In this document: piece after piece, positions 1-64,000 of the stretch | Layout of the letters: every line of letters begins with the position of its first letter | How positions within the stretch are numbered: the stretch's first letter is position 1 | Source: Desulfoscipio geothermicus DSM 3669 | Lineage (GTDB): Bacteria > Bacillota > Desulfotomaculia > Desulfotomaculales > Desulfallaceae | Length of the DNA stretch: 64,000 bases | NCBI RefSeq assembly: GCF_900115975.1 | Contig: NZ_FOYM01000003.1 | Span: forward strand, 1-64,000 | Direction of reading: 5' to 3' | Translations under genes and position numbers: made by a program | The notes under the pieces: model-generated | What the model was told of the DNA's origin: nothing | The model's database searches: none | Seen by the model: the letters and a program-made list of their open reading frames with translations, nothing else

Positions 1-2072
1 GCTTTGGCAGCGTCACGCAGCTGGACCATGATCCGGCCGTCAGAAATGTAGCTGCCGTTGTCACCCAGGGTAATGCTGGTGGACAGAGCTTTTTCTTCAG
101 GAGCAGGGGTGCCAACTTTAGCGTTGACTACTACTGCTGCTTCGTCTTGTTTCGGGAATACTTTGTAGTAATCATCATCACTTGTAGAGGTTTCTATGTC
201 GAAGGCTTCATAAGTTTCAATTTCTATATAACCATTAGCATTAGCTGTGCCTAATTCAGCCTTAACCGCTACGTCATCGTTTACTTCGTTAATAGCGTCG
301 CCACGGACTACTACTTCGATGTCTCCTTCAGGCACAGTGCGGTCGAGTACATACTCAATACCGCTGATTTCGATGGTGCTTGCTTCATTGCTGTCGTCTT
401 TGATGGAAATTACGAGCAGGTTGTCTTCGTCATCAGTGTCGTCTTTTACATCATAATCGTCAATTTCCAGGTCCCCTTCAGTTACCTGAACATCAGGCAC
501 ACCAACAAACCGTACGCCTCTCGGCAGGTCGATAATCAGGTCTTTACCGTCGATGACCAGACCAGCGTCAGCTTCAGTAATAGTGATGGTACCAGCAGCT
601 TGCGCGCTACGACCAATTACCAAACCGTCTGCTACCTCAGCGGTCACCTTTACTGCGGGCACTACTTTAGCCACAGTCAATTCGCCGCTCAAACCAGCAG
701 ATCCGCTTACCTCGACTACCAGGTCGCCTTCAAAGCCAGGCTCAACCATTACTTCCATGTCTTTCAGTTCCAGTTCGGCCGCATCTGATGAAGAGCCACC
801 AGTAAATTTAAACTTGGCCGTTTTGCCGTCTCTGCCAGGGAAGCCAACGGGTTCAATATAAAGACCATGATCGTTATCGTCATCTACTACGGCCCACTTA
901 GCACCTTCAGGCAGAGTGAGCAGCAGGGTACGGTTAGCAATCATACTGCCAGCAATGGCTTCTTCAATCTTGATCTTAGCGATTTCCTGTTCTAATTGAC
1001 CAGCGTAAATGGTCGGAGCATCGCCAGCGCTGATGGTTGCATCATAATCACCATATCTTGCTACAACCAGCTCGCTTACGGATGTTGTGCTTTCACCTTT
1101 AACTTTTACTACTACATCGCCATATTCAGCGTCAGTTTCGTCAACACACTCAATGTTCGCGGTTAATTCGATCAAAGTGGCATTGTTAGTTCCGTCGTAA
1201 TTTGTTGTATCAATTTTCAGTTCGTCTTTTGCAGTATTAAATTTAATTTCTGCATTGTCGCCAGCTGCGTCGCCTACGCCGGCAAAGAGATCGTCACCCC
1301 AAATGATTTTATAGGTGGGAGTTCCAGTCCACTCAAAACCATCCGGCAGGACAAACTTGATAGCACTGCTTTCACCATCAGCAATTGCGCCGGCACGGTC
1401 TTCTTTAATCCTTATCTTGATCGGGTCGGATGTTGTATCATTATTGAAGTTAGGTGCATTGGTTACTTCAAGGTCTACTTCCCCGCCACTTACACGACCG
1501 ACAAGAATTTTACCACTTGAAAATCCACTGCTAGTGGGTGCAGTAGCTGACAACTCAATATCTCCTTCAAATCCTTCGTCAACCCAGATGGAACCCAGAT
1601 TGAATGTGAAGTAAGCATAGTTGCCAGATTCGCTTATATTATTAACAATAAGCTTAATTTCATCAGAGTCTAACTTCTCTACGGTAACATCAGTAGCTTT
1701 TAAAGCGTTAACTTCGCCAAGATAGCTACCAGGGAATTCAAAGTAGTTACCAGGCTTCTGGCCATATACGTTTCCAGAAACTGTCCAGTCACCGGCTACC
1801 ATTTCATCACTTTCCTGGGTAGCATTGGCTTTTAGAAACTTAAAATCATTCGGCAGACGGAATGTTACACTGTCACCAGGCTGTAATTGTCCAGGGGCAA
1901 ATACTGCTTCAAAACGCCCCAGCTCATAAGCACCATTGTCATCCACGGTGGGTGCTGCCAAAGTATCAAACCCTGTAGCCGCCCCCGCGATTCCCGCAAA
2001 CGGGAACACCATGGTGAACGCAAATACGAGAGCCATCAATAATGAAAATCTCTTGTTACGTAACTTACGCAA
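1..2072 (-). CDS. Secreted stalk-domain (copper amine oxidase N-like) surface protein, 3' end outside window
   Basis: The frame is open from a TTG start at 2072 to the window edge, giving 690 visible residues. An AAGGAGGG ribosome site lies just upstream. The N-terminus is a signal peptide: basic MRKLRNKR, then a hydrophobic stretch ending near AGAAT. The body is acidic and made of repeated beta-rich units, each with a phrase like ITISEADAGLVI or LLLTLPEGAKW, as in large secreted proteins of Desulfotomaculum-type bacteria. The last visible residues (TLGDNGSYISDGRIMVQLRD) match the start of a copper amine oxidase N-terminal-like 'stalk' domain, so more of that domain should follow. A structural cell-surface role is inferred; no enzyme motif is visible. 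Two ECF-type promoters sit upstream, which links it to the divergent sigma factor. Confidence 0.75.
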   Translation of the reverse strand, partial: MRKLRNKRFSLLMALVFAFTMVFPFAGIAGAATGFDTLAAPTVDDNGAYELGRFEAVFAPGQLQPGDSVTFRLPNDFKFLKANATQESDEMVAGDWTVSGNVYGQKPGNYFEFPGSYLGEVNALKATDVTVEKLDSDEIKLIVNNISESGNYAYFTFNLGSIWVDEGFEGDIELSATAPTSSGFSSGKILVGRVSGGEVDLEVTNAPNFNNDTTSDPIKIRIKEDRAGAIADGESSAIKFVLPDGFEWTGTPTYKIIWGDDLFAGVGDAAGDNAEIKFNTAKDELKIDTTNYDGTNNATLIELTANIECVDETDAEYGDVVVKVKGESTTSVSELVVARYGDYDATISAGDAPTIYAGQLEQEIAKIKIEEAIAGSMIANRTLLLTLPEGAKWAVVDDDNDHGLYIEPVGFPGRDGKTAKFKFTGGSSSDAAELELKDMEVMVEPGFEGDLVVEVSGSAGLSGELTVAKVVPAVKVTAEVADGLVIGRSAQAAGTITITEADAGLVIDGKDLIIDLPRGVRFVGVPDVQVTEGDLEIDDYDVKDDTDDEDNLLVISIKDDSNEASTIEISGIEYVLDRTVPEGDIEVVVRGDAINEVNDDVAVKAELGTANANGYIEIETYEAFDIETSTSDDDYYKVFPKQDEAAVVVNAKVGTPAPEEKALSTSITLGDNGSYISDGRIMVQLRDAAK

Positions 2073-2337
2073 AACTAATTTCCCTCCTTGAAATAAATAT
2101 TTTGGCCTTTCGGCCTGGTTAAGTATGAAACCTTACTTTAGTTTCACATCCCCCCTTGAACAGGTATCAGTTAATTTATTAACTTGTTGCTATAGAGAAG
2201 CGGCCCGGCCGCTTGCTCACTTTGTGAACAGGCTATCTAACTGACTGACATGGATTATTATATCTCCGCTGCATGAATCGTGCAAGGGTGTTATGTATTT
2301 CTTCGTTTGCCATGTCTTTGGCCTGTCGCTCGTTTCT

Positions 2338-2366
2338 TTAGACACATGGTTTCAGCCAAAAGTTCC
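2338..2366 (-). promoter_or_regulatory. ECF-sigma promoter, proximal, for the surface protein gene
   Basis: On the minus strand GGAACTT (2366-2360) is followed after exactly 16 bases by GTCTAA (2343-2338). This is the classic ECF -35/-10 pair. It would give a leader of about 260 bases ahead of the TTG start at 2072. Confidence 0.7.
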
Positions 2367-2445
2367 ACCCGGCTGGATTTTTTCTTTTCATTTTATTATT
2401 TGCATTTGTTTGGTCATTTTGGCATCTTTGTTTGCACCCGTTTTT

Positions 2446-2474
2446 TTAGACACGCGGGTTACGCCAAAAGTTCC
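2446..2474 (-). promoter_or_regulatory. ECF-sigma promoter, distal, for the surface protein gene
   Basis: This is a second GGAACTT (2474-2468), 16-base spacer, GTCTAA (2451-2446), lying 108 bases upstream of the proximal copy. Both share the longer frame GGAACTTTTGGC and GTGTCTAAA. Confidence 0.7.
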
Positions 2475-2759
2475 AGGTGAGGGAAAAAATTATTAAAAAC
2501 TTTTTTTCTGCCATTCTTCCACAGTATAATTACATGGAAGATTAATATATGCAGGCGCAAACATGTGCCGCTCACCGCCTGTGGCTTTATAAACAAAGAT
2601 GAAACCAGCGCCTTTAGGATGGTTTGAAGCAGATGCGCGAAGAAATATCAGGACGAGCAGGCAGCAGCAACCTTTGCTATATTATACGATATGCAGTAAA
2701 TTATTTATGAGATTAACTATCTTATCTATTGTTTTTGTTGAAAATTTTTGGCCGGCTTC

Positions 2760-2788
2760 GGAACTTTTCCATATACATAGGTGTCTAA
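2760..2788 (+). promoter_or_regulatory. ECF-sigma promoter (autoregulatory) for the sigma/anti-sigma operon
   Basis: GGAACTT (2760-2766), a 16-base spacer and GTCTAA (2783-2788) have the same elements and spacing as the two promoters of the divergent surface gene. The sigma start therefore lies downstream of this site, even though the frame is open further upstream. Confidence 0.75.
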
Positions 2789-2829
2789 AAAGTGTCCGAA
2801 AGCTTACAGGCCCGAGGGGGATCGTCCCT

Positions 2830-3447
2830 TTGGACAACGTAAAGTTCCTGGTAAAAAGGTCCCAAAAAGGCGACACCGGGGCCTTTGAACAACTGGTGAC
2901 CATGTACCAGGACAGGATTTACGCCTTAAGTTACCAACTCACCGGCAATTATGCCGACGCGCAGGATCTGGCGCAGAACGTGTTCATAAGAGCTTACCGG
3001 GCCCTGCCGGGTTTCCGCAACGAGGCGGATTTCGGCACCTGGCTGCACCGGATAGCGGTGAACCTTTCCATTAACGAAAAGCGCAGGAAAAAACCCGATG
3101 TTTCCCTCGACAACCCGGTGCAAACAGATGAGGGCGAGATGCCCCGCCTGGTGGCCTCGAACGGAGACAGCCCCGAGGAGGCCTACGAAAAGAAGGAATT
3201 CAGCAATATGGTGCGGGAGGCCCTATGGGAATTGTCCGAGGAACACAGGGCGGTGCTGGTATTGAGGGAGATGCAGGGCTATTCGTACGATGAAATCGCA
3301 CAAATGTTGGACTGCACCCTGGGCACCGTAAAGTCCAGGATCAACCGGGCGCGCCAGGCGCTTAAAAAACAAATCGTCCGGATTGCCGCGAACAACGGAA
3401 GAAACCTTCCTTATTATAATGGGCACCGGGGAGGTGGAAAAAAGTGA
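2830..3447 (+). CDS. ECF RNA polymerase sigma factor (SigW/RpoE-like)
   Basis: This is an extracytoplasmic-function sigma factor of about 205 residues. Region 2 is visible as GAFEQLVTMYQDRIYALSYQL and the DAQDLAQNVFIRAYRAL motif that melts and binds -10 DNA. Region 4 follows as LREMQGYSYDEIAQMLDCTLGTVKSRINRAR, the helix-turn-helix that reads the -35 box. I chose the TTG at 2830 because GAGGGGG lies nine bases before it and because the gene's own ECF promoter (2760-2788) lies inside the longer open frame. The stop overlaps the start of the anti-sigma gene by four bases, so the two are translationally coupled. It probably reads the three GGAACTT-N16-GTCTAA promoters around it. Confidence 0.88.
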   Translation: MDNVKFLVKRSQKGDTGAFEQLVTMYQDRIYALSYQLTGNYADAQDLAQNVFIRAYRALPGFRNEADFGTWLHRIAVNLSINEKRRKKPDVSLDNPVQTDEGEMPRLVASNGDSPEEAYEKKEFSNMVREALWELSEEHRAVLVLREMQGYSYDEIAQMLDCTLGTVKSRINRARQALKKQIVRIAANNGRNLPYYNGHRGGGKK

Positions 3448-4541
3448 ATTGCAGCCAAGTTAAAAAATTAATACCGGAATGGTTGGACGGTGAGCTTGAG
3501 CATGTCCAATCAATGACCGTAAAAGATCACGTCGCCGCCTGCCGGGACTGCCGGGCGGAAGCCGATTTCTGGCGGGAACTGGGCGCCACTCTCCGGGGAG
3601 GTATGGAGGACATCAAGGCTCCGCCCGGGTTTGCCGCCGGGGTGATGGCCCAATTGCCCAAGCAGCACGGCAGTACCGCCCGGCACAGCCTGTTTGACCG
3701 GTGGAAGCGCAGCGTGGCCGTGGCAGCTACCTTTCTGCTGGTGGCGGTGGGTTCCGCCGGCGCATACATGAACTGGGGAGGCAACATCGTTACGCGGGTG
3801 GCCGACAATAACCCGAGACAGGTCATCAAACCCCCTGTCGAACAGCCCGGCGACATTAATATACCGAATACCGGCCCGCAGCAGAGCGGTGAAGCCGGCA
3901 GTCCGGTGGAACAGTCAGGCAGCGGCGGTACTGAGCAAGGCGCAGCTCCGGGCCCTGACGGTAATAACGCTCGTGGCACGGGCGGCAACTCTGAAAGCAC
4001 ACAGCATACTCCCTCCGGGAACGGCACAGCACAGCCCGCCGCGCCGGACGGAGCGGGCGGCAGTACGCCCGATGCGGCAGTTAACGCGGGGCAGTACGCG
4101 CTGCTGAACATTGAGAAGGACCGGGTTGTTGAACGCACCCTGCTGAAGATAAATGTCGGCGATTTGGATGCGGCCCACGGGCAAGCGCTGGCTCTTATCA
4201 ACGAAACCGGTGCCGCTTATGAAGTGCTGGGCACGGAAAATGCTCCCACGGGCAGCCGGGAAACATTGAAGATAACCGTCAGCAGCAGCCTGTCCGGCAA
4301 GTTGATGGCCGGTCTCAAAACCCTGGGACAGGTGGTAACCGCCGATACCCAGCGGGAAGACATTAATGCCCGCTACAATGAAAAGGTGGAGCAGTACCTC
4401 TCCTTAAAGGCACAGCTACAGGGGGCAAGCGCGGTTGAAAGAGAGCAGTTGCAGGTGAAGATGGCTGGCATTGAAGCGCAGCTCCGGAGTTGGGACAGGG
4501 AAGCCGATACGGATACGATTATTTTGTGGTTGGAGGGTTAG
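3444..4541 (+). CDS. Membrane anti-sigma factor with zinc-finger (zf-HC2) domain
   Basis: This 365-residue protein should hold the upstream sigma factor inactive. Residues 1-45 carry the anti-sigma zinc motif, with HVAACRDC (His-x3-Cys-x2-Cys) and an earlier Cys. A single membrane helix (VAVAATFLLVAVGSAGAY) lies near residues 92-110. Outside it comes a long Gly/Ser/Pro/Gln-rich linker, then a folded C-terminal domain of about 145 residues ending in a predicted coiled coil; this part resembles DUF4349-type sensor domains. The topology fits an N-terminal cytoplasmic sigma-binding domain and an extracytoplasmic sensor. The sensed signal is unknown. The gene starts ATG-less with GTG inside the sigma gene's last codons. 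Confidence 0.82.
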   Translation: MNCSQVKKLIPEWLDGELEHVQSMTVKDHVAACRDCRAEADFWRELGATLRGGMEDIKAPPGFAAGVMAQLPKQHGSTARHSLFDRWKRSVAVAATFLLVAVGSAGAYMNWGGNIVTRVADNNPRQVIKPPVEQPGDINIPNTGPQQSGEAGSPVEQSGSGGTEQGAAPGPDGNNARGTGGNSESTQHTPSGNGTAQPAAPDGAGGSTPDAAVNAGQYALLNIEKDRVVERTLLKINVGDLDAAHGQALALINETGAAYEVLGTENAPTGSRETLKITVSSSLSGKLMAGLKTLGQVVTADTQREDINARYNEKVEQYLSLKAQLQGASAVEREQLQVKMAGIEAQLRSWDREADTDTIILWLEG

Positions 4542-4551
4542 GGTGTAAGAT

Positions 4552-4608
4552 GGTGCCAGGTGTTGAAAGTTGAAAATCTGCGATTTTCAACTTTCAACAC
4601 CTGGCACC
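4552..4608. repeat. Perfect palindrome, GGTGCCAGGTGTTGAAA family
   Basis: Two 26-base arms pair perfectly around a 5-base loop (CTGCG). The same arm (GGTGCCGGGTGTTGAA) recurs at 15562-15834 and 53204-53244. Here it follows the anti-sigma stop and could act as a hairpin terminator. Confidence 0.85.
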
Positions 4609-4623
4609 AAAGGAAAAGGCTAA

Positions 4624-4676
4624 AAAAAGGGACAGGCAACTTTTTCAAAATACGAAAAAGTAGCCTGTCCCTTTTT
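4624..4676. repeat. GGGACAGGC-family palindrome between convergent genes
   Basis: The left arm AAAAAGGGACAGGCAACTTT and right arm AAAGTAGCCTGTCCCTTTTT enclose a short AAAATAC loop, with A and T runs at the two ends. It sits between the convergent anti-sigma and hicA ends, where it would serve as a two-way terminator. Confidence 0.85.
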
Positions 4677-4702
4677 ATTTAGCTGTTACCTTTTTTGAGC
4701 AA

Positions 4703-4930
4703 CTATTTCTTATTAATAAGTTCTTCAATACTCAAATCAGCCTGTCGCAGGATTGAAGTCAAAGTTCCAGGGGCCAATTCTTTATGAAATGGTACGATAA
4801 CGATTCTTTTCTTTCCGTTACGTATACCTCTTAGTTTTACATGGCTACCTTTCTGAGCTGCTTTAATAAAACCTAAATGAGATAACAGTTGAATAACCTG
4901 GGCACCCGATAATACCGGTAGTTTAGCCAT
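4703..4930 (-). CDS. hicA: HicA-family mRNA interferase toxin
   Basis: This 75-residue protein starts at the ATG at 4930 (MAKLPVLSGAQVIQLLSHLG). It has the double-stranded RNA-binding-like HicA fold, with the key histidine in KGSHVKLRG, followed by IVIVPFHKELAPGTLTSILRQADLS. HicA toxins cleave mRNA under stress and are neutralised by HicB. The start overlaps the end of hicB by eight bases (ATGGCTAA), so the order is antitoxin then toxin, with translational coupling. A longer frame upstream is out of context and overlaps hicB. The stop is followed by the palindrome at 4624-4676. Confidence 0.85.
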   Translation of the reverse strand: MAKLPVLSGAQVIQLLSHLGFIKAAQKGSHVKLRGIRNGKKRIVIVPFHKELAPGTLTSILRQADLSIEELINKK

Positions 4931-5141
4931 TGGAAAAATTGACCTCAAGCGGTGCAATAATAGGAGCTTGGATGTTTTCCGGGATTTCCTCATCTTCAAA
5001 ATATAGTTCTAATGCTTCTTTTAGATTAGTTAAGGCTTCTTCTACTGTTTTCCCCTGGGAAGTTACCTCTACTTCAAGACTTCGGGCTACATACCATTCG
5101 CCTTCTTTGGCGATAGCAGCAGTGAAACGCTTGCTAACCAT
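4923..5141 (-). CDS. hicB: HicB-family antitoxin
   Basis: This 72-residue protein has the partial RNase H-like HicB fold: FTAAIAKEGEWYVARSLEVEV, then TSQGKTVEEALTNLKEALELYFED. It should bind and block HicA. It lacks the C-terminal ribbon-helix-helix extension seen in the second HicB at 14765-15124, so any autoregulation would have to come from elsewhere. The start is preceded by TAGGAGGC. It is transcribed first and overlaps hicA. Confidence 0.83.
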   Translation of the reverse strand: MVSKRFTAAIAKEGEWYVARSLEVEVTSQGKTVEEALTNLKEALELYFEDEEIPENIQAPIIAPLEVNFSNG

Positions 5142-5249
5142 ATACTAGCCTCCTAAAAAGTGGTTCTTCTTGGTTCAAATTATATCATATTATGGACTTA
5201 CGGGCAGTAGTGTTATACCGTGAACGGGGTTAAAATAAAAAGGCTAAAT

Positions 5250-5304
5250 AAAAGGGGACAGGCAACTTTTTCAAAAAGCGAAAAAGTAGCCTGTCCCCTT
5301 TTTT
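5250..5304. repeat. GGGGACAGGC palindrome at the end of the SLH protease gene
   Basis: Arms AAAAGGGGACAGGCAACTTT and AAAGTAGCCTGTCCCCTTTT enclose an AAAAAGC loop. The right end overlaps the protease stop codon (5303-5305), and the minus-strand copy ends in a T run, so it can terminate that transcript. Confidence 0.85.
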
Positions 5305-8300
5305 AGCTGGTTTTTTGGGTTAGGAGGTCGAGCAGGCGGTTGAGGGCGGCGGCGGTTTCGGCCCGGGTGATGTATGCACCGGGGGCGAACAGGTTGCCGG
5401 GTCTGCCTGACAGCAACCCGAGGGCGTGGGATTTGCTCACGTCTTCCCGCGCCCAGGCGGCAACGATTTGCCAATCTTTATAGTCCGGTTTTTCCGGGGG
5501 TTCTTCCGGCAAGCCCCTGAGCAGGCCCCAGGCCCGCACCAGCAGCGCCGCGGCCTCTTCCCGGGTTATGCGCTCCAGGGGACGGAAGGTGTTATCGTCA
5601 TACCCCACGGCCAGGCCCCTGCCGTAAGCCAGGGCCACGGCGTTTTCAGCCCAGTGCGGGATGGTATCCGCGTCCTTATATGGCAGGTTGGCGGGTGCGC
5701 CGCCGGTGCCCAGCAGCCTGGCCAGCATTACGGTGAATTCCACCCGGGTAACGGCGCTGTCGGGCCGGAATGTGCCGTCCGGGTACCCGCTGAGCATGCC
5801 CCGGGATACCAGGTGCCGGATGTCGGTTTCCGCCCAGTGGCCGTCAATGTCGGAAAAACCCTTTTGCCGGCGGGGTAAACTGAGCTGCAAGGAGGCAACC
5901 CCGCCCGTTGCGCCGTCTACCGCCACCAATTGTATTGCCTCGGCCTCACCCACACTGACGGGATAGTAAAACTCCCCGTTGTCCGTAAGTTCCACCGCCT
6001 GTCCGTCGCCCCCCGGGAGCCGGGCATACAGGCGGGATGCGCCGGTTTTGCCGGTAACCAGGGAGAAGTCCTCGAAGGGTATAGTGGACCTGATCTCCAA
6101 AAGGGGCGGTTCCACTCCGTCACGGGTTTCGGCCTCCAGCGCAGCTACAATTTGCTCGCCGCCGGGCCCGTACAGGGCGGACACTGTGACCGGCTCTCCC
6201 GGCACCAGATCCCGAAACCTGACGGGCAACCCGTTTTTGGTGACCACAGCGACAGAACTGAGCCGGTATGTGCTTCCGTCAGACAGTTTTATCCCCTGGC
6301 CCGGGCTGTAGGATTCCAAAACACCTTTCACTTTACCGGCAGCCTCGGCGATATCCACCCGCCATACCTCACCGGAAACGGGGTCCGAAATGACCCGCAC
6401 CCACTGTCCCGGGCTTAAGATGGATGTGCCGGCGGCCATTCCCCACCTGAATACCTGCGTTTGGGGGCTGAAACTCAAGTACCGAAAACCTTTACGGCTA
6501 TCCATCATGTAAAAAGTATCCTTCTCCGCAAAAATCACGCGCCCGTAGCTTGCATCGGAATAAACCGTAATACCCAACGCTTCGGTGGAGTTGGGAATCA
6601 GGTTTAACATAACCAAATCCCCCGCCCGGATATTGCCCATCTCGACAGGCCGGCGGTCCCTGACAATCTTTATCCCGGCCATGACATGGTATCTGCCGCC
6701 GGATGAGAGGGTAATCGTATCAGTGCCGGTTTCCACACCGGTTACCTGCCCCACCACCATATCCCGCTTCACCGCCAGGTGATATATTTTTCCGTCCGAG
6801 CCCAGTATAATGTGCACGGGCATGCCGGGCAGCAGTTTTTCCAGGCCTGCGTCTGTGGAGGCGCCAAAGGGCAGGTCGGCCGGGTCACCGTCCAACAGGA
6901 TGTCGGAAAAGGAAACGGAGGCTTCTTCGGCCAGATTATAAACCAACTGGTGATCCAGCAGTTTCAGTTGCCGGTTGGTCATATCAATATTGGTAAGTAT
7001 TCCTTTTATTTCCACGCTGGCCAAATTAGCCTGCCAGATGGTCTGGGTATGCGGATTAATGTTGGCTGTCACATCGGCCCCCGGGGGGATTGCCTGCCCG
7101 TTGTCAACCGGTTTCCCGTTGATGGTCAGAGCGTTTTCAATGCTGCCCTCAATGGCGTAACCGCCCTCCCGGTAATCCCGGTTCATACGTACCAGCACCA
7201 TACTTTCGCCCTCCGCCAGCGATTTGACGCCGCCGGCCCGCCAGGTTCGGCCCACCGCATAAGCCCGCCGGGGTTGGCCGGGCGGTCCCACCAGGTAAAG
7301 TTCAGCCCCCGCCGGGGGCAGGTCGCCGGCGGGCAGCAGCCGGTCATCCACGGCCAGCAGGGTATCCGGCGGCAGGGCCGGGCGCTCCCCCCCGGCCAGG
7401 GTAATTTTGCCGTCACTGCTGCTTTGCACCGGCTTTCGGGCCGGCATCTGGCCGAAGACCAGGGCAAAGTCCTGGGTCAAGCCCCTCTCCGGGGAGGCGT
7501 CCTCCGGTACGGACCGGCCGTGTACCACTATTGTATAGGTGCCGGGCTGCGGATCGGGTATGTACACCTGCTCCACATTGTTAAGAACGTCCCGCTCCCC
7601 CCGGCGGGCAAAGTCGTTGCCGAAATACTTGGCGCCATCCGGGGCGATCACTTCCAGGTCCAGGTTGTTTACCAGGGCCGGGGCCGCGCCCGGCGCAGCC
7701 GCCGGGTCCGACCAGGCCAGGGTGGCTTTGAAGGGCGCGCCGCTGTGTTCAACGTTCTTTTTTACTGTAAAACTTTCGCCGGTGGCCAGGCCCTTGGGTT
7801 CGTCCACCAGATCAAACAACCGGTTTTCCAGGGCCAGGATTGTGCTGCCAATATCCAGCAGGCCGAAACCGGCCGCTTCGGGCTCCGCGTCCAGTCGCCC
7901 GGCCCCGTTGATCAAGGCGGCTTTCAACAGGGCCGCCGAAGGTTCCTCAAAACCCGTGTTTTCCGTCATGTACTGGCGCAGCAATGCCGCCGCCCCGCCG
8001 GTCACCGCCGTGGCCATGCTGGTGCCCTGCATGACGGTGTATTCCGGCCGCCCCGGGAGGTCTCCCCCCAGCAGCCGGGAGGCGGTGGATATTATGGATG
8101 TGCCGGGGGCCACCAGCTCGGGCTTGATGCGCCCGTCCTGGGCCGGCCCCCGGCTCGAGAATGCGGCTATCTCTTCCGTACTGCCGGTATCGTTTTCAAA
8201 GGCTGGGCGGGGACTGAGCGAGGCCCCCACCACCAGGGCGTTTTTACTGTTGGCCTCGGCGGTTAGGGTGCCTCCCCGGGGCCCGGAATTGCCCGCCCCG

Positions 8301-9544
8301 AATATGGCCAGAAAATCGGGGTGTTCGCGCACAAAGGCATCTATTTGGGAGGCCGCTGAGTCGTATGTATTTTGCTTTTTGCCCCAGCCGTTAACGTGGA
8401 TGCGGGCATCGGCGTTGTAGGCCGGCTCGAACAGTTCCCGCAGGTCCAGGGGCGGGGCGGGATTATCATCCTTGTCCACGATGCCCTGGAAATACAGGCT
8501 GGCCCCCGGGGCCAGGCCGGCGTACTTGCCGTCCGACGCCTTACCGCTCCCCACCAGGGTTCCGGCCATGTGAGTACCGTGGCCGACGGTGTCCGCCGGC
8601 GTTTCCACCCCGGCCCAAGATTTGATCATGATCACCCGGGGTTTCCTGCCCGGCGGGCTTTCCAGGTCCGGGTGCAGGTTGCCGGGGGAGCCGGTGTCCA
8701 GCCCGCTGTCCGCCAGGGCGATGGTCTGGCCCGCGCCGTTCAGCCCGTCCACTGTGACAAAGCCGGGGATGGCCAGCGGCCTGGCGCCCACAATATCCCT
8801 GGCCCGGTCATTTAAAAGCTCGGGCCGGGTGTATTCTTCCACGTACAGCACCCGGGGGGAACCGGCCAGTTCGTTTACCGCCGCGCCGGGCAATTCCACC
8901 CGCAGGTAGCGCCCTTCCCCGGCGGCGCCTTCCAGCACCCGGCCGCCCAGGCGTTTCACCAGCTGTATCACCGCGGGCTTGTCGCCGTCCCCCGCCAGGG
9001 TGATCGTCAGCACCACCGGTTCGGCTGTCTTTCCGCCCGTACTGCTCTGTTTTTCCAGTTCAGCCCGCCCGGTTTGCAGTTCTGCGGGCAGCTTTTGCTC
9101 GGGCCGGTATTCGGTGAGGCTTTTTACATAAGGTAAATCCACCAGCGCCTGTTTTTGTTGTTTCCCGGCCCGCACCAGCAGGGTTTCACCGTTAAGCCCC
9201 CCCATCCAGTCCACCTGTTCGGCCAGCTTCGCTTTTTCCGCGCTGCTGGGGGGCCTTTGCAGTTCCAGGGCGTAAACCGCCAGGTTTTGTTCATCCTGCG
9301 CCGCGCCGGAGTCGTTCGGGTTTCCGGCTTTGTCGTTTTTCCGGCTTTCGCCCCCGGTGGGGCTGTTCATGCCCAGCCAGGCCGCCAGGCCCAGCGCAAG
9401 CAAAACTATAGTCAAAACCAGTGCCCAACGCTTGCTGTTTATCGTGTTGCACACCTCCTTCCCGCAGCCAAAAGAAAACCTCCTTGCCATACGTTGTTTT
9501 TTTTGGCGCATGTGCAGGAGCTGTCTTGCACTGTTTTTTCCCAT
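5303..9544 (-). CDS. Secreted subtilisin-like S8 serine protease with three SLH anchor domains
   Basis: This 1413-residue protein starts with a membrane/signal segment (ALVLTIVLLALGLAAWLGM, about residues 41-59). The S8 domain carries the triad: Asp in ALADSGLDTG (about 279), His in GHGTHMAGTL (about 322) and Ser in GTSMATAVTGG (about 515). A proprotein-convertase-like beta domain follows (KATLAWSDPAAAPG), then several hundred residues of beta-rich unknown domains. Three S-layer homology domains end the protein (for example GYPDGTFRPDSAVTRVEF). It is probably a wall-anchored extracellular protease. The start is uncertain: strong AAGGAGG sites lie at about 9465 and 9485, but no good start codon follows at the usual distance, so ATG 9490 or 9544 are only the best available. 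Confidence 0.85.
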   Translation of the reverse strand: MGKNSARQLLHMRQKKQRMARRFSFGCGKEVCNTINSKRWALVLTIVLLALGLAAWLGMNSPTGGESRKNDKAGNPNDSGAAQDEQNLAVYALELQRPPSSAEKAKLAEQVDWMGGLNGETLLVRAGKQQKQALVDLPYVKSLTEYRPEQKLPAELQTGRAELEKQSSTGGKTAEPVVLTITLAGDGDKPAVIQLVKRLGGRVLEGAAGEGRYLRVELPGAAVNELAGSPRVLYVEEYTRPELLNDRARDIVGARPLAIPGFVTVDGLNGAGQTIALADSGLDTGSPGNLHPDLESPPGRKPRVIMIKSWAGVETPADTVGHGTHMAGTLVGSGKASDGKYAGLAPGASLYFQGIVDKDDNPAPPLDLRELFEPAYNADARIHVNGWGKKQNTYDSAASQIDAFVREHPDFLAIFGAGNSGPRGGTLTAEANSKNALVVGASLSPRPAFENDTGSTEEIAAFSSRGPAQDGRIKPELVAPGTSIISTASRLLGGDLPGRPEYTVMQGTSMATAVTGGAAALLRQYMTENTGFEEPSAALLKAALINGAGRLDAEPEAAGFGLLDIGSTILALENRLFDLVDEPKGLATGESFTVKKNVEHSGAPFKATLAWSDPAAAPGAAPALVNNLDLEVIAPDGAKYFGNDFARRGERDVLNNVEQVYIPDPQPGTYTIVVHGRSVPEDASPERGLTQDFALVFGQMPARKPVQSSSDGKITLAGGERPALPPDTLLAVDDRLLPAGDLPPAGAELYLVGPPGQPRRAYAVGRTWRAGGVKSLAEGESMVLVRMNRDYREGGYAIEGSIENALTINGKPVDNGQAIPPGADVTANINPHTQTIWQANLASVEIKGILTNIDMTNRQLKLLDHQLVYNLAEEASVSFSDILLDGDPADLPFGASTDAGLEKLLPGMPVHIILGSDGKIYHLAVKRDMVVGQVTGVETGTDTITLSSGGRYHVMAGIKIVRDRRPVEMGNIRAGDLVMLNLIPNSTEALGITVYSDASYGRVIFAEKDTFYMMDSRKGFRYLSFSPQTQVFRWGMAAGTSILSPGQWVRVISDPVSGEVWRVDIAEAAGKVKGVLESYSPGQGIKLSDGSTYRLSSVAVVTKNGLPVRFRDLVPGEPVTVSALYGPGGEQIVAALEAETRDGVEPPLLEIRSTIPFEDFSLVTGKTGASRLYARLPGGDGQAVELTDNGEFYYPVSVGEAEAIQLVAVDGATGGVASLQLSLPRRQKGFSDIDGHWAETDIRHLVSRGMLSGYPDGTFRPDSAVTRVEFTVMLARLLGTGGAPANLPYKDADTIPHWAENAVALAYGRGLAVGYDDNTFRPLERITREEAAALLVRAWGLLRGLPEEPPEKPDYKDWQIVAAWAREDVSKSHALGLLSGRPGNLFAPGAYITRAETAAALNRLLDLLTQKTS

Positions 9545-9694
9545 TAATGACTTTGTCTAGCATTTTTTTCGACAGCAGGCAGTTGATTTCCTTTTGGTTC
9601 AGGGAATAAATAGTTAACAATATTAACTATTAATGATTATTTTTGTTTTGTGGTTATTGACGTTTGGGAAGAATATTTGGTTCCCATGGGAAGG

Positions 9695-9803
9695 GTAAAA
9701 AGGGGGACTGGCTCCGATTGGTTTTGCGGCAAAAAAGGGGACAGGCAACTTTTTTAAAAGCCAAAAAAGTAGCCTGTCCCCTTTTTTGCCAGTCCCCTTT
9801 TAC
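9695..9803. repeat. Nested palindromes: GGGGACAGGC element inside a GGGGACTGGC element
   Basis: The outer arms are GTAAAAAGGGGGACTGGC (9695-9712) and GCCAGTCCCCTTTTAC (9788-9803). Between them lies a complete element, 9731-9787, with arms AAAAAAGGGGACAGGCAACT and AGTAGCCTGTCCCCTTTTTT. The outer right arm contains the mbl stop codon. Confidence 0.85.
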
Positions 9804-10843
9804 CCGGCGGTTATTTTGTGGCGCAGGGCCTTGCGGATCATGCGGCGCTTGGCTTGCGCGTTGAGCACGTTGAGCATGGTGAGGGCACGGCCGGTGCCCA
9901 TGGCCACGCAGGAGAGGGGGTCTTCGGCCAGGAACACGTTGAGACCGGTTTCGCCAGCCAGCAGCTTGTCCAACCCGTGCAGCAACGCCCCGCCGCCCGT
10001 GAGCACGATGCCCTTGTCCACTATATCTGCGGCCAGTTCCGGGGGGGTTTCCTCCAGCACTTCCTTGACGGTGTCCACCACCAAAGTCAGGTTTTCCCTG
10101 ATAGCTTCGTAAACGTGGTGACTGGTAACAGTTATTTGCTTGGGTAGCCCGTCCACCAGGTCCCGGCCCCGCACCTGCATTCCCATTGGCGCGCTGCCGT
10201 TGGGGCAGGCATTGGCGATTTCCATTTTAATTTCTTCACCTGTGCGCTCACCGATGGCCAGGTTGAATTCCCGGCGGATGTACTTGACGATGGCCTCATC
10301 GAATTTGTCGCCACCCAGTCGCAGGGACCGGCTGATCACGATACCGCCCAGGGAAAGCACGGCCACGTCGGTTGTGCCGCCGCCGATGTCGACCACCATG
10401 GTACCGCCGGGCTCGGAGATGTCCAGTCCTGCGCCCAGTGCGGCGGCCAGCGGTTCTTCAATAACATGGGCCTGCCGCGCGCCGGCCTGGATAGCGGCCT
10501 GTTTCACTGCCCTTTCCTCCACCCCGGTAACCCCCGAGGGGATGCAGACCATAACCCGCGGCTTGAAAAGAAACTTTCGGCCGTTAGCCTTTTCAATGAA
10601 ATAACGCAACATTTTTTCCGTAACGTCGTAATCGGCGATGACGCCGTTACGCAGCGGGCGGATGGCCACAATATTGCCCGGGGTGCGCCCCAGCATCCGC
10701 CGCGCCTTTGCTCCCACCGCAATTACCTTGCCCGAGGTTTTATCTATGGCCACTACCGATGGCTCTCTTAACACGATGCCCTTGCCTTTAACAAATACTA
10801 TAACATTGGCTGTGCCCAGGTCGATACCGATATCGGTGCTCAT
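9800..10843 (-). CDS. mbl: MreB/Mbl-family actin-like cell-shape protein
   Basis: This 347-residue bacterial actin forms filaments under the membrane and guides wall synthesis. The phosphate-1 loop is DIGIDLGTANVIVFVKGKG, the connect/phosphate-2 region is VVDIGGGTTDVAVLSLGGIV, and the adenosine loop is GIVLTGGGALLHGLDKLL. Length and motifs are typical. I call it mbl rather than mreB because it sits directly after spoIIID, as in Bacillus and many clostridia, and not next to mreCD. The C-terminal stop (TAA 9802-9800) lies inside a repeat arm. Confidence 0.85.
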   Translation of the reverse strand: MSTDIGIDLGTANVIVFVKGKGIVLREPSVVAIDKTSGKVIAVGAKARRMLGRTPGNIVAIRPLRNGVIADYDVTEKMLRYFIEKANGRKFLFKPRVMVCIPSGVTGVEERAVKQAAIQAGARQAHVIEEPLAAALGAGLDISEPGGTMVVDIGGGTTDVAVLSLGGIVISRSLRLGGDKFDEAIVKYIRREFNLAIGERTGEEIKMEIANACPNGSAPMGMQVRGRDLVDGLPKQITVTSHHVYEAIRENLTLVVDTVKEVLEETPPELAADIVDKGIVLTGGGALLHGLDKLLAGETGLNVFLAEDPLSCVAMGTGRALTMLNVLNAQAKRRMIRKALRHKITAG

Positions 10844-11015
10844 AACTTGTCCCCTTTCTTTCCGGACGGGTGCCTGTCCGTTTTGGTGGTCGGTCGTTAG
10901 TCGTCGGTCTTCGGCAATTGGAAAAAGTTAATTTATGCCAGATATTGGACAGGTTATTTGTATTCGGTATATTTTTCTACTTTCGGGGACAAATTCCTCC
11001 AGGTTCTACTAAATT
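10844..11015. other. Gap between spoIIID and mbl
   Basis: The gap holds the mbl ribosome site (GAAAGGGGACAAGTT) and a short GGTCGTTAGTCGTCGGTCTT stretch near 10892. That stretch resembles the GTCGTCGGTC runs near 56695 and 62912. I see no other feature. Confidence 0.4.
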
Positions 11016-11270
11016 TTATTGTTCCTGGCGGCGGTATTTATTTCTGGTGGCTTCCCCGCCCCGCAGGTGCCGTTCCGCTTTATTATAGTCCAGCACTTTT
11101 TTTACTTGTTGGGCCAGTTCTTTATTCAATGAAGGCAGCCTTTCCGTCATGTCTTTATGTACGGTGCTTTTACTGACACCAAATACCTGCGCGGCCTGGC
11201 GGACGGTGGCCTGGGTTTCCAGGATATAGGTGCAAATTTCGAGCACCCGCTTTTGGATGTACTCCTGCAT
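11016..11270 (-). CDS. spoIIID: Stage III sporulation transcriptional regulator SpoIIID
   Basis: This small (84-residue) DNA-binding protein adjusts sigma-E gene expression in the mother cell. It has the SpoIIID signature: VLEICTYILETQATVRQAAQ, then a helix-turn-helix VFGVSKSTVHKDMTERLP and a basic C-terminal helix. The ATG at 11270 is preceded by GGGGAGGTAAAGC; an upstream in-frame start would add residues that do not belong to the family. A sigma-E-like promoter lies at 11298-11325. Neighbours mbl, spoIID and murA are its usual company. Confidence 0.9.
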   Translation of the reverse strand: MQEYIQKRVLEICTYILETQATVRQAAQVFGVSKSTVHKDMTERLPSLNKELAQQVKKVLDYNKAERHLRGGEATRNKYRRQEQ

Positions 11271-11297
11271 TGCTTTACCTCCCCGGGCATTTGTAAC

Positions 11298-11325
11298 ATT
11301 ATATGCAGGGGACAGGTAGAAATGC
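11298..11325 (-). promoter_or_regulatory. Sigma-E-type promoter of spoIIID
   Basis: On the minus strand GCATTT (11325-11320), a 14-base spacer and CATATAAT (11305-11298) fit the mother-cell sigma-E pattern. Family knowledge (spoIIID is sigma-E dependent) supports it. Confidence 0.45.
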
Positions 11326-11412
11326 TTTTTTCCCATGTAACAAGATTACAAAAGGCCGGCTGGTAAAATAGGGCAGGTGCGGGACAAAAAGGGGGGGAAA
11401 AGGGGATAGGCA

Positions 11413-11553
11413 CCGTAAAAGGGGACTGGCTCCGATTCGTTCTATGAATCGGTGCCAGTCCCCTTTTACGGAGGAGGCACGGGCCCCCAAAAGGCAAAAA
11501 AGGGGACAGGCACCATTTTCAAAAAGCGAAAATGGTGCCAGTCCCCTTTTTTG
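11413..11553. repeat. Two adjacent palindromes of the GGGGACTGGC/GGGGACAGGC families
   Basis: The first is at 11413-11471: arms CCGTAAAAGGGGACTGGC and GCCAGTCCCCTTTTACGG, inner arms CCGATTCG/TGAATCGG. The second is at 11494-11553, with arms GCAAAAAAGGGGACAGGC and GCCAGTCCCCTTTTTTGC around CACCATTTTC/GAAAATGGTG. Half-copies (AGGGGATAGGCACCG, GTCCCTCTTTTACGGTGC) lie outside both, which suggests serial insertion. Confidence 0.8.
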
Positions 11554-11596
11554 CTGTCCCTCTTTTACGGTGCACTTTTTGCAAGGACATCCGGTA

Positions 11597-11690
11597 TTTG
11601 AACCAACCTTTACTTAGCCAGAAGAAGGTCTGGCCGGTGCTTTGACAGCCGCTTTTTTCAATTTGAACCCAACCTTTACTCAGCCAGAAG
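11597..11690. repeat. Direct duplication of the 3' end of the tetR-like gene
   Basis: The 28-29 base stretch covering the last codons and stop of the TetR gene (11662-11690, TTTGAACCCAACCTTTACTC...) is repeated with two differences at 11597-11624. The copies lie 37 bases apart. The downstream copy has no gene of its own. Confidence 0.7.
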
Positions 11691-12272
11691 GCCGTTGAAA
11701 ACCAGGTTTTCAATGTGGCTCTGTACCTGTACGGAACGGACCCGACCGTGCTTGTTGATGGAGCGGATGGCGGTGGCGGAAACCGCGCCGAATACGGCCG
11801 TGGCACAGGTATCCACGTCCTTTACCGTAAAAATGCCCTGCTCTTTACCCTCGGCCAGAATTTCCCCGATAATTTGAATTATTCTCTGCACCAGGCCGCT
11901 TAAAACATCCCGGCGAATGTTGTTGCCGTAAAGCTCGCGTAAAAAAATAAAGGCAATGTTTGAGTACAGGTCAAAAAAGTTTAACACTTCCCGGATCAAT
12001 TCTTTTAACTTGAGCGCGGGGTCGGTTTGGTTTTGCAGGGCCTGCCTGACAGACCGTTCCAGGATATGCACGCCGTACTCGATAACGCTGTAGTATAGAT
12101 CTTCCTTGTTCTTATAGTGGTAGTAAAGCGTGCCCTTGGCCACGCCCGTGGCCCGGGCGATTTCATCCATGGTGGCCGGGTGGTATCCCTTAACGGCAAA
12201 TATTTCAATGATGTTTTTAAATTTTTCGGTATCCTTGAACAGCGAACTGACGGTCATCATTTCTTCACCCAC
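11676..12272 (-). CDS. TetR-family transcriptional repressor
   Basis: This is a 198-residue regulator. Residues 20-65 form the TetR helix-turn-helix (IIEIFAVKGYHPATMDEIA, then ATGVAKGTLYYHYKNKEDLYY). The C-terminal two thirds are the helical ligand/dimer domain. The gene is divergent to a HlyD-type adaptor and an ABC permease, and matching palindromes (ACTGACTGGTCRGT) sit in front of both transcripts, so it most likely represses itself and the transporter until an unknown, probably toxic, ligand binds. The longest frame starts with GTG at 12272; the ATG at 12260 is an equally good start. Confidence 0.82.
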   Translation of the reverse strand: MGEEMMTVSSLFKDTEKFKNIIEIFAVKGYHPATMDEIARATGVAKGTLYYHYKNKEDLYYSVIEYGVHILERSVRQALQNQTDPALKLKELIREVLNFFDLYSNIAFIFLRELYGNNIRRDVLSGLVQRIIQIIGEILAEGKEQGIFTVKDVDTCATAVFGAVSATAIRSINKHGRVRSVQVQSHIENLVFNGLLAE

Positions 12273-12277
12273 TTTAC

Positions 12278-12291
12278 ACTGACTGGTCGGT
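12278..12291. promoter_or_regulatory. TetR operator in front of the tetR-like gene
   Basis: ACTGACTGGTCGGT is an ACTGAC-N2-GTCAGT-type palindrome with one mismatch. It lies just upstream of the regulator start and matches the site at 12489-12502. Confidence 0.6.
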
Positions 12292-12488
12292 ATATATTTT
12301 CCCCTGACTGTATACGTTTTTACCCCCCCGGGTCAAGGGACATATTCAGGCAAACAGGGCCGTAATCAATGGTTCTTCAGTAATTTTTTACTGTTTTATC
12401 TGATTGCCCGGATTTGTGTTTTTTTCTATTATATCTAATTTATTGCACGAACCCTCTTTTCAAGTGCAGTTTTTGAGAGTACAATTAC

Positions 12489-12502
12489 ACTGACTGGTCA
12501 GT
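12489..12502. promoter_or_regulatory. TetR operator in front of the hlyD-like gene
   Basis: ACTGACTGGTCAGT is a perfect ACTGAC/GTCAGT inverted repeat 16 bases before the hlyD-like start. Confidence 0.65.
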
Positions 12503-12518
12503 TCAATAAGGAGGTGGC

Positions 12519-13526
12519 ATGTATTATATGACCAACAAAAAATATTTGCTGGTATTTACTTTAACCGTTACTTTTTTGCTGGCTTTTACCTTCATGGCCG
12601 GCGGGTGGAAAGATACCGTGCAAACCCGGCGGGAGCACAGCGGCACCATAGAAGCCACCGAAGTGGACGTGCGGGCGCAAATTCCGGGGCAGGTGCTCAA
12701 GGTGTCGGTGGAAGAGGGCCGGCAGGTTAAAAAGGGGCAATTGCTGGCTGAAATAGACGCCGCTGAAATACGGGCCCGCAAGCTCCAGGCCGAGGCCAAG
12801 CTGCTGCAGGCCCGGTCAGCCCTGGAAAAGGCGCTGGCCGGTGCCAGGGAAGAGGAAATTGCCGCGGCACAAGCCCGAGCAGACAAGGCCGAGGCGGCGC
12901 TGGACCTGGCCCGGGATACATACGATAAGATCAAGGCGCTTTACGAGGCCGGGGCCGTGGCGGAACAAAAGTTTATTGAAGCCGGGACTTCTCTGGCCGC
13001 GGCGGAGGCTGACTATAAAGCGGCGCAGCAGAACCTGGCGCTTTACCGGTCCGGCACCAGGCAAGAAGATATTGCCGCCGCCCGGGGACTGGTAAAGGAA
13101 GCGGAGGCGGCCGTAAAGGAAGCGGAAGCCTACCTGGACAAGGCCACCGTTGCTTCGCCCTTGAACGGTGCAGTCACCATGCGCACGGTCGACGCGGGGG
13201 ACCTGGTTTCGCCCGGCTATGCCATGTTTACGGTTACCGATATGACTAAAATGTGGCTGACGGTATATGTGCCCGAAGATGAAATCGGCGGCATCGCCGC
13301 GGGAACGCCGGCCGCGATAACCTTCCCGGCTTTCCCCGACCGGCGTTTTAGCGGCGAGGTGGCCCGGGTTCAAAAAGCCCCCAGTTTCGCCACCCGGCGT
13401 TCCACCGATGAGCAGGGAGAAAAGGATATTGTTTCCTTCGAGGTGAAAATCAAGGTTGACAGCGGTGACACGCAGCTGCTGCCGGGCATGACGGGTTACG
13501 TAACCTTTAAGGCCGGTGATGCGTAA
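12519..13526 (+). CDS. HlyD/YbhG-type periplasmic adaptor (membrane fusion) protein
   Basis: This 335-residue protein has an N-terminal membrane anchor (YLLVFTLTVTFLLAFTFMAG), a lipoyl/biotinyl half (VDVRAQIPGQVLKVSVEEGR), then a long Ala/Glu/Lys-rich coiled-coil hairpin (about residues 85-190), the second lipoyl half (KATVASPLNGAVTMRTVDAG) and a beta-barrel. This is the adaptor plan of ABC-type and RND exporters, here in a single-membrane organism. AAGGAGGTGGC precedes the ATG. The stop overlaps the permease start by one base (GTAATG), so the two are coupled. Regulation by the divergent TetR protein is likely. Confidence 0.83.
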   Translation: MYYMTNKKYLLVFTLTVTFLLAFTFMAGGWKDTVQTRREHSGTIEATEVDVRAQIPGQVLKVSVEEGRQVKKGQLLAEIDAAEIRARKLQAEAKLLQARSALEKALAGAREEEIAAAQARADKAEAALDLARDTYDKIKALYEAGAVAEQKFIEAGTSLAAAEADYKAAQQNLALYRSGTRQEDIAAARGLVKEAEAAVKEAEAYLDKATVASPLNGAVTMRTVDAGDLVSPGYAMFTVTDMTKMWLTVYVPEDEIGGIAAGTPAAITFPAFPDRRFSGEVARVQKAPSFATRRSTDEQGEKDIVSFEVKIKVDSGDTQLLPGMTGYVTFKAGDA

Positions 13527-14701
13527 TGTGGCAAGTTTTTCTCAATGAAATTGCCTGTATCTTTCGGGACCGGCGCACGCTGGCGTTGCTGTTCGGATTA
13601 CCGCTGGTGGTGACGCTTTTTTTCGGTTACCTGTACATCAACCACAAGGTAACGGAAATACCCACCGTGGTGCTGGACCGGGACAACTCGCCCCTGAGCC
13701 GCGAAACAGTGACCGCTTTTGACCAATCCGAGAAATTTGCCGTTACAGGACACGTCTTCACCCGTGCTGAAGTTGACGAATATTTCCGGCGGGGGCGGGC
13801 GGCCGCAGCCATTGTGATCCCCCCGGATTTCGCCCGGGACATTAAAACCGGGCAGGGCACCGAGGTATTGATAGTTTCCGACGGTTCCAACATGATCATC
13901 AGTAACACCATTGCCACTGGGGCAGCAGAGGTGATCGGCACCATATCCGCCGGCATTGAACTGAAATCCCTGGAGGGCTTGGGGATATCGGGGGACCGGG
14001 CCGAAGATATTGTATCGGCGGTAAGTTTCCGGTCCCGCGTATGGTATAATCCCACATATAATTACCTCAAGTTTTTGCTGCCCGGCCTGATCGTGATGGG
14101 TATGCAGCAGGCATTGTTAATTGCGGCGGCTATAGCGTTGTACCGCCGGCGGCGTATGGCTGAGGGGAATGCCGGTACAGTGATAGCGGCCAAAATTTTG
14201 CCCTACTTCCTGATTGGCACGCCGGTGCTGCTTTCCTGTCTTACTGTGGCGCACCTGCTGTTCCAGGTGCCCCTGGGCGGCGACCGGCCCCTGCTTTTGT
14301 TGCTGACGGCGGCCTTTTGCCTGGGCACCGTCGAACTCGGGGTGCTGGCGGCGCTGTTGTCCAGCAGCCTGGATAAGGCCATTCAGGTGGCCATGGTGGT
14401 CGCTGCACCGGCTTTTTTGATATCGGGTTTTACCTGGCCCATGCTGGTAATCCCCCCGCCCGTCCGGGCGCTGGCATACATGCTGCCGTTGACCCATTAC
14501 CTGGACGCACTGCGGGCCGTCGCTATGAAGGGTGCAGGTTTTGGGGACGTAACCACGCAATTGCTGTACATGGTCACCATCGCCTGCGCGCTGGTGCCGG
14601 TGTGTGCGGCGGTTTTATACTTCAAACGCAGGCGCCGGCAGGGGTTTGAGGACGGATGCGGCCAATTGCTCCCCGCCGGTGAAATGCCGGAACACCGGTA
14701 A
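13526..14701 (+). CDS. ABC-2-type exporter permease (YbhS/YhhJ-like)
   Basis: This 391-residue membrane protein has one N-terminal helix (TLALLFGLPLVVTLFFGYLYI), a large extracytoplasmic domain (residues 40-170; VVLDRDNSPLSRETV, AAIVIPPDFARDI) and five or so C-terminal helices with the ABC-2 signature region near LISGFTWPMLVIPPPVRALA and LPLTHYLDALRAVAMKG. It should form the channel of a drug or toxin exporter with the HlyD-like protein. No ATP-binding subunit and no second permease are encoded nearby; related loci normally have both. Either an ATPase is supplied from elsewhere or the cassette is reduced. Confidence 0.8.
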   Translation: MWQVFLNEIACIFRDRRTLALLFGLPLVVTLFFGYLYINHKVTEIPTVVLDRDNSPLSRETVTAFDQSEKFAVTGHVFTRAEVDEYFRRGRAAAAIVIPPDFARDIKTGQGTEVLIVSDGSNMIISNTIATGAAEVIGTISAGIELKSLEGLGISGDRAEDIVSAVSFRSRVWYNPTYNYLKFLLPGLIVMGMQQALLIAAAIALYRRRRMAEGNAGTVIAAKILPYFLIGTPVLLSCLTVAHLLFQVPLGGDRPLLLLLTAAFCLGTVELGVLAALLSSSLDKAIQVAMVVAAPAFLISGFTWPMLVIPPPVRALAYMLPLTHYLDALRAVAMKGAGFGDVTTQLLYMVTIACALVPVCAAVLYFKRRRRQGFEDGCGQLLPAGEMPEHR

Positions 14702-14727
14702 TAGGATTTGCTGCTAGCGAAAAACAG

Positions 14728-14765
14728 AACGGTCTTTAACCCCGTGGTAATGGTTAAAGACCGTT
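14728..14765. terminator. Bidirectional terminator hairpin
   Basis: AACGGTCTTTAACC pairs with GGTTAAAGACCGTT around a 10-base loop, between the convergent permease and hicB ends. It is not a member of the repeat families. Confidence 0.75.
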
Positions 14766-15124
14766 TATTTCTTAAACCCAATCCCTCGCGCCAACTGGTA
14801 ATTGATAAACTGATTCAGGCTTACGTTTTCCTCTTTAGCCCGCCGCGCTAAGGCACTATGCAGCGATTTGGGCATTCTAACCACTAATTTACCCGAGTAA
14901 TCAGTGTCTTTTGTTGGCTCAGGTATTTCCACTCCGTCTTCAAGTGCTGATTCTATCCAACACTTTTTTGCATCTTCTATATTACTTAACGCTTCTTCTA
15001 TAGTCATTCCCTGTGATATACATCCGGGAAGTTCAGGAATACTTACTGCATACCCTCCATCTGGACTGGGATGTAGTTGTATATTGTAAAGCAGATTGAG
15101 ATAATAACTTAACCCTTTTTTCAT
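14765..15124 (-). CDS. hicB: HicB-family antitoxin with C-terminal DNA-binding domain
   Basis: This 119-residue antitoxin begins at the ATG at 15124, with AGAGGTG before it. The N-terminal RNase H-like HicB domain is NIQLHPSPDGGYAVSIPELPGC, then SQGMTIEEALSNIEDAKKCW. The C-terminal 45 residues (LVVRMPKSLHSALARRAKEE, NVSLNQFINYQL) form an Arc-type ribbon-helix-helix, so it can repress its own promoter. It lies downstream of hicA with 12 bases between, the reverse order of the module at 4703-5141. Confidence 0.87.
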   Translation of the reverse strand: MKKGLSYYLNLLYNIQLHPSPDGGYAVSIPELPGCISQGMTIEEALSNIEDAKKCWIESALEDGVEIPEPTKDTDYSGKLVVRMPKSLHSALARRAKEENVSLNQFINYQLARGIGFKK

Positions 15125-15136
15125 AACTTGCACCTC

Positions 15137-15376
15137 TTAAATCTCTTCAACCTCCAATAATTCTATGACTTTTTTAATATAGGTTTCCAAAACATATGGT
15201 TGCTTTCGGGGTATTGTGATTCTTTTGCCACCTTTCGTAAAAGTATAATGTGAAGATCCACCACGAGGCTGGCGGATTGAAAAACCGGCTCTAAGCAACA
15301 GTTTTTCTATTTCTTGAAATTTAACTGAGCCGGGATTATTCTTTATTTTGATATATAGTTTCTCTAATTTGCTCAT
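15137..15376 (-). CDS. hicA: HicA-family mRNA interferase toxin
   Basis: This 79-residue toxin has EIEKLLLRAGFSIRQPRGGS followed by the active-site histidine in SSHYTFTKGG and KRITIPRKQPYVLETYIKKV. It differs clearly from the HicA at 4703-4930, so the two modules are not a recent duplication. The first codon is ATG at 15376 and the gene is transcribed before its antitoxin. Confidence 0.85.
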   Translation of the reverse strand: MSKLEKLYIKIKNNPGSVKFQEIEKLLLRAGFSIRQPRGGSSHYTFTKGGKRITIPRKQPYVLETYIKKVIELLEVEEI

Positions 15377-15429
15377 TAGCTACAGCTAAAGTTATAGTAT
15401 CATTTTTAGTACTAGTATTCAAATATTTT

Positions 15430-15543
15430 TTACAAAATTTTAGGGGCTGCTTTTGCGACAGCCCCCAGTAACCAGCGTTTCAGCCAGCGGCGGTATTTTT
15501 CCAGCGCGTCTTGATCCCTTAATCTTTTATCAAAGGGCCACAT
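15430..15543 (-). CDS. Small basic amphipathic protein, 37 residues
   Basis: The ATG at 15543 has an excellent AAGGGAGGG site seven bases upstream. The product reads MWPFDKRLRDQDALEKYRRW followed by LKRWLLGAVAKAAPKIL and a TAA stop. It is basic, Trp-rich and predicted helical with an amphipathic second half, so membrane association is plausible. I do not recognise a family. The composite repeat at 15562-15834 begins just upstream of its ribosome site, so its promoter would lie within or beyond the repeat. Confidence 0.55.
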   Translation of the reverse strand: MWPFDKRLRDQDALEKYRRWLKRWLLGAVAKAAPKIL

Positions 15544-15561
15544 GCTATTCCCTCCCTTGTT

Positions 15562-15834
15562 GGTGCCGGGTGTTGAAATGTTGAAATTTGATAACCAGCT
15601 TATAAGTATTGTGAGCCTGTAAATTTTTTTTATGCAGTTGTTTTTTTGCATAAAAAAGCAAAAAGGGGACAGGCACCGGTAAAAGAGGGATAGGCACCGA
15701 TTCATAAAACGAATCGGAGCCAGTCCCCTTTTACCGGTGCCTGTCCTATTACTTATGAAATAATAAGGAGCCGGAACTTACAACAGACTCGATATTCAAC
15801 CTTTCAACAAATTTATCTTTCAACACCCGGCACC
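15562..15834. repeat. Composite element: GGTGCCGGGTGTTGAAA arms around nested GGGGACAGGC palindromes
   Basis: The outer arms are GGTGCCGGGTGTTGAAATG (15562-15580) and TTTCAACACCCGGCACC (15818-15834). Inside them, 15660-15746 pairs GGGGACAGGCACCGGTAAAA with TTTTACCGGTGCCTGTCC. Inside that is a third palindrome with inner arms CCGATTCAT/CGAATCGG. The outer right arm encodes the last residues of SpoIID. Confidence 0.8.
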
Positions 15835-16787
15835 GTTTGGTGGATTTGCACACCCGTGTAATAGTGTTTCAATATGCGCCGGTAATCGTAACCGTATTCG
15901 GCCAGTCCCCGGGCGCCGTATTGGCACATGCCCACCCCGTGGCCGTAACCTACCGTTTTAAAGGTGATTTTATCGCCGGTCATTTGCCATGTGAAGTTTG
16001 TGGAGCGCAGGCCCAGCTTTTGGCGGATTTCCGAGGCCGACATGCGGCGATCACCCACCAGCAGCGTTTTGGGCCGCCCGGTGGAGGTGCTTTCCAGCAC
16101 CTGCAGTATTTTGCCCCGGCCCGTGGATGCCGGCACAGCCTGCAGATCCACACCCAGGGCCTTTTCTACCCGGCTCAAGGACACAGCCACCTGGCGCACC
16201 GGTTCGGGGTCGGCGTCATACGGGCAGGCCACGCTGCGCAGATAGGGCACTTTAAACTTCCACACATCTTCGGAGTTTTCCGTTTTCCCGCCGCAGGATG
16301 CGTGAAATACAGGGTCTATGGGCTGTCCGTTATATGTTATGATTTCTCCCGCCGTATCGTCCACGGCCATCCGGATTTTATAGTAGTAGCGGTAATAATT
16401 GACCGTACCCCAGCGTTTTTTCATTTCCTCCCTGGACAACCAGGCCTGCGCATGGCTGGGGTCGTCGCAGGTATCGGCACCGGGATGACAGTTGTTGACC
16501 ACGCCGCCGGCCACCATGCGTTTGACCACGTAGGTACGGGCCGCCACCGCCTGGGCTTTTAACGCCTCGGCCGGGAATTCCGCGGGCATTTCGGCGGCCA
16601 CCACTCCGGTGACGTAGTCTTCCAGGGAAACCAGTTCCACTTTATCCGTTTCATGCCGGTACAGGCGCACAATGGTGCCCTCTTGACGCACCTGCGGCTG
16701 CAGTATCTTCTGCACCACCCAGGGTACCCCCAGCGCCAGCAGCAGCACCAGTATCAAGGTTATGATAAAAATTTTTCGCACGCGCAA
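15813..16787 (-). CDS. spoIID: Stage II sporulation protein D, peptidoglycan lytic transglycosylase
   Basis: This 324-residue membrane-anchored wall hydrolase is needed for engulfment of the forespore. It has an N-terminal helix (IFIITLILVLLLALGVPWVV). The SpoIID domain follows: LEDYVTGVVAAEMPAEFPAE with the catalytic Glu, LKAQAVAARTYVVKR, HASCGGKTENSEDVWKFKVP with the zinc-site Cys, and GYGHGVGMCQYGARGLAEYG near the end. The last residues (VPGVER) and the stop are written in a GGTGCCGGGTGTTGAAA repeat arm, so the native C-terminus has been slightly changed. A sigma-E-like promoter lies at 16827-16854. Confidence 0.92.
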   Translation of the reverse strand: MRVRKIFIITLILVLLLALGVPWVVQKILQPQVRQEGTIVRLYRHETDKVELVSLEDYVTGVVAAEMPAEFPAEALKAQAVAARTYVVKRMVAGGVVNNCHPGADTCDDPSHAQAWLSREEMKKRWGTVNYYRYYYKIRMAVDDTAGEIITYNGQPIDPVFHASCGGKTENSEDVWKFKVPYLRSVACPYDADPEPVRQVAVSLSRVEKALGVDLQAVPASTGRGKILQVLESTSTGRPKTLLVGDRRMSASEIRQKLGLRSTNFTWQMTGDKITFKTVGYGHGVGMCQYGARGLAEYGYDYRRILKHYYTGVQIHQTVPGVER

Positions 16788-16826
16788 TCACCCTTTTGGC
16801 CTGCCTGTCCGCTTCGTCTTACAAGC

Positions 16827-16854
16827 AATATATGATGGAATTCAAGCAATTATT
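16827..16854 (-). promoter_or_regulatory. Sigma-E-type promoter of spoIID
   Basis: On the minus strand AATAAT (16854-16849), a 14-base spacer and CATATATT (16834-16827) have the same layout as the spoIIID promoter. The site is AT-rich, so the match is suggestive only. Confidence 0.4.
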
Positions 16855-16920
16855 ACCTATTATTGCCAAAAGGGGTCGGACTTAAACTACCTTTGAGCCT
16901 ACTTTGGGACAAGCCCGAAA

Positions 16921-17040
16921 GGGAAAAAGGGGACAAGAACCGTAAAAGGGGATTGGCTCCGATTCGGCAAAAAGGGGACTGGCTCTTTTTTCACAATACG
17001 AAAAAAGTGCCAGTCCCCTTTTTGCCTGTCCCCCTTTTTC
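16921..17040. repeat. Triple composite of GGGGACAGG/GGGGACTGGC palindromes
   Basis: The outer arms are GGAAAAAGGGGACAAG (16921-16936) and GCCTGTCCCCCTTTTTCC (17023-17040). The inner complete palindrome 16966-17024 has arms GCAAAAAGGGGACTGGC. Between them lies a stranded half-element, GTAAAAGGGGATTGGCTCCG. A GGGGTCGGACTTAAACTA stretch at 16873 resembles the 29-base repeat of 59558 and 63707. Confidence 0.75.
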
Positions 17041-17044
17041 CATG

Positions 17045-17491
17045 TTACTTGATTCCGACCAGGCGTTTTAGGCGATATGTGTCTTCTTCCTGGCGCAATA
17101 GCCGTTCCGACAGGTAGTCGAACCGCTCGTTAAGTTGGGCAATATCATCTTTAGTCGCCATAGCCGCTTTAATTATTTCAATGTCTTTACCCTGATCAGC
17201 CACTTTGACCTTCAACTCGTTCACGTCTTCGCGAAGGCTTCTAACTTCAACCTTCAAGCCGTCCACATCTTCGCGAAGGCTTCTAACTTCAACCTTTAAC
17301 TCGTCCACATCTTCGCGAAGGCTTCTAACTTCAACCTTTAACTCGTCCACATCTTCGCGAAGGCTTCTAACTTCAACCTTTAAGCCGTCCACATCTTCCT
17401 TAATTTCCTCCACTAAGCTGTTAGTGTTACCCACGATGCGGATCAAGTCGCCAATCATGGCTTCCATCCGCGCCATTCGCTCTTCGCTCAT
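17045..17491 (-). CDS. Coiled-coil protein with 14-residue tandem repeats
   Basis: I take the ATG at 17491 (MSEERMARMEAMIGDLIRIV), giving 148 residues. The centre is five copies of a 14-residue unit, VDELKVEVRSLRED or its DG variant, i.e. two perfect heptads each. At DNA level the unit is a 42-base tandem repeat (about 17213-17400) that is almost identical between copies. The ends are also heptad-like, finishing KRLVGIK. It should form a long parallel coiled coil. Similar proteins are annotated only as hypothetical; no catalytic residues are visible. Confidence 0.7.
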   Translation of the reverse strand: MSEERMARMEAMIGDLIRIVGNTNSLVEEIKEDVDGLKVEVRSLREDVDELKVEVRSLREDVDELKVEVRSLREDVDGLKVEVRSLREDVNELKVKVADQGKDIEIIKAAMATKDDIAQLNERFDYLSERLLRQEEDTYRLKRLVGIK

Positions 17492-17632
17492 CCCCCGGAT
17501 CACCCCGTTACGTGTTTTCGTATATTATACGGGTATTCTCTTGAGGCTTGCAACAAATTTTTGGTGCGACACAGGTGCGGCACAGGAACGGTTCTTGAAT
17601 GTCGCACAAATTTGCAAATACGGAATTCACAT

Positions 17633-18898
17633 TTAAGCACCGTCTCCGTGTGAATAGATGTCCACCCCCAGGTTGCGCAGTTTTTCCACCAGGTGTTCGT
17701 AGCCCCGCTCAATGTGATATACGTTGCTGATCTCAGTTTCTCCCTCGGCGCGCAGGCCGGCCAGCACCAGGGCGGCCCCGGCCCGCAGGTCGGTGGCATT
17801 GACCGGGGCGCCGCTCAAGTCGACGGGCCCCTGCACCACTGCGTTGCGGCCCACGGTCTTGATCCGCGCCCCCATGCGGCGCAATTCGTTGACATGCATA
17901 AACCGGTTTTCAAACACGGTTTCGGTAACTATGGCGGTGCCCCGGGCCACAGCCAGCAGCGCCATCATCTGGGCCTGCATGTCGGTGGGGAAACCGGGAT
18001 AGGGCATCGTCTTAACATCTACGGCATGAAATTCCTCCCGGCCGGTAACCCGCACTCCGCCGTTTTCCTCGCAGACAGCAATACCCATTTCCTGCAGCTT
18101 GGCCATCACGGGTTTGACATGGTCCACTATTACATTATCCACTAAAATATCGCCGCCGGTAATGGACGCGGCCACCATGAAGGTACCCGCCTCGATGCGG
18201 TCCGGTATGACGGTGTGAGTAGCGCCCTGCAGTTCATTTACTCCGGTGATGCGAATGACCTTGGTCCCGGCGCCCTTGATCCTGGCACCCATGGCGTTTA
18301 AAAAGTTGGCCAGGTCCACCACCTCGGGTTCCTCGGCGGCGTTTTCAATAACGGTCTGTCCGTTGGCCAGGACGGCGGCCATAATAATGTTTTCCGTGGC
18401 GCCCACGCTGGGAAAATCCAGGTAGATGCGGTTGCCCCGCAGCCCGCCCCGGGCTGTTACGGCCTGGATGCACCCGTATCCGTGCTCAACGCGGGCCCCC
18501 AGCATGTGGAAACCTTTCAGGTGCAAATCTATGGGCCTGCTGCCGATGGCGCAACCGCCGGGCAGCGATATTGCCGCCCGGCCCGCCCGGGCCAGCAACG
18601 GCCCCATAACCAGAAAAGAAGCCCGCATCCGGCGGACAAGTTCATATGGCGCCTCGGTGGCAGGTTTTTCCGGCGGGTGTATCACCAGGGTGGAGCCGGA
18701 GCGCTTCACCCTGGCGCCCAGGTGTTCCAGTACCAGGCATATTGTATTCACATCAGCAAGGTCGGGTATATCCTCCAGGGTACACGGTGATGACGGCAGC
18801 AGGCAGGCGGCAATAATGGGTAGAACGGCGTTTTTGGCACCGCTTACCCGCACTTTGCCGCGCAGGGGCCTGCCGCCCCTGATAATCAACCTTTTCAC
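17633..18898 (-). CDS. murA: UDP-N-acetylglucosamine 1-carboxyvinyltransferase
   Basis: This enzyme makes the first committed step of peptidoglycan synthesis, moving enolpyruvate from PEP to UDP-GlcNAc. The 421-residue protein has the signature [16 protein letters not shown], the catalytic loop [19 protein letters not shown] with the fosfomycin-target Cys, and [18 protein letters not shown] start at GTG 18898 (GGGGGTGG upstream), since the family begins with the [13 protein letters not shown] strand; a GTG at 18958 would add 20 unrelated residues. Its place next to spoIID matches the second murA copy (murAA/murAB) common in this group. Confidence 0.92.
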
Positions 18899-18967
18899 CG
18901 TACCACCCCCGATTTTGACCTGGATATCGCTATTGCCTATTGTTACCAGTTTACTCACCTTGCATAC

Positions 18968-19073
18968 AAAAAAAGGGGACAGGCTACTTTACCTGGAATT
19001 TTATACCTTGCAAAGTAAAAAGGGACAGGCATCTTTTTTCAAAAAGCGAAAAAAGCAGCCTGTCCCTTTTTAC
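18968..19073. repeat. Half plus complete GGGGACAGGC elements
   Basis: A half-element (AAAAAAGGGGACAGGCTACT, 18969 on) ends in an ACCTGG stretch. A full palindrome follows at 19015-19073: GTAAAAAGGGACAGGC... and ...GCCTGTCCCTTTTTAC. It lies between the SLH gene end (minus) and murA start. Confidence 0.75.
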
Positions 19074-19106
19074 CATGGATTTAATTTACTTATTATTTTT
19101 CAGTTT

Positions 19107-20231
19107 CTATTCAACAGATTCTTCATCATCTGTTAATTCGCCATCACTGCCTGTTGCACTTGTATCGGCAGTTCCGTCGTCACTGGACGTTTCATTTTCA
19201 ATAGAATTTTCATCAGAATTTTCATCTTCGGTGTTTTGCTCTTCTTCACCGGCTTGCCCCGCAATAATCCGCTCCATAATTACCGCCATCTCGGCCCGGG
19301 TAATGGCGCTGTTGGGGTTGAACCTGCCGTCCGTCGACCCTTTGATTATTCCCTCCTGCTGCAAGGCCAGGATGTAGCCCATGTCCTCCGGAGAAAGCAA
19401 TATTCCGTCGCTGAAAGACTCTTCGCCTGTATCCACCGGTTCCAGTCCCATGGTTTTGGCTATCCAAACGGCTGCTTCCGCCCGGCTGGCCTGAACATGG
19501 GAATGAAAACGATTCATGTTTATAATGCCTTCCATGGCGGCTTCCCGGGTTGCTTCTCTGGCCCACTCGGGCACATCCGTGAGCTCTTCTTCCATGTTTT
19601 CTTCAGCATTGTCCGGGGCAGACTCTTCCTCCGCATTTTCGACCGCATTGCCGGAGTCAGTCTCCTCCTCCGGATTTTCCTCCGCAGTTTCGAGCGTACT
19701 GTCGGATTCCGTAGTAACATCTTCTTCACCCAATAGCCTGTTGATTAAAACGATGGTTTCCGCCTGGGTTATAGTTTCTTCGGGCTGGAACGTCCCATCC
19801 TCGTAGCCGCTAAACAGACCGATGGCTGACATTTTTTTGATTGAGGCTTCCGCCCAATGACGTGCGATGTCAGAGAATTCACTGGTTACTTTTTCGCCAT
19901 GCCCGGCTAAACTCTTATAAGCCGCAACTTTTTGTTTCAACCCCCGGTTGACTTTGCCTTTGGCTTCATTTTCGACGGGCTTGTTTTTAGCAGCTTTCAG
20001 GTACGCTTGTCCCATTTTTGCGGTGTCTGTATCATTTGCGCCCCCGTTAACATCGCCGCTGTTGCCCCTGCCATGGTTGTTGGATCTGTCATTTTTACCC
20101 GGGCCATGGCTGGCGGAAGATTTGCCGCCTGAAGAATTGCCGTGCCCGCTGCCCGGCTTGGCCAGAGCAACCCCTGTTGTAAGCGCTGCAACCATTGCCA
20201 GGGCCAAAATAATGGATAATAGCCTTTTCAT
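19107..20231 (-). CDS. Secreted S-layer-homology (SLH) domain protein, acidic
   Basis: This 374-residue protein has a clear signal peptide (LLSIILALAMVAALTTGVALA). A Gly/Ser/Asn/His-rich segment follows (residues 26-70). Three SLH units come next: EFSDIARHWAEASIKKMSAI with GYEDGTFQPEETITQAE; VPEWAREATREAAMEGIINM; and GIIKGSTDGRFNPNSAITRA. Runs of Glu/Asp separate the first two and end the protein. SLH domains bind pyruvylated wall polymers, so it is a wall-attached surface protein. It has no catalytic domain and may simply coat the wall. GGAGGTCC precedes the ATG at 20231. Confidence 0.85.
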   Translation of the reverse strand: MKRLLSIILALAMVAALTTGVALAKPGSGHGNSSGGKSSASHGPGKNDRSNNHGRGNSGDVNGGANDTDTAKMGQAYLKAAKNKPVENEAKGKVNRGLKQKVAAYKSLAGHGEKVTSEFSDIARHWAEASIKKMSAIGLFSGYEDGTFQPEETITQAETIVLINRLLGEEDVTTESDSTLETAEENPEEETDSGNAVENAEEESAPDNAEENMEEELTDVPEWAREATREAAMEGIINMNRFHSHVQASRAEAAVWIAKTMGLEPVDTGEESFSDGILLSPEDMGYILALQQEGIIKGSTDGRFNPNSAITRAEMAVIMERIIAGQAGEEEQNTEDENSDENSIENETSSDDGTADTSATGSDGELTDDEESVE

Positions 20232-20344
20232 TGTTGGACCTCCTTATGTTTTTTCTACTTTATGTTACGTTAAATTACTTTCTTTTGGCAGGAGGTATTT
20301 GGTACTGTTTTATTGGGACAAAAGTCCCATAATTTAAGCAGGCA

Positions 20345-20561
20345 GGGGAAAAGGGGACAGACGCCCATGCCGCCAGCGCGGCACCATCAGAGGATGAAAA
20401 TTGTGCTGGGCGGGTTGTTCCCCACTGCGTTCAAAATCTCCGCATCTACGGGACTAAGGTGCGGCTCTGGGCCGAATTTGGCGGTCCTGCATAATGCGCA
20501 GACGGGTAGTTATACTTGGTTATTTATTAACAGTACATCACTTGCGGGGAACAACCCGCCC
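20345..20561. repeat. MITE-like element with 16-base inverted arms
   Basis: GGGCGGGTTGTTCCCC (20408-20423) is perfectly inverted at 20546-20561. Just inside the arms are ACTGCGTTCAAAATCTCCG (left) and GTACATCACTTGC (right), and the centre contains GGGCCGAATTTGGCGGTCCT. The same inner sequences, with different arms, occur at 41098-41352 and in part at 58217-58350. A stranded AAAAGGGGACAG half-element precedes it at 20349. It has no coding sequence. Confidence 0.75.
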
Positions 20562-20591
20562 TGCGTCGGATATGCTTTTTTCAGGACAGGC

Positions 20592-20652
20592 ACCGTAAAA
20601 GGGGACTGGCTCCGATTCGTTTTGTGAATCGGTGCCTGTCCCCCTTTTACCG
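20592..20652. repeat. GGGGACTGGC palindrome
   Basis: Arms CCGTAAAAGGGGACTGGC and GCCTGTCCCCCTTTTACCGG carry inner arms CCGATTCG/TGAATCGG and a TTTTG loop. A further AGCCAGTCCCTGTTTTA half-copy follows. Confidence 0.8.
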
Positions 20653-20697
20653 GAGCCAGTCCCTGTTTTACCTGCCTGCCTACTTTTCCCCGGGCGC

Positions 20698-20731
20698 AAA
20701 AAAGCCGCGGGTTTTGCTCCGCGGCTTTTTT
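20698..20731 (-). terminator. Rho-independent terminator of the atp operon
   Basis: AAAAAAGCCGCGG and CCGCGGCTTTTTT form a strong hairpin, 36 bases past the atpC stop in the direction of transcription, and end in six T. It is unrelated to the repeat families. Confidence 0.9.
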
Positions 20732-20766
20732 CTTTCAAGTTATTACAGTTGTTCAGGGCCTGACCC

Positions 20767-21171
20767 CTAGCTGACGGTTTTGATACGGTTTATGGCACGT
20801 TTGAGGGCGGCTTCCGCCCGGGCCGTGTCAATGTCGGAACCGCCGGAGGCCAGGCGCTGCTCGGCCCGCTCCTTGGCAGCCTGGGCACGTTCCAGGTTGA
20901 TCTGGTCCTCCCGCTCGGCCGCGTTGGCCAGAACGGTAACCCTGTTGTTGCGTACTTCGGCAAAACCGCCGCTGACAGCGATTTTCAGGGTTTTGCCTTC
21001 GTGCTGCACGCGCACCTGACCAATTTTCAGGGCGCTCACCAGCGGGGCGTGCTCGGGCAAAATACCCAGTTCACCCTCGCTGCCGGGCAGCACTACAAAT
21101 CTTATATCTTCACTGTACACTTTGCGCTCGGGGGTAACAACTTCCAGGCGTTGCAGTTTTTCTTCTGCCAT
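20767..21171 (-). CDS. atpC: ATP synthase F1 epsilon subunit
   Basis: This 134-residue subunit of the central stalk controls rotation and can inhibit ATP hydrolysis. The N-terminal beta-sandwich shows EVVTPERKVYSEDIRFVVLP, then GSEGELGILPEHAPLVSALK. The C-terminal helical hairpin is RAQAAKERAEQRL and AEAALKRAINRIKTV. It is the last gene of the operon, three bases after atpD, and is followed by the terminator. Confidence 0.95.
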   Translation of the reverse strand: MAEEKLQRLEVVTPERKVYSEDIRFVVLPGSEGELGILPEHAPLVSALKIGQVRVQHEGKTLKIAVSGGFAEVRNNRVTVLANAAEREDQINLERAQAAKERAEQRLASGGSDIDTARAEAALKRAINRIKTVS

Positions 21172-21174
21172 AGT

Positions 21175-22768
<1,594 letters not shown>

Positions 22769-22798
22769 CCTGGCTAACCGTACGGAACCCCCGCCCCT

Positions 22799-23650
22799 TT
22801 ACTCAAGGGCGGCAGCGCCGCCGACAATTTCGGAGATTTCCTTGGTGATGGCGGCCTGACGGGCACGGTTCATGGACAGCGTCAGCCTGTCGATCATGTC
22901 CGCAGCGTTGCTTGTGGCGTTATCCATGGCTGTCATGCGGGCGCTGTGCTCCCCGGCCTTGGATTCCAACAATGCCTGGAACAAAGCATTTTCCACATAC
23001 ATAGGCAATAATTTGCCCATAATCTGTTCCGCATCCGGCTCGAAAATGTAATCCACCTTCTTGCCGTCACTGTCTCCTTCCGGGGGTTCGACGGGCAGCA
23101 GTTTCTGCACTGCGGGTTTTTGCACCAGCACGTTAACAAACTGGCTGTACACAAGGTATACTTCGTCATATTCTTCCGCCGCGTACTTATCCATTACATA
23201 CTTGGCTATTTCACCGGTCAGCCCCATATCGGCGTTTTCACCGATGCCGACATATTGCTGGGCTATGTTGTAGCCCCGGCGGCGGAAATAGTCCCGGCCT
23301 TTACGGCCGATGTTTATAATCTCCACGTTCGGGCGATCCTTGATCTCCTGAACGGCTCTTTTGATAACGTTGGCGTTAAAGCCTCCGCACAGGCCGCGGT
23401 CCGCGGTCACTATAATATAAGCCACCTTCTGCGGCTCGCGTACGGCAAGCAATGGGTGCTTCAGTCCCACGGAAGCGGACCCAACCCTGCCCAGTACGTC
23501 CCGCACCCGTCGTGCGAAGGGCCTGGCAGCCAGCACATTTTCCTGCGCGCGCCGCATTTTGGCCGCAGAAACCGCCTTCATGGCCTTGGTGATCTGCTGA
23601 GTGCTCTTAATACTTTTAATACGGCGCCGGAGGTCGCGCAAACTTGCCAT
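22799..23650 (-). CDS. atpG: ATP synthase F1 gamma subunit
   Basis: This 283-residue central-stalk rotor subunit has family-typical ends: MASLRDLRRRIKSIKSTQQI, then TKAMKAVSAAKMRRAQ at the start and ARQAAITKEISEIVGGAAAL at the end. The conserved ADRGLCGGFNANVIK segment is present. Length is normal. Between it and atpA lie only 40 bases. Confidence 0.95.
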   Translation of the reverse strand: MASLRDLRRRIKSIKSTQQITKAMKAVSAAKMRRAQENVLAARPFARRVRDVLGRVGSASVGLKHPLLAVREPQKVAYIIVTADRGLCGGFNANVIKRAVQEIKDRPNVEIINIGRKGRDYFRRRGYNIAQQYVGIGENADMGLTGEIAKYVMDKYAAEEYDEVYLVYSQFVNVLVQKPAVQKLLPVEPPEGDSDGKKVDYIFEPDAEQIMGKLLPMYVENALFQALLESKAGEHSARMTAMDNATSNAADMIDRLTLSMNRARQAAITKEISEIVGGAAALE

Positions 23651-23690
23651 CTGTTATTTCACCACCTCGCTGTATACTTTGCCGGGTGCA

Positions 23691-25199
<1,509 letters not shown>

Positions 25200-25221
25200 C
25201 TACTGTTTCACCCCTATCTAC

Positions 25222-25764
25222 TTAACTTATTTGCCTGAGGTGCTCGCGCAGGGTTTGCAGGCGGGCACGCACGCTGCCGTCGATAACCTTATCGCCGACG
25301 CGGACCACTACGCCGCCCAGCAATCCCGGGTCAACGTTAAAGGTGAGCTTGACCCTTTTGCCGGTGCATTTGGCCATGGCGGAGGCCAGCGCTTTTTTCT
25401 CCTCTTTGGTCATTTCCACCGCCGAGGTAACCTTAACGTCGGTAATATTGCGGGCCTTGTTGGCCAGCCCTACAAAATAGCTAGTAATATCTTCCAGATA
25501 CATTTCACGCTGGCGGTCCACTACAAAACCGATAAAATTCATGGTTATTTCTGATACGTGGTCTTTGAGCAGGCTCGCCAGTACTTCCTTTTTGTCCGCA
25601 GCGGTAATGCGGGGGTGAAAAAGAATTTTTTTCAGCTGTTCCGATTGATTGATCACGCCAACCACAGTCTGCAACTCTTTTTCCAACCCATCAACAAGGT
25701 TTTCCTTGACCGCAATTTCATAAAGGGCCTCGGCGTATCGCCCGGCCACGGCCCCCCTTAGCAT
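25222..25764 (-). CDS. atpH: ATP synthase F1 delta subunit
   Basis: This 180-residue peripheral-stalk subunit joins F1 to the b-dimer. It shows AVAGRYAEALYEIAVKENLV at the start, FHPRITAADKKEVLASLLKD in the middle, and the family signature DPGLLGGVVVRVGDKVIDGS, VRARLQTLREHL near the end. Its start overlaps the atpF end by seven bases. Confidence 0.94.
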   Translation of the reverse strand: MLRGAVAGRYAEALYEIAVKENLVDGLEKELQTVVGVINQSEQLKKILFHPRITAADKKEVLASLLKDHVSEITMNFIGFVVDRQREMYLEDITSYFVGLANKARNITDVKVTSAVEMTKEEKKALASAMAKCTGKRVKLTFNVDPGLLGGVVVRVGDKVIDGSVRARLQTLREHLRQIS

Positions 25765-26264
25765 GGCAGATCCCCTGCCTCTTTGATGAATTCATCAATC
25801 ATGCCGCGCTGTACATCGGCGGTGATTTTTTCACTGACAACTTTGCTGGCAACCAAAATGGACAACGTGGCCACCTGGTCACGCAATTCTGCAACAGCCT
25901 TCTCCTTCTCCCTGGTAATATCCTGCAAAGCAGCTTCTTTAACACGGGCCGCCTCGGCCTTGGCTGCCTCGATAATCTCATGAGCTTGATCTTCGCCGGC
26001 TTTGGTGGCTTTCTGGATGATTTCCTGGGCTTCGTTCTTGGCCTTTTGCAGTTCATCCAGATACTGCTGGCGCAAAGCCTCGGCCTGTTTTCTTTCTTCC
26101 TCGGCGGCGGCCACATTGTTTTCAATGAAATTCTGCCGCTCTTCCAAAATTCTGACGATGTGCGGATATACTACAACGCGAAGGAAGATGAGTAGCATAA
26201 TAAAGTTAAAAACTTGCGCCACCAGTGTATTATTTAGGCCCAGGGCCTGAATTACAGCATCCAC
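25758..26264 (-). CDS. atpF: ATP synthase Fo b subunit
   Basis: This 168-residue peripheral-stalk subunit has one N-terminal membrane helix (VFNFIMLLIFLRVVVYPHIV) and a long charged coiled coil rich in Glu, Ala and Lys. I choose the GTG at 26264, which has AAGGAGGG just upstream; the open frame continues to 26336 but adds residues without family likeness. It lies 118 bases after atpE. Confidence 0.93.
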   Translation of the reverse strand: MDAVIQALGLNNTLVAQVFNFIMLLIFLRVVVYPHIVRILEERQNFIENNVAAAEEERKQAEALRQQYLDELQKAKNEAQEIIQKATKAGEDQAHEIIEAAKAEAARVKEAALQDITREKEKAVAELRDQVATLSILVASKVVSEKITADVQRGMIDEFIKEAGDLPC

Positions 26265-26382
26265 AAACTTACCCTCCTTCCTTTGGTCTGTGGACAAAAG
26301 GAAGGCGATAGCAGGTTTTGCGCCTTGCACCTGCAAAACCCGCTATACCGCCTTTCGCCACAACATTCCTGACACAACAGGG

Positions 26383-26643
<261 letters not shown>

Positions 26644-26719
26644 TTAATACATAAATTATGGTGGCATATCTCTATTTTTAATTGAGATATCAGCTGGTTG
26701 ATTATGTTTACGAAAAAGG

Positions 26720-27472
26720 TTAATGGTGTTCGGCGGTTACCTGTCCAATATAAGCAATGGTGAGCATGGTAAAGATAAATGCTTGAATAAAGCCGACAAA
26801 GATACTGAATGACAGCCACACCACCGAAGCAATGAACCCGCCGAAGAAGTTGATTGTAAGGGGAATCAACCCCAGCAGCACAGCAATAAGCACCTCGCCG
26901 GCGTAGATGTTACCATAAAGACGGAAGGCCAGCGTCAAAGGCTTGGACAGTTCTTCAACGATAACCAGCGGCAGGAAAAATACGAAAGGTTCGACGAAGT
27001 GTTTGAAAAACTTGGCACCACGGTAATAGAGACCCAGAACCTGTACCAGTATGAATACAGATATGGCCATCCCCAAAGTGGTGTTGACGTCCGCCGTGGG
27101 GGACATCATGGTGGGTACCAGGCCCCAGAGGTTACAGAACAAAAGGTAAATAAACAGGCTGAAAAGCAGGCACATTAACGCTGCGCCCTTCTTGGGGTCC
27201 AGGTTTTCATACGCCAAACCCTTTAAAAATTGGTACATCTCCTCTACCATCAACTGCAATTTGCCTGGTCGCTTCAACTTCATGTTACGGGTGGCGGCAA
27301 CGGTGAACAGTATTACCAGACCCATAACAATCCAGGTCATGACCAGTGTCTTCAGGTTCATGGGACCCAAACCGAAATCCACCGGCCCGTGGGGAAACCC
27401 CCAGATGTTCAAATTATCGTGCACAATGGTTAGCATGTCTTTACTTGCTTCATGACTTCCGGCTGCGGACAA
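26720..27472 (-). CDS. atpB: ATP synthase Fo a subunit
   Basis: This 250-residue membrane protein forms the ion half-channels next to the c ring. The essential Arg is in LTLAFRLYGNIYAGEVLIAV. About five or six helices are visible, ending FIQAFIFTMLTIAYIGQV. The start is probably TTG 27472 with GGGGTGAGAGAG before it; an ATG further in (residue 13) is possible. Confidence 0.93.
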   Translation of the reverse strand: MSAAGSHEASKDMLTIVHDNLNIWGFPHGPVDFGLGPMNLKTLVMTWIVMGLVILFTVAATRNMKLKRPGKLQLMVEEMYQFLKGLAYENLDPKKGAALMCLLFSLFIYLLFCNLWGLVPTMMSPTADVNTTLGMAISVFILVQVLGLYYRGAKFFKHFVEPFVFFLPLVIVEELSKPLTLAFRLYGNIYAGEVLIAVLLGLIPLTINFFGGFIASVVWLSFSIFVGFIQAFIFTMLTIAYIGQVTAEHH

Positions 27473-27508
27473 CTCTCTCTCACCCCTTTCCCTAGTAAAT
27501 TATATTCT

Positions 27509-27952
27509 TTATATTTTATCAACGGCATCGCGCGCCGTATAATACCGGTACAGGGCTATATTGGCATCCACCACCGTGATCACGGTGGGCACCAGCAAGC
27601 CGGCCCCCACGCCGTAAACGCTGATAAAGTCAACACGGCTGGCCAGGGCGATAATGCCGATGATCATGCCCATACGCGGGTAAAAGCCCGCCCGCATGAA
27701 GGCCTTGGCTTTATTCCGGTCGATTGACTCCTTCCGGCTCATCAGGTCCACCAGGGAGTTCATTCTTTTAACCAAAAAGTAACCGTTGATAATGCCAAAA
27801 ATACCGCCCACGATAAAGCCCAGTATCAGCGTATCGCCGGGGTTTATTATCAATCCCGGCAAGGTCAGGATAAGTACCATGACCATGATCCTGGTCGTGC
27901 GCGTCAGTTGTTGTTCGATATTTCGTATGGGTGCCGGTTTGTACAACCCCAT
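27509..27952 (-). CDS. atpI: ATP synthase I-family membrane protein
   Basis: This 147-residue protein has four predicted membrane helices (for example IMVMVLILTLPGLIINPG, LILGFIVGGIFGIINGYFLV). It resembles the AtpI/YtpI family found before atpB in Firmicutes. AtpI-type proteins assist c-ring assembly. Its place, 36 bases before atpB, is the main evidence for the call. Confidence 0.8.
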   Translation of the reverse strand: MGLYKPAPIRNIEQQLTRTTRIMVMVLILTLPGLIINPGDTLILGFIVGGIFGIINGYFLVKRMNSLVDLMSRKESIDRNKAKAFMRAGFYPRMGMIIGIIALASRVDFISVYGVGAGLLVPTVITVVDANIALYRYYTARDAVDKI

Positions 27953-28020
27953 CGCTCCTCGCTATAGTGTGGCGCTCCGACAAATCACTTGCGAGGCCTG
28001 CCGGTCCCACGGATTCAATG

Positions 28021-28248
28021 CTAGCTTTTGAAAAACCGCTGCATGGTTTGGATGATGCCAAAGATGCCCACACCCACTCCCGTTAAAACGCCCGCCACCA
28101 GCAGCCACGGTTCGGTGCCCAGCCGTTCGTCCAGCAGGCGACCGCCGTAAAAGCCCAGGAGAGTGGTGACGGCCAGTTCGGTGCCAATGGTGGTGGTCAC
28201 TGCGATGGCTGTAAGGGCGCCGTTTTTTCGGGTTTTGGGTTTTTCCAC
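28021..28248 (-). CDS. atpZ: AtpZ/AtpI-type accessory protein of the ATP synthase
   Basis: This 75-residue protein has two membrane helices (AIAVTTTIGTELAVTTLLGF and PWLLVAGVLTGVGVGIFGII) joined by the short GGRLLDERLGTEP loop, which is the AtpZ pattern. AtpZ proteins form a small channel with AtpI and are thought to help Mg2+ supply or assembly. It is the first gene of the atp operon. The gap to the next gene contains a fragment of a MITE-like repeat (GGCGCTCCGACAAATCACTT, about 27972). Confidence 0.78.
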   Translation of the reverse strand: MEKPKTRKNGALTAIAVTTTIGTELAVTTLLGFYGGRLLDERLGTEPWLLVAGVLTGVGVGIFGIIQTMQRFFKS

Positions 28249-28604
28249 GGTTACCCCGCCTTATGTTCCACCTGTCGGAATTTGTCGTATAGCTTACATT
28301 TGTGTTTACAGAATACATTTCTACAAAGATGATATTATTCCTTCAGATGTAAATACTTTTTACTCATTTATTTTAAGCAATTTGGTGGATAAATATGTTT
28401 TTGTGACAATATGTACTTTTAACGACATATCAATTATCTCTTACCAAAAAATGTATGAAGGCAGAGGTTTATTTATGAGTTGATTTATTAATGACAAATT
28501 CTCCGCCGAGCGTTTTTTTCCTTCCCGCTGCAGCGAGAATAAAAGCATTTTTTAATTTAAATATTTTGGTAAAAAACAGAGGGGGCTTATATAAGGGTGC
28601 GGAC
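28249..28604. other. AT-rich region upstream of the atp operon
   Basis: This stretch should hold the atp operon promoter. I could not pick a convincing -35/-10 pair. No coding sequence is supported. Confidence 0.3.
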
Positions 28605-28661
28605 AAAAAAGGGGACAGGCTACTTTTCATGCCAATTTTTCCCATGAAAAGTAGCCTGTCC
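28605..28661. repeat. GGGGACAGGC palindrome after the first sigma-54 activator gene
   Basis: Arms AAAAAAGGGGACAGGCTACT and AAAAGTAGCCTGTCC carry inner arms TTTTCATG/CATGAAAA. The right arm lacks the final CCTTTT. It is followed at 28683-28708 by a stranded MITE end, TAGGGCCGGTGGCCCCCGCT then GCGTTCCG. Confidence 0.8.
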
Positions 28662-28721
28662 TGAAATATAAAATCTTCCTTTTAGGGCCGGTGGCCCCCG
28701 CTGCGTTCCGAACTTCCGCTT

Positions 28722-30470
28722 TTATTGGCGGGAGGAGTGGGATTTTCCTCCGGGGCCCGGTTTGCGCCTGGGCATGGCCAGGTACTTTTTCATTTTTCTA
28801 ACCACTGTAGACTGGTTAACCCCCAGGGCCTCGGCCATCAGATAGGTGTTGCCGTATAAGTTGTAGGCTTTGGTGATCAACTGTTTTTCCACCTGCTGCA
28901 CAGCCTCTTCCAGATAGCACAGGTCGGGCACAAAAATGGTGTTGTTGCTTTTGCTGATTTGGTTGAGCACGTAATCCGGCAGGTGAACCGGCTTGAGTTC
29001 CACCGAATCCGAGGTAACGGCCATTCTTTCCACTATATTTTCCACTTCCCGCACGTTACCCGGCCAATTGTAGCGTTTTAAAATATCCCTGGTTTCCGGG
29101 GCCAGTTTCTTGGACATCCCGTACTTTTGGTTGATTACGCCCAGGTAATATTCCACCAAGGGGATGATGTCCTGGCGTCGCTGTCGCAGGGGCGGAATCT
29201 CCAGGGGAATGACATTGAGCCGGTAAAAAAGGTCCTCCCGGAAATCTCCGTTTTTTACCATTTCTTTGATATTGCGGTTGGTGGCGGCAATAAACCTGAC
29301 GTCCACCTCAATCGGAGCAGTTCCGCCGACGGGCATGACGCTTTTTTGCTGAATCGCATGCAGCAGTTTGACCTGCAGGTTCAGAGGCAGTTCCGCCACC
29401 TCGTCCAAAAAGACCGTACCGCCTTCCCCCATCTGGATCAGGCCTTTTTTGCCGCCCTTTTGCGCGCCGGTAAAAGCGCCCGGAGCATAGCCGAACAGTT
29501 CGGATTCCAGCAAATTTTCGGGTATGGCACCGCAGTTGATGGATACAAAGGGCCCCTCGCTCCGGCTGCTCAATTTGTGGATGCGGTTGGCGATGACCCC
29601 TTTACCCACACCGGATTCACCGGTGATTAACACGGTGCTGTCCACCCGGGCCACCTTATCCACCATTTCCAGTATCTGTTTCATATCGTGACTGTCGGCA
29701 ATAAACTCTTTTTTAACATTACTGTCGCTTTCCAGCTTCATTACCTGTTTGCGATAAGTTTCGGCCAGCTGCTCTGCCTCCATCAGGCGTTTGCGCAGAA
29801 TGGAAAGCTCGGATACATCCCGCGAATTGACTACAATGCGAATAATATTTCCATGCTTATCAAATACAGGGTTGCCCGTGACTATAAGCTTCTTGCCGGT
29901 GCGGGTTTTCTGGGTAATGGTTACCCGCTCCTTTTTTTCCAAGACCTGGCGGGTTACCGAAGGTTCAAAAAAACCCTGGTTTTCCAGTTCCAGCACATTG
30001 CGTCCGATCATTTCTTTTGTATCCACACCGTAATAGGTATTGCCCGCTTTATTGATCTTCAATGCAATCCCGCTTCCGTCAATAACGAATATTTCATCGT
30101 AGGAAGAATTAAAAATGGCTTCCAGCTCAGTTTTATCATCTTGCAAACTCTGTATTTCCTTCTTCAAGGCTTCATATTCAGACACATCCTGCAGGACAAA
30201 AATGGACCCTGCAACGGACGCGGTTTCGCTGACGGGAGTCCGGCTGATCAACAGGGGCCGCCCGTGGACAGTCAACCTTTCCTTCTTGCTGACCCTTTCC
30301 GTCCAAAGCATATCGGTAAGCCTGCTGTCGGGTATGATGTCTTTAATAATTTTACCGGTGAGATGATTATTCTCCAGGCCCAACAACGCCTTGGCCGCCT
30401 CATTCACCATAGTGATCCTGCCCACACTGTCCGTAATGATTACCCCGTAATGTCCGGCTTTATATTGCAT
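28722..30470 (-). CDS. Sigma-54-dependent PAS-domain transcriptional activator (TyrR/RocR type)
   Basis: This is a 582-residue enhancer-binding protein. Two PAS sensor domains (about residues 8-105 and 112-225) precede a AAA+ domain with Walker A GESGVGKGVIANRIH, the sigma-54 contact loop GAFTGA in YAPGAFTGAQKGG, and Walker B GGTVFLDEVAELPL. A C-terminal helix-turn-helix (AEALGVNQSTVVRKMKKYLA) binds DNA. It has no phosphorylation domain, so it is likely ligand-controlled through PAS. It lies next to gdhA and a set of sigma-54 promoters, so regulation of amine/amino acid use is likely. Its start codon is ATG at 30470; GGGGGATAGAG precedes it. Confidence 0.88.
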   Translation of the reverse strand: MQYKAGHYGVIITDSVGRITMVNEAAKALLGLENNHLTGKIIKDIIPDSRLTDMLWTERVSKKERLTVHGRPLLISRTPVSETASVAGSIFVLQDVSEYEALKKEIQSLQDDKTELEAIFNSSYDEIFVIDGSGIALKINKAGNTYYGVDTKEMIGRNVLELENQGFFEPSVTRQVLEKKERVTITQKTRTGKKLIVTGNPVFDKHGNIIRIVVNSRDVSELSILRKRLMEAEQLAETYRKQVMKLESDSNVKKEFIADSHDMKQILEMVDKVARVDSTVLITGESGVGKGVIANRIHKLSSRSEGPFVSINCGAIPENLLESELFGYAPGAFTGAQKGGKKGLIQMGEGGTVFLDEVAELPLNLQVKLLHAIQQKSVMPVGGTAPIEVDVRFIAATNRNIKEMVKNGDFREDLFYRLNVIPLEIPPLRQRRQDIIPLVEYYLGVINQKYGMSKKLAPETRDILKRYNWPGNVREVENIVERMAVTSDSVELKPVHLPDYVLNQISKSNNTIFVPDLCYLEEAVQQVEKQLITKAYNLYGNTYLMAEALGVNQSTVVRKMKKYLAMPRRKPGPGGKSHSSRQ

Positions 30471-30588
30471 CTCTATCCCCCTTCCAGCCGAGCGTCGTTC
30501 GACATTTTTTTTCTTTCATAACATTATAACAGACCGTTTAACCGATCAACAAATATCCGCGCTGGCAATTTAATCTTTTGATGCCGAC

Positions 30589-30651
30589 AAAAAGGGGACA
30601 GGCTACTTTTTGTGCTAATTTTTTCCACAAAAAGTAGCCTGTCCCCTTTTT
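30589..30651. repeat. GGGGACAGGC palindrome
   Basis: Perfect arms AAAAAGGGGACAGGCTACTT and AAGTAGCCTGTCCCCTTTTT have inner arms TTTGTG/CACAAA and an AT-rich loop. It lies between the sigma-54 activator gene and the small Cys protein. Confidence 0.85.
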
Positions 30652-30750
30652 CTTTTTTGAGAAAAAAAGCGGCCCGGTTGAACGGGCCTTGCTAATAGGA
30701 GGATAGATATATATTCAAACCGGTTGGGTCCGGTATGCTAAATAGGCGAA

Positions 30751-30921
30751 TTAACTGATCTTGCAATAACGCTGCTCGCTTTTGCGGTCAAGCAATTGCT
30801 TTAATTCCTTAACCTGCTTTTCGAGTTCTTCCAGCTTACGCACCGCCTGGCTGGGCGCGCAAGTGCCGTATTTAGCGCAGTTGCTGCATGGATCAGTATA
30901 AGCCATCGGGCATCCGGTCAT
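30751..30921 (-). CDS. Small cysteine-motif protein, 56 residues
   Basis: The ATG at 30921 has GGGGAG nine bases before it. The product begins MTGCPMAYTDPCSNCAKYGT and has four Cys (C-x7-C-x2-C-x5-C) within residues 4-21, a metal-site-like cluster, then a heptad helix LEELEKQVKELKQLLDRK and ends RYCKIS. It could be a small zinc or iron-sulfur protein that dimerises. It is 71 bases downstream of gdhA on the same strand, so it may be co-transcribed. I do not recognise a family. Confidence 0.6.
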   Translation of the reverse strand: MTGCPMAYTDPCSNCAKYGTCAPSQAVRKLEELEKQVKELKQLLDRKSEQRYCKIS

Positions 30922-30992
30922 TTAAATCACTCCCCGTAGTAATTTATGCAAGGGGCTGCCGTTTTAAACCTGTTCTTGACCAAACGATGACT

Positions 30993-32258
30993 TTAAGCCT
31001 TGTTACCCAGCCAACCCCTGATCTTCATGGCTTCGTAAATGCGCTTGATAGCCACCATGTATGCGGCGCCCCGCATATTGATATCGCCGTGCTCTTTGTA
31101 CAGCGAGTATACGCTGTCAAAGGCTTCAACCATCTTTCTTTCCAGGCGCTCATTGACTTCTTCTTCGGTCCAGTAGTAGCCGTACTGGTTCTGCACCCAC
31201 TCAAAGTAGGACACGGTCACGCCGCCGGCGTTGGCCAGCACGTCGGGCAGCACCAGGATATTTCTCTTGGCCAGAATATTGTCGGCTTCGGGAGTGGTGG
31301 GACCGTTGGCTCCTTCGGCTACGATCTTGGCATTGATCTTGTCGGCGTTTTCCCCGGTGATCTGGTTTTCCAGAGCGGCCGGCACCAGGATGTCGCATTC
31401 AAGCTGCAGCAGTTCTTCGGTGGTGATGTTCTTGCTGCCCGGGAAGCCCACTACGCTGCCGGTTTCGAGCTTGAACTTTTCCAGGGCGGCGATGTCCAGA
31501 CCGTTGGGGTCATATGCGGCACCGGTGGAGTCGCTGACCGCCAGCACTTTGCAGCCGTCCTCCCGGGACAGCAGCCTGGCCGCAATGCTGCCCACGTTGC
31601 CGAAGCCCTGTACTACAACAGTGGCGTCTTTAAGTTCCAGGCCGGTAGCTTTGGCAGCCTGGCGAATGGTAAATACGCAGCCCCGGGAGGTGGCTTCCAC
31701 ACGACCGAGGGAGCCGCCCACGATGATGGGCTTGCCGGTGATTACGCCGAATTCATTATATCCGCGGTAGCGGGCAAATTCGTCCATCATCCAGCCCATG
31801 GTCTGGCCGTTGGTTCCCACGTCGGGAGCCGGTACATCCATGTCGGCGCCCAAAACGGGAGCGATGGCGCGAATGTAGCCGCGGCAGAGCTGCTCCAGCT
31901 CATTGGGGGAAAGCTCTTTGTGGTTGACGATGACCCCGCCTTTGCCGCCGCCGTAGGGCAGGTTTACCACGGCGCACTTGAGGCTCATCCAGGTGGACAG
32001 GGCCTTCACTTCATCCATGGAAACGTCCGGGTGGAACCGGATGCCGCCCTTGCAGGGCCCGCAGGCATTGTTGTGCTGGGAGCGGAATCCCTTAAATACC
32101 TTGATGGAACCGTCGTCCATCTGCACCGGGATGGATACTGACAATACACGCTGCGGCTCACGCAATATTTCGGCAACTGTTCTATCCAAACCTAATTTTT
32201 CTACGCAATCGTCAATCAGGTTTTGTACAATTTCAAAGCAGTTAATTTCTTGACTCAT
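30993..32258 (-). CDS. gdhA: Glutamate dehydrogenase
   Basis: This 421-residue enzyme interconverts glutamate and 2-oxoglutarate plus ammonium. The catalytic Lys region is LPYGGGKGGVIVNHKELSPN, the substrate Lys region GFRSQHNNACGPCKGGIRFH, and the Rossmann motif VVQGFGNVGSIAARLL. The short hexameric clostridial/RocG-type length suggests NAD use, which I cannot prove. In this neighbourhood it would remove the amino group passed to glutamate by the two aminotransferases. AAAGGGAGTG precedes the ATG. A sigma-54 promoter lies at 32314-32329. Confidence 0.92.
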   Translation of the reverse strand: MSQEINCFEIVQNLIDDCVEKLGLDRTVAEILREPQRVLSVSIPVQMDDGSIKVFKGFRSQHNNACGPCKGGIRFHPDVSMDEVKALSTWMSLKCAVVNLPYGGGKGGVIVNHKELSPNELEQLCRGYIRAIAPVLGADMDVPAPDVGTNGQTMGWMMDEFARYRGYNEFGVITGKPIIVGGSLGRVEATSRGCVFTIRQAAKATGLELKDATVVVQGFGNVGSIAARLLSREDGCKVLAVSDSTGAAYDPNGLDIAALEKFKLETGSVVGFPGSKNITTEELLQLECDILVPAALENQITGENADKINAKIVAEGANGPTTPEADNILAKRNILVLPDVLANAGGVTVSYFEWVQNQYGYYWTEEEVNERLERKMVEAFDSVYSLYKEHGDINMRGAAYMVAIKRIYEAMKIRGWLGNKA

Positions 32259-32313
32259 GTAAGCACACTCCCTTTTGCTTTATTTTTGCAATTTATTTTT
32301 GCAATAATCAATG

Positions 32314-32329
32314 TGCAAAAGGGATGCCA
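32314..32329 (-). promoter_or_regulatory. Sigma-54 (-24/-12) promoter of gdhA
   Basis: On the minus strand the site reads TGGCAT-CCCTT-TTGCA. The invariant GG and GC are ten bases apart, as sigma-54 needs. It is 56 bases before the gdhA start. A TTGTATACAA palindrome lies 122 bases further upstream (32451-32460). Confidence 0.75.
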
Positions 32330-32815
32330 GTTCAATAGTCTTTTGGGATTTTTCTAAAAACGCTTTATTTTTGAGGTATTTTAACAAATAGTAATATGTT
32401 TTTCACATAACAAATAATGCTATATCGCATTTTTAATTTTAGAAAATTCATTGTATACAAAGTGCAAGCCCTTGTAAAGCTTAACAAAAATTTTTCATGC
32501 ATCAAAATATTAAGTTAATTACGTTTTGCATTAATTGACGAGGACTGCCGGCAGTGAATAAAAAAAGGGCCGGCTATTTCATGTGGCAGAAATTGCTAAT
32601 AAAAGGGGACAGGCTACTTTTCATGGTATATATTACCATATAAAGCAGCCTGCCCCCCCTTTTTTTTGCGGTGCCCGCCCCCTTCTTGTCTCACGCGTGT
32701 TTCGATAGTGAAACATTTTAATCATCATTGATACACCAGTGCTACACCCAAGAAGGATTTTGCTTTTTAGAAGTCGAAAAATTCAAATATTAATAATAAG
32801 CCCGGAGGTGAACGA
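32330..32815. other. Divergent regulatory region between gdhA and the GAF/PAS sigma-54 activator
   Basis: This is AT-rich. It holds TTGTATACAA (32451-32460), which recurs upstream of the acyl-CoA dehydrogenase operon, and TGCATTAA (32527-32534). These are candidate activator sites. The ribosome site CCGGAGGTG of the downstream gene ends the region. Confidence 0.4.
32601..32667. repeat. Degenerate GGGGACAGGC palindrome in a divergent promoter region
   Basis: The left arm AAAAGGGGACAGGCTACTTT is intact. The right arm (ATAAAGCAGCCTGCCCCCCC) has several changes. Inner arms ATGGTA/TACCAT. It is not at a gene end, so termination is not its obvious role. Confidence 0.75.
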
Positions 32816-34600
32816 ATGTCATTACTGATGTCCATTTCCCATACCGCGCAGCAGGTGGCCGAAGCCATATCGGCAGTGCTGGATGTGGAAACCGAAATAA
32901 TTGACGCTGAATATACCATTGTGGCCGGAACCGGAAAATACAGGGGACTGGTAGGCACCAAAGATGACGAAGCCTGGGATACCGACGGCGATTTTATTTA
33001 TACCCGGGTGCTCAAAACAGGCAGGACATTTGTGATTGACGACCCGGAAAACAATATTTACGGCCCCATTCTGATGGGTGAAATGGGTGAAATTTGCTGC
33101 CCGATAAAATTGCGCGACTCCGTTATCGGCGTGCTGGCCCTGGTTGCCTTTGACGAAATGCAAAAAAACAAGCTCTTGAAGAAAAAGGAGCAGCTCTTGA
33201 ATTTTTTACACCGCATGGCTTTTTTACTGGCCTCCAGGGTATCGGAAGTGGAAGCCTACAACCGCCTTGAAGTTACCTCCAACAAGCTTAAGATTATTGT
33301 GGAGTCCATCCACCAGGGAATTCTGGCCATCAACCAACAGGGCATTATTACACACTGCAACAGCTATGCCGAATCAATCATCGGCATCCAAAGAGATTTT
33401 ATCCTCGGGCGCCACATTAACCAAATTTGGCCCAATTCGCCGGTATCGGAGGCGTTGAAAACCGGAACCGGGTACAAAGAAAAAGAAGAACTTTACGGCA
33501 CCCTCCCACACCAGCTGCACCTTTTAGTGACAGCCACCCCGATTAAAGTCGAGAACCAGACCAGGGGAGTGGTCGTTTCTTTCAGAAACATGTCCGACGC
33601 CCGGCAATTGGCCTACGACCTTACCGATAACAAAATCGCCCTGGAGCTGGATCAAATCATAGGCAACAGCCGAAAGATCATGGAAGTCAAGTACCAGGCC
33701 CTGCGCGTGGCCCGCGGCAATTCCACAATCTTGATCACCGGCGAAAGCGGTACCGGCAAAGAACTTTTTTCCCGGGCCATCCATTATGCCAGCCCCAGGA
33801 GGGACAAACCACTGGTTATCGTCAATTGCGGCGCCATTCCGGAAACACTGCTGGAAAGTGAACTGTTCGGTTACGCGGAAGGAGCTTTTACCGGCGCACG
33901 TAAAGGAGGCCGGGCGGGAAAATTTGAACTGGCCAACGGCGGCACCGTATTTTTGGACGAAATCGGCGATTTGCCCCTGCACCTGCAGGTAAAATTACTG
34001 CATGTCCTCCAGCGCCGGGAAGTGGAAAGGGTGGGCAGCAACAAACCGATACCCGTGGATGTAAGGATCATTGCCGCAACCAATAAAAACCTGGAGTCCA
34101 TGTGTACCACCGGGGAATTCAGAGAAGACCTTTTTTACCGGCTCAATGTTATCCCATTTTACATTCCGCCCTTGCGGGAACGCAAAGAAGACATTATAAC
34201 GCTGATGGAACATTTTTTGGTAAAATATTGCAACTTACTGGGCAAAAATATTACCGATTTCAGCGACAATGTGCACCAGGCTTTCACAGTGTACGACTGG
34301 CCCGGAAATGTCCGGGAGTTGGAAAACGCCATTGAATATGCCGTTAACATGGAACCCGGTAAAATAATCACCCTGGAAAGTATTCCCAAAAAGATACGCA
34401 ACCAATGGCTTGCCGGCGACCAATTACCCGAAGAAAACAACCTGAAAGACCACCTGGACAATCTGGAAAAGGATCTGCTAATAAACAAAATATTGGAATT
34501 ATCCAAGTATAATTTAAGCAAAAAAGAACTTGCCGGGGCGCTGGGCATCAGCAGAGCAACCCTTTACCGGAAAATTAAGCAGTACGGCATAAAATTATAG
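32816..34600 (+). CDS. Sigma-54-dependent activator with GAF-like and PAS sensor domains
   Basis: This 594-residue regulator starts at ATG 32816 after CCGGAGGTG. Residues 1-140 look like a GAF/PocR-type sensor with a Cys pair (GEICCPIKLRDSVIGVLALV). A PAS domain follows (about 160-265). The AAA+ core has Walker A GESGTGKELFSRAI, EGAFTGARKGGRAG and Walker [15 protein letters not shown]. The Fis-type helix-turn-helix is LSKKELAGALGISRATLYRK near the C-terminus. The Cys pair might sense redox or a metal. It diverges from gdhA and faces the amine-use genes, for which it is a strong candidate activator. Confidence 0.88.
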   Translation: MSLLMSISHTAQQVAEAISAVLDVETEIIDAEYTIVAGTGKYRGLVGTKDDEAWDTDGDFIYTRVLKTGRTFVIDDPENNIYGPILMGEMGEICCPIKLRDSVIGVLALVAFDEMQKNKLLKKKEQLLNFLHRMAFLLASRVSEVEAYNRLEVTSNKLKIIVESIHQGILAINQQGIITHCNSYAESIIGIQRDFILGRHINQIWPNSPVSEALKTGTGYKEKEELYGTLPHQLHLLVTATPIKVENQTRGVVVSFRNMSDARQLAYDLTDNKIALELDQIIGNSRKIMEVKYQALRVARGNSTILITGESGTGKELFSRAIHYASPRRDKPLVIVNCGAIPETLLESELFGYAEGAFTGARKGGRAGKFELANGGTVFLDEIGDLPLHLQVKLLHVLQRREVERVGSNKPIPVDVRIIAATNKNLESMCTTGEFREDLFYRLNVIPFYIPPLRERKEDIITLMEHFLVKYCNLLGKNITDFSDNVHQAFTVYDWPGNVRELENAIEYAVNMEPGKIITLESIPKKIRNQWLAGDQLPEENNLKDHLDNLEKDLLINKILELSKYNLSKKELAGALGISRATLYRKIKQYGIKL

Positions 34601-34639
34601 CGACGCGAAAAAAGTCTTGGCTACCACCGCGACAATCCT

Positions 34640-34755
34640 CTTTTGTCCCGTCAGCGTTACAAAGGGACTACCACAGATTCCCAAATCCGAATCAGTGGCA
34701 GTCCTGAAAATAGATCTTCCTTATTAGGGCCGGTGCTTCCCGCTGCGTTCCGGGT
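34640..34755. repeat. Degenerate MITE-like remnant
   Basis: The stretch contains GTTACAAAGGGACTACC near 34655 and ends TTAGGGCCGGTGCTTCCCGC then TGCGTTCCGGG (34726-34754), almost the same as 28683-28708. It abuts the palindrome at 34756. Confidence 0.5.
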
Positions 34756-34819
34756 AAAAAGGGGACAGGCTACTTTTCCTGGCAATAATTGCCAGGAAAA
34801 GTAGCCTGTCCCCTTTTTT
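34756..34819. repeat. GGGGACAGGC palindrome between convergent genes
   Basis: Perfect arms AAAAAGGGGACAGGCTACTT and AAGTAGCCTGTCCCCTTTTT, inner arms TTCCTGGCAA/TTGCCAGGAA, loop TAA. It can terminate both the activator gene and the nhaC fragment. Confidence 0.85.
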
Positions 34820-34821
34820 AT

Positions 34822-35823
34822 TTATGCAACAAACCCCGCGATCAAGAAAGCTACAGCCGCGAACCCGGCAGCCAGCAATCCATAGGGCAGCTGGGTTATG
34901 GCGTGCTGAAAGTTATCGCAGCCGGCTGCAGATGAACTGAGAATTGTAGCATCCGAGTAAAAGCAAATATGGCTTCCCCAGACACCCGCGGAAACTACGG
35001 CCCCAACCACCACAAAGGGGTTGGCGCCCACGGCCAGCGACAAAGGAATAACTATCGGCAATGCAATTACATACATCCCCCAGCTGGTTCCGCTGATAAA
35101 TTCCGTAACGCCCAGCACCAAAAAAACTACCAAAGGCAGCAGTTCCGGAGTCATCAAAGGCTTGGCGGAATTAATGACATATTCAACAAAACCTATTTGT
35201 TCGTTGGCCTCGGCGAATAAAAACGCCAGCACTACAAGCAGCAACGGGAACAGCATATTTTTTATCCCTTTAACGCTGACATCCGCAAAGTCCAACGGGC
35301 TCATCAACTTTTGCGGCACATAGAGCAGGAACATAAACGCCATTGTACTGATCACACCCATCATCATATCAATCTCAAAGTAGATGGTAGACGCAACCAA
35401 AAAGGCAATTGGCAAAAAGAAGTTCATAATTTTGGGGTTGGCGGGCACTTCAATTTGCTCGCCTGCCTTGATATCAATTTTTTCCGATCCAGGGGGCGCA
35501 AGCACCCCGGTTTCCAGTGCTCTCTGATCTGCTTTTTTCATTGGACCCAGAGCCGGTATAATGCCCAAAATAACCAGCGGCACTATGAGAGCTGCAAACC
35601 ACCCGTAAAAATTGAAGGGAATAGTTTTGATAAAGTATTGCATTCCCTGCCCGTCCGGCGCCAATCCGTTTGACTCGAGCAATGCGGCGATAAATACCGC
35701 CCAGGTGGATATGGGAATCATGACGCATACCGGAGCCGCGGTGGAGTCGACGATATAGGCCAGCTTTTCCCTGGAAATCTTATGCCGGTCCGTAACAGGA
35801 GCCATACAAGAGCCAACCGTCAA
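34822..35823 (-). pseudogene. NhaC-type Na+/H+ antiporter, N-terminal part missing
   Basis: The 333-residue open frame matches the C-terminal two thirds of NhaC/YqkI-type antiporters. It enters the family in the middle of the conserved segment APVTDRHKISREKLAYIVDS, then continues through about eight helices to a normal end. Family members are about 450-530 residues, so roughly 130-180 N-terminal residues and their helices are missing. The only possible starts are a TTG (35823) or later ATG inside the conserved segment. The 5' end is joined to a truncated AOR gene in another frame. It is almost surely not functional as an antiporter. Confidence 0.75.
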
Positions 35824-36613
35824 AGGTGCCTTGCTGAAAGTTTTTGGTGGGCAAGATACCGGTAGTATGGGAGAGTTCCACCAACATGGGTGTACCGTCG
35901 GTATAAGCCCACAGATTGGTATCCGTCAGCAGGTCGTTTTTAAAGGCATCGTGGGCAACGTCCATGAGCTTTTGCGCATCCGCAGCCCGCACTCCGCCAG
36001 TTCCCTTGACCACCAGCGCTTTAAGCATTTTGCTGCCCATTACCGACCCGACCCCGCCCCGGCCGGCCTGCCTGTAGAGATCAGACGTAATACAGGCAAA
36101 GGGCACAAGGTTCTCCCCGGCCGGTCCTATGGAAAGAACACTGAAATCATCGCCGCATTCTACCTTTAATTTATTTTCGGTTTCATGACAGCCCAATCCC
36201 CAGTAGTTTTGGGCGGACTTGATTTCCACTTTGCCGTCTTCAATCAGCAGATATACCGGCCGGCTCGCCTTGCCTTCAATAATTACGGCGTCGTAACCGG
36301 CGCGCTTAATCTCCACCGCCGCCGAGCCGCCTATGGAGCAGTCCAAAACTGTGCCTGTGGCAGGCGATTTGGTTACAATAGAGAGCTTGCCGGAACAAGG
36401 CACCACCGTTCCGGTAAACGGACCGGTCATAAAAATCAACTTGTTCTCAGCAGACAGGGCACCAACACCGGGGCCCACTTCCTCATACAAGTATTTAATA
36501 CCCAGCCCCTTGCCGCCCAGGTAATCATTCGCCCATTTTTGATTCAATTCCTCGGTGTACACCTTTTTGTATGTCAGGTCAACCCTGAGCACCAATCCCT
36601 GATAACCGGCCAT
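35780..36613 (-). pseudogene. Aldehyde ferredoxin oxidoreductase, C-terminal part missing
   Basis: The frame starts normally (ATG 36613, GGAGGAGGTG upstream) and covers domain 1 of AOR: LGGKGLGIKYLYEEVGPG, FTGTVVPCSGKLSIVTKSPA, IGPAGENLVPFACITSDLY and AGRGGVGSVMGSKMLKALVV. It breaks after ILPTKNFQQGTFDGW (about residue 268), runs 10 unrelated residues and stops; those residues are nhaC sequence read in the wrong frame. The [4Fe-4S] Cys cluster (C-x2-C-x3-C, expected about 20 residues later) and domains 2 and 3 are lost, so no activity is possible. Full-length AORs are 575-625 residues. Confidence 0.8.
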
Positions 36614-37012
36614 TTAATTCACCTCCTCCGACACCAGCGCTCCCTGCGGGCACCATTTGGCACAATACGGATCCCCCTGACAGCCGTCGCAAAGCAATGG
36701 GAAACCCTGCCCGTCCGGTCGCAATACGCCGGTTGGACATTCCTCGATACAAACATTGCAGTTTACGCAGTCATCCCGCGACAGGTCGAGCCGACCGCCG
36801 GTAAATCTTATCGCCTCCGCCGAACAGGCCTCGACACATTTAAGACACAGGTCGCAGAGTTTTGCTTCATTGATCAAATTATTAGATTTATATTTAGATG
36901 TTATTTGCAGCCGGGCCAAAGCGGGGTTAAACAAACCCTCCTTGCATCCGGAACAGGCCAACTCACAAAGGTGACAGCCAATACATTTTTCCGGCCGGTA
37001 CGTTAATTTCAC
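36614..37012 (-). CDS. Polyferredoxin-type electron carrier associated with AOR
   Basis: This 132-residue iron-sulfur protein starts at GTG 37012 (AAGGGGGTTTAAGG upstream). Clusters are formed by CIGCHLCELACSGC (near residue 10), CDLCLKCVEACSAEAIRF, CVNCNVCIEECPTG and a final CDGCQGDPYCAKWCPQGAL, up to four [4Fe-4S] sites. Such 'AOR-delta/YdhY-type' proteins pass electrons from AOR to a partner. It immediately precedes the truncated AOR gene (stop and start touch), showing that the AOR locus was once complete. It may now serve the intact AOR at 39139-40869. Confidence 0.82.
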   Translation of the reverse strand: MKLTYRPEKCIGCHLCELACSGCKEGLFNPALARLQITSKYKSNNLINEAKLCDLCLKCVEACSAEAIRFTGGRLDLSRDDCVNCNVCIEECPTGVLRPDGQGFPLLCDGCQGDPYCAKWCPQGALVSEEVN

Positions 37013-37060
37013 CCTTAAACCCCCTTTTTGACAACTTATTGTCACATCATCCCGACAGCG

Positions 37061-38425
<1,365 letters not shown>

Positions 38426-38539
38426 TTACCTCCTGAAATTTTTAGATATTTAGCTGGCTGGGTAGGGTTGAGCAAAACAAAGCCAGCATTGAACCCCCTC
38501 ACCTACTCACTCCCCAAACAAAAATTTTCATTAAGGTTT

Positions 38540-38555
38540 TGCAAACACAATGCCA
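38540..38555 (-). promoter_or_regulatory. Sigma-54 (-24/-12) promoter of patA
   Basis: On the minus strand the site is TGGCAT-TGTGT-TTGCA, a near-perfect -24/-12 element with GG-N10-GC. It is 118 bases before the patA start. An inverted repeat AATTGTCT-N8-AGACAATT (38627-38650) lies about 72 bases upstream and could bind the activator. Confidence 0.78.
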
Positions 38556-38963
38556 TTTGATACCATGCCCGGAAATACCGGGTTTTCGGCAAAAATCAAG
38601 CACTTTTTGACCAGTTAAACAAAAAAAATTGTCTCACTGATAAGACAATTCATTGCGCGGATAAAGCTATTTAATTGTGTTTAGTTTTAAAATTTGATTT
38701 TGCTGCAAAACCCTATTTTCTATTAATCAACTACAATATATAACCATCAAAAGTTTACTCATAACTATATATAGACAACAATCGCTTAAATTTAGACTTT
38801 TCGCAGTGAAATCATATTTAAAATTTACAATCTTTTATTTTGGCGCAAATATTACAGGGAGGTTTATTTCCCTTAAACCAAAACCATCTCAATTGCTGAA
38901 CACGAGTCTCAAACTTGACACATTGATATAATGTATACGTTATGCATTAAAAGGGAACAGGCT
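38556..38963. other. AT-rich upstream region of patA
   Basis: It contains the AATTGTCT/AGACAATT inverted repeat (38627-38650), an ATAATGTATACGTTAT near-palindrome (38928-38943) and TGCATTAA (38943-38950). No coding sequence is supported. Confidence 0.4.
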
Positions 38964-39136
38964 CCGTAAAAGGGGACTGGCTCCGGTTCGTTTTGCAAGA
39001 AAGGCGCGCTTTTATTCAGTTCCCTTATTGCGCGCCTTTCAGTACTTCATTCCTTTGTCCCGGCCATGTGAATCGGTGCCTGTCCCCCTTTTTCCGTGGT
39101 AATTATTACCATGAAAAGTAGCCTGTCCCCTTTTTT
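38964..39136. repeat. GGGGACTGGC palindrome split by a 70-base insert, plus a half GGGGACAGGC element
   Basis: The left half CCGTAAAAGGGGACTGGC... (38964-38996) and right half TGTGAATCGGTGCCTGTCCC (39067 on) are separated at the loop by 70 bases. The insert carries its own hairpin, GAAAGGCGCGC/GCGCGCCTTTC (38999-39040). A stranded right half of the other family (ACCATGAAAAGTAGCCTGTC) ends at 39136 next to the AOR stop. Confidence 0.75.
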
Positions 39137-39138
39137 GT

Positions 39139-40869
39139 TTACCAGCCGCGCAGGCGGTAGTAGTCGTCCACCATTTTGTTTAGTTCCTCAGGCGTGATGC
39201 CGTCCTGGCCGTCGTTGATTTTCTCTTTGAAGAACCTTGGCGGCAGTGTGTCGTATTCCCGACCGATGCCCTGCTGCAGGTTGAATTCGCGGGTGGCGGT
39301 GATGATCCGGTTGGCTATGGCCTCCAGGTCTTGTTGTGTGTATTCAAGGCCGGTGACGGCTTTGTTCAGGTCCACCAGGGTCTCCCAGGGAATGAGGTCC
39401 CGGAAGAAGACGCAGAGTATCTGGGTGTTGAAGATGGTCAGCCGATTCTCGAAGTCGATGAATAGTTCGGCTTTGCCCTCAGTGGTAGATTTGTCTATCA
39501 TGCCGGCCAGTTCGGGCTTGTAGAAGGTGGCCCGCAGGTGGCAGGCACCCCGGGCGGAGGTGGCGTAGGCCAGGCCCATCCCTTTCAGCACGCGGGGATC
39601 ATACCCGGGGGGTTCCATACCTTTGACGTGGATGGCTATGTCTTCCAGCTTGAGCTGTTTGGCTGCTTCTTTGATGCCCAGGGACAGTGTTTCGCCCAGG
39701 CCTTTGCGCTCGGCCATTTGTTTGAGCAGTTCGGCAACGGCGGCTGCATCGCCGTATTTTACCGGCGCGTCGATGAGGCCGCGCTCTGCGCCTTCCATGA
39801 CCAGGGCTACCAGGTTGCCGGCGGTGATGGTGTCCATGCCCAGGCGGTCGCACAGGTCGTTCATGTAGGCGACCTGGTCCAGGCTGTTTAGCGAGCATAG
39901 ACCTCCAAAGGCGTAAATGGTTTCGTATTCGGGGCCTTCCACTTCCAGGCCGGCGTATTCTCCGGCGGGCACGGTAACGTGCTTGCCGCAGGCCATGAAG
40001 CAGTTGGGGCAGGCGCTGGATTTTACCTGCAATTGTTCGCGCAGGGTGTCGCCGCTGAGGTTTTCCCAGTTGGGGTCGAAGCCCCGGTTCCAGTAGCGGT
40101 TGGGGAAGGCTTTGGCGCCGTTCATGATTTTTACCATGACGGTGGTGCCGTAGGTGCGGTAGTTTTCGACTCCGGGGTTGTCTTTGCCCAGGTTGCGGAT
40201 GCGTTTGGCGACGTCTTTTAAGAGTTCGGGGTCGGCCAGCTCGGCTTTGGCGTTGCCGTGGAATACTACGGCTTTGAGTTTCTTGGCGCCCATGACGGCG
40301 CCCATGCCGGTGCGCCCGGCGGAACGCCATTTGTTGTTTTCTATGCAGGCGAACCGTACGAGGTTTTCTCCCGCCGGACCGATGACCAGGGCCTGGGAGC
40401 CGGGTTCGTTGATTTTTTCGAGAACTGCCGCTTCGGTGGCGTAGGTATCTTGGCCCCAGAGGTCGGCTGCGTCGTGGAAGGTGACGCCCCGGTCGCTGAT
40501 TTCTACAAATACGGGCCGGTCGGCGGCGCCGTCGAAGATGATGGCGTCGTAGCCGGTGCGGCGCATTACGGGCGCTACCCGGCCGCCGGAGTATGATTCG
40601 GCGTAGCCGCCGGTGAGCGGTGATTTGGCAAACACGCCGTAGCGACTGTTGCCTACCATTACGGTGTCGGTGGCGGCACCGGTGGTGAAGATGAGTTTGT
40701 TGTCCGCGGAGAGAGGGTCGGTGCCGGGCTTGACGTTTTGCAGTAAGAGGTAGGTGCCCAGTCCTTTGCCGCCCAGGTATTGTTTTAGCGTTTCTTCGGG
40801 GATGGTTTCTACAGTGTGGCTTTTGTCGGTAAGGTTTATTCTGAGCAGTTTTCCGTAAAATCCTTTCAT
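39139..40869 (-). CDS. aor: Tungsten-dependent aldehyde ferredoxin oxidoreductase
   Basis: This 576-residue enzyme oxidises aldehydes to acids and passes electrons to ferredoxin, using a bis-tungstopterin and one [4Fe-4S] cluster. Domain 1 shows YLGGKGLGTYLLLQNVKPGT and GPAGENLVRFACIENNK; the cluster ligands are C287, C290, C294 (ACPNCFMACGKH) and C486 (NTQILCVFF). A typical pterin/substrate segment is GYDPRVLKGMGLAYATSARG then ACHLRATFY. It stands alone, between the two aminotransferase genes, which both make aldehydes. Ferredoxin is a good acceptor for H2 or low-potential reactions. The true aldehyde is inferred from context. AAAGGAGGTAACAAAAAC precedes the ATG. Confidence 0.92.
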   Translation of the reverse strand: MKGFYGKLLRINLTDKSHTVETIPEETLKQYLGGKGLGTYLLLQNVKPGTDPLSADNKLIFTTGAATDTVMVGNSRYGVFAKSPLTGGYAESYSGGRVAPVMRRTGYDAIIFDGAADRPVFVEISDRGVTFHDAADLWGQDTYATEAAVLEKINEPGSQALVIGPAGENLVRFACIENNKWRSAGRTGMGAVMGAKKLKAVVFHGNAKAELADPELLKDVAKRIRNLGKDNPGVENYRTYGTTVMVKIMNGAKAFPNRYWNRGFDPNWENLSGDTLREQLQVKSSACPNCFMACGKHVTVPAGEYAGLEVEGPEYETIYAFGGLCSLNSLDQVAYMNDLCDRLGMDTITAGNLVALVMEGAERGLIDAPVKYGDAAAVAELLKQMAERKGLGETLSLGIKEAAKQLKLEDIAIHVKGMEPPGYDPRVLKGMGLAYATSARGACHLRATFYKPELAGMIDKSTTEGKAELFIDFENRLTIFNTQILCVFFRDLIPWETLVDLNKAVTGLEYTQQDLEAIANRIITATREFNLQQGIGREYDTLPPRFFKEKINDGQDGITPEELNKMVDDYYRLRGW

Positions 40870-40928
40870 TTTGTTTTTGTTACCTCCTTTGTGTCAGAAT
40901 GCTTGTGCCGGTTGTGAGATGCGTGCCT

Positions 40929-41352
40929 TGCGGGCGCTCCGATACATCATTTGCGTTGGCCATCTGACCCACACGTTTCTATTTTGTCTTCGGCTTATTA
41001 AAGCACTTGTATTTTTGCACCATTATAGAATGGGCCGGCGCTCTGCAATTTTTTGCGGGAGCCACCGGCCCACTTAAAGCTAGATTAGTTTTGTTTTCGG
41101 GGTTGGCAGTCACCGTTGCGTTCAGAATCTACGCGCCGACGGGACTATGTCTTGCTTCGGGCCGGATTTGGCGGTCCTGCATATTGCGCGCTTCGTGATA
41201 ACTATCTTGGTCTGTGGTTAACAGCTGCATCCATAATATACTGCCAAGAAAGTTTTGCCTGCGCGATTCGTCCCGCCAATCCGGCAACCTCAGCTTCGCC
41301 AAGTCCCGTTACCGGCGCTCCGATACATCACTTGCGGTGACTACCAACCCCG
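40929..41352. repeat. MITE-like element with inverted arms, with a truncated copy next to it
   Basis: CGGGGTTGGCAGTCACCG (41098-41115) is inverted at 41335-41352 (CGGTGACTACCAACCCCG) with one mismatch. Inside are TTGCGTTCAGAATCTACGCG on the left, GGGCCGGATTTGGCGGTCCT centrally, and GGCGCTCCGATACATCACTT on the right. 41261-41335 matches 58267-58340 nearly base for base. A fragment GGCGCTCCGATACATCATTT lies at 40936-40955. No protein is encoded. Confidence 0.75.
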
Positions 41353-41406
41353 CACTAATTCTCCCTCCGGTGCAGCGTACACCATAGGTTTTTAATGGTT
41401 AATTAA

Positions 41407-42711
41407 TTACTTGGATACGCTGGCGACGGCTTGTTCGAGTACGTCCAAGCCTTTTTCCAACTGCTCGTCGGTGATGACCAGCGGGATGAGGGTACGAACT
41501 ACGTTGCTGAAGATGCCGGCGCCGATTACGATTACGCCGTTGTCCACACAGTGCTTGATTACGGCGGCTGTTTCTTCTTTGGCCGGTTCTTTGGTGTTGC
41601 GGTCTTTGACCAGTTCCATGGCGTTCATGGCGCCCAGGCCGCGCACGTCCCCGATGATGGGGTACTTTTCTTGCATGGCCAGCATGCGCTGTTTGGTTTT
41701 GTCGCCGATTACGTTGGCGCGCTCCACCAGGTTTTGTTGCTGCATGAAGTCGATGGTGGCCAGGCCGGCGGCGCAGGATACCGGGTTGCCACTGTAAGTG
41801 CCGCCTATTTCGCCGGGGTTGGGGGCGTTCATTATGTCTGCTTTGCCCACTACGGCGCTCAGGGGCATGCCGGCGGCGATGGATTTGGCCATGGTCATGA
41901 GGTCGGGTTCCAGGCCGAAGTGTTCGCAGGCGAACATTTTGCCGGTGCGTCCAAAGCCGGTTTGTACTTCGTCGGCTATCAGTATTATACCATGTTTGTC
42001 GCAGATCTTACGCAGACCGGGCAGGAATTCCGGCGGCGGGACGATGAATCCGCCTTCGCCCTGTACCGGTTCGATGATCATGGCGGCTATGTTTTCCGGC
42101 GGTACTTCGGCGGCGAACATTCTGTCAAATTGTTCAAGACAGTGTAAGCCGCATTCCGGGTAGGTGGAACGGTAGGTGCAGCGATAGCAGTAGGCGGACG
42201 GTATTTTGTATACTTCCGGCGCGAAGGGGCCGAAGCCGAACTTGTAGGGCTTGACTTTGCTGGTCAGGCTCATGGTCATCAGGGTCCGGCCATGGAAGGC
42301 GCATTCAAATGATATAATACCGGTGCGCTTGGCGTAGGAACGGGCGATCTTGACGGCATTTTCCACGCATTCGGCGCCGCTGTTGACGAACATGACCCGC
42401 TTGTCGAAGTTGCCGGGGGTCAGTTCGATTAGCTTTTCCGCAAGGTCGAGGTAAGGTTCGTACATGGTAACCATAAAGCAGGTGTGCAATAGTTTTTCCG
42501 CCTGGTTTTTTATGGCTTCCACTACGGGCGCGGGACAGTGGCCCGCGTTCAGGGTGCCGATGCCGCCGTAAAAGTCGATGTATTCTTTGCCTTCGACGTC
42601 TACGATGGTGGCGCCTTGCGCTTTCTCTACAAATACTTCGGTGGAGTTTGATATACCCCGAGCGATGAGCTGGTGTTTCCTGGCTACCAACTCGGCATTG
42701 GTTTTGGCCAT
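41407..42711 (-). CDS. gabT: Class III aminotransferase, 4-aminobutyrate/5-aminovalerate type
   Basis: This 434-residue PLP enzyme shows the GABA aminotransferase plan: YIDFYGGIGTLNAGHCPAPV, FVNSGAECVENAVKIARSY, AFHGRTLMTMSLTSKVKPYK, the Asp in LIADEVQTGFGRTGK (247) and the Lys in LMTMAKSIAAG (276). The Cys-rich loop AYCYRCTYRSTYPECGLHC is typical of the bacterial GabT group. It would turn GABA into succinate semialdehyde or 5-aminovalerate into glutarate semialdehyde; the sequence alone does not decide. I start at ATG 42711 (GGAGG nine bases before); GTG 42717 is too close to the ribosome site. It lies upstream of aor on the same strand. Confidence 0.87.
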   Translation of the reverse strand: MAKTNAELVARKHQLIARGISNSTEVFVEKAQGATIVDVEGKEYIDFYGGIGTLNAGHCPAPVVEAIKNQAEKLLHTCFMVTMYEPYLDLAEKLIELTPGNFDKRVMFVNSGAECVENAVKIARSYAKRTGIISFECAFHGRTLMTMSLTSKVKPYKFGFGPFAPEVYKIPSAYCYRCTYRSTYPECGLHCLEQFDRMFAAEVPPENIAAMIIEPVQGEGGFIVPPPEFLPGLRKICDKHGIILIADEVQTGFGRTGKMFACEHFGLEPDLMTMAKSIAAGMPLSAVVGKADIMNAPNPGEIGGTYSGNPVSCAAGLATIDFMQQQNLVERANVIGDKTKQRMLAMQEKYPIIGDVRGLGAMNAMELVKDRNTKEPAKEETAAVIKHCVDNGVIVIGAGIFSNVVRTLIPLVITDEQLEKGLDVLEQAVASVSK

Positions 42712-43222
42712 TTTCACTTACCTCCATTCTTAATATTAACATTAATTGACAGCCACTACATAATTGAAACAGGGTAACCTTTTTACCGGGCTCCAGCATG
42801 GCGGCCCATTCTTTGTTTGCCCTATTTATGGTTATGAAACTTTTCTGTAAAGTAACATGCAAAATTGTTACCTGCGCATTTAAAAAAACTCTGCAATTTT
42901 ATCCGAAACAATGTTCCACATAGCGTCACTTCGATAGAGCCTCTTCCCGTTTTTTTTTGCGGCTTCGGCTAATGTGCCGGCTACATAACCGAAAATTACC
43001 CTCAATAAACATTCCTTACCTATAAAAATGATAAAACGGCGATTTAATGCATGTGCAAATCTTTACAATTCTCATATGCATTAACCATACATGCTCGGCT
43101 CCGTTGGCCTGCAAGCGATTTATCGGCTTAAAATATGATAATTTCAATGGCTTGTTGCATTAAATATGATTTTTATTTTTCAAAATTGACAGTATTTTCG
43201 CCGGTTTATAATTTTTTAAATA
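42712..43222. other. Divergent region between the gabT-type and permease genes
   Basis: The region is AT-rich. It carries TGCATTAA or its complement three times (43044, 43077, 43156) and a weak GG-N10-GC site for the minus strand at 42858-42873 (AGGTAA-CAATT-TTGCA). I see no coding sequence. Confidence 0.35.
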
Positions 43223-43238
43223 TGGCATGTTTTTTGTA
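43223..43238 (+). promoter_or_regulatory. Possible sigma-54 promoter of the permease gene
   Basis: TGGCAT-GTTTT-TTGTA has a perfect -24 box and correct spacing, but the -12 box has GT instead of GC. Three TGCATTAA-type motifs lie 60-180 bases upstream. Confidence 0.5.
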
Positions 43239-43409
43239 ATAAAGTAATTTAGAAAATTTATTTGATTAAATTTTATTCACTATTCAATAACAGGAGGTGA
43301 AAATATAGAAAATCAAAATTAAGCAACTTTAAGCCCCACTGAAATCAACTGCCATTATCCTAATTTTATTGTACTAATTTTTTTAACATCTTAATAAGGG
43401 GTGATTTTT

Positions 43410-44813
43410 TTGTCACAAGATTCCGGTTTTGCAAGAGTATTATCAAGACGCGACGTTCTGGCCCTGGCCTTCGGAGCCATGATCGGTTGGGGTTGGGTGG
43501 TACTGGCCGGGTCATGGATCCGTTCCGCCGGGTCGTTTGGCGCTATGCTGGCCTTTCTTATCGGCGGAATCTTGGTTGTTTTTGTAGGATTAACTTATGC
43601 CGAACTTGCCTCCGCCATGCCCAAAGCGGGGGGAGAATTGCTTTATAGTTATCGGGGTTTGGGAGTAACACCATCTTTCATTTGTGCCTGGACCATCGTT
43701 TTGGGGTATATTTCAGTGGTATCTTTTGAGGCCGTGGCGCTGCCCACGGTGGTTGAATACCTTTTCCCCAATTACAAGCAGGGTTACCTCTGGACCATTG
43801 CAGGCTGGGATGTATACGCCAGCTGGGCGTTGGTGGGAATAATCGGTTCCATCATTATCTGCATTGTCAATTATGTGGGCATTAAAATGGCGGCCTTTAT
43901 GCAGACGGTATTTACTATTATAATTGCAGCCGGCGGCATAATGCTTATCACCGGCAGTCTTTTCAACGGAAGCACGGCGGATATGGAGCCGTTGTTCACC
44001 GGCGGCATGGCCGGACTTTTCTCGGTAGTTATCATGACTCCCTTCATGTTTGTCGGATTCGACGTCATTCCGCAGGCAGCGGAAGAGATGGACATACCTT
44101 ATAAAACTATCGGGAGAATATTGATCATTTCGGTTTTAATGGCTGCGGCATGGTACATTTTAATTATCTTCGGGGTATCCCGGGCTCTCAGCCCGGCTGA
44201 ACTGGAGAATTCCGGCCTGGCCACGGCAGATGCCATGGCGGCGCTGTTTGGCGGCGCGTGGGCGGGCAAAATTTTGGTTTTGGCCGGCATTGCGGGAATC
44301 ATCACCAGTTGGAACGGTTTTTATATCGGGGCCAGCCGCTTGATCTACGCCATGGCCCAGGCCAAAATGCTGCCCGACTTTTTGGGTAAGCTGCACCCCA
44401 AGTATAAAACTCCCCATAATGCCGTTATCCTGGTAGGGATTTTATCCACGCTGGCACCCCTTTTCGGCAGAAAGATGCTGGTCTGGCTGGTGGACGCCGG
44501 CGGCATGGGCGTTGTAGTAGCTTACATGGCAGTGGCATTGTCCTTTCTGGTACTCAGGTACAAAGAACCCGATATGCCCAGGCCTTTCACGGTTTCCAAC
44601 GGCAAGCTGGTAGGTTTTATAGCTGTTCTGCTCAGCCTGGGGATGGCCATAATGTATCTGCCCGGAAGCCCTTCGGCGCTGGTATGGCCGTACGAGTGGG
44701 CCATAATCCTTGGCTGGCTCGCGTTGGGCGTGGTATTTTATATTGTGGCCAGGTCGCGACATGGCAACGCGGCAGATGTATTGCTGAACGAGAAAGTTCG
44801 GGAAAATATGTAG
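43410..44813 (+). CDS. APC-family amino acid/amine permease
   Basis: This is a 467-residue integral membrane protein with about 12 helices. The APC substrate segment GAMIGWGWVVLAGSWIRSAG (helix 1) and TYAELASAMPKAGGELLYSY (helix 2-3) are clear, as is FMFVGFDVIPQAAEEMDIPY. I place the start at TTG 43410 (MSQDSGF), seven bases after AAGGGGTG, rather than at GTG 43401, which overlaps that site. It probably brings in an amine or amino acid (cadaverine, putrescine, 5-aminovalerate or GABA are guesses from the neighbours). It diverges from the gabT-type gene. Confidence 0.85.
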   Translation: MSQDSGFARVLSRRDVLALAFGAMIGWGWVVLAGSWIRSAGSFGAMLAFLIGGILVVFVGLTYAELASAMPKAGGELLYSYRGLGVTPSFICAWTIVLGYISVVSFEAVALPTVVEYLFPNYKQGYLWTIAGWDVYASWALVGIIGSIIICIVNYVGIKMAAFMQTVFTIIIAAGGIMLITGSLFNGSTADMEPLFTGGMAGLFSVVIMTPFMFVGFDVIPQAAEEMDIPYKTIGRILIISVLMAAAWYILIIFGVSRALSPAELENSGLATADAMAALFGGAWAGKILVLAGIAGIITSWNGFYIGASRLIYAMAQAKMLPDFLGKLHPKYKTPHNAVILVGILSTLAPLFGRKMLVWLVDAGGMGVVVAYMAVALSFLVLRYKEPDMPRPFTVSNGKLVGFIAVLLSLGMAIMYLPGSPSALVWPYEWAIILGWLALGVVFYIVARSRHGNAADVLLNEKVRENM

Positions 44814-44828
44814 TTTTAGTAGTAATGC

Positions 44829-44892
44829 AAAAAGGGGACAGGCTACTTTTCATGGTAATTATTGCCAGGTAAAGTAGCCTGTCCCTTTTTTA
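44829..44892. repeat. GGGGACAGGC palindrome between convergent genes
   Basis: Left AAAAAGGGGACAGGCTACTT, right TAAAGTAGCCTGTCCCTTTT, inner arms with CATGG...CCAGG. It separates the permease from the ubiquitin-like gene and reaches the latter's stop. Confidence 0.85.
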
Positions 44893-45213
44893 TCCTCCGG
44901 TAATATAAGGATAGATGATAATATGTGCGTTGGGCGTAATTGTAGCATCCCAGCCACACATTTCACCGTTGATGGTAAAAAAGCTGATATATTTTGCCGG
45001 TATGCCCAACCGGTTCACCAGCTGCCGCAAAGTTATTTGCTCCTGCAACTGTAATGTAAGCTTTGGTTTCTGATAACCTTCATCGGCTACCTGGCGGGCC
45101 AGCGCAATACCCAGATCCACGGTAATAGTGAAGTTTATGGCAATACCCCCCTTCAGTTGATTTTCGGTCTGGTAATAAGTACAGCAAGATGCGAGCCACT
45201 CTGTTAGTTTCAA
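44890..45213 (-). CDS. Ubiquitin-like sulfur carrier of the MoaD/ThiS family
   Basis: The C-terminus HIIIYPYITGG ends in the Gly-Gly that MoaD/ThiS proteins carry as a thiocarboxylate. The body shows LTLQLQEQITLRQLVNRLGI and YISFFTINGEMCGWDATITP, a ThiS/MoaD-like beta-grasp. Such genes sit next to aor genes and are believed to serve tungstopterin synthesis. The start is unclear: the longest frame (TTG 45213) adds Cys-rich residues without family likeness, and the site with GGGGGG upstream offers only ATT at 45144. The domain proper spans about 80 residues. Confidence 0.7.
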   Translation of the reverse strand: MKLTEWLASCCTYYQTENQLKGGIAINFTITVDLGIALARQVADEGYQKPKLTLQLQEQITLRQLVNRLGIPAKYISFFTINGEMCGWDATITPNAHIIIYPYITGG

Positions 45214-45249
45214 ATACCTACTTGCAAAAATTTTGCCGAAAAAAGAGAG

Positions 45250-45294
45250 CCGGTACCGATTCGTTTTATGAATCGGTACCGGCCCCCTTTTTTT
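45250..45294. terminator. Palindrome CCGGTACCGATTCG, terminator-like
   Basis: CCGGTACCGATTCG pairs with TGAATCGGTACCGG, followed by CCCCCTTTTTTT. Its inner CCGATTCGTTTTATGAATCGG is the loop part of the GGGGACTGGC family. It lies at the end of the TRAP gene and upstream of the MoaD-like gene. Confidence 0.75.
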
Positions 45295-45298
45295 CGGA

Positions 45299-47026
45299 TC
45301 AGCCGGCGGAAAAATCTACCACAGTTTTAGTGCCTGTGGCGCCAACAGAGCCGAATTGTTCCGAGCCGGTTTTGCCCACCGGCTTTTTACCGGTCATGAT
45401 GTTGGAAGCCAGGGCGACAACTATCATGCCCAGCCCGATGGTATCAGTTATTACAACCGGATGCAGGGACAACAGCGCACCGCATATCAGCAAGGTTCTT
45501 TCCCACCACAGGGCTTTGCGCACCACAAAACCGATACACCCGCCGGCCAGCGCCATTACGCCGATGAGCGCCGTAAAAGTGGACCAGGCGATATGCCAGC
45601 CGTCACCGACTCCGATAAGGGCCGGCTGCCCGGCAAACAAAAAGGGCACAATAAACGCGGCCAGGCCGATCTTACAGGCCGTAATGCCGATTTTCATGGG
45701 TTCATCCTTGGCAATGCCGGCAGCGGCATAGGCCGCTAGCGCCACGGGCGGCGTAATGGCCGAAATAATGGCGAAGTAAAATACGAACAGGTGAGCGGCC
45801 AGGGGCAGAACCCCCATATCTATCAAGGCGGGGGCCGCCATGGTGCCGGCTACGATATAGGCCGCCGTTGTCGGCAAACCCATACCCATAATCAACGCCA
45901 CCAGGGCCGTCAACAGCAGCGCCAGCCACAGCGTCCCCCCGGACGCGGCGACAATCACCGAAGAAATCTTCAAGCCCGCACCGGTGAGATTGATACTGCC
46001 GATAACCAGACCGGCTGCGGCACAGGCCAGTGCCACAGTGATGGTATTGCGCGCCGCCATTATCGCACCGTCCCGGAAACGCTCCCAGGATATGCGGCTT
46101 TCACGGGTGGCAAAGGAGACTATGAACATGCTGATGATGGCGTAGAAGCCGGATCTGATGGGCGTATATTGCAAAACAGCCAGGAAAAACACCAGAACAC
46201 CCAGGGGCACCAGAAAGTACCAACCTTCTTTCAAGACTTTCCTGGCCGAAGGCAGTTCTGATTTGGGCAAACCGGTCAGCCCCAACCGGCAGGCCTCAAA
46301 ATGCACCCCGAAAAGCACGCACAGGTAATACAGCGCCGCCGGTATAATGGCCGCCACCACGACTTCAATGTAGGGGATGCTCAAAAATTCCGCAATGATA
46401 AAAGCGGCTGCGCCCATGATCGGAGGCATCAACTGCCCTCCGGATGAGGCGCACGCCTCCACCGCGCCGGCAAAGTGAGGTTTGTATCCATTTCTCTTCA
46501 TCAGCGGTATGGTGAAGGTACCGGTGCCCACCACGTTAGCCACCGCGCTGCCGTTGAGGGAACCCATGAACCCGCTGGCCAGCACGGCGGTCTTGGCGGG
46601 CCCGCCGGTAAACCTGCCCATAAGGGCCATGGCCAAACGCAATAAAAAGTCGCCCATACCCAGCCTTTCCAACATAGAAGTTAAGAATATGAACAGGAAA
46701 ATGTAATTGGCCGAAACCCCCAGGGGCACGCCGAAAATACCCTCGGTGGTCAGGTACATCTGGGAAATTACCCGGCCGATGGAATAACCTTTGTGCCCCA
46801 GCAGCCCCGGTATATATGGTCCCAAGAAGTTGTAGAGCAAAAAGGCACCGGCTATGATAACCAGCACCCAGCCCGTAGCCCGCCGGGTGGCTTCCAGGAT
46901 AAGCAGCACCATAATAATGCCAAAAATCAGGTCCGGAGTATTGGGAGCCCCGGCCCGCATAACTATATCCTGGTAAAATAACAAAATATAAACGCCGGAA
47001 GCGACAGCCAGAGCCACAAACACCAT
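45299..47026 (-). CDS. TRAP transporter 4TM/12TM fusion protein, N-terminally shortened
   Basis: The 575-residue reading frame matches the fused DctQM permease of TAXI-type TRAP transporters: FYQDIVMRAGAPNTPDLIFG, PYIPGLLGHKGYSIGRVISQ, GSLNGSAVANVVGTGTFTIP, SSGGQLMPPIMGAAAFIIAE and ALIMGMGLPTTAAYIVAGTM. Family members usually begin about 80-100 residues earlier with two more helices. Here the frame can be followed upstream only 16 residues (GGLIWSIYCPINYQK) before a stop that lies in the iclR end, and no ATG exists there. No TAXI binding protein is near. It may be a decayed gene; if active, it would import carboxylates. Confidence 0.75.
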   Translation of the reverse strand: MVFVALAVASGVYILLFYQDIVMRAGAPNTPDLIFGIIMVLLILEATRRATGWVLVIIAGAFLLYNFLGPYIPGLLGHKGYSIGRVISQMYLTTEGIFGVPLGVSANYIFLFIFLTSMLERLGMGDFLLRLAMALMGRFTGGPAKTAVLASGFMGSLNGSAVANVVGTGTFTIPLMKRNGYKPHFAGAVEACASSGGQLMPPIMGAAAFIIAEFLSIPYIEVVVAAIIPAALYYLCVLFGVHFEACRLGLTGLPKSELPSARKVLKEGWYFLVPLGVLVFFLAVLQYTPIRSGFYAIISMFIVSFATRESRISWERFRDGAIMAARNTITVALACAAAGLVIGSINLTGAGLKISSVIVAASGGTLWLALLLTALVALIMGMGLPTTAAYIVAGTMAAPALIDMGVLPLAAHLFVFYFAIISAITPPVALAAYAAAGIAKDEPMKIGITACKIGLAAFIVPFLFAGQPALIGVGDGWHIAWSTFTALIGVMALAGGCIGFVVRKALWWERTLLICGALLSLHPVVITDTIGLGMIVVALASNIMTGKKPVGKTGSEQFGSVGATGTKTVVDFSAG

Positions 47027-47061
47027 TTTCTGATAATTAATCGGGCAATAAATTGACCATA

Positions 47062-47886
47062 TCAGCCCCCCTTAAAGACATCCGGAGAAGCCCCCAGTTT
47101 GACAGATGCAGTTTCCGCACATTTTTTCAGTAAATCAAGGTAACCCATGAGCACCTCTTCATTTAACCGCGCATAAGGCCCCAGCAGGTTAAGCGAAGCT
47201 ACCACCTTCCCGTGGCGGCCCCACACCGGCACCGAAAGGCTGGAACCCCCCTTGATCCTCTCCCCGAAGCTGCTGGCCCACCCCCTTTCCCTTATCTCGC
47301 GCAGTTCCTGCAACAGCAGGCCCCGCTCAGCAGTTTTACTGGTCAGGCCGGCCTGTTCACACTGGGTCAGTACCGCCACCACTTCCTCATCGCTCATGTA
47401 AGCCAGCAGCAGCTTGCCCGGCGAGCCGGTATGGGCGTTGAGGGGTACCACCGTGCCGACCCCCACGGAAAATTTCAGGGGGTGCTGGCTGACGATTTCC
47501 GCCACGCAAACCCGGACATATCCTTTCCGGACATACAGCGTAACCGTTTCTCCGGTAAGCCGCCACAACTTTTCCATGTACGGGTCAACGCACTGAATCA
47601 AGCTGCGGTCACGGTCAATGCCGGCCGTTAAAAGGCCCATCAAACTCCAGTGCAAAAAGTACCTGCCGCTCTCCTCATCCCGGGCCACAAAATTTTTCTT
47701 CTGCAACGCCCCCAGGATACGGTAAGCGGTGGCCTTACTCAGGCCCACTTCCAGGCTGATTTCCGTCAACGTTTTCTCGCTGTTCCCCAGGCACAATAAA
47801 ATATCCGCCGCCCGCTCCACTGACCGGACACTGCCCGGCACCTTTTCCGCACCATTATCCTCACCGCTTATTACCCCACCGCACAA
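47062..47886 (-). CDS. IclR-family transcriptional regulator (copy 1)
   Basis: This 274-residue regulator has an N-terminal winged helix (SVRSVERAADILLCLG, LTEISLEVGLSKATAYRILG) and a C-terminal IclR effector domain (GYVRVCVAEIVSQHPLKFSV, VPLNAHTGSPGKLLLAYMSD). It starts with TTG 47886, close to AGGAGGGAG. A paralogue with the same architecture lies at 49999-50817. A GTTTCA-N5-TGAAAC palindrome nine bases upstream is a likely operator. It directly precedes the shortened TRAP gene (35 bases) and follows the CoA-transferase genes. The ligand is unknown. Confidence 0.87.
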   Translation of the reverse strand: MCGGVISGEDNGAEKVPGSVRSVERAADILLCLGNSEKTLTEISLEVGLSKATAYRILGALQKKNFVARDEESGRYFLHWSLMGLLTAGIDRDRSLIQCVDPYMEKLWRLTGETVTLYVRKGYVRVCVAEIVSQHPLKFSVGVGTVVPLNAHTGSPGKLLLAYMSDEEVVAVLTQCEQAGLTSKTAERGLLLQELREIRERGWASSFGERIKGGSSLSVPVWGRHGKVVASLNLLGPYARLNEEVLMGYLDLLKKCAETASVKLGASPDVFKGG

Positions 47887-47895
47887 CTCCCTCCT

Positions 47896-47912
47896 GTTTC
47901 ACTAGATGAAAC
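47896..47912. promoter_or_regulatory. Probable IclR operator
   Basis: GTTTCACTAGATGAAAC is an inverted repeat of GTTTCA with a 5-base centre, just upstream of the first IclR gene. A related GTTTCATTCTGTAAAAC lies at 50838-50854 near the second. Confidence 0.55.
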
Positions 47913-48012
47913 AAGTTGTTTTACTCATAAAACCGTATTATACATAAAAATTAAAAATCCTCTTTATTGTTTTATTTTTCATAATTTTTTTTTTAAGTTG
48001 AAAAAAGGGGGC

Positions 48013-48066
48013 AAAAAAAGGGGACTGGCTCCGATTCGTTTTGTGAATCGGTGCCTGTCCCCTTTT
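48013..48066. repeat. GGGGACTGGC palindrome after the CoA-transferase genes
   Basis: Arms AAAAAAAGGGGACTGGC and GTGCCTGTCCCCTTTT, inner arms CCGATTCG/TGAATCGG, loop TTTTG. Its right end touches the stop of the CoA-transferase beta gene, so it may terminate that transcript. Confidence 0.85.
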
Positions 48067-48068
48067 CT

Positions 48069-48920
48069 TTACAAAATGCCGGAGTATTTTTTGGTTATTG
48101 CAATATACTCGTCCAGCCCGGCCAGGCTGTTCCTGGCGGCGGCGCCGCCCATGATCAGGTTGGCGGGGTCGGCGGACCGCACTGCGGCCAATTCTTCTGG
48201 GGTCGGTTCAGGGGCTGTTTTAAGGTCGGCGGCCACTTTCAGATCCCAACCCACCAGCGATTTAACTTCTTCCACGTCCACGCCGGGAAAAATGGTATCC
48301 AGGTACATCTCATGGGTTTCGGGGTCAAACCGGAACAAGGCCTTGTTGGTTACCACCGCCACAGGGCCGTTGCCCTGCAGCCCGGCTTTTTTGCGGGCGT
48401 CGGGACTGCCGTCCAAATAGCCCGGCGTGGTCAGGTAATCCACCTTTTCCACGAAACGCAACGGCTCCAGCCGCAGCATCACCACCACCCGGCCGATGTT
48501 GGAGCCGATATCGTTGCCGCCGCCGCTACCCGGCAGGCGCACTTTCGGGGATTGGTAATCCCGGTCGCCGAAGATGGCCGTAGTGTTGAGGTTCCCGTAC
48601 TTGTCAACCTGGGCGGCTCCCAAAACCCCCACGTCATAGTAACCGGCCTGCATGTCGCTGAATACACGCCACTCCGAAGTGAGGCAGAGGGCACCGTCCG
48701 CGGCCGAGGAATCGCCCACGTTGAAATCCACCCGGTACTTCTGGGGCCCGATACAGCCGGACTCATATACAATATTCAAATTGGGAGCGTGAAATTTCTT
48801 GGCCGTGATACCGGCAACCAGGGGGATGCCGATGCCGACAAAGGCCACCTCCCAGTCCTTGAATTCCTTGGCGGTCATGATAGCCATCAGTTCAGATGCG
48901 GTATATCCGTTTTCGCTCAT
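48069..48920 (-). CDS. gctB: CoA-transferase beta subunit, glutaconate CoA-transferase type
   Basis: This 283-residue class I CoA-transferase subunit carries the catalytic Glu in NLNIVYESGCIGPQ (about residue 51), the residue that forms the acyl-CoA/thioester intermediate. It also shows GVLGAAQVDKYGNLNTTAIF and LPGSGGGNDIGSNIG. I recall the same blocks (IIVESG, GAQIDPYGNVNST, TGSGGANGIA) in Acidaminococcus GctB. Related proteins include IpdB, which lacks the Glu; its presence here favours real CoA transfer. The pair would activate glutarate or another dicarboxylate. It lies 30 bases after the alpha gene. Confidence 0.82.
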   Translation of the reverse strand: MSENGYTASELMAIMTAKEFKDWEVAFVGIGIPLVAGITAKKFHAPNLNIVYESGCIGPQKYRVDFNVGDSSAADGALCLTSEWRVFSDMQAGYYDVGVLGAAQVDKYGNLNTTAIFGDRDYQSPKVRLPGSGGGNDIGSNIGRVVVMLRLEPLRFVEKVDYLTTPGYLDGSPDARKKAGLQGNGPVAVVTNKALFRFDPETHEMYLDTIFPGVDVEEVKSLVGWDLKVAADLKTAPEPTPEELAAVRSADPANLIMGGAAARNSLAGLDEYIAITKKYSGIL

Positions 48921-48950
48921 ATTAATCCTCCTCCCTAAAGTGAATTACCG

Positions 48951-49871
48951 TTAACCCGGAATGCGGTTGAAATGACGTTCCATGCCCATTAATTTATGTA
49001 ACCGTTCCCAACCCACTTTTTCGCAGTAATCCATGTGGTCCCGGGCACTGAGCACATAACGGTCCAGCCACTTCAGGAATTTATCCCGGTCCTTGGCGGC
49101 CTCGTGATAATCGCCACAAAACAGCACGTCATAAGCATAGTAGCCGTAACATGACTGGGGATGGCAACCAAAGGGCACCTGCACCACCGCGTCGACGCAG
49201 TAAAACGGGATCAGGGTGAGATTGCCCCGGTGCCTGATTTCTTCCGTGGGCACTATTTCCTCACAGGTTATGATGGTGTGCCTGGCCGCACGGGCCTTGT
49301 TTTCGTCATTGCCGGTAAATCCGAACACCTGGGCGTTGCCCATGGCGTCCGCACGCTGCACGTGTATTATGGCCACGTCCGGGTGGGCCGCCGGCACCAG
49401 AGCGATGGGCTCGCCCTCATAAGGGTCGTTCATTAATTTAATGCGCCGGTTGTATTTCATTATGTCCGAACCCAGCATAGACCTGGTGGCCATAAAGGGT
49501 ACGTTTAAACTGCCGGCCAAAAAACGCATGCTGATACCGGCGTTGGACCAGTCTTCCAGCTCGATTTTACGGGGAATACCTTTTTCCACCGAACGGCGGA
49601 TATTTGGCGCCAGGCCGATGGCGCCATACCCCAGGTAAGCCCCTTCCCATCTGTTCACGGCACCGGCGCCGACCAACAGGTCCATCATGTCGGTCTTGCT
49701 GTCATCGATCACCGTCAGGTCTTTGATGCCCTGCCTGATGATTTCGTGCACCGCCGCCACACAGTCCCGGCCGATAAAACCGCCAAAGGTCAGGCTGCAG
49801 CCGTCCTTGACATATTTTTTTATCGCCTCTTGAAGAGTCATTTGTTTATTTGCACAATTTGTCTCTGTCAT
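48951..49871 (-). CDS. gctA: CoA-transferase alpha subunit, glutaconate CoA-transferase type
   Basis: This 306-residue partner of the beta subunit has MTLQEAIKKYVKDGCSLTFG, GFIGRDCVAAVHEIIRQGIK, and the typical central block PYEGEPIALVPAAHPDVAII followed by HVQRADAMGNAQVFG. Length matches GctA (about 320). GGGGGTGA precedes the ATG at 49871. The genes are flanked by two IclR paralogues, which often control acid catabolism. The substrate (glutarate, glutaconate, succinate) is inferred from the nearby dehydrogenase and decarboxylase. Confidence 0.82.
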   Translation of the reverse strand: MTETNCANKQMTLQEAIKKYVKDGCSLTFGGFIGRDCVAAVHEIIRQGIKDLTVIDDSKTDMMDLLVGAGAVNRWEGAYLGYGAIGLAPNIRRSVEKGIPRKIELEDWSNAGISMRFLAGSLNVPFMATRSMLGSDIMKYNRRIKLMNDPYEGEPIALVPAAHPDVAIIHVQRADAMGNAQVFGFTGNDENKARAARHTIITCEEIVPTEEIRHRGNLTLIPFYCVDAVVQVPFGCHPQSCYGYYAYDVLFCGDYHEAAKDRDKFLKWLDRYVLSARDHMDYCEKVGWERLHKLMGMERHFNRIPG

Positions 49872-49998
49872 GACGAATTCACCCCCAAGTTAATCATTAT
49901 GACCTGGTTATTAGTTATGACCTTGCCCCCGGGCCGCAACCGCACGGCATTTGGAGGCCCCCCGGTGAAAAATGCCGGCCTGTGCCGCTTAAGAACCG
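49872..49998. other. Gap with a hairpin
   Basis: CGGCATTT (49945-49952) pairs with AAATGCCG (49970-49977) downstream of the second IclR gene. There is no clear T run, so termination is uncertain. Confidence 0.35.
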
Positions 49999-50817
49999 CT
50001 ACTCCTCACCTCCTTTAATAACGGCGGGAGAAGCACCCAGACGTATGGAAGCGGTTTCTGCACACTGCTTTAAAATATCGAGGTAACTCATCAATATCTC
50101 TTCGGTTAGCCTGGCGCACGGGCCGAGGATATTTAAAGAAGCACTCACATTGCCGCTCCGGTCCCAGACCGGTACGGACAAACTGGCCCCGCCGTGAATT
50201 CTTTCACCGAAACTGCTGGCCCAGCCCTGTTTATATATTTGCTGCAATTCTTGAAAAAGTAACCCCCTGTCCGCGGGATTGCTGTTCAGCCCGGCCTGTT
50301 CGCACTGGGTCAAAACATCAGCCACTTCATCCTTCGCCATGTAGGCCAGCAGTAATTTGCCAGGCGAACCGGTATGGGCGTTAAGCGGCACCACGGTACC
50401 AACGCCCACCGAATATTTCAGGGGATGCTGGCTGACAATCTCCGCCACACAAACCCGGTTGTAACCTTTGCGCACATACAGGGTGACGGTTTCCCCGGTG
50501 TAACGCCACAGCTTTTTCATAAAAGGGTAAACGCAATGCACCAGTTGCTGTTCCCGGGACAAACTTTTCGTCAGCAGGCCCACCAACCCCCAGTGCAAAA
50601 AATATTTACCCGTTTCTTCGTCCCGGGCTACAAAATCTTTTTTCTGCAGAGCCGCCAGCAGGCGGTGCACGGTGGCCTTACTCAGACCCACATCCTGGCT
50701 GATTTCAGTCAATGTTTTTTCTCCCATGCCCAGGCAGGATAAAATATCGGCGGCCCGCTCCACGGACCGCACGCTGCCGGAACCCTTATCCGCTGCTTCT
50801 TCCCTTGCTTTCACCAC
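49999..50817 (-). CDS. IclR-family transcriptional regulator (copy 2)
   Basis: This is a paralogue of the regulator at 47062-47886: GSVRSVERAADILSCLG, LTEISQDVGLSKATVHRLLA, then the effector domain VRKGYNRVCVAEIVSQHPLK and SPGKLLLAYMAKDEV. I start at GTG 50817 because GGGGTGAGG lies eight bases before it; ATG 50844 and an earlier frame lack a ribosome site. It lies upstream of gctA on the same strand. The two copies probably arose by duplication and now may respond to different ligands or to each other. Confidence 0.85.
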   Translation of the reverse strand: MVKAREEAADKGSGSVRSVERAADILSCLGMGEKTLTEISQDVGLSKATVHRLLAALQKKDFVARDEETGKYFLHWGLVGLLTKSLSREQQLVHCVYPFMKKLWRYTGETVTLYVRKGYNRVCVAEIVSQHPLKYSVGVGTVVPLNAHTGSPGKLLLAYMAKDEVADVLTQCEQAGLNSNPADRGLLFQELQQIYKQGWASSFGERIHGGASLSVPVWDRSGNVSASLNILGPCARLTEEILMSYLDILKQCAETASIRLGASPAVIKGGEE

Positions 50818-51064
50818 GCAGCCTGCCTCACCCCTTTGTTTCATTCTGTAAAACTTTGTTTTATTAAACATGATTTAGACACCCCTGAAGAAAATCCTCC
50901 TAATAATTTTAATTTTGTAAAAAATTTTTTTATATTTAATCAGCTCAAAGCATAGACGGTTAATTGATTTTACAAATAAAAAAGGTTAAAGTTATTCTAT
51001 AGGCTGCGCGTCACTGTTATTTTGAACAGTTATTTCACAGGGCAACACAAAGGCGGTGATATAA

Positions 51065-53179
51065 ATGCTGGTGCAAGAAATCATGACCGAAAGTACTGTT
51101 ACGCTGAAACCGGAACAAAACGCCCTGGAAGCCTGGAAAATTCTAAAAGATACCGGGCTTGCCGGCATTCCCGTAGTCAGTGACGGGGGAGCAATTATGG
51201 GCATTGTTTCCCGGGAAGAAATAGTGCAAGCCGGCCCGGAAATTCTGACCGGCGGCGCCATGGTGCAATCCATCATGCAGGAAGAAGTATATACGCTGAA
51301 TGAAGATTCGCCGGTTTCCGATGCCTGGACCATGCCGGCCAACGTATTCCTGGTGGTAAACGCCAACGGGCGGGTCACCGGCATCCTTGACAGATCGGAA
51401 GTTGGTCATGCCCTTTTTAAAAAGGCCAGTCAAATGTTCCAGCAAATCGAAACCATTATGGACTCCGCCCACAATGGCATTGTAGCCATTGACGCCAACG
51501 GCATAATAACCATCTTCAACCAGGCGGCTGAAAAGATTACCCGCAGGAAAAAAAGTGAAGCGCTGGGCAGGCACCTGTCGGAGGTTATCATTCCTCACGG
51601 CCTGCTGGATATACTGGAAAAAGGCAATTACCAGTCCCATTACAAGTTCACCGTGGAATATTCTTCGGGCAATACACACACCTACCTCACCAACCGCAGC
51701 CCAATCATAGAAAACGGCAAGGTGGTGGGCGCCATTGGTGTTTTCCAGGATATTTCAGAGTTTGAGTTTATTTCCGAGGAGTTAAGCACCGTCAAGCAGC
51801 TGAATAAGGAACTGGAAACTATTATTGAATCCTCTTACGACGGGATACTGGTCACCGACCAGGACGGCAGGATCATCAGGGCCAACCGGGCCATTAAAAG
51901 AATTACCGGCATCCCCGCGGAGACATTGCAAAATATGACCATAGAAGACCTTATTGAACAGGGCTCCTACTCCCGTTCCGTGGTGGAAGCGGTAATCGAG
52001 AAGAACGAGGCGGTTACCCTTTCGGAGCAAACAGCCGATAAAAATCACCTACTGATCACAGGCAACCCCGTGCACAACCAGTCGGGCGAAATAGCCCGGG
52101 TGGTCATAAACATCCGGGATATGACCGACTTGAACAAATTGAAAAACCAACTGGAACAGAGCATTGCTTTAAGCGAGCGTTATCATGGCGAGCTGACCGA
52201 ACTGCGCAGTAAACTGATTGCACAGGAAGGCATGATCATCAAATCAACCAAAATGAAAAAAGTCATGGAAGTGGCCCTGCGGCTGGCCCACGTTGATTCC
52301 ACGGTGCTGCTGCTGGGCGAATCGGGCGTGGGCAAGGAAGTGGTGGCCAAGACCATCCACAAAAACAGCAAAAGAAGCGACGGGCCGTTTATCACCGTCA
52401 ACTGCGGGGCCATTCCGGAAAACCTGCTGGAATCCGAGCTTTTCGGTTATGAAAAGGGGGCCTTCACCGGTGCCAACCGGGAAGGCAAAGCCGGCATGTT
52501 CGAGCTGGCCGACAACGGCACGTTGTTTCTGGACGAAATTGGTGACCTGCCGCTGCCTTTCCAGGTGAAATTGCTGCGCGCTATTCAGGAAAAGGAGATC
52601 ACCCGGGTGGGAGGCACCAAGCCGCGCCCGGTAAACGTGCGCATTATCGCCGCCACCAATCAATTGTTGGAGAAACTGGTGCAGGAGGGGCAGTTCCGGG
52701 AGGACCTGTATTTTCGCCTGAACGTGGTGCCCATTAATATACCGCCCCTGAGGGATAGAAAAGACGATATTGTTCCCCTCATTTACAGCTTTAAAAAACA
52801 CTTTGAAAAGGTTTACGGCATTGAAAAGGACTTTGCGCCCCGAGTTTTCAAGGATTTGATTGATTACCAGTGGCCGGGGAACGTGCGGGAACTTAAGAAC
52901 GTTGTAGAGCGCCTGCTGGTAACCTCCCCGGAAAGGGTGATCAAATCGGTGGACATACCTTTGAATATAACGCCACAGCCACAGCTTGACCGGCAGGAAG
53001 TAACGGTGCGGGGCATCATCCCCCTGAAAAAAGCCCAACTGGAACTGGAGCGCCAGCTCATCGGCGCCGCTCTGAAAGAACTGGGCAGCACATACAAGGC
53101 AGCCAGAGCGCTGCGGGTGGACCAGTCAACCATTGTAAGAAAGGTAAACCGGCTCAAAGAAAACGGTCTTTCACTTTAA
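51065..53179 (+). CDS. Sigma-54-dependent activator with CBS and PAS domains
   Basis: This 704-residue regulator begins with a pair of CBS domains ([20 protein letters not shown] to about residue 115), which usually bind adenine nucleotides and so could report energy state. Two PAS domains follow (about 125-235 and 250-355). The AAA+ core has [30 protein letters not shown] and [14 protein letters not shown]. The helix-turn-helix is [20 protein letters not shown] at the end. GGCGGTG precedes the ATG. It lies between the CoA-transferase and decarboxylase operons and is a candidate activator of the sigma-54 promoter at 57963-57978. Confidence 0.88.
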
Positions 53180-53203
53180 CTTCGGCAAACTTCGGTAAAC
53201 TTT

Positions 53204-53244
53204 GGTGCCGGGTGTTGAATTGTTGCAATTCAGCACCCGGCACC
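53204..53244. repeat. GGTGCCGGGTGTTGAA palindrome
   Basis: GGTGCCGGGTGTTGAATTG pairs with CAATTCAGCACCCGGCACC around TTG. It is the third member of the family of 4552-4608 and 15562-15834, and follows the activator gene. Confidence 0.85.
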
Positions 53245-53252
53245 CTTGTCAA

Positions 53253-53298
53253 AAAAAAAGACTTTCCCAGGAAGATTTGTCCCTGGCAAAGTCTTTTT
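53253..53298. terminator. Bidirectional terminator
   Basis: AAAAAGACTTTCCCAGG pairs with CCCTGGCAAAGTCTTTTT. It lies between the convergent activator and decarboxylase beta genes. Confidence 0.8.
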
Positions 53299-53358
53299 GT
53301 AAAACTGTTTTACCTTTTAAGCTCTTTTAAACTATCGATACCCCGGCTAACAAATTGA

Positions 53359-54477
53359 TTACAAAATAGCTGTTATAAACGCGCCGGCAGCCACTGCGGT
53401 GCCGATAACGCCGGCCACGTTCGGGCCCATGGCATGCATGAGCAAGTAATTCTGCGGGTTGGCCTCGGTACCCATATTGTGTACCACCCGGGCGGCCATG
53501 GGGACGGCCGAAACACCGGCGGCGCCGATAAGCGGGTTAACCTTGTTTTTGGTAAACAGATTCATCAGCTTGGCCAGCAGCACGCCTCCCGCCGTGGCGA
53601 AGGCAAAGGCCACGACGCCCATGATAAACACGCCGATAGTTTTAGAGTTTAAGAAAGAATCCGCCGTCATAGTGGAGCCGACGCCCAGACCCAGCAATAT
53701 GGTCACAATGTTCATCAACGCATTGCGGGCCACATCGGTAAGACGATCCACCACTGCGCTTTCCATGAACAGGTTGCCCACCATGAACATGGCGATCAAC
53801 GGAGCAGATTTGGGAACCAGCAGAATAATAACAATGGAAGCCAAAACAGGAAATACAATCTTTTCCGTTTTGCTGGGCATCCTCATCATACCCATGGGCA
53901 TGGCCCGTTCCTGTTTGGTGGTCAGCGCCTTGGCAATGGGCGGAATAATAATGGGCACCAGTGCCATGTAAGAGTAGGCCGCCACCGACACCGCTCCCAT
54001 CATGTGCGGGGCCAGGTTGGCCGACAGGAAAATGGAAGTGGGGCCGTCGGCACCGCCGATAATACCGATACAGGCCGCTTCCTTAACATTGAACAAACCT
54101 GTAAACAGGGCACCGAAAAATGCCGCGTACACGCCCAACTGCGCCGCCGCCCCCAGCAGCAATGTCTTGGGGTTGGCGATAACCGGACCGAAATCGGTCA
54201 TGGCACCCAGCCCCAGGAAAATAAGCGGCGGGATTAACTCGTTTTCAATGCCGTAATGATAAAAGATATAAAACAGTCCACCCTCTTCTAAAAGGCCGGT
54301 GAGGGGGAAGTTTGCCGCAAACACCCCGAACCCGATGGGCAGCAGGAGCAGCGGCTCGACCCCCTTCTTGATGGCCAGGTAAAAGAGGACAAAGGCAATC
54401 AGCCACATTGCGACATTGCCGGGGGTTAGATGCATTACCCCTAAACCATCAATAATTTCAGTCATCAGCTGATTCAT
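53359..54477 (-). CDS. Na+-translocating decarboxylase beta subunit (GcdB/MmdB/OadB type)
   Basis: This 372-residue membrane protein decarboxylates carboxybiotin and exports Na+ in return. The key segment GIIGGADGPTSIFLSANLAP holds the Asp known to be essential. About nine helices are visible, for example LIMNIVTILLGLG-type and GAAGVSAVPMAARVVHNMG (here LIGAAGVSAVPMAARVVHNM). It is the last gene of the operon acd, alpha, delta, biotin carrier, beta. It gives the pathway its energy gain: a Na+ gradient. Confidence 0.92.
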   Translation of the reverse strand: MNQLMTEIIDGLGVMHLTPGNVAMWLIAFVLFYLAIKKGVEPLLLLPIGFGVFAANFPLTGLLEEGGLFYIFYHYGIENELIPPLIFLGLGAMTDFGPVIANPKTLLLGAAAQLGVYAAFFGALFTGLFNVKEAACIGIIGGADGPTSIFLSANLAPHMMGAVSVAAYSYMALVPIIIPPIAKALTTKQERAMPMGMMRMPSKTEKIVFPVLASIVIILLVPKSAPLIAMFMVGNLFMESAVVDRLTDVARNALMNIVTILLGLGVGSTMTADSFLNSKTIGVFIMGVVAFAFATAGGVLLAKLMNLFTKNKVNPLIGAAGVSAVPMAARVVHNMGTEANPQNYLLMHAMGPNVAGVIGTAVAAGAFITAIL

Positions 54478-54502
54478 TGCCTTTCCCCCTATTTAATGAT
54501 AT

Positions 54503-54715
54503 CTACTTCAAAGCAACCACAACGGTGTCGGTGCTTACCACATCACCGGCGTTGCAATTCACTTCCGCCACTTCTCCGTCAGCCGGAGCGTATACTTTGA
54601 TCTGCATCTTCATGGCTTCCAGGGTTACCAGCACATCGTTCTTTTTCACCTGGTCGCCCACTTTGACATCCACGGACAGCACTTTACCCACCATGGGAGC
54701 ATTAACTTGGGTCAT
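54503..54715 (-). CDS. Biotin carrier (gamma-type) subunit of the decarboxylase
   Basis: This 70-residue stand-alone biotinyl domain has the lysine target in VTLEAMKMQIKVYAPADGEV and a normal beta-hammerhead sequence. Most biotin carriers of decarboxylases have a Pro/Ala-rich flexible linker of 30-60 residues in front; here there is none, so swinging between alpha and beta must come from elsewhere. GGAGGC precedes the ATG. Confidence 0.9.
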   Translation of the reverse strand: MTQVNAPMVGKVLSVDVKVGDQVKKNDVLVTLEAMKMQIKVYAPADGEVAEVNCNAGDVVSTDTVVVALK

Positions 54716-54750
54716 GATATTGCCTCCTAATCTAAATTTTACTGAAATAT

Positions 54751-54900
54751 TTAAGATTTTTGTTTTTCGGCCTGGCTTTTGGCCATGCCTTCTATGACCT
54801 TGCCGGACACGGTGACGGCAATCTGCAGCACCGCCAGCACCGCGAAGACAGAAATAATACCCGATAAGGCCACGGAAGTGGCATTACCCCAGTCGACCAT
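54751..54900 (-). CDS. Small membrane subunit (OadG/MmdD/GcdD-like) of the decarboxylase
   Basis: This 49-residue protein has one membrane helix (VALSGIISVFAVLAVLQIAV) and a short charged tail (KSQAEKQKS). Such subunits hold the alpha subunit on the membrane complex. I use ATG 54900, preceded by GGGAGGTAAAAAA; a further ATG at 54936 is possible but lacks a site. Normal gene order supports the call more than sequence likeness. Confidence 0.72.
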   Translation of the reverse strand: MVDWGNATSVALSGIISVFAVLAVLQIAVTVSGKVIEGMAKSQAEKQKS

Positions 54901-55002
54901 TTTTTTACCTCCCTTGTCTTGAGGGATTTTAACCATGATATAATTTCGCTGTGCGGAACAAAGTCCCTGCTGGGGTCGACAATTTTTTCAGAAATTTTTA
55001 TA

Positions 55003-56547
55003 CTACATGTTGATGTTGGAGAACTTCCGCCAGGGTCTGGCCACCGACTTGTTCTCCAGGAGATCCAGGGAAGCACATATTTTCTTCCTGGTTTCCGAGG
55101 GCAGGATGACATCGTCCACATAGCCGCGGGCCGCAGCGTGATACGGGTTCTCGTACAGGTCGCGGTACTCCTGAATCCGCTTGGCCCTGACCTCCGCCGG
55201 ATTCTCAGCGTTCTTGATTTCCTTGGCAAAGATAACGCTGGCTGCGGTTTCCGCCCCCACAATGGTAATGGTGGCTTCAGGCCAGGCAAAGACGATGTCC
55301 GCGCCGGTATCCTTGCAGCACATGCCCAAGTAGGCGCCGGCAAAGGATTTGCGCATGATGACGGTAATTTTGGGCACCGTGGCGTCAATATAAGCAAACA
55401 GCATTTTGGCGCCGTGCCGCAGGATGCCCTTCCATTCCTGCTCAGGCCCGATCATGTAGGCCGGGGTGTCATGCAGGTTGACCAGCGGGATATTGAACAG
55501 GTCGCAGAACCTGACGAACCTGGCCACTTTGTCTGCAGCGTCGCAGTCGATTACGCCGCCCATCCAGTTGGGCTGGCTGGCCACGATACCGGTGCTCCGG
55601 CCGTTGAACCGGGCAAAACCGATGATTACGTTTTTGGCGAAGTCGGGCATAATTTCGTAGAAAACGCCGTTATCCACCAGTTTAAAGATAACTTCGTGCA
55701 TATCATAGGGTACCATGGTCTGCTCGGGGATGAAGCCGTCCAAATCGGATACCAACCGCATGGCTTCGTCACCGGTATCGATGCGGGCCGGTTTTTCCTT
55801 GTTGTTTTGCGGCAGGTAGGTGAGCAGTTCCTTGGCCTTGTCAATGCAGTCCTTGTCGTCGCCGCCGACAATATGGGTGCAGCCGGATTTTACGGCGTGG
55901 GCCTGAATACCGCAGAGGGTTTCCAGGTCAATGTCAACGCCCAGCTGGGTCTTCACAAAGGCCGGACCGGCAATGCCCATGTAGCCGTGGTTGCGGCTCT
56001 GGATGACAAAGTCCTGCATGACCGGGTGGTAAGCCTGCCCGCCAAGGCACGGCCCCAGCAGCAGAGCAATCTGGGGAATGACGCCGGAAGCCAGGTTTTG
56101 GGCTTTAAACAGCCAGGCGTAGGCTTCCAGGGTGTCCATACCCTCCTGGAGCCTGGCGCCGCCGGAGTCGTTCAGGCCGATGAAGGGAATGCCCATTTCT
56201 TTGGCCATATCAATGGCGGCGGCGAATTTTTTACCGTGGTATTCGCCGAAGGTGCCGGCCATGGAAGTGTAGTCTTCGGCGCCGACCATGGCCATTCTGC
56301 CGTTTATTTTACCGTAACCGCATACAACGCCTTCCGCCGCAACGTCCTTTTTGTCCATACCAAAGGCGGTGATGCGGTGCTTTACAAAGGTGCCTACTTC
56401 CGTGAAGGTGCCTTCGTCAAACAAATACTCGACCCTTTCCCGGGCGGTTAATTTGCCGGATTTGTGGTGCTTTTCGACGGCCTTCTCGCCGCCCATCTGC
56501 ATAATTTGAGCTTTCCTGCGCTGAAACTCTTCGTATTTTTGACTCAT
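55003..56547 (-). CDS. Biotin-dependent acyl-CoA carboxyltransferase alpha subunit of Na+ decarboxylase
   Basis: This 514-residue carboxyltransferase moves CO2 from an acyl-CoA to biotin. It shows GKLTARERVEYLFDEGTFTE, VGAEDYTSMAGTFGEYHGKK, FIGLNDSGGARLQEGMDTLE, LGPCLGGQAYHPVMQDFVIQ and KITVIMRKSFAGAYLGMCCK. The length is that of methylmalonyl-CoA decarboxylase/PccB (510-520), not of the classical GcdA (587). By sequence alone it could be MmdA; the adjacent glutaryl-CoA-type dehydrogenase and GctAB-type genes, and the absence of mutase or epimerase genes, favour glutaconyl-CoA. ATG 56547 has AGGGAGG seven bases before it. Confidence 0.88.
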   Translation of the reverse strand: MSQKYEEFQRRKAQIMQMGGEKAVEKHHKSGKLTARERVEYLFDEGTFTEVGTFVKHRITAFGMDKKDVAAEGVVCGYGKINGRMAMVGAEDYTSMAGTFGEYHGKKFAAAIDMAKEMGIPFIGLNDSGGARLQEGMDTLEAYAWLFKAQNLASGVIPQIALLLGPCLGGQAYHPVMQDFVIQSRNHGYMGIAGPAFVKTQLGVDIDLETLCGIQAHAVKSGCTHIVGGDDKDCIDKAKELLTYLPQNNKEKPARIDTGDEAMRLVSDLDGFIPEQTMVPYDMHEVIFKLVDNGVFYEIMPDFAKNVIIGFARFNGRSTGIVASQPNWMGGVIDCDAADKVARFVRFCDLFNIPLVNLHDTPAYMIGPEQEWKGILRHGAKMLFAYIDATVPKITVIMRKSFAGAYLGMCCKDTGADIVFAWPEATITIVGAETAASVIFAKEIKNAENPAEVRAKRIQEYRDLYENPYHAAARGYVDDVILPSETRKKICASLDLLENKSVARPWRKFSNINM

Positions 56548-56723
56548 TTGCGAACCTCCCTGCAAGGTTAGTTTACCTTAGTACTGTTTAATGGTGATAG
56601 TTATCCCGGACACCCCGGCAGTTTGCAAGCAAACTGCCGGAGCGATAGAGAGCCATACCTTTTCGCATTTACCGGTCTGCCAGCCAATCTTACCGACGAC
56701 CGACTACCGACGACTGACGACTA

Positions 56724-57881
56724 TTACCGGTTTGCTTTGCGATAACCGAGGGCGTCCTGGGCGATGATGAACTTCTGGATGTTGCTGGTGCCTTCAACGA
56801 TCTGGTAGGACTTGGCGTCGCGGTAGTAGCGGGCCACCGGATACTCTTCGGAATAGCCGTAGGAACCGTAAATCTTCATGGCGCAGTCGGCACAGAAGTT
56901 GGCTGCTTCGCCGCACCAGTACTTGGCCATGGAAGTTTCCAGGGTGTGGGGCTTACCTTCGTCTTTCAACCAGGCAGCTTTGTAAAGCAGCAGGCGGGCG
57001 GCTTCGGTTTTAACAATCATCTGAGCGATCATATCCTGGTTCATCTGGAATTTGCCGATGGGCTGGCCGAACTGCTCGCGCTCGTTGGCATACTGCAGCA
57101 CGGCATCAATGCAGGCCTGGGCGACACCGAGACCGCCGGCGGCGCAACCAAGGCGGGTGTCGTTCAGCTGTTCCATACAAATCTTGAATCCCTGGCCTTC
57201 TTTACCCAACAGAGCTTCCTTGGGTACAGGGGTATTTTCAAAGGTGATAACACCGACAGGAGCGGACCAGGTGCCCAGTTTTTCGGTGATGGGCTCGACA
57301 GTGATACCGGGGGACTTCATATCCACGGCAAATGCGGACATACCCTTAACTTTAACGCTGGGATCTGTATAAGCATATACCAGTGCGACGTCGGCAACAG
57401 TGGCATTGGAAATCCACATTTTGTCGCCGTTCAGGATATAATTCTCACCGTCCCAGATGGCCCTGGTCTTCATGCTGGCCACATCGGAACCGGCATTGGC
57501 TTCGGTAATGGCAAAGCAGCCCAGCTTACTTGCATCACAAAGACCGGGCAGCCATTTTTTCTTGGTTTCTTCATTGCCATATCTCAAAATAGTTTGAGCA
57601 GGACCAAGGGCGTTCATGTTAAACGGCAGGCGCATGGAGCTGTGCACCCGGGCCATTTGCTCGGCAATCAGGGTAATGGCCAAAAAGCCCATTTCGTTGC
57701 CGCCGTATTCCTCGGGGATTACACAGCCGAAGAAGCCCAGTTCACCCATCTTTTCCACGATGTCGCGGCGGAACCGGTGGGCTTTGTCGTCTTCGTCCAC
57801 AGTCGGGGCGATTTCTTTCAGCGCAAAATCACGGGCCATTTTCTGCACGTCAAGCAGTTCTTCGGTAAGTTCAAAATGCAT
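56724..57881 (-). CDS. Acyl-CoA dehydrogenase, glutaryl-CoA dehydrogenase (non-decarboxylating) type
   Basis: This is a 385-residue FAD enzyme. It shows FGCVIPEEYGGNEMGFLAI, CFAITEANAGSDVASMKTRA, MWISNATVADVALVYAYTDP, EQLNDTRLGCAAGGLGVAQA and FGQPIGKFQMNQDMIAQMIV. The catalytic Glu is in SYQIVEGTSNIQK. The block HSSMRLPFNM carries an Arg at the place where glutaryl-CoA dehydrogenases hold the free carboxylate. From memory, the closest pattern is the Desulfococcus non-decarboxylating enzyme; in such anaerobes a separate Na+ decarboxylase follows, as here. I start at ATG 57881 with AAGGAGGTAAATCAT upstream. Electron-transfer genes (etfAB) are not in the window. Confidence 0.83.
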   Translation of the reverse strand: MHFELTEELLDVQKMARDFALKEIAPTVDEDDKAHRFRRDIVEKMGELGFFGCVIPEEYGGNEMGFLAITLIAEQMARVHSSMRLPFNMNALGPAQTILRYGNEETKKKWLPGLCDASKLGCFAITEANAGSDVASMKTRAIWDGENYILNGDKMWISNATVADVALVYAYTDPSVKVKGMSAFAVDMKSPGITVEPITEKLGTWSAPVGVITFENTPVPKEALLGKEGQGFKICMEQLNDTRLGCAAGGLGVAQACIDAVLQYANEREQFGQPIGKFQMNQDMIAQMIVKTEAARLLLYKAAWLKDEGKPHTLETSMAKYWCGEAANFCADCAMKIYGSYGYSEEYPVARYYRDAKSYQIVEGTSNIQKFIIAQDALGYRKANR

Positions 57882-57962
57882 ATGATTTACCTCCTTGCAT
57901 TTTAAAAAATTCAACAGGCGCGAGGCCTAAAACAGGACTCATCCGTGTTATTCATTAATCTT

Positions 57963-57978
57963 TGCAATATACATGCCA
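57963..57978 (-). promoter_or_regulatory. Sigma-54 (-24/-12) promoter of the dehydrogenase-decarboxylase operon
   Basis: On the minus strand the site is TGGCAT-GTATA-TTGCA, 82 bases before the dehydrogenase start. TTGTATACAA (58182-58191) lies about 204 bases further upstream, as before gdhA. Confidence 0.75.
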
Positions 57979-58216
57979 ATTTTTTTAGCAAGCCCGCCGG
58001 CCTTTGCCAAATGCCGCAAAACCCTCAAAATACGGAATGGAAAGCCGGCGCCGGTAAAAAAAGCGCCGGCTGCTTACGCGCTGCCGGCACTGCAATTTTA
58101 CATTAACAATGCAGTTCTGCAGTGTTAGGTTAAAGTTTCGTGCCAATAGGCCTATTAAAGTAATGCGTTTTTGCATGTGTTTTGTATACAACTCTCCGTG
58201 ACATCGTTTTGTGCAG
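57979..58216. other. Region upstream of the dehydrogenase operon
   Basis: It contains a GCCGGCG...CGCCGGC hairpin near 58044-58071 and the TTGTATACAA palindrome at 58182-58191. No coding sequence is supported. Confidence 0.35.
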
Positions 58217-58350
58217 GTTCGTTGCTTAATGTTGCATTCATCACGTCTGCCATGTAGATGATTTCGGCGCGATTCGTCCCGCCAATCCGGCATCCTCAGC
58301 TGCACCAAGTCCCGTTACCGGCGCTCGATACATCACTTGCATGGGCCAAC
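58217..58350. repeat. MITE-like element, third copy
   Basis: GGTTCGTTG (58217-58225) is inverted at 58347-58355 (CAACGAACC). Inside are TTGCATTCATCACG on the left and, at 58267-58340, a 74-base stretch nearly identical to 41261-41335, ending GATACATCACTTGC. Confidence 0.65.
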
Positions 58351-58398
58351 GAACCCCCATATCTACCCTGGCGGCGTCGTAAAATACGAAATGCCGGC

Positions 58399-59541
58399 TT
58401 AACCGGCAAACTCCTGCGGTCTCTCGCCGGAGAGTTTGAAGGCGTACTTGACAGCCTGAACTATCCTGTGCGCGGCCCTGCCGTCGCCGTAGGGGTTGAC
58501 GGCCTCGGCCATGGCGCGGTAATGGGCGGCGTCGTTAAGCAGGCGATCGGTTTCTGCCCGTACGGCGGCGCGGGAGGTGCCCACCAGGCGCACCGTGCCG
58601 GCCTCTACGGCTTCGGGCCGTTCGGTGGTATTACGCAGCACCAGCACGGGCTTGCCCAAGGAGGGCGCTTCCTCCTGTATGCCCCCCGAGTCAGTGAGCA
58701 CCAAGTAACAGCGGGCCATCAGGTTCATAAAGGGCTCGTAGTCCATGGGCTCCACCAGGTGTACCCCGGAGGACGTGCCCAGCACCTCCTGCACCACCTG
58801 ACGGACGGCGGGGTTTTTATGCACGGGGAATAATACCCGCACGTCGGGATGCCGCTCCAGCACGTCGCGCAGGGCCAGGTAAATTTCCCGCATGGGATCG
58901 CCCAGGTTTTCCCGGCGGTGGGTGGTCATTAAAATAAAGCGGTATTTATCGAAATCCATATTGTCCAGCAACTGGTCTTTGAACCGGTAGCCGGGCCGCA
59001 CCGTGGCCAGCAACGCATCAATCACCGTGTTGCCGGTGACAAATACCCGCTCCGGGTCCACCCCCTCCCGCAGCAAGTTGGCCCGGGCACCGGCGGTGGG
59101 AGCGAAGTGCAGGTCGGCCAGCGCCCCGGCCAAGCGCCGGTTCATCTCCTCGGGAAAGGGGGAAAATTTATCGCCGGTGCGCAGCCCCGCTTCCACATGC
59201 CCCACCGGAACCTGCATATAATAGGCCGCCAGCGCGGCCACAAAGGTGGTGGTGGTGTCACCGTGCACCAGCACCAGGTCCGGCCGCTCGACTTCCAGCA
59301 CCTTTTGCAGGCCCGCCAGCGCCCGCCCGGTAATATCGAACAGAGTCTGGCCCGCCTGCATGATGTTCAGGTCGCTGTCCGGCACTATATCAAACAGCCG
59401 CAGCACCTGGTCCAGCATTTCCCGGTGCTGGGCCGTCACCGCCACCCGGCATTCCAAAACCTCATCCTTTTTTATCATTTGCACCAGGGGAGCCATCTTG
59501 ATGGCCTCGGGCCTGGTACCAAACACAGTCAGTATTTTCAT
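58399..59541 (-). CDS. wecB: UDP-N-acetylglucosamine 2-epimerase (non-hydrolysing)
   Basis: This 380-residue enzyme makes UDP-ManNAc, used for wall teichoic or secondary polymers. It shows LTVFGTRPEAIKMAPLVQ, VHGDTTTTFVAALAAYY, VGHVEAGLRTGDKFSPFPEE and LTDSGGIQEEAPSLGKPVLV. I start at ATG 59541, since AGGAGGG is too near the GTG at 59547. UDP-ManNAc links well with SLH proteins, which bind such wall polymers. Its leader contains one copy of the 29-base repeat. Confidence 0.93.
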   Translation of the reverse strand: MKILTVFGTRPEAIKMAPLVQMIKKDEVLECRVAVTAQHREMLDQVLRLFDIVPDSDLNIMQAGQTLFDITGRALAGLQKVLEVERPDLVLVHGDTTTTFVAALAAYYMQVPVGHVEAGLRTGDKFSPFPEEMNRRLAGALADLHFAPTAGARANLLREGVDPERVFVTGNTVIDALLATVRPGYRFKDQLLDNMDFDKYRFILMTTHRRENLGDPMREIYLALRDVLERHPDVRVLFPVHKNPAVRQVVQEVLGTSSGVHLVEPMDYEPFMNLMARCYLVLTDSGGIQEEAPSLGKPVLVLRNTTERPEAVEAGTVRLVGTSRAAVRAETDRLLNDAAHYRAMAEAVNPYGDGRAAHRIVQAVKYAFKLSGERPQEFAG

Positions 59542-59557
59542 TGCCACACCCTCCTAC

Positions 59558-59586
59558 GGGGTCAGACTTAAACTTATTTAAACTAA
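59558..59586. repeat. 29-base repeat, copy 1 (inverted to 63707-63735)
   Basis: GGGGTCAGACTTAAACTTAT followed by TTAAACTAA is found again in inverted orientation 4.1 kb away, without mismatch. It lies in the wecB leader, beside the ribosome site. A partial likeness occurs at 16873. Confidence 0.85.
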
Positions 59587-59639
59587 ATGTATTATTTGAA
59601 TATTAAAATCAAGGGCCATGCCGTAATAAAGGGGCCATA

Positions 59640-59966
59640 TCACCTTTCCGGCACCAGGTAACCTTTTTCCACCAGCTTGTTAACGTGTTCGTCCAGGGCC
59701 CTATCAATGTTTATGCCGTAGCGTTCTTCCAGCACGAACATCATGGAAACCGCGGTCTGGGCCACGTCCAGCAATTCCCTGGTTATGCGCGCCAGGGCTT
59801 CGCTTTCGCCGACGGCGCAGCGCTCCCCGCTCATGCCTCGCAGTTTTCCTATGGCCTGGGCCAGTTCCCCGGCTTCCTCCATCAACTTCAGGGCGGTGGA
59901 TTCCATGGTGGGCGTAAGGTTGTTTAATTTGGGCAGGGCAATAATTTTCTTTTGCATCATAATCAC
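59640..59966 (-). CDS. MazG-like nucleotide pyrophosphohydrolase
   Basis: This 108-residue protein has the MazG-type helices with the acidic metal site: LMEEAGELAQAIGKLRG (E-E-x2-E) and ITRELLDVAQTAVSMMFVLE (E-x2-D). It would hydrolyse a (d)NTP, though the substrate is unknown. It starts with GTG 59966, overlapping the dCMP deaminase stop (GTGA), so the two are coupled. Pairing with a dCMP deaminase suggests a role in keeping dNTP pools clean. Confidence 0.8.
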   Translation of the reverse strand: MIMMQKKIIALPKLNNLTPTMESTALKLMEEAGELAQAIGKLRGMSGERCAVGESEALARITRELLDVAQTAVSMMFVLEERYGINIDRALDEHVNKLVEKGYLVPER

Positions 59967-60418
59967 CGTACTTTAGCGTATTCCACCGGTGCGCCGTGCT
60001 CACCCAGGTAAACGATCCTGTCAATCAGCGCATTCCGGATCATTCTGCGGCAAAGCAGGCAGGGCTCCCCGTGCGCTATGGAGCCGTCGGCGTTAAAACC
60101 GGCAATATATATGGTCGCACCCTTCATTTTAACCGGGTCACCATTGATGATGGCATTTTGTTCAGCATGCACGGCAACGCACAGTTCGTACCGCTCTCCT
60201 TTGGGTATATTCAATTCCTCCCGAATACATTTTCCGGTATCGGTGCAATTGGCTTCCCCCCGCGGAGAACCGTTGTATCCGGTGCTGATGATTATTTCAT
60301 CCTTCACTATCACGGCCCCGTAAAACCGCCGCAAACAAGTAGAGCGCTTGGCCACCACCTGTGCTATTTCCAAGAAGTACTCGTCCCAGGTCGGTCTTTT
60401 GATACCGGGCTGTTTCAA
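59963..60418 (-). CDS. comEB: dCMP deaminase (ComEB family)
   Basis: The enzyme turns dCMP into dUMP. The zinc site is visible as CVAVHAEQNAII (His-Ala-Glu) and PCLLCRRMIRNA (Pro-Cys-x2-Cys), with the typical GYNGSPRGEANC and TIYIAGF segments. I use TTG 60418, nine bases after GGGAGG, giving 151 residues; the ATG at 60427 touches that site and an earlier TTG (60463) has none. Firmicute ComEB is named for its place in competence operons, but here it stands with the MazG-like gene. Confidence 0.88.
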   Translation of the reverse strand: MKQPGIKRPTWDEYFLEIAQVVAKRSTCLRRFYGAVIVKDEIIISTGYNGSPRGEANCTDTGKCIREELNIPKGERYELCVAVHAEQNAIINGDPVKMKGATIYIAGFNADGSIAHGEPCLLCRRMIRNALIDRIVYLGEHGAPVEYAKVR

Positions 60419-60567
60419 CTGCTTCATCCTCCCATTAGGTTGCCAGAACACAGGCCCGATCAAACATGCCGGGCGTATTTCTTTTGCTTATGCGGGAACT
60501 CATTACTTCCAATGTCTTTTCTTATTCACTGCCCCGGACCGGTACTCCTGCCTGAAAAACTGAAAAA

Positions 60568-60665
60568 GAAAAAGGGGACAGGCTACTTTTTCGCTTTTTG
60601 AAAAAGTTGCCTGTCCCCTTTTTCACCTGTAAATTATTAACATGAAAAGTAGCCTGTCCCCTTTT
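60568..60665. repeat. GGGGACAGGC palindrome plus a stranded half
   Basis: The full palindrome 60568-60624 has arms GAAAAAGGGGACAGGC and GCCTGTCCCCTTTTTC, inner arms CTTTTTC/GAAAAAG. A right half, CATGAAAAGTAGCCTGTCCC, follows at 60641-60665, as at 39110. Confidence 0.85.
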
Positions 60666-60677
60666 ATATCCAATATA

Positions 60678-61325
60678 TTACAGGCCCATGTCTTCGTTCA
60701 CAACCAGCACACGCAGGTCGGTCAGACGCGGTTTGCGTTCTATGATTGTCGTGATGCGGCAGATACGGACCGGGGAATTGCAGTCAGCGCAAAAGCCGGT
60801 GGCGGCACAGGGGGTGTCCATTTTAAGCCGCCGGGCGTTGGGCGGGGCGGCATATCCTTTAATCCGCTTGACTGCCTCGTGTACATCCGCAACAATCTTG
60901 TTGCGCCCGGCCACTACAATTACCTTTTGCGGCCCGAACAGCATTGAGCCCACCCGGTTGCCGGTCATATCAGTGTTCACCAGGTGCCCGGCCAGGGTCA
61001 GCGCGTTGGTGCCCGTTAGGAATAAATCACAGGTAAGCTGGCGGCGCATGATATTCAGCGCTTCCTCCGGCGTAAGGCCCGGCTTGCCGTGGATCAAAAG
61101 TTCCTTGCCCATTTCTCCCAGCTTGTCGGCCACCCCCAGGCCGGCCACGGACATGGAACCACCAAAGCCCACTGTTTGAGCGCTTTCAGCTTCCTTAATA
61201 ATGTAATCAACTGCTTCTTGCTTGGCCGGGCAGTAAACGGCGGTAAAACCGTTCTTTTCCAGTGCCTGCACTGCTTTCCGGCATTTTTGTTCGTAGTTCC
61301 AGTTAACCAATTCAGTTAAATTCAT
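60678..61325 (-). CDS. LUD-domain (LutC/YkgG-type) protein
   Basis: This 215-residue protein has the LUD fold: TVGFGGSMSVAGLGVADKLG, DLFLTGTNALTLAGHLVNTD, GNRVGSMLFGPQKVIVVAGR and NKIVADVHEAVKRIKGYAAP. Near the C-terminus a Cys group (PCAATGFCADCNSPVRICRI) could hold a metal or cluster. LutC-type proteins take part in lactate oxidation, but stand-alone forms like this one are common in anaerobes and have no proved role. It stands between the comEB and glyA transcripts, alone. Confidence 0.83.
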   Translation of the reverse strand: MNLTELVNWNYEQKCRKAVQALEKNGFTAVYCPAKQEAVDYIIKEAESAQTVGFGGSMSVAGLGVADKLGEMGKELLIHGKPGLTPEEALNIMRRQLTCDLFLTGTNALTLAGHLVNTDMTGNRVGSMLFGPQKVIVVAGRNKIVADVHEAVKRIKGYAAPPNARRLKMDTPCAATGFCADCNSPVRICRITTIIERKPRLTDLRVLVVNEDMGL

Positions 61326-61448
61326 GGTGAAACCTCCTTTACGAAATTACCTATAAATTCCCGGCGAACCAGCTGGTTTTTCAGTTCGCCACACATATCA
61401 ACTTTCTCCTGCATTTAAAACGACGTATTGGCATTGGGAAAATTTAAA

Positions 61449-61481
61449 ACGGGTGTAGATCCGCGCAATTCACACCCGCTT
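61449..61481 (-). terminator. Terminator of glyA
   Basis: On the minus strand GCGGGTGTGAATT pairs with ATCTACACCCGT (inner loop GCGCGG), followed by TTTAAATTTT. It is 54 bases past the glyA stop. Confidence 0.65.
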
Positions 61482-61534
61482 TAATTAACTGGAAACCTGA
61501 TTGTATTGTTTTTTGTGGTTTAATTATCTTCCGA

Positions 61535-62812
61535 CTATTCTAAGCGGTCGGCCGCATACACCCCGCCTTCCTGATAAATGGGGAAACGGCGGCATAGATC
61601 GGCGGCCATTTCCCCGGCCTGCTTCCGGCGTTTCGGGTCGTCACCGAAACTCAGAGCCAGGTGCATTATTTCCGCCACCTCTATCATTTCCGCTTCTTTC
61701 AAGCCCCGGGTGGTTACCGCCGGAGTGCCCACCCGGATGCCGCTGGTTACCAGTGGCGGCTGCGGGTCATAGGGAATGGCGTTCTTGTTTACGGTTACGC
61801 CCACTTCGTCCAGCACGTGTTCGGCCTCCCGCCCGGTTACATTTTTATTACGCAGGTCCACCAGCATCATATGGTTGTCAGTGCCGCCGGAAATTAAATT
61901 GAAACCGCGCTCCACCAGCGCCCCGGCCAGGGCGCGGGCATTGTTGACGATTTGTTGCTGGTAGGCCCGGAATTCCGGCTGCAGCGCCTCACCAAAGGCC
62001 ACGGCCTTGGCGGCGATCACATGCATCAACGGGCCGCCTTGAATACCGGGAAATACGGCCTTGTCCACCGCGGGGCCGTGTTTTTCCTTACACAGGATCA
62101 TCCCTCCCCGGGGGCCCCGCAAAGTTTTGTGCGTGGTAGTGGTAACCGCGTCGGCGTGGGGCACGGGACTGTTATGCAGACCGGACGCCACCAAGCCGGC
62201 AATATGCGCCATATCCACCATCAGATAAGCGCCGACGGTATCGGCTATCTCTTTCATCCTGGCAAAATCGATTTCCCTGGGGTAAGCGCTGGCCCCGGCC
62301 ACGATCATTTTAGGTTTACACCGGGCAGCTGTCTCCAGGACCTTTTCATAGTTAATCCAGCCGGTGTCCGACTCCACCCCGTAAGAAACCACGTTGAAGT
62401 AACGCCCCGATATATTCAAAGGGCTGCCGTGGGTCAGATGGCCGCCGTGGGCCAGATTCATTCCCAATATGGTGTCGCCGGGCTGCAGTAAAGCAAAATA
62501 AACAGCCGTGTTGGCCTGGGAACCGGAGTGGGGCTGCACGTTTACATGTTCGGCCCCGAAGATTTTTTTGGCCCGTTCAATGGCCAGCTTTTCCACCACG
62601 TCCACAAAGCCGCACCCGCCATAATAACGACGCCCGGGTAGTCCTTCGGCGTACTTGTTGGTGAGCACCGAACCCTGGGCTTCCATGACGGCCCGGCTGA
62701 CTATGTTTTCCGAGGCGATCAACTCCAAAGTGTTACGCTGCCTTTCCAGCTCCTGCTTCACGGCGCGGGAAACTTCCCGGTCCACCTCGGTAAGGGGACT
62801 GTAAAAACTCAT
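61535..62812 (-). CDS. glyA: Serine hydroxymethyltransferase
   Basis: This 425-residue PLP enzyme interconverts serine and glycine with tetrahydrofolate. It shows [60 protein letters not shown] and the PLP Lys in [18 protein letters not shown]. The substrate-binding region [19 protein letters not shown] is normal. GGAGGAAATAATA precedes the ATG. Glycine and C1 units feed the acetyl-CoA and purine paths of an anaerobe. Confidence 0.96.
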
Positions 62813-62831
62813 TATTATTTCCTCCCAGCTT

Positions 62832-62909
62832 CTAAAAACCTGTCCTATTTGTTACATAGTTGAATTTTTCCAAGGCGTCGATCTTCTCCAACCGGCGGGC
62901 GTGCCGGAA
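62832..62909 (-). pseudogene. Remnant of a second rpiB 3' end
   Basis: The frame reads FRHARRLEKIDALEKFNY, then a short tail and a stop. The intact RpiB ends GGRHARRVEKITQIEKSYHC. The likeness (RHARR-EKI---EK) and the same strand and place show a copy of the last codons of a related rpiB, with nothing of the rest. A GTCGTCGGTC-rich stretch (62912-62940) lies between it and the intact gene. Confidence 0.65.
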
Positions 62910-62975
62910 TTGGTCGTCGGTCTTCAGTCGTCGGCAGTCGGTTAACAACTTGTTCTGCCTAAATAAAAAGCGGTC

Positions 62976-63428
62976 TTACTTACAATGATAGCTCTTTTCT
63001 ATCTGAGTTATTTTCTCTACCCGGCGGGCGTGCCGCCCTCCGGCAAATTTGGCCTCCAGCCAGGCATGCACTATTTCCCTGGCCAGCCCGGGGCCGATCA
63101 CCCGTTCACCCATGGTTATGATGTTGGCCATGTTATGTTCACCGGCCATCCGGGCGGAAAATGTGTCGTGACAGAGGGCCGCCCGGATGCCTGGCACCTT
63201 GTTGGCGGCAATGCTCACACCGATTCCGGTGCCGCAGCAGAGTATGCCCCGTTCGAATTCCCCCCCGCCGACGGCCTCGGCCACCGCCCGGGCAAAATCG
63301 GGGTAATCCACCGATTCAATGGAATATGTACCAAAGTCCTTGTATTCGATGTTGCGTTCCTTCAGGTAAGCAATGATTTCCGCTTTTAACTTGAATCCGC
63401 CATGATCGCTGCCGATAGCTACCCGCAA
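62976..63428 (-). CDS. rpiB: Ribose-5-phosphate isomerase B
   Basis: This 150-residue isomerase interconverts ribose 5-phosphate and ribulose 5-phosphate (some homologues act on allose or galactose phosphates). It shows IGSDHGGFKLKAEIIAYLKE, YPDFARAVAEAVGGGEFERG and the active-site Cys/Thr in ILCCGTGIGVSIAANKVPGI. The end is EKITQIEKSYHCK. Its place before glyA is conserved in Firmicutes. Confidence 0.93.
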   Translation of the reverse strand: MRVAIGSDHGGFKLKAEIIAYLKERNIEYKDFGTYSIESVDYPDFARAVAEAVGGGEFERGILCCGTGIGVSIAANKVPGIRAALCHDTFSARMAGEHNMANIITMGERVIGPGLAREIVHAWLEAKFAGGRHARRVEKITQIEKSYHCK

Positions 63429-63706
63429 ATCAACACTTCCTTTTTTAATGGTCTAGTAATTGCTTCATCTCAAACCCCGAAAAAAAATCAAGTTTTGCAG
63501 TTCCTGCACGGCATGGGCTCTGTCTTGATTATAGCCCGCTCTTATCCCTTTAGCCAGTGCCCCTCGCGGACATGGGAGTTTATCAGAAATGGCCGGAACT
63601 ATGCCCGACCCACTAAAAATGTTTTTATTCTACATTACCTGCCGGTTTTCCTCTACAAAAGCAAACATTAGTCAAAATTACCAATCTCTATATCTGAATA
63701 ATATAG
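63429..63706. other. Gap upstream of rpiB
   Basis: Only the rpiB ribosome site (AAAAGGAAGTG) near 63434 can be pointed out. I see no gene, hairpin or repeat before the 29-base repeat at 63707. Confidence 0.4.
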
Positions 63707-63735
63707 TTAGTTTAAATAAGTTTAAGTCTGACCCC
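63707..63735. repeat. 29-base repeat, copy 2 (inverted to 59558-59586)
   Basis: TTAGTTTAAATAAGTTTAAG followed by TCTGACCCC is the exact inverse of copy 1. It encodes the last residues (GQT) and stop of the phosphatase gene. Confidence 0.85.
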
Positions 63736-64000
63736 GGAGGAATTTGTGGAGGGCGTCGCGGACCAGGGCGTTGAGTTCGCCGGCCACGATACGGTAAGTT
63801 TCTTCGCTGAGGCCGAAGGGGTCCGGGATGTCGCCACCCGACCCGGCGTACTCGGCCAGGGTATAGATTTTTTCCGCCGCTTCCGGAGCCGCCCGCCGCA
63901 AGTTGTCCCGGTGGAAGGTGGTCATGGTCAGCACCAGCGAGGCTTCTTCTATATCTTCCGGGCTGATTTGCGTCGACCGGTGGCCGCTTAAATCAATGCC
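63722..64000 (-). CDS. Low-molecular-weight protein-tyrosine phosphatase, 5' end outside window
   Basis: The last 92 residues are visible, starting GIDLSGHRSTQISPEDIEEA and continuing LVLTMTTFHRDNLRRAAPEA. DIPDPFGLSEETYRIVAGEL contains the Asp-Pro general acid loop of the family. The catalytic CxxNxCRS loop is at the missing N-terminus. In Firmicutes this gene (ywlE-like, arginine phosphatase in Bacillus) stands just before rpiB, as here. The stop codon lies inside a 29-base repeat, so the C-terminal residues may have been replaced. Confidence 0.85.
   Translation of the reverse strand, partial: GIDLSGHRSTQISPEDIEEASLVLTMTTFHRDNLRRAAPEAAEKIYTLAEYAGSGGDIPDPFGLSEETYRIVAGELNALVRDALHKFLRGQT

Follow-up and report, generated by a model that had tools for sequence, protein, structure and literature searches.

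The data argue strongly that the divergent genes at the start of the window (the whole 64,000-nucleotide stretch of the Desulfoscipio geothermicus DSM 3669 genome that was analysed) form a positively autoregulated ECF sigma/anti-sigma switch, and that the main dedicated target of this switch is the divergently transcribed gene for a major S-layer-like protein. Three exact copies of one promoter pattern connect the two transcription units, and the sigma factor encoded beside them very likely recognises this pattern.

Results

A whole-assembly scan of the 3.65-Mb genome found three exact copies of GGAACTT-N16-GTCTAA, all within one intergenic region. One copy (2760..2788, plus strand) is assigned as the autoregulatory ECF promoter of the sigma/anti-sigma operon on the basis of the exact pattern and its conserved position in orthologous loci. 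The other two lie on the minus strand: a gene-proximal promoter of the surface gene (2338..2366), with an exact pattern whose orientation towards this gene is conserved across the order, and a gene-distal tandem copy (2446..2474), likewise exact, the tandem pair being kept in the families f1 and f18. At each of the three sites the pattern is embedded in GGAACTTTT...GTGTCTAAA. The description of three matching sites with common flanking bases in the initial annotation was thus exact, and the genome scan for the 29-base promoter pattern that it proposed returned only these three copies. No match to the reversed control pattern was present in the 3.65-Mb assembly, and the pattern itself did not occur in dinucleotide-shuffled versions of the window. 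The -35 element GGAACTT resembles the RpoE type, and the anatomy of the sites is like that of RpoE/AlgU-type -35/-10 promoters. Because the likeness between the two surface-gene sites spans 37 nt (84% identity) and the copies lie 108 nt apart, they are read as duplicated promoters and not as a long repeat.

With three mismatches allowed, the genome contained 37 matches to the pattern versus 54 to the control, that is, no excess over the control. Further regulon members in this genome at two to three mismatches were accordingly rejected, the counts being at or under those of the control. Three of the five two-mismatch sites lie 20-50 nt upstream of a gene and are weak candidates, the genes being, by sequence-based naming only, a lipoprotein, a DUF1343-like protein and a small membrane protein; the remaining two lie within coding frames, in one case that of a further ECF sigma gene.

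The ECF sigma factor (2830..3447, plus strand; 205 aa), aligned with 28 orthologues, has a Shine-Dalgarno sequence at 2814-2820, and its TTG start at 2830 lies ~41 nt downstream of the ECF promoter. It consists of regions 2 and 4 only (Sigma70_r2, PF04542, at 22-88; Sigma70_r4_2, PF08281, at 126-178), and its closest solved structures are SigW (E 8e-51), AlgU and RpoE. The protein missed the cut-offs of the SigW equivalogs TIGR02948/NF007223 (164.4/243.1 and 169.7/209 bits) and of the RpoE equivalog TIGR02939 (161.2/236.15 bits). Two characteristics of group IV ECF factors are found, as far as sequence can tell: a linked anti-sigma gene, here a zf-HC2 gene that overlaps downstream and adjoins the sigma gene in ~40 relatives, and an AAC-containing -35 element in the factor's own promoter, GGAACTT being exact in 35/40 loci.

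The membrane anti-sigma factor (3444..4541, plus strand), the gene start of which overlaps the end of the sigma gene, was recognised by zf-HC2, weak DUF4349 similarity, the motif H29-x3-C33-x2-C36 and a structure model; H29, C33 and C36 are invariant in 40 sequences. In the model, a zinc-type domain is followed by one predicted membrane helix (84-111), a disordered linker of ~100 residues and a distal extracytoplasmic, DUF4349-like domain (228-364) that is confidently folded. The protein has the Hx3Cx2C motif as defined for the ASDI anti-sigma class (PMC7406223) and, in the model, four helices followed by helix 84-111, which places it among the class I (ASDI) zinc anti-sigma factors. It missed the gathering cut-off of DUF4349 (PF14257; 17.7/27.7 bits, E 0.0024), and 30 of 40 anti-sigma members show DUF4349 similarity at E up to 0.01 (best 2.6e-7). 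A fold search with the sensor domain gave nothing above background, with Z <8 to PilO/PulL-like and generic ferredoxin-like domains. No paper joining DUF4349 with anti-sigma factors was found in the literature searched.

Directly downstream of the anti-sigma gene lies a HicA toxin gene (PF07927; window 4703-5145, minus strand) with a probable HicB partner adjoining. A dispersed palindrome, GGGACAGGCWACTTTTTC...GAAAAAGTWGCCTGTCCC, occurs in the window at 4629-4671, 5255-5297, 9738-9780, 60575-60617 and about ten more places; with 24 half-site matches versus 0.06 expected, it resembles a small hairpin of a mobile or REP-like kind.

The surface (S-layer-like) protein gene (3..2072, minus strand) runs off the contig. 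Contig C34 starts inside this gene, so that the window holds just the first 690 of 775 aa; the remainder lies on contig C79 (288-nt identical overlap), giving a product of 775 aa, 82 kDa and pI 4.2. A signal-peptide-like helix (7-22) precedes a predicted chain of Ig-like beta-sandwich domains, with a resemblance to Gram-positive adhesins and pilins that is one of fold only. Pfam reports no domain in the part within the window, and among solved structures there is no sequence match. Full-length orthologues end in the PF07833 'stalk' domain (CuAO_N1), which is the sole domain in five full-length orthologues, SLH domains being absent from them; this C-terminal domain may be the wall anchor. The gene probably codes for the cell's main surface-coat protein. 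Codon usage was dropped as a sign of high expression, as the CAI of 0.584 is near the bottom among the window's genes and gives no support, although the ribosomal reference set was impure. Downstream of the sigma operon (window 5303-9544, minus strand) lies the gene for a subtilisin-like protease of 1413 aa that has three SLH domains and is a possible surface-layer processing enzyme.

Upstream of the -35 elements of the surface gene lie UP-element-like A/T-tracts, at 2377..2400 for the proximal and at 2484..2508 for the distal promoter (both minus strand). The same A-then-T tract is found ~10-20 nt upstream of -35 in the surface-gene promoter set and is much weaker in the sigma-gene set. Between the ECF promoters and the gene, the leader holds a candidate vegetative (sigma-A type) promoter, TTGCAC-N17-TATAAT (2257..2285, minus strand), with a -35 of only 3/6. 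Because this -35 is poor, the site was not listed by a generic consensus sigma-70 scan; TATAAT is found at a comparable spot in eight f1/f18 leaders. The strict sigma-H consensus RNAGGAWWW-N11/12-RNNGAATWW has no match in the window's own leader and matches 20 of 58 leaders versus 0 in shuffles, ~35-90 nt downstream of the ECF promoter. The surface gene therefore has a candidate second conserved promoter, apparently sigma-A-like here and sigma-H-like in other families.

The leader of the surface gene is ~160-480 nt long and conserved inside the family. On the minus strand of the window it contains a GC-rich hairpin, AAGCGGCCGGGCCGCTT (2198..2214; conserved stem, with one compensatory change common to two sequences), a STAB-SD-like element, AAGGGGGGATG (2147..2157), ~75 nt upstream of the start codon, and the Shine-Dalgarno sequence AAGGAGGG (2082..2089), a block of columns conserved among the aligned leaders. 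STAB-SD-like elements (AAGGRGG..ATG-like) occur in 46/58 leaders versus 2.25 expected from shuffles. Both the sigma-H and the STAB-SD readings draw on consensus knowledge. The 5' leader (2073-2337, minus strand) and the L036-L072 leaders are strongly conserved and also hold a GTTAATAAATTAAC hairpin, and a UUCUCU in the leader could pair with the Shine-Dalgarno sequence. Given that Rfam knows no RNA in this leader and that RNAalifold covariation is weak (two pairs changed on both sides), we describe conserved elements and do not claim a new class of structured RNA.

Among 120 relatives, anti-sigma homologues were found in 73, and 40 loci were fetched; in most of these a surface-protein homologue lies close to the sigma gene. 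The pattern before the sigma gene is exact in 35 of the 40 orthologous loci and has one mismatch in four, one locus being cut by the contig, and its position is ~-67 to -92 relative to the sigma start. Copies on the opposite strand face the surface gene, and in f1 and f18 they form tandem pairs 91-154 bp apart. A strict form of the pattern, GGAACTTT-N14/15-TGTCTAA, occurs in 65/120 relatives, with 0 for the reversed control. Its co-occurrence with the anti-sigma orthologue (58 relatives with both, 7 with the pattern only, 15 with the orthologue only, 40 with neither) gives a Fisher P of ~2e-12, phylogeny being ignored; the seven have no anti-sigma match at the cut-off used.

In nearly every case the gene behind a pattern site in a relative is a sigma or surface-protein homologue, and the pattern also goes with the surface gene on other contigs (e.g. 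L121, L126-L128, L131, L142, L154). The exceptions are large secreted proteins of ~800-1000 aa, mostly without a Pfam domain (L053 with SLH; L123, L124, L141 and L147 without known domains; L144 similar), and a DUF6847 (PF20935) gene with the same ECF promoter 17-32 nt upstream (L135:4192-4665, L140:2365-2826, L146:4218-4691). Because the pattern also precedes secreted-protein and DUF6847 genes in some relatives, the regulon does not always consist of two genes. One genome, which matches Pelotomaculum sp. PtaB.Bin104, yields six matches to the anti-sigma factor along with 14 sites of the pattern, most of them in opposite-strand pairs on shared contigs; these surplus copies reflect either an expansion or a mixed bin.

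In a blind survey of 398 genomes across the phylum, the pattern was present in 47. Outside the order (L242-L267), 30 of the 32 pattern sites examined precede a sigma or surface-protein homologue. Named genomes with the arrangement are, among others, Desulfotruncus arcticus, Desulfoscipio, Pelotomaculum, Moorella stamsii, Heliobacterium mobile, Heliorestis and Syntrophomonas wolfei.

The last of these connects the module to published expression data. In the genome that we take to be the S. wolfei Goettingen chromosome, the surface-protein homologue lies beside the sigma gene at 149.6-152.0 kb. From its likely true start it has 812 aa and 85.4 kDa; from the TTG at codon 72 its mass is 78,098.2 Da. 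Schmidt et al. report for Swol_0133 a mass of 78,098, no predicted signal peptide and a C-terminal CuAO domain, rank it first in abundance among the membrane proteins and predict it to be an S-layer protein (PMC3582634). By genome position and exact mass match, the homologue is Swol_0133. Two other papers give NSAF values of 0.026-0.042 and abundance in all three growth conditions (PMC4324140), and name Swol_0133 as the highest-expressed gene (PMC11087674). Status as the dominant surface protein is published solely for this S. wolfei homologue, and no ECF factor is linked to it in the passages on Swol_0133 in the literature searched. The annotated start of Swol_0133 (L268:6088-8526) appears to be ~71 codons late, which would account for the absent signal-peptide prediction in published work.

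Discussion

Combining the promoter architecture with its conservation, we suggest that (i) the zinc-type domain of the anti-sigma factor would keep the sigma factor at the membrane, (ii) an envelope signal at the extracytoplasmic DUF4349-like domain would free the sigma factor, as is usual for the class, and (iii) the free sigma factor would guide RNA polymerase to GGAACTTTT-N13-TGTCTAA, using one site for its own operon and, in the window's family, two tandem sites for the surface gene. The surface gene would be geared to high output by A/T-tracts, a second promoter and a long leader, in which the second conserved promoter could provide basal expression and the STAB-SD-like element probably stabilises the mRNA.

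The comparative data lend strong support to autoregulation and to a dedicated surface target; the initial annotation had called its evidence direct, whereas the support is comparative. The word dedicated holds for the sigma factor; the surface gene, for its part, carries a further conserved promoter. The claim of heavy expression is borne out by the A/T-tracts, the STAB-SD-like leader and the published proteomics and RNA-seq of the S. wolfei homologue (PMC3582634, PMC4324140, PMC11087674), and not by codon usage.

Given three features that the initial annotation had overlooked, namely the second promoter, the A/T-tract and the STAB-SD-like element at the surface gene, the ECF factor probably boosts this gene instead of being its sole driver; with a second promoter of its own in the leader, the surface gene may be independent of that factor. 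A more far-reaching version is that most of the surface protein is made from the downstream sigma-A-like/sigma-H-like promoter and that the ECF promoters are auxiliary, providing a stress-dependent boost. The sigma-H consensus in 20 of the 58 leaders (0 in shuffles), TATAAT in eight f1/f18 leaders and the abundance of Swol_0133 in all three growth conditions tested (PMC4324140) are consistent with this version. However, conservation reaches further for the ECF promoters than for either second promoter, and the ECF promoters also have A/T-tracts and occur in duplicate in the window's family; we give the auxiliary role a serious chance that falls somewhat short of even. Alternatively, the anti-sigma factor may close a homeostatic loop, as the initial annotation proposed: its extracytoplasmic domain would monitor the surface layer, in the form of free subunits or gaps, and the sigma factor would restore a thinned layer. 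This would extend the autoregulated switch that we favour. In the model the long flexible linker and the compact, well-predicted distal domain are suited to reach the wall, the sensor and surface genes have been neighbours over long evolutionary times, and a single dominant target per genome suits dedicated feedback; yet the DUF4349 similarity is weak, the fold matches of the sensor domain are middling (Z <8) and generic envelope-stress sensing would give the same picture. We therefore regard the loop as a tentative idea only. Equally doubtful in our judgement is its generalisation, namely that across several Firmicutes classes the main surface-layer protein is held at a set-point by a dedicated ECF factor, with the anti-sigma factor reading the state of the layer and a growth-phase promoter and a ribosome-protected leader as backing.

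Two further readings concern the pattern itself. The genome has 16 sigma-70 region-2 matches and at least one other ECF/anti-sigma pair, so an unlinked ECF factor might read the pattern, the linked sigma gene being merely one target; the initial annotation had named this as the outcome that would count against it. The data contradict it: the pattern travels with the linked sigma/anti-sigma pair and precedes the linked sigma gene and the same two gene classes across dozens of genomes, and ECF factors with a linked anti-sigma factor are usually autoregulated (PMC8103513), which makes an unlinked reader very improbable. Sequence conservation by itself would fit an operator as well as a promoter, and the conserved 29-mers might thus be bound by a DNA-binding regulator. 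Two asymmetric boxes at a fixed 16-nt spacing with a free spacer are, however, promoter anatomy, and the sites are correctly oriented, ~40 nt upstream of the sigma start and ahead of the long leader, with A/T-tracts upstream; that they are operators and not promoters is hardly credible.

Little is understood of how bacteria adjust the synthesis of the surface coat, which is often their most abundant protein, to demand. In the switch that we favour, a regulator, the promoters that it uses and the coat gene together make up a single small module that is portable and conserved widely; cultured organisms, among them Syntrophomonas wolfei, Moorella and heliobacteria, have this module, and in one case its coat gene is known to be the top-expressed gene. 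A sigma factor group would thereby gain a function and an orphan abundant protein a regulator, and the 29-base signature locates such surface proteins in new genomes. As the pairing recurs in many distantly related anaerobes, the tuning of the surface coat by a bacterium becomes directly testable. An autoregulated ECF factor with a membrane anti-sigma factor is a known kind of system, and ECF classification databases may already list a predicted promoter motif for this sigma factor. An ECF module that is conserved across classes and devoted to a major S-layer-like protein seems not to have been described in the literature searched, many subscription papers lying outside that search; within it, no paper joining ECF factors and S-layers with Desulfotomaculum was found.

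The module shares traits with several known systems. Swol_0133 is homologous to the surface protein, has a C-terminal CuAO_N1 domain and is encoded divergently to the same sigma/anti-sigma pair behind the same promoters, but has only 28% identity to the surface protein described here. Like S-layer proteins with SLH anchors, the surface protein is secreted, acidic (pI 4.2) and beta-rich, has one cysteine and is likely the major surface protein; unlike them, it has no SLH domain. The leader parallels that of cry3A, in which an SD-like sequence lies in the long leader of an abundant protein (PMC4113751), in that a strong Shine-Dalgarno-like sequence is placed far upstream of the real start, but here the element mostly lies 65-120 nt before the start, is tied to an ATG and, in the window's family, stands behind a hairpin. 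The regulators SigW/RsiW of Bacillus subtilis and RpoE/RseA and AlgU/MucA of proteobacteria also combine a single-pass membrane anti-sigma factor with autoregulation, and RsiW and MucA align with the N-terminus of this anti-sigma factor. In contrast, those systems serve a broad stress regulon and the system described here one structural surface protein, and the present anti-sigma factor differs from those of all three systems in its DUF4349-like sensor domain.

Follow-up and report, generated by a model that had tools for sequence, protein, structure and literature searches.

In the window, the whole stretch of 64,000 nucleotides that was analysed, the 5' part of an AOR gene (AOR2) is joined out of frame to the 3' part of a gene of the PF03553 antiporter family, and a deletion at short shared bases, real in the chromosome, probably broke both genes (estimated probability of about 0.7). 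The junction as assembled, the synteny with relatives, the absence of the rest of AOR2 from the assembly and the lack of decay are direct observations; from sequence comparison we infer the presence of the junction in the chromosome, the deletion mechanism and the loss of function. An annotation of this locus might credit it with a functional AOR and a functional antiporter, neither of which is likely. The junction and its surroundings comprise the following features.

30993 to 32258, minus strand: glutamate dehydrogenase gene (gdh); NF040817 583.5 bits, below its cut-off of 750; syntenic in L072 and L074
32816 to 34600, plus strand: PrdR-like sigma-54 activator gene, convergent with the cluster; NF041552 457.7 bits, below its cut-off of 795
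34822 to 35823, minus strand: 3' fragment of the PF03553 antiporter-family gene, 333 codons, identified by Pfam; about 164 N-terminal codons missing
35817 to 35823, minus strand: breakpoint with the shared sequence TTGACGG, of which the TGAC part is supported in both parents
35813 to 36613, minus strand: 5' fragment of AOR2, 265-267 of about 587 codons, from Pfam and tblastn homology
36614 to 37045 (start maybe 37024), minus strand: gene for a ferredoxin-like 4Fe-4S protein adjoining AOR2; Pfam Fer4 and synteny with L072, L073 and L074
37061 to 38422, minus strand: putrescine aminotransferase-like gene (patA); NCBIfam NF008570 745.4 bits, cut-off 612
39139 to 40869, minus strand: full-length AOR gene (AOR1), 576 amino acids, with PF02730 and PF01314
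41407 to 42717, minus strand: 4-aminobutyrate aminotransferase-like gene (gabT); TIGR00700 581 bits, cut-off 506.65

The two open reading frames that meet at the junction (36613-35780, 277 amino acids, and 35823-34822, 333 amino acids, both on the minus strand) have 44 bp in common, read in different frames, and the AOR2 frame continues for 10 out-of-family codons past the end of homology before the stop at 35780. This overlap and the limits of homology confirmed what the first-pass annotation had proposed, an AOR frame that is normal and then runs out of frame into the antiporter gene. The interval that it gave, 35780-35823, is the right locus, but its span is that of the ORF overlap, and the join proper lies at 35817-35823. 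At the DNA level, AOR homology ended at query positions 795-797 (35819-35817) in the comparisons with G008, G006, G001, G005 and the paralogue located on contig C29 of the same genome. When tblastn was used, the end was found at 35819 (residue 265 of 587) for G008 and G006, with 83.0% and 81.9% amino acid identity, and at 35813 as aligned (residue 267) for G001, with 76.8%. Antiporter homology starts at 35823 and was matched from residue 1 onward in 32 of 32 antiporter loci from elsewhere, so that both homologies overlap in TTGACGG.

The sequence TTTGAC is present at the join position in AOR2 of G008, G006 and G001 (3/3), and the C29 paralogue has TTTGATGG there. On the antiporter side, TGAC occurs at the corresponding codons in 29 of the 32 relatives, the exceptions being L041, which is the second nearest one, L043 and L044. 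Judged from these relatives, as the true parents are lost, TGAC was probably common to both parents at the join. The shared sequence possibly extended up to 7 bp (TTGACGG), with the bases beyond TGAC derived from either parent, and it may also have been shorter than 4 bp, given the three relatives without TGAC. In a simulation of 200,000 random joins between AOR2 of G008 and the L040 antiporter gene, at least 4 bp were shared in 1.6% and at least 7 bp in 0.04%.

The AOR2 fragment contains the whole AFOR_N domain (PF02730, 270.3 bits versus a cut-off of 29.8, 1.3e-80), and AFOR_C (PF01314) remains below its cut-off (19.9 bits versus 27), with a match limited to positions 19-50 of 385. The motif CxxCxxxC, which we take to be an iron-sulphur ligand of AOR2, is located at residue 285 in the G008 protein and is absent from the fragment. 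Intact AOR2 has 587 amino acids in G008, G006 and G001, and about 320 of these 587 codons (55%) are gone here, less than the two thirds initially annotated.

The antiporter fragment was recognized by PF03553 with 118.3 bits (cut-off 23, 5.1e-34). In all 32 antiporter loci, which contain ORFs of 479-535 amino acids, 146-197 residues precede the point at which the fragment in the window starts; the nearest relative, L040 (73.6% identity over the aligned part), has 164 upstream residues and 497 in total. The proposed absence of the 5' third of this gene was thus borne out: judged by its relatives, the gene would have had about 497 codons, and about 164 are gone from the N-terminal side. The start of the fragment, LTVGSCMAPVTDRHK, precedes the APVTDRHK block and is not within it as had been noted. 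The name NhaC given at first pass is too narrow, since three full-length relatives are below the cut-off of the NhaC equivalog TIGR00931 (370 bits): L040 reached 32.4 bits and L045 41.7 bits, and no match was listed for L042, another full-length relative; the fragment itself scored 40.5 bits.

At E<=1e-60 this antiporter type was found in only 1 of the 113 genomes of the class, the one under study, and for this reason it was probably imported. The nearest relatives found (70-74%) come from MAGs that carry the labels Alkaliphilus, Acidobacteria and Bacillota. A recent foreign composition of the fragment was not supported by GC3 (0.57) or by codon usage (distance 0.20, versus 0.08-0.29 for other genes), both unremarkable for the window. 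In the DNA fetched for the 32 loci, genes detected with at least 44% identity included PatA-like genes in 13 loci, PrdR-like genes in 4 and a GabT-like gene in 1, counts that are lower bounds, several loci being short contigs. The antiporter subfamily with a nearby PatA-like gene comprises L040, in which this gene lies directly upstream of the antiporter gene on the same strand, and 12 loci among L056-L071. Because of the PatA-like gene near 13 of the 32 loci, the substrate is perhaps an amine or an amino acid and not Na+/H+, and the subfamily could possibly be considered an amine or amino-acid transporter rather than a Na+/H+ antiporter.

The gene order in the relatives G008 (L072) and G001 (L074) is gabT, AOR1, patA, ferredoxin, AOR2, transporter, agmatinase, a convergent PrdR-like gene and gdh. 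The order from gabT to agmatinase is the same in G006 (L073), with no PrdR-like regulator or gdh in the stretch read. AOR2 is whole at this position in these three relatives of the same family. The transporter slot is occupied by an amino-acid permease in G008 and G006 (87% identity), by a sodium:solute symporter in G001 and by the antiporter fragment in the window. The PatA-like protein of the window scored 647.6 bits with TIGR03372, just under the cut-off of 658.65, and the ferredoxin gene is intact, as expected from the earlier description of it as the remaining partner of AOR2.

No agmatinase gene was found in the window's slot, and the best matches to the G008 agmatinase in this genome showed 40% (C40) and 33% (C29) identity. 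A search for remnants of agmatinase, APC permease and SSS transporter genes between 30000 and 45000 gave chance-level matches only, with the exception of a distant permease at 43416-44432. It is plausible that the deleted middle held further pathway genes, the agmatinase gene for example, which may instead have been lost separately: agmatinase lies beyond the transporter in the relatives, so that its loss would be a separate one if the order in the window was the same. A relative with AOR2 and this antiporter both intact and adjacent was not found among the 113 genomes of the class, and for this reason we infer the ancestral order and the length of the deletion.

REP-like palindromes are present in the window at 34757-34817, 30590-30650, 44830-44890, 4624-4676, 5250-5302, 9733-9785 and 60570-60665. 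In the genome, 142 REP-like half-sites were counted with up to 3 mismatches, versus 0 for the reversed control, and 19 among the 100 matches listed are inside the window. Genes for Y1-type transposases, with open frames of 298-304 amino acids, are found at C34:86489 and, in two copies, on C63. The palindrome at 34757-34817 may be connected with the loss of agmatinase; it was rejected as the cause of the join because it is about 1 kb away from the breakpoint.

The missing gene parts were searched for in the whole assembly (3,652,244 bases in 83 contigs, 99.99% complete). AFOR_C gave 12 matches in the genome, namely 10 open frames of 582-671 amino acids, the AOR2 stub and one weak match of 29 residues. 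The weak match, located on C40, was rejected as a moved AOR2 remnant since no significant hit was obtained there when AOR proteins were used in tblastn. The C-terminal half of G008 AOR2 had 13 matches in the genome, all inside full-length AOR genes. As the AFOR_C matches are accounted for by full-frame genes, the stub and this unsupported weak match, the assembly has no orphan 3' half of AOR2. The 3.65 Mb genome carries ten full-frame AOR-family genes. The antiporter fragment is its only PF03553 match, and the 164 N-terminal amino acids of L040 produced no match in the genome, in a search run without a positive control.

The age of the break was approached by comparing the fragments with their counterparts. 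The AOR2 fragment has 83.0% amino acid identity to G008 with a dN of 0.109, and the identities of the other genes to G008 are 81.1% for AOR1, 83.9% for gabT, 89.4% for patA, 80.3% for gdh, 70.4% for the ferredoxin gene and 81.8% for the PrdR-like gene. With G001 as outgroup, changes unique to the window versus those unique to G008 were 9 versus 15 in the AOR2 fragment, 50 versus 30 in AOR1, 41 versus 23 in gabT and 40 versus 17 in gdh. Unique changes in the antiporter fragment and in L040 were 32 versus 30 with L042 as outgroup, and 24 versus 29 with L045. As synonymous sites were saturated in many pairs, dN/dS was set aside. Identity, dN and relative-rate counts revealed no decay in either fragment, and a very young break and an artefact therefore fit equally well.

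According to the preferred reading, a recent recombination event between a few bases that both genes had in common (TGAC, perhaps TTGACGG) would have deleted the intervening DNA, leaving 45% of AOR2, its 5' part, attached to two thirds of the antiporter gene, its 3' part. AOR2 would have lost about 0.97 kb and the antiporter gene about 0.49 kb, together with a middle part that may have contained the agmatinase gene. Owing to the out-of-frame join, the AOR2 product would stop after 277 residues and the antiporter would be without its first third, so that both fragments would be pseudogenes. The single deletion put forward at first pass remains the best fit because both genes are on the same strand, short bases are shared, AOR2 is intact and syntenic in three relatives and its lost part is absent from the assembly, with misassembly as a less probable alternative.

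An artefact of the assembly or of the library (a chimeric read, an amplification chimera or a strain mixture), with both genes whole in the chromosome and the middle skipped, is considered unlikely. The absence of decay is compatible with it, and similar-looking breaks are found at the same locus on contig C80 of G005 (L075 1-2600), in which AOR2 is joined to a symporter gene, the ferredoxin gene is joined to AOR2 and a piece of patA is present. One end of the G005 contig has a translation that we take to be that of a common sequencing adapter, and artefacts at this locus are therefore possible in draft assemblies. Against this, the shared bases (7 at most) are far below an assembler overlap, and the join contains no repeat, the longest exact match of the surrounding 100 bp in 241,771 other bases of the genome being 11 bp; a DNA search of the whole genome retrieved only paralogues with 65% identity. 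In addition, the missing half of AOR2 is nowhere in an assembly rated as 99.99% complete, and the window has no run of N. When 210 ORFs of relatives were compared with about 240 kb of this genome, made up of C34 from its start to 164 kb and of four further stretches, 137 of 142 pairs with at least 60% identity were covered at 80% or more in one piece. Three of the five partial pairs correspond to AOR2 itself, and the others are L074 985-2094, an ORF overlapping its neighbour that probably has an over-long start, and L093 19363-19776, a short ORF with a partial match (residues 22-121 of 137). No other clearly cut gene was found in these 240 kb.

The losses could also be explained by one event, in which incoming foreign DNA bearing an antiporter gene reduced to its 3' part would have recombined at a few bases within AOR2, with simultaneous replacement of the 3' end of AOR2, of the previous transporter and of the agmatinase gene. 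Such a one-step replacement agrees with an antiporter type that is foreign to the class and with the disappearance of both the old transporter and agmatinase from the slot. However, the unremarkable composition of the fragment indicates that the import is not obviously recent, yet both broken ends look recent, and the import of a whole gene that was cut later is equally simple, so this replacement is regarded as quite improbable. A real expressed product, with truncated proteins that work or that are joined by frameshifting, would take advantage of two open frames overlapping by 44 bp and of the TTG and ATG of the antiporter frame right at the join, but the stub is without CxxCxxxC and no comparably short antiporter is found in the 32 loci; this explanation has very little likelihood.

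A second cluster is located on contig C29 of the same genome (L076 7953-14865) and includes genes for an AOR2-like AOR, a ferredoxin, an arylformamidase-like protein, an NCS1 transporter, an agmatinase and a PrdR-like regulator. The AOR2-like gene has 65% identity over its length to AOR2 of G008, the agmatinase reached 230.8 bits versus 174.3 with TIGR01230, and the sigma-54 activator is 40% identical to the PrdR-like protein of the window. A survey of 16 genomes of the family at E<=1e-150 showed full-length AOR2-type genes in four of them: G008, G006 and G001 have one each, all in the cluster, and this genome has only the C29 copy. According to this survey, the one of the four genomes with a broken AOR2 is also the one with a second AOR2-like gene. 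The C29 AOR2-like gene and agmatinase may make the loss of AOR2 tolerable, and the AOR2-like gene may take over its function.

From gene names and order, the cluster could encode the conversion of agmatine to putrescine (agmatinase), 4-aminobutanal (PatA) and GABA (AOR2 and ferredoxin), followed by succinate semialdehyde (GabT) and succinate (AOR1), with glutamate dehydrogenase recycling 2-oxoglutarate. It is tentatively suggested, as a rather doubtful possibility, that the cluster of the relatives represents an undescribed AOR-based, presumably tungsten-dependent, agmatine/putrescine route in which the transporter can be exchanged (APC, SSS or PF03553), and that this species is in the course of switching the AOR2 and agmatinase steps to the AOR2-like locus on C29. 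The portions of the literature consulted contained nothing on AOR together with agmatinase and, for AOR together with putrescine, single mentions of putrescine, which hints at most that an AOR-based putrescine route is unreported. Two AORs are located where aldehyde dehydrogenases are expected in putrescine breakdown; if the route is true, polyamine oxidation would be linked directly to ferredoxin reduction in anaerobes. The scar itself is an ordinary gene-breaking event, and the intact cluster of the relatives is more interesting.

Within the AOR family, defined by PF02730 and PF01314, the fragment keeps the N-terminal domain whole, and domains 2 and 3 are almost entirely missing. The fragment of the second gene and the two full-length relatives tested score in the PF03553 family of Na+/H+ antiporters (NhaC, Tet(35) and ArcD-like proteins), and the full-length relatives are below the cut-offs of NhaC (TIGR00931) and of Tet(35). 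Deletions between short direct repeats (microhomology) occur in bacteria, and the junction resembles them in that two genes on the same strand are fused at a few probably shared bases with the intervening DNA apparently gone; no difference from such deletions was seen, the parental sequence being lost here.
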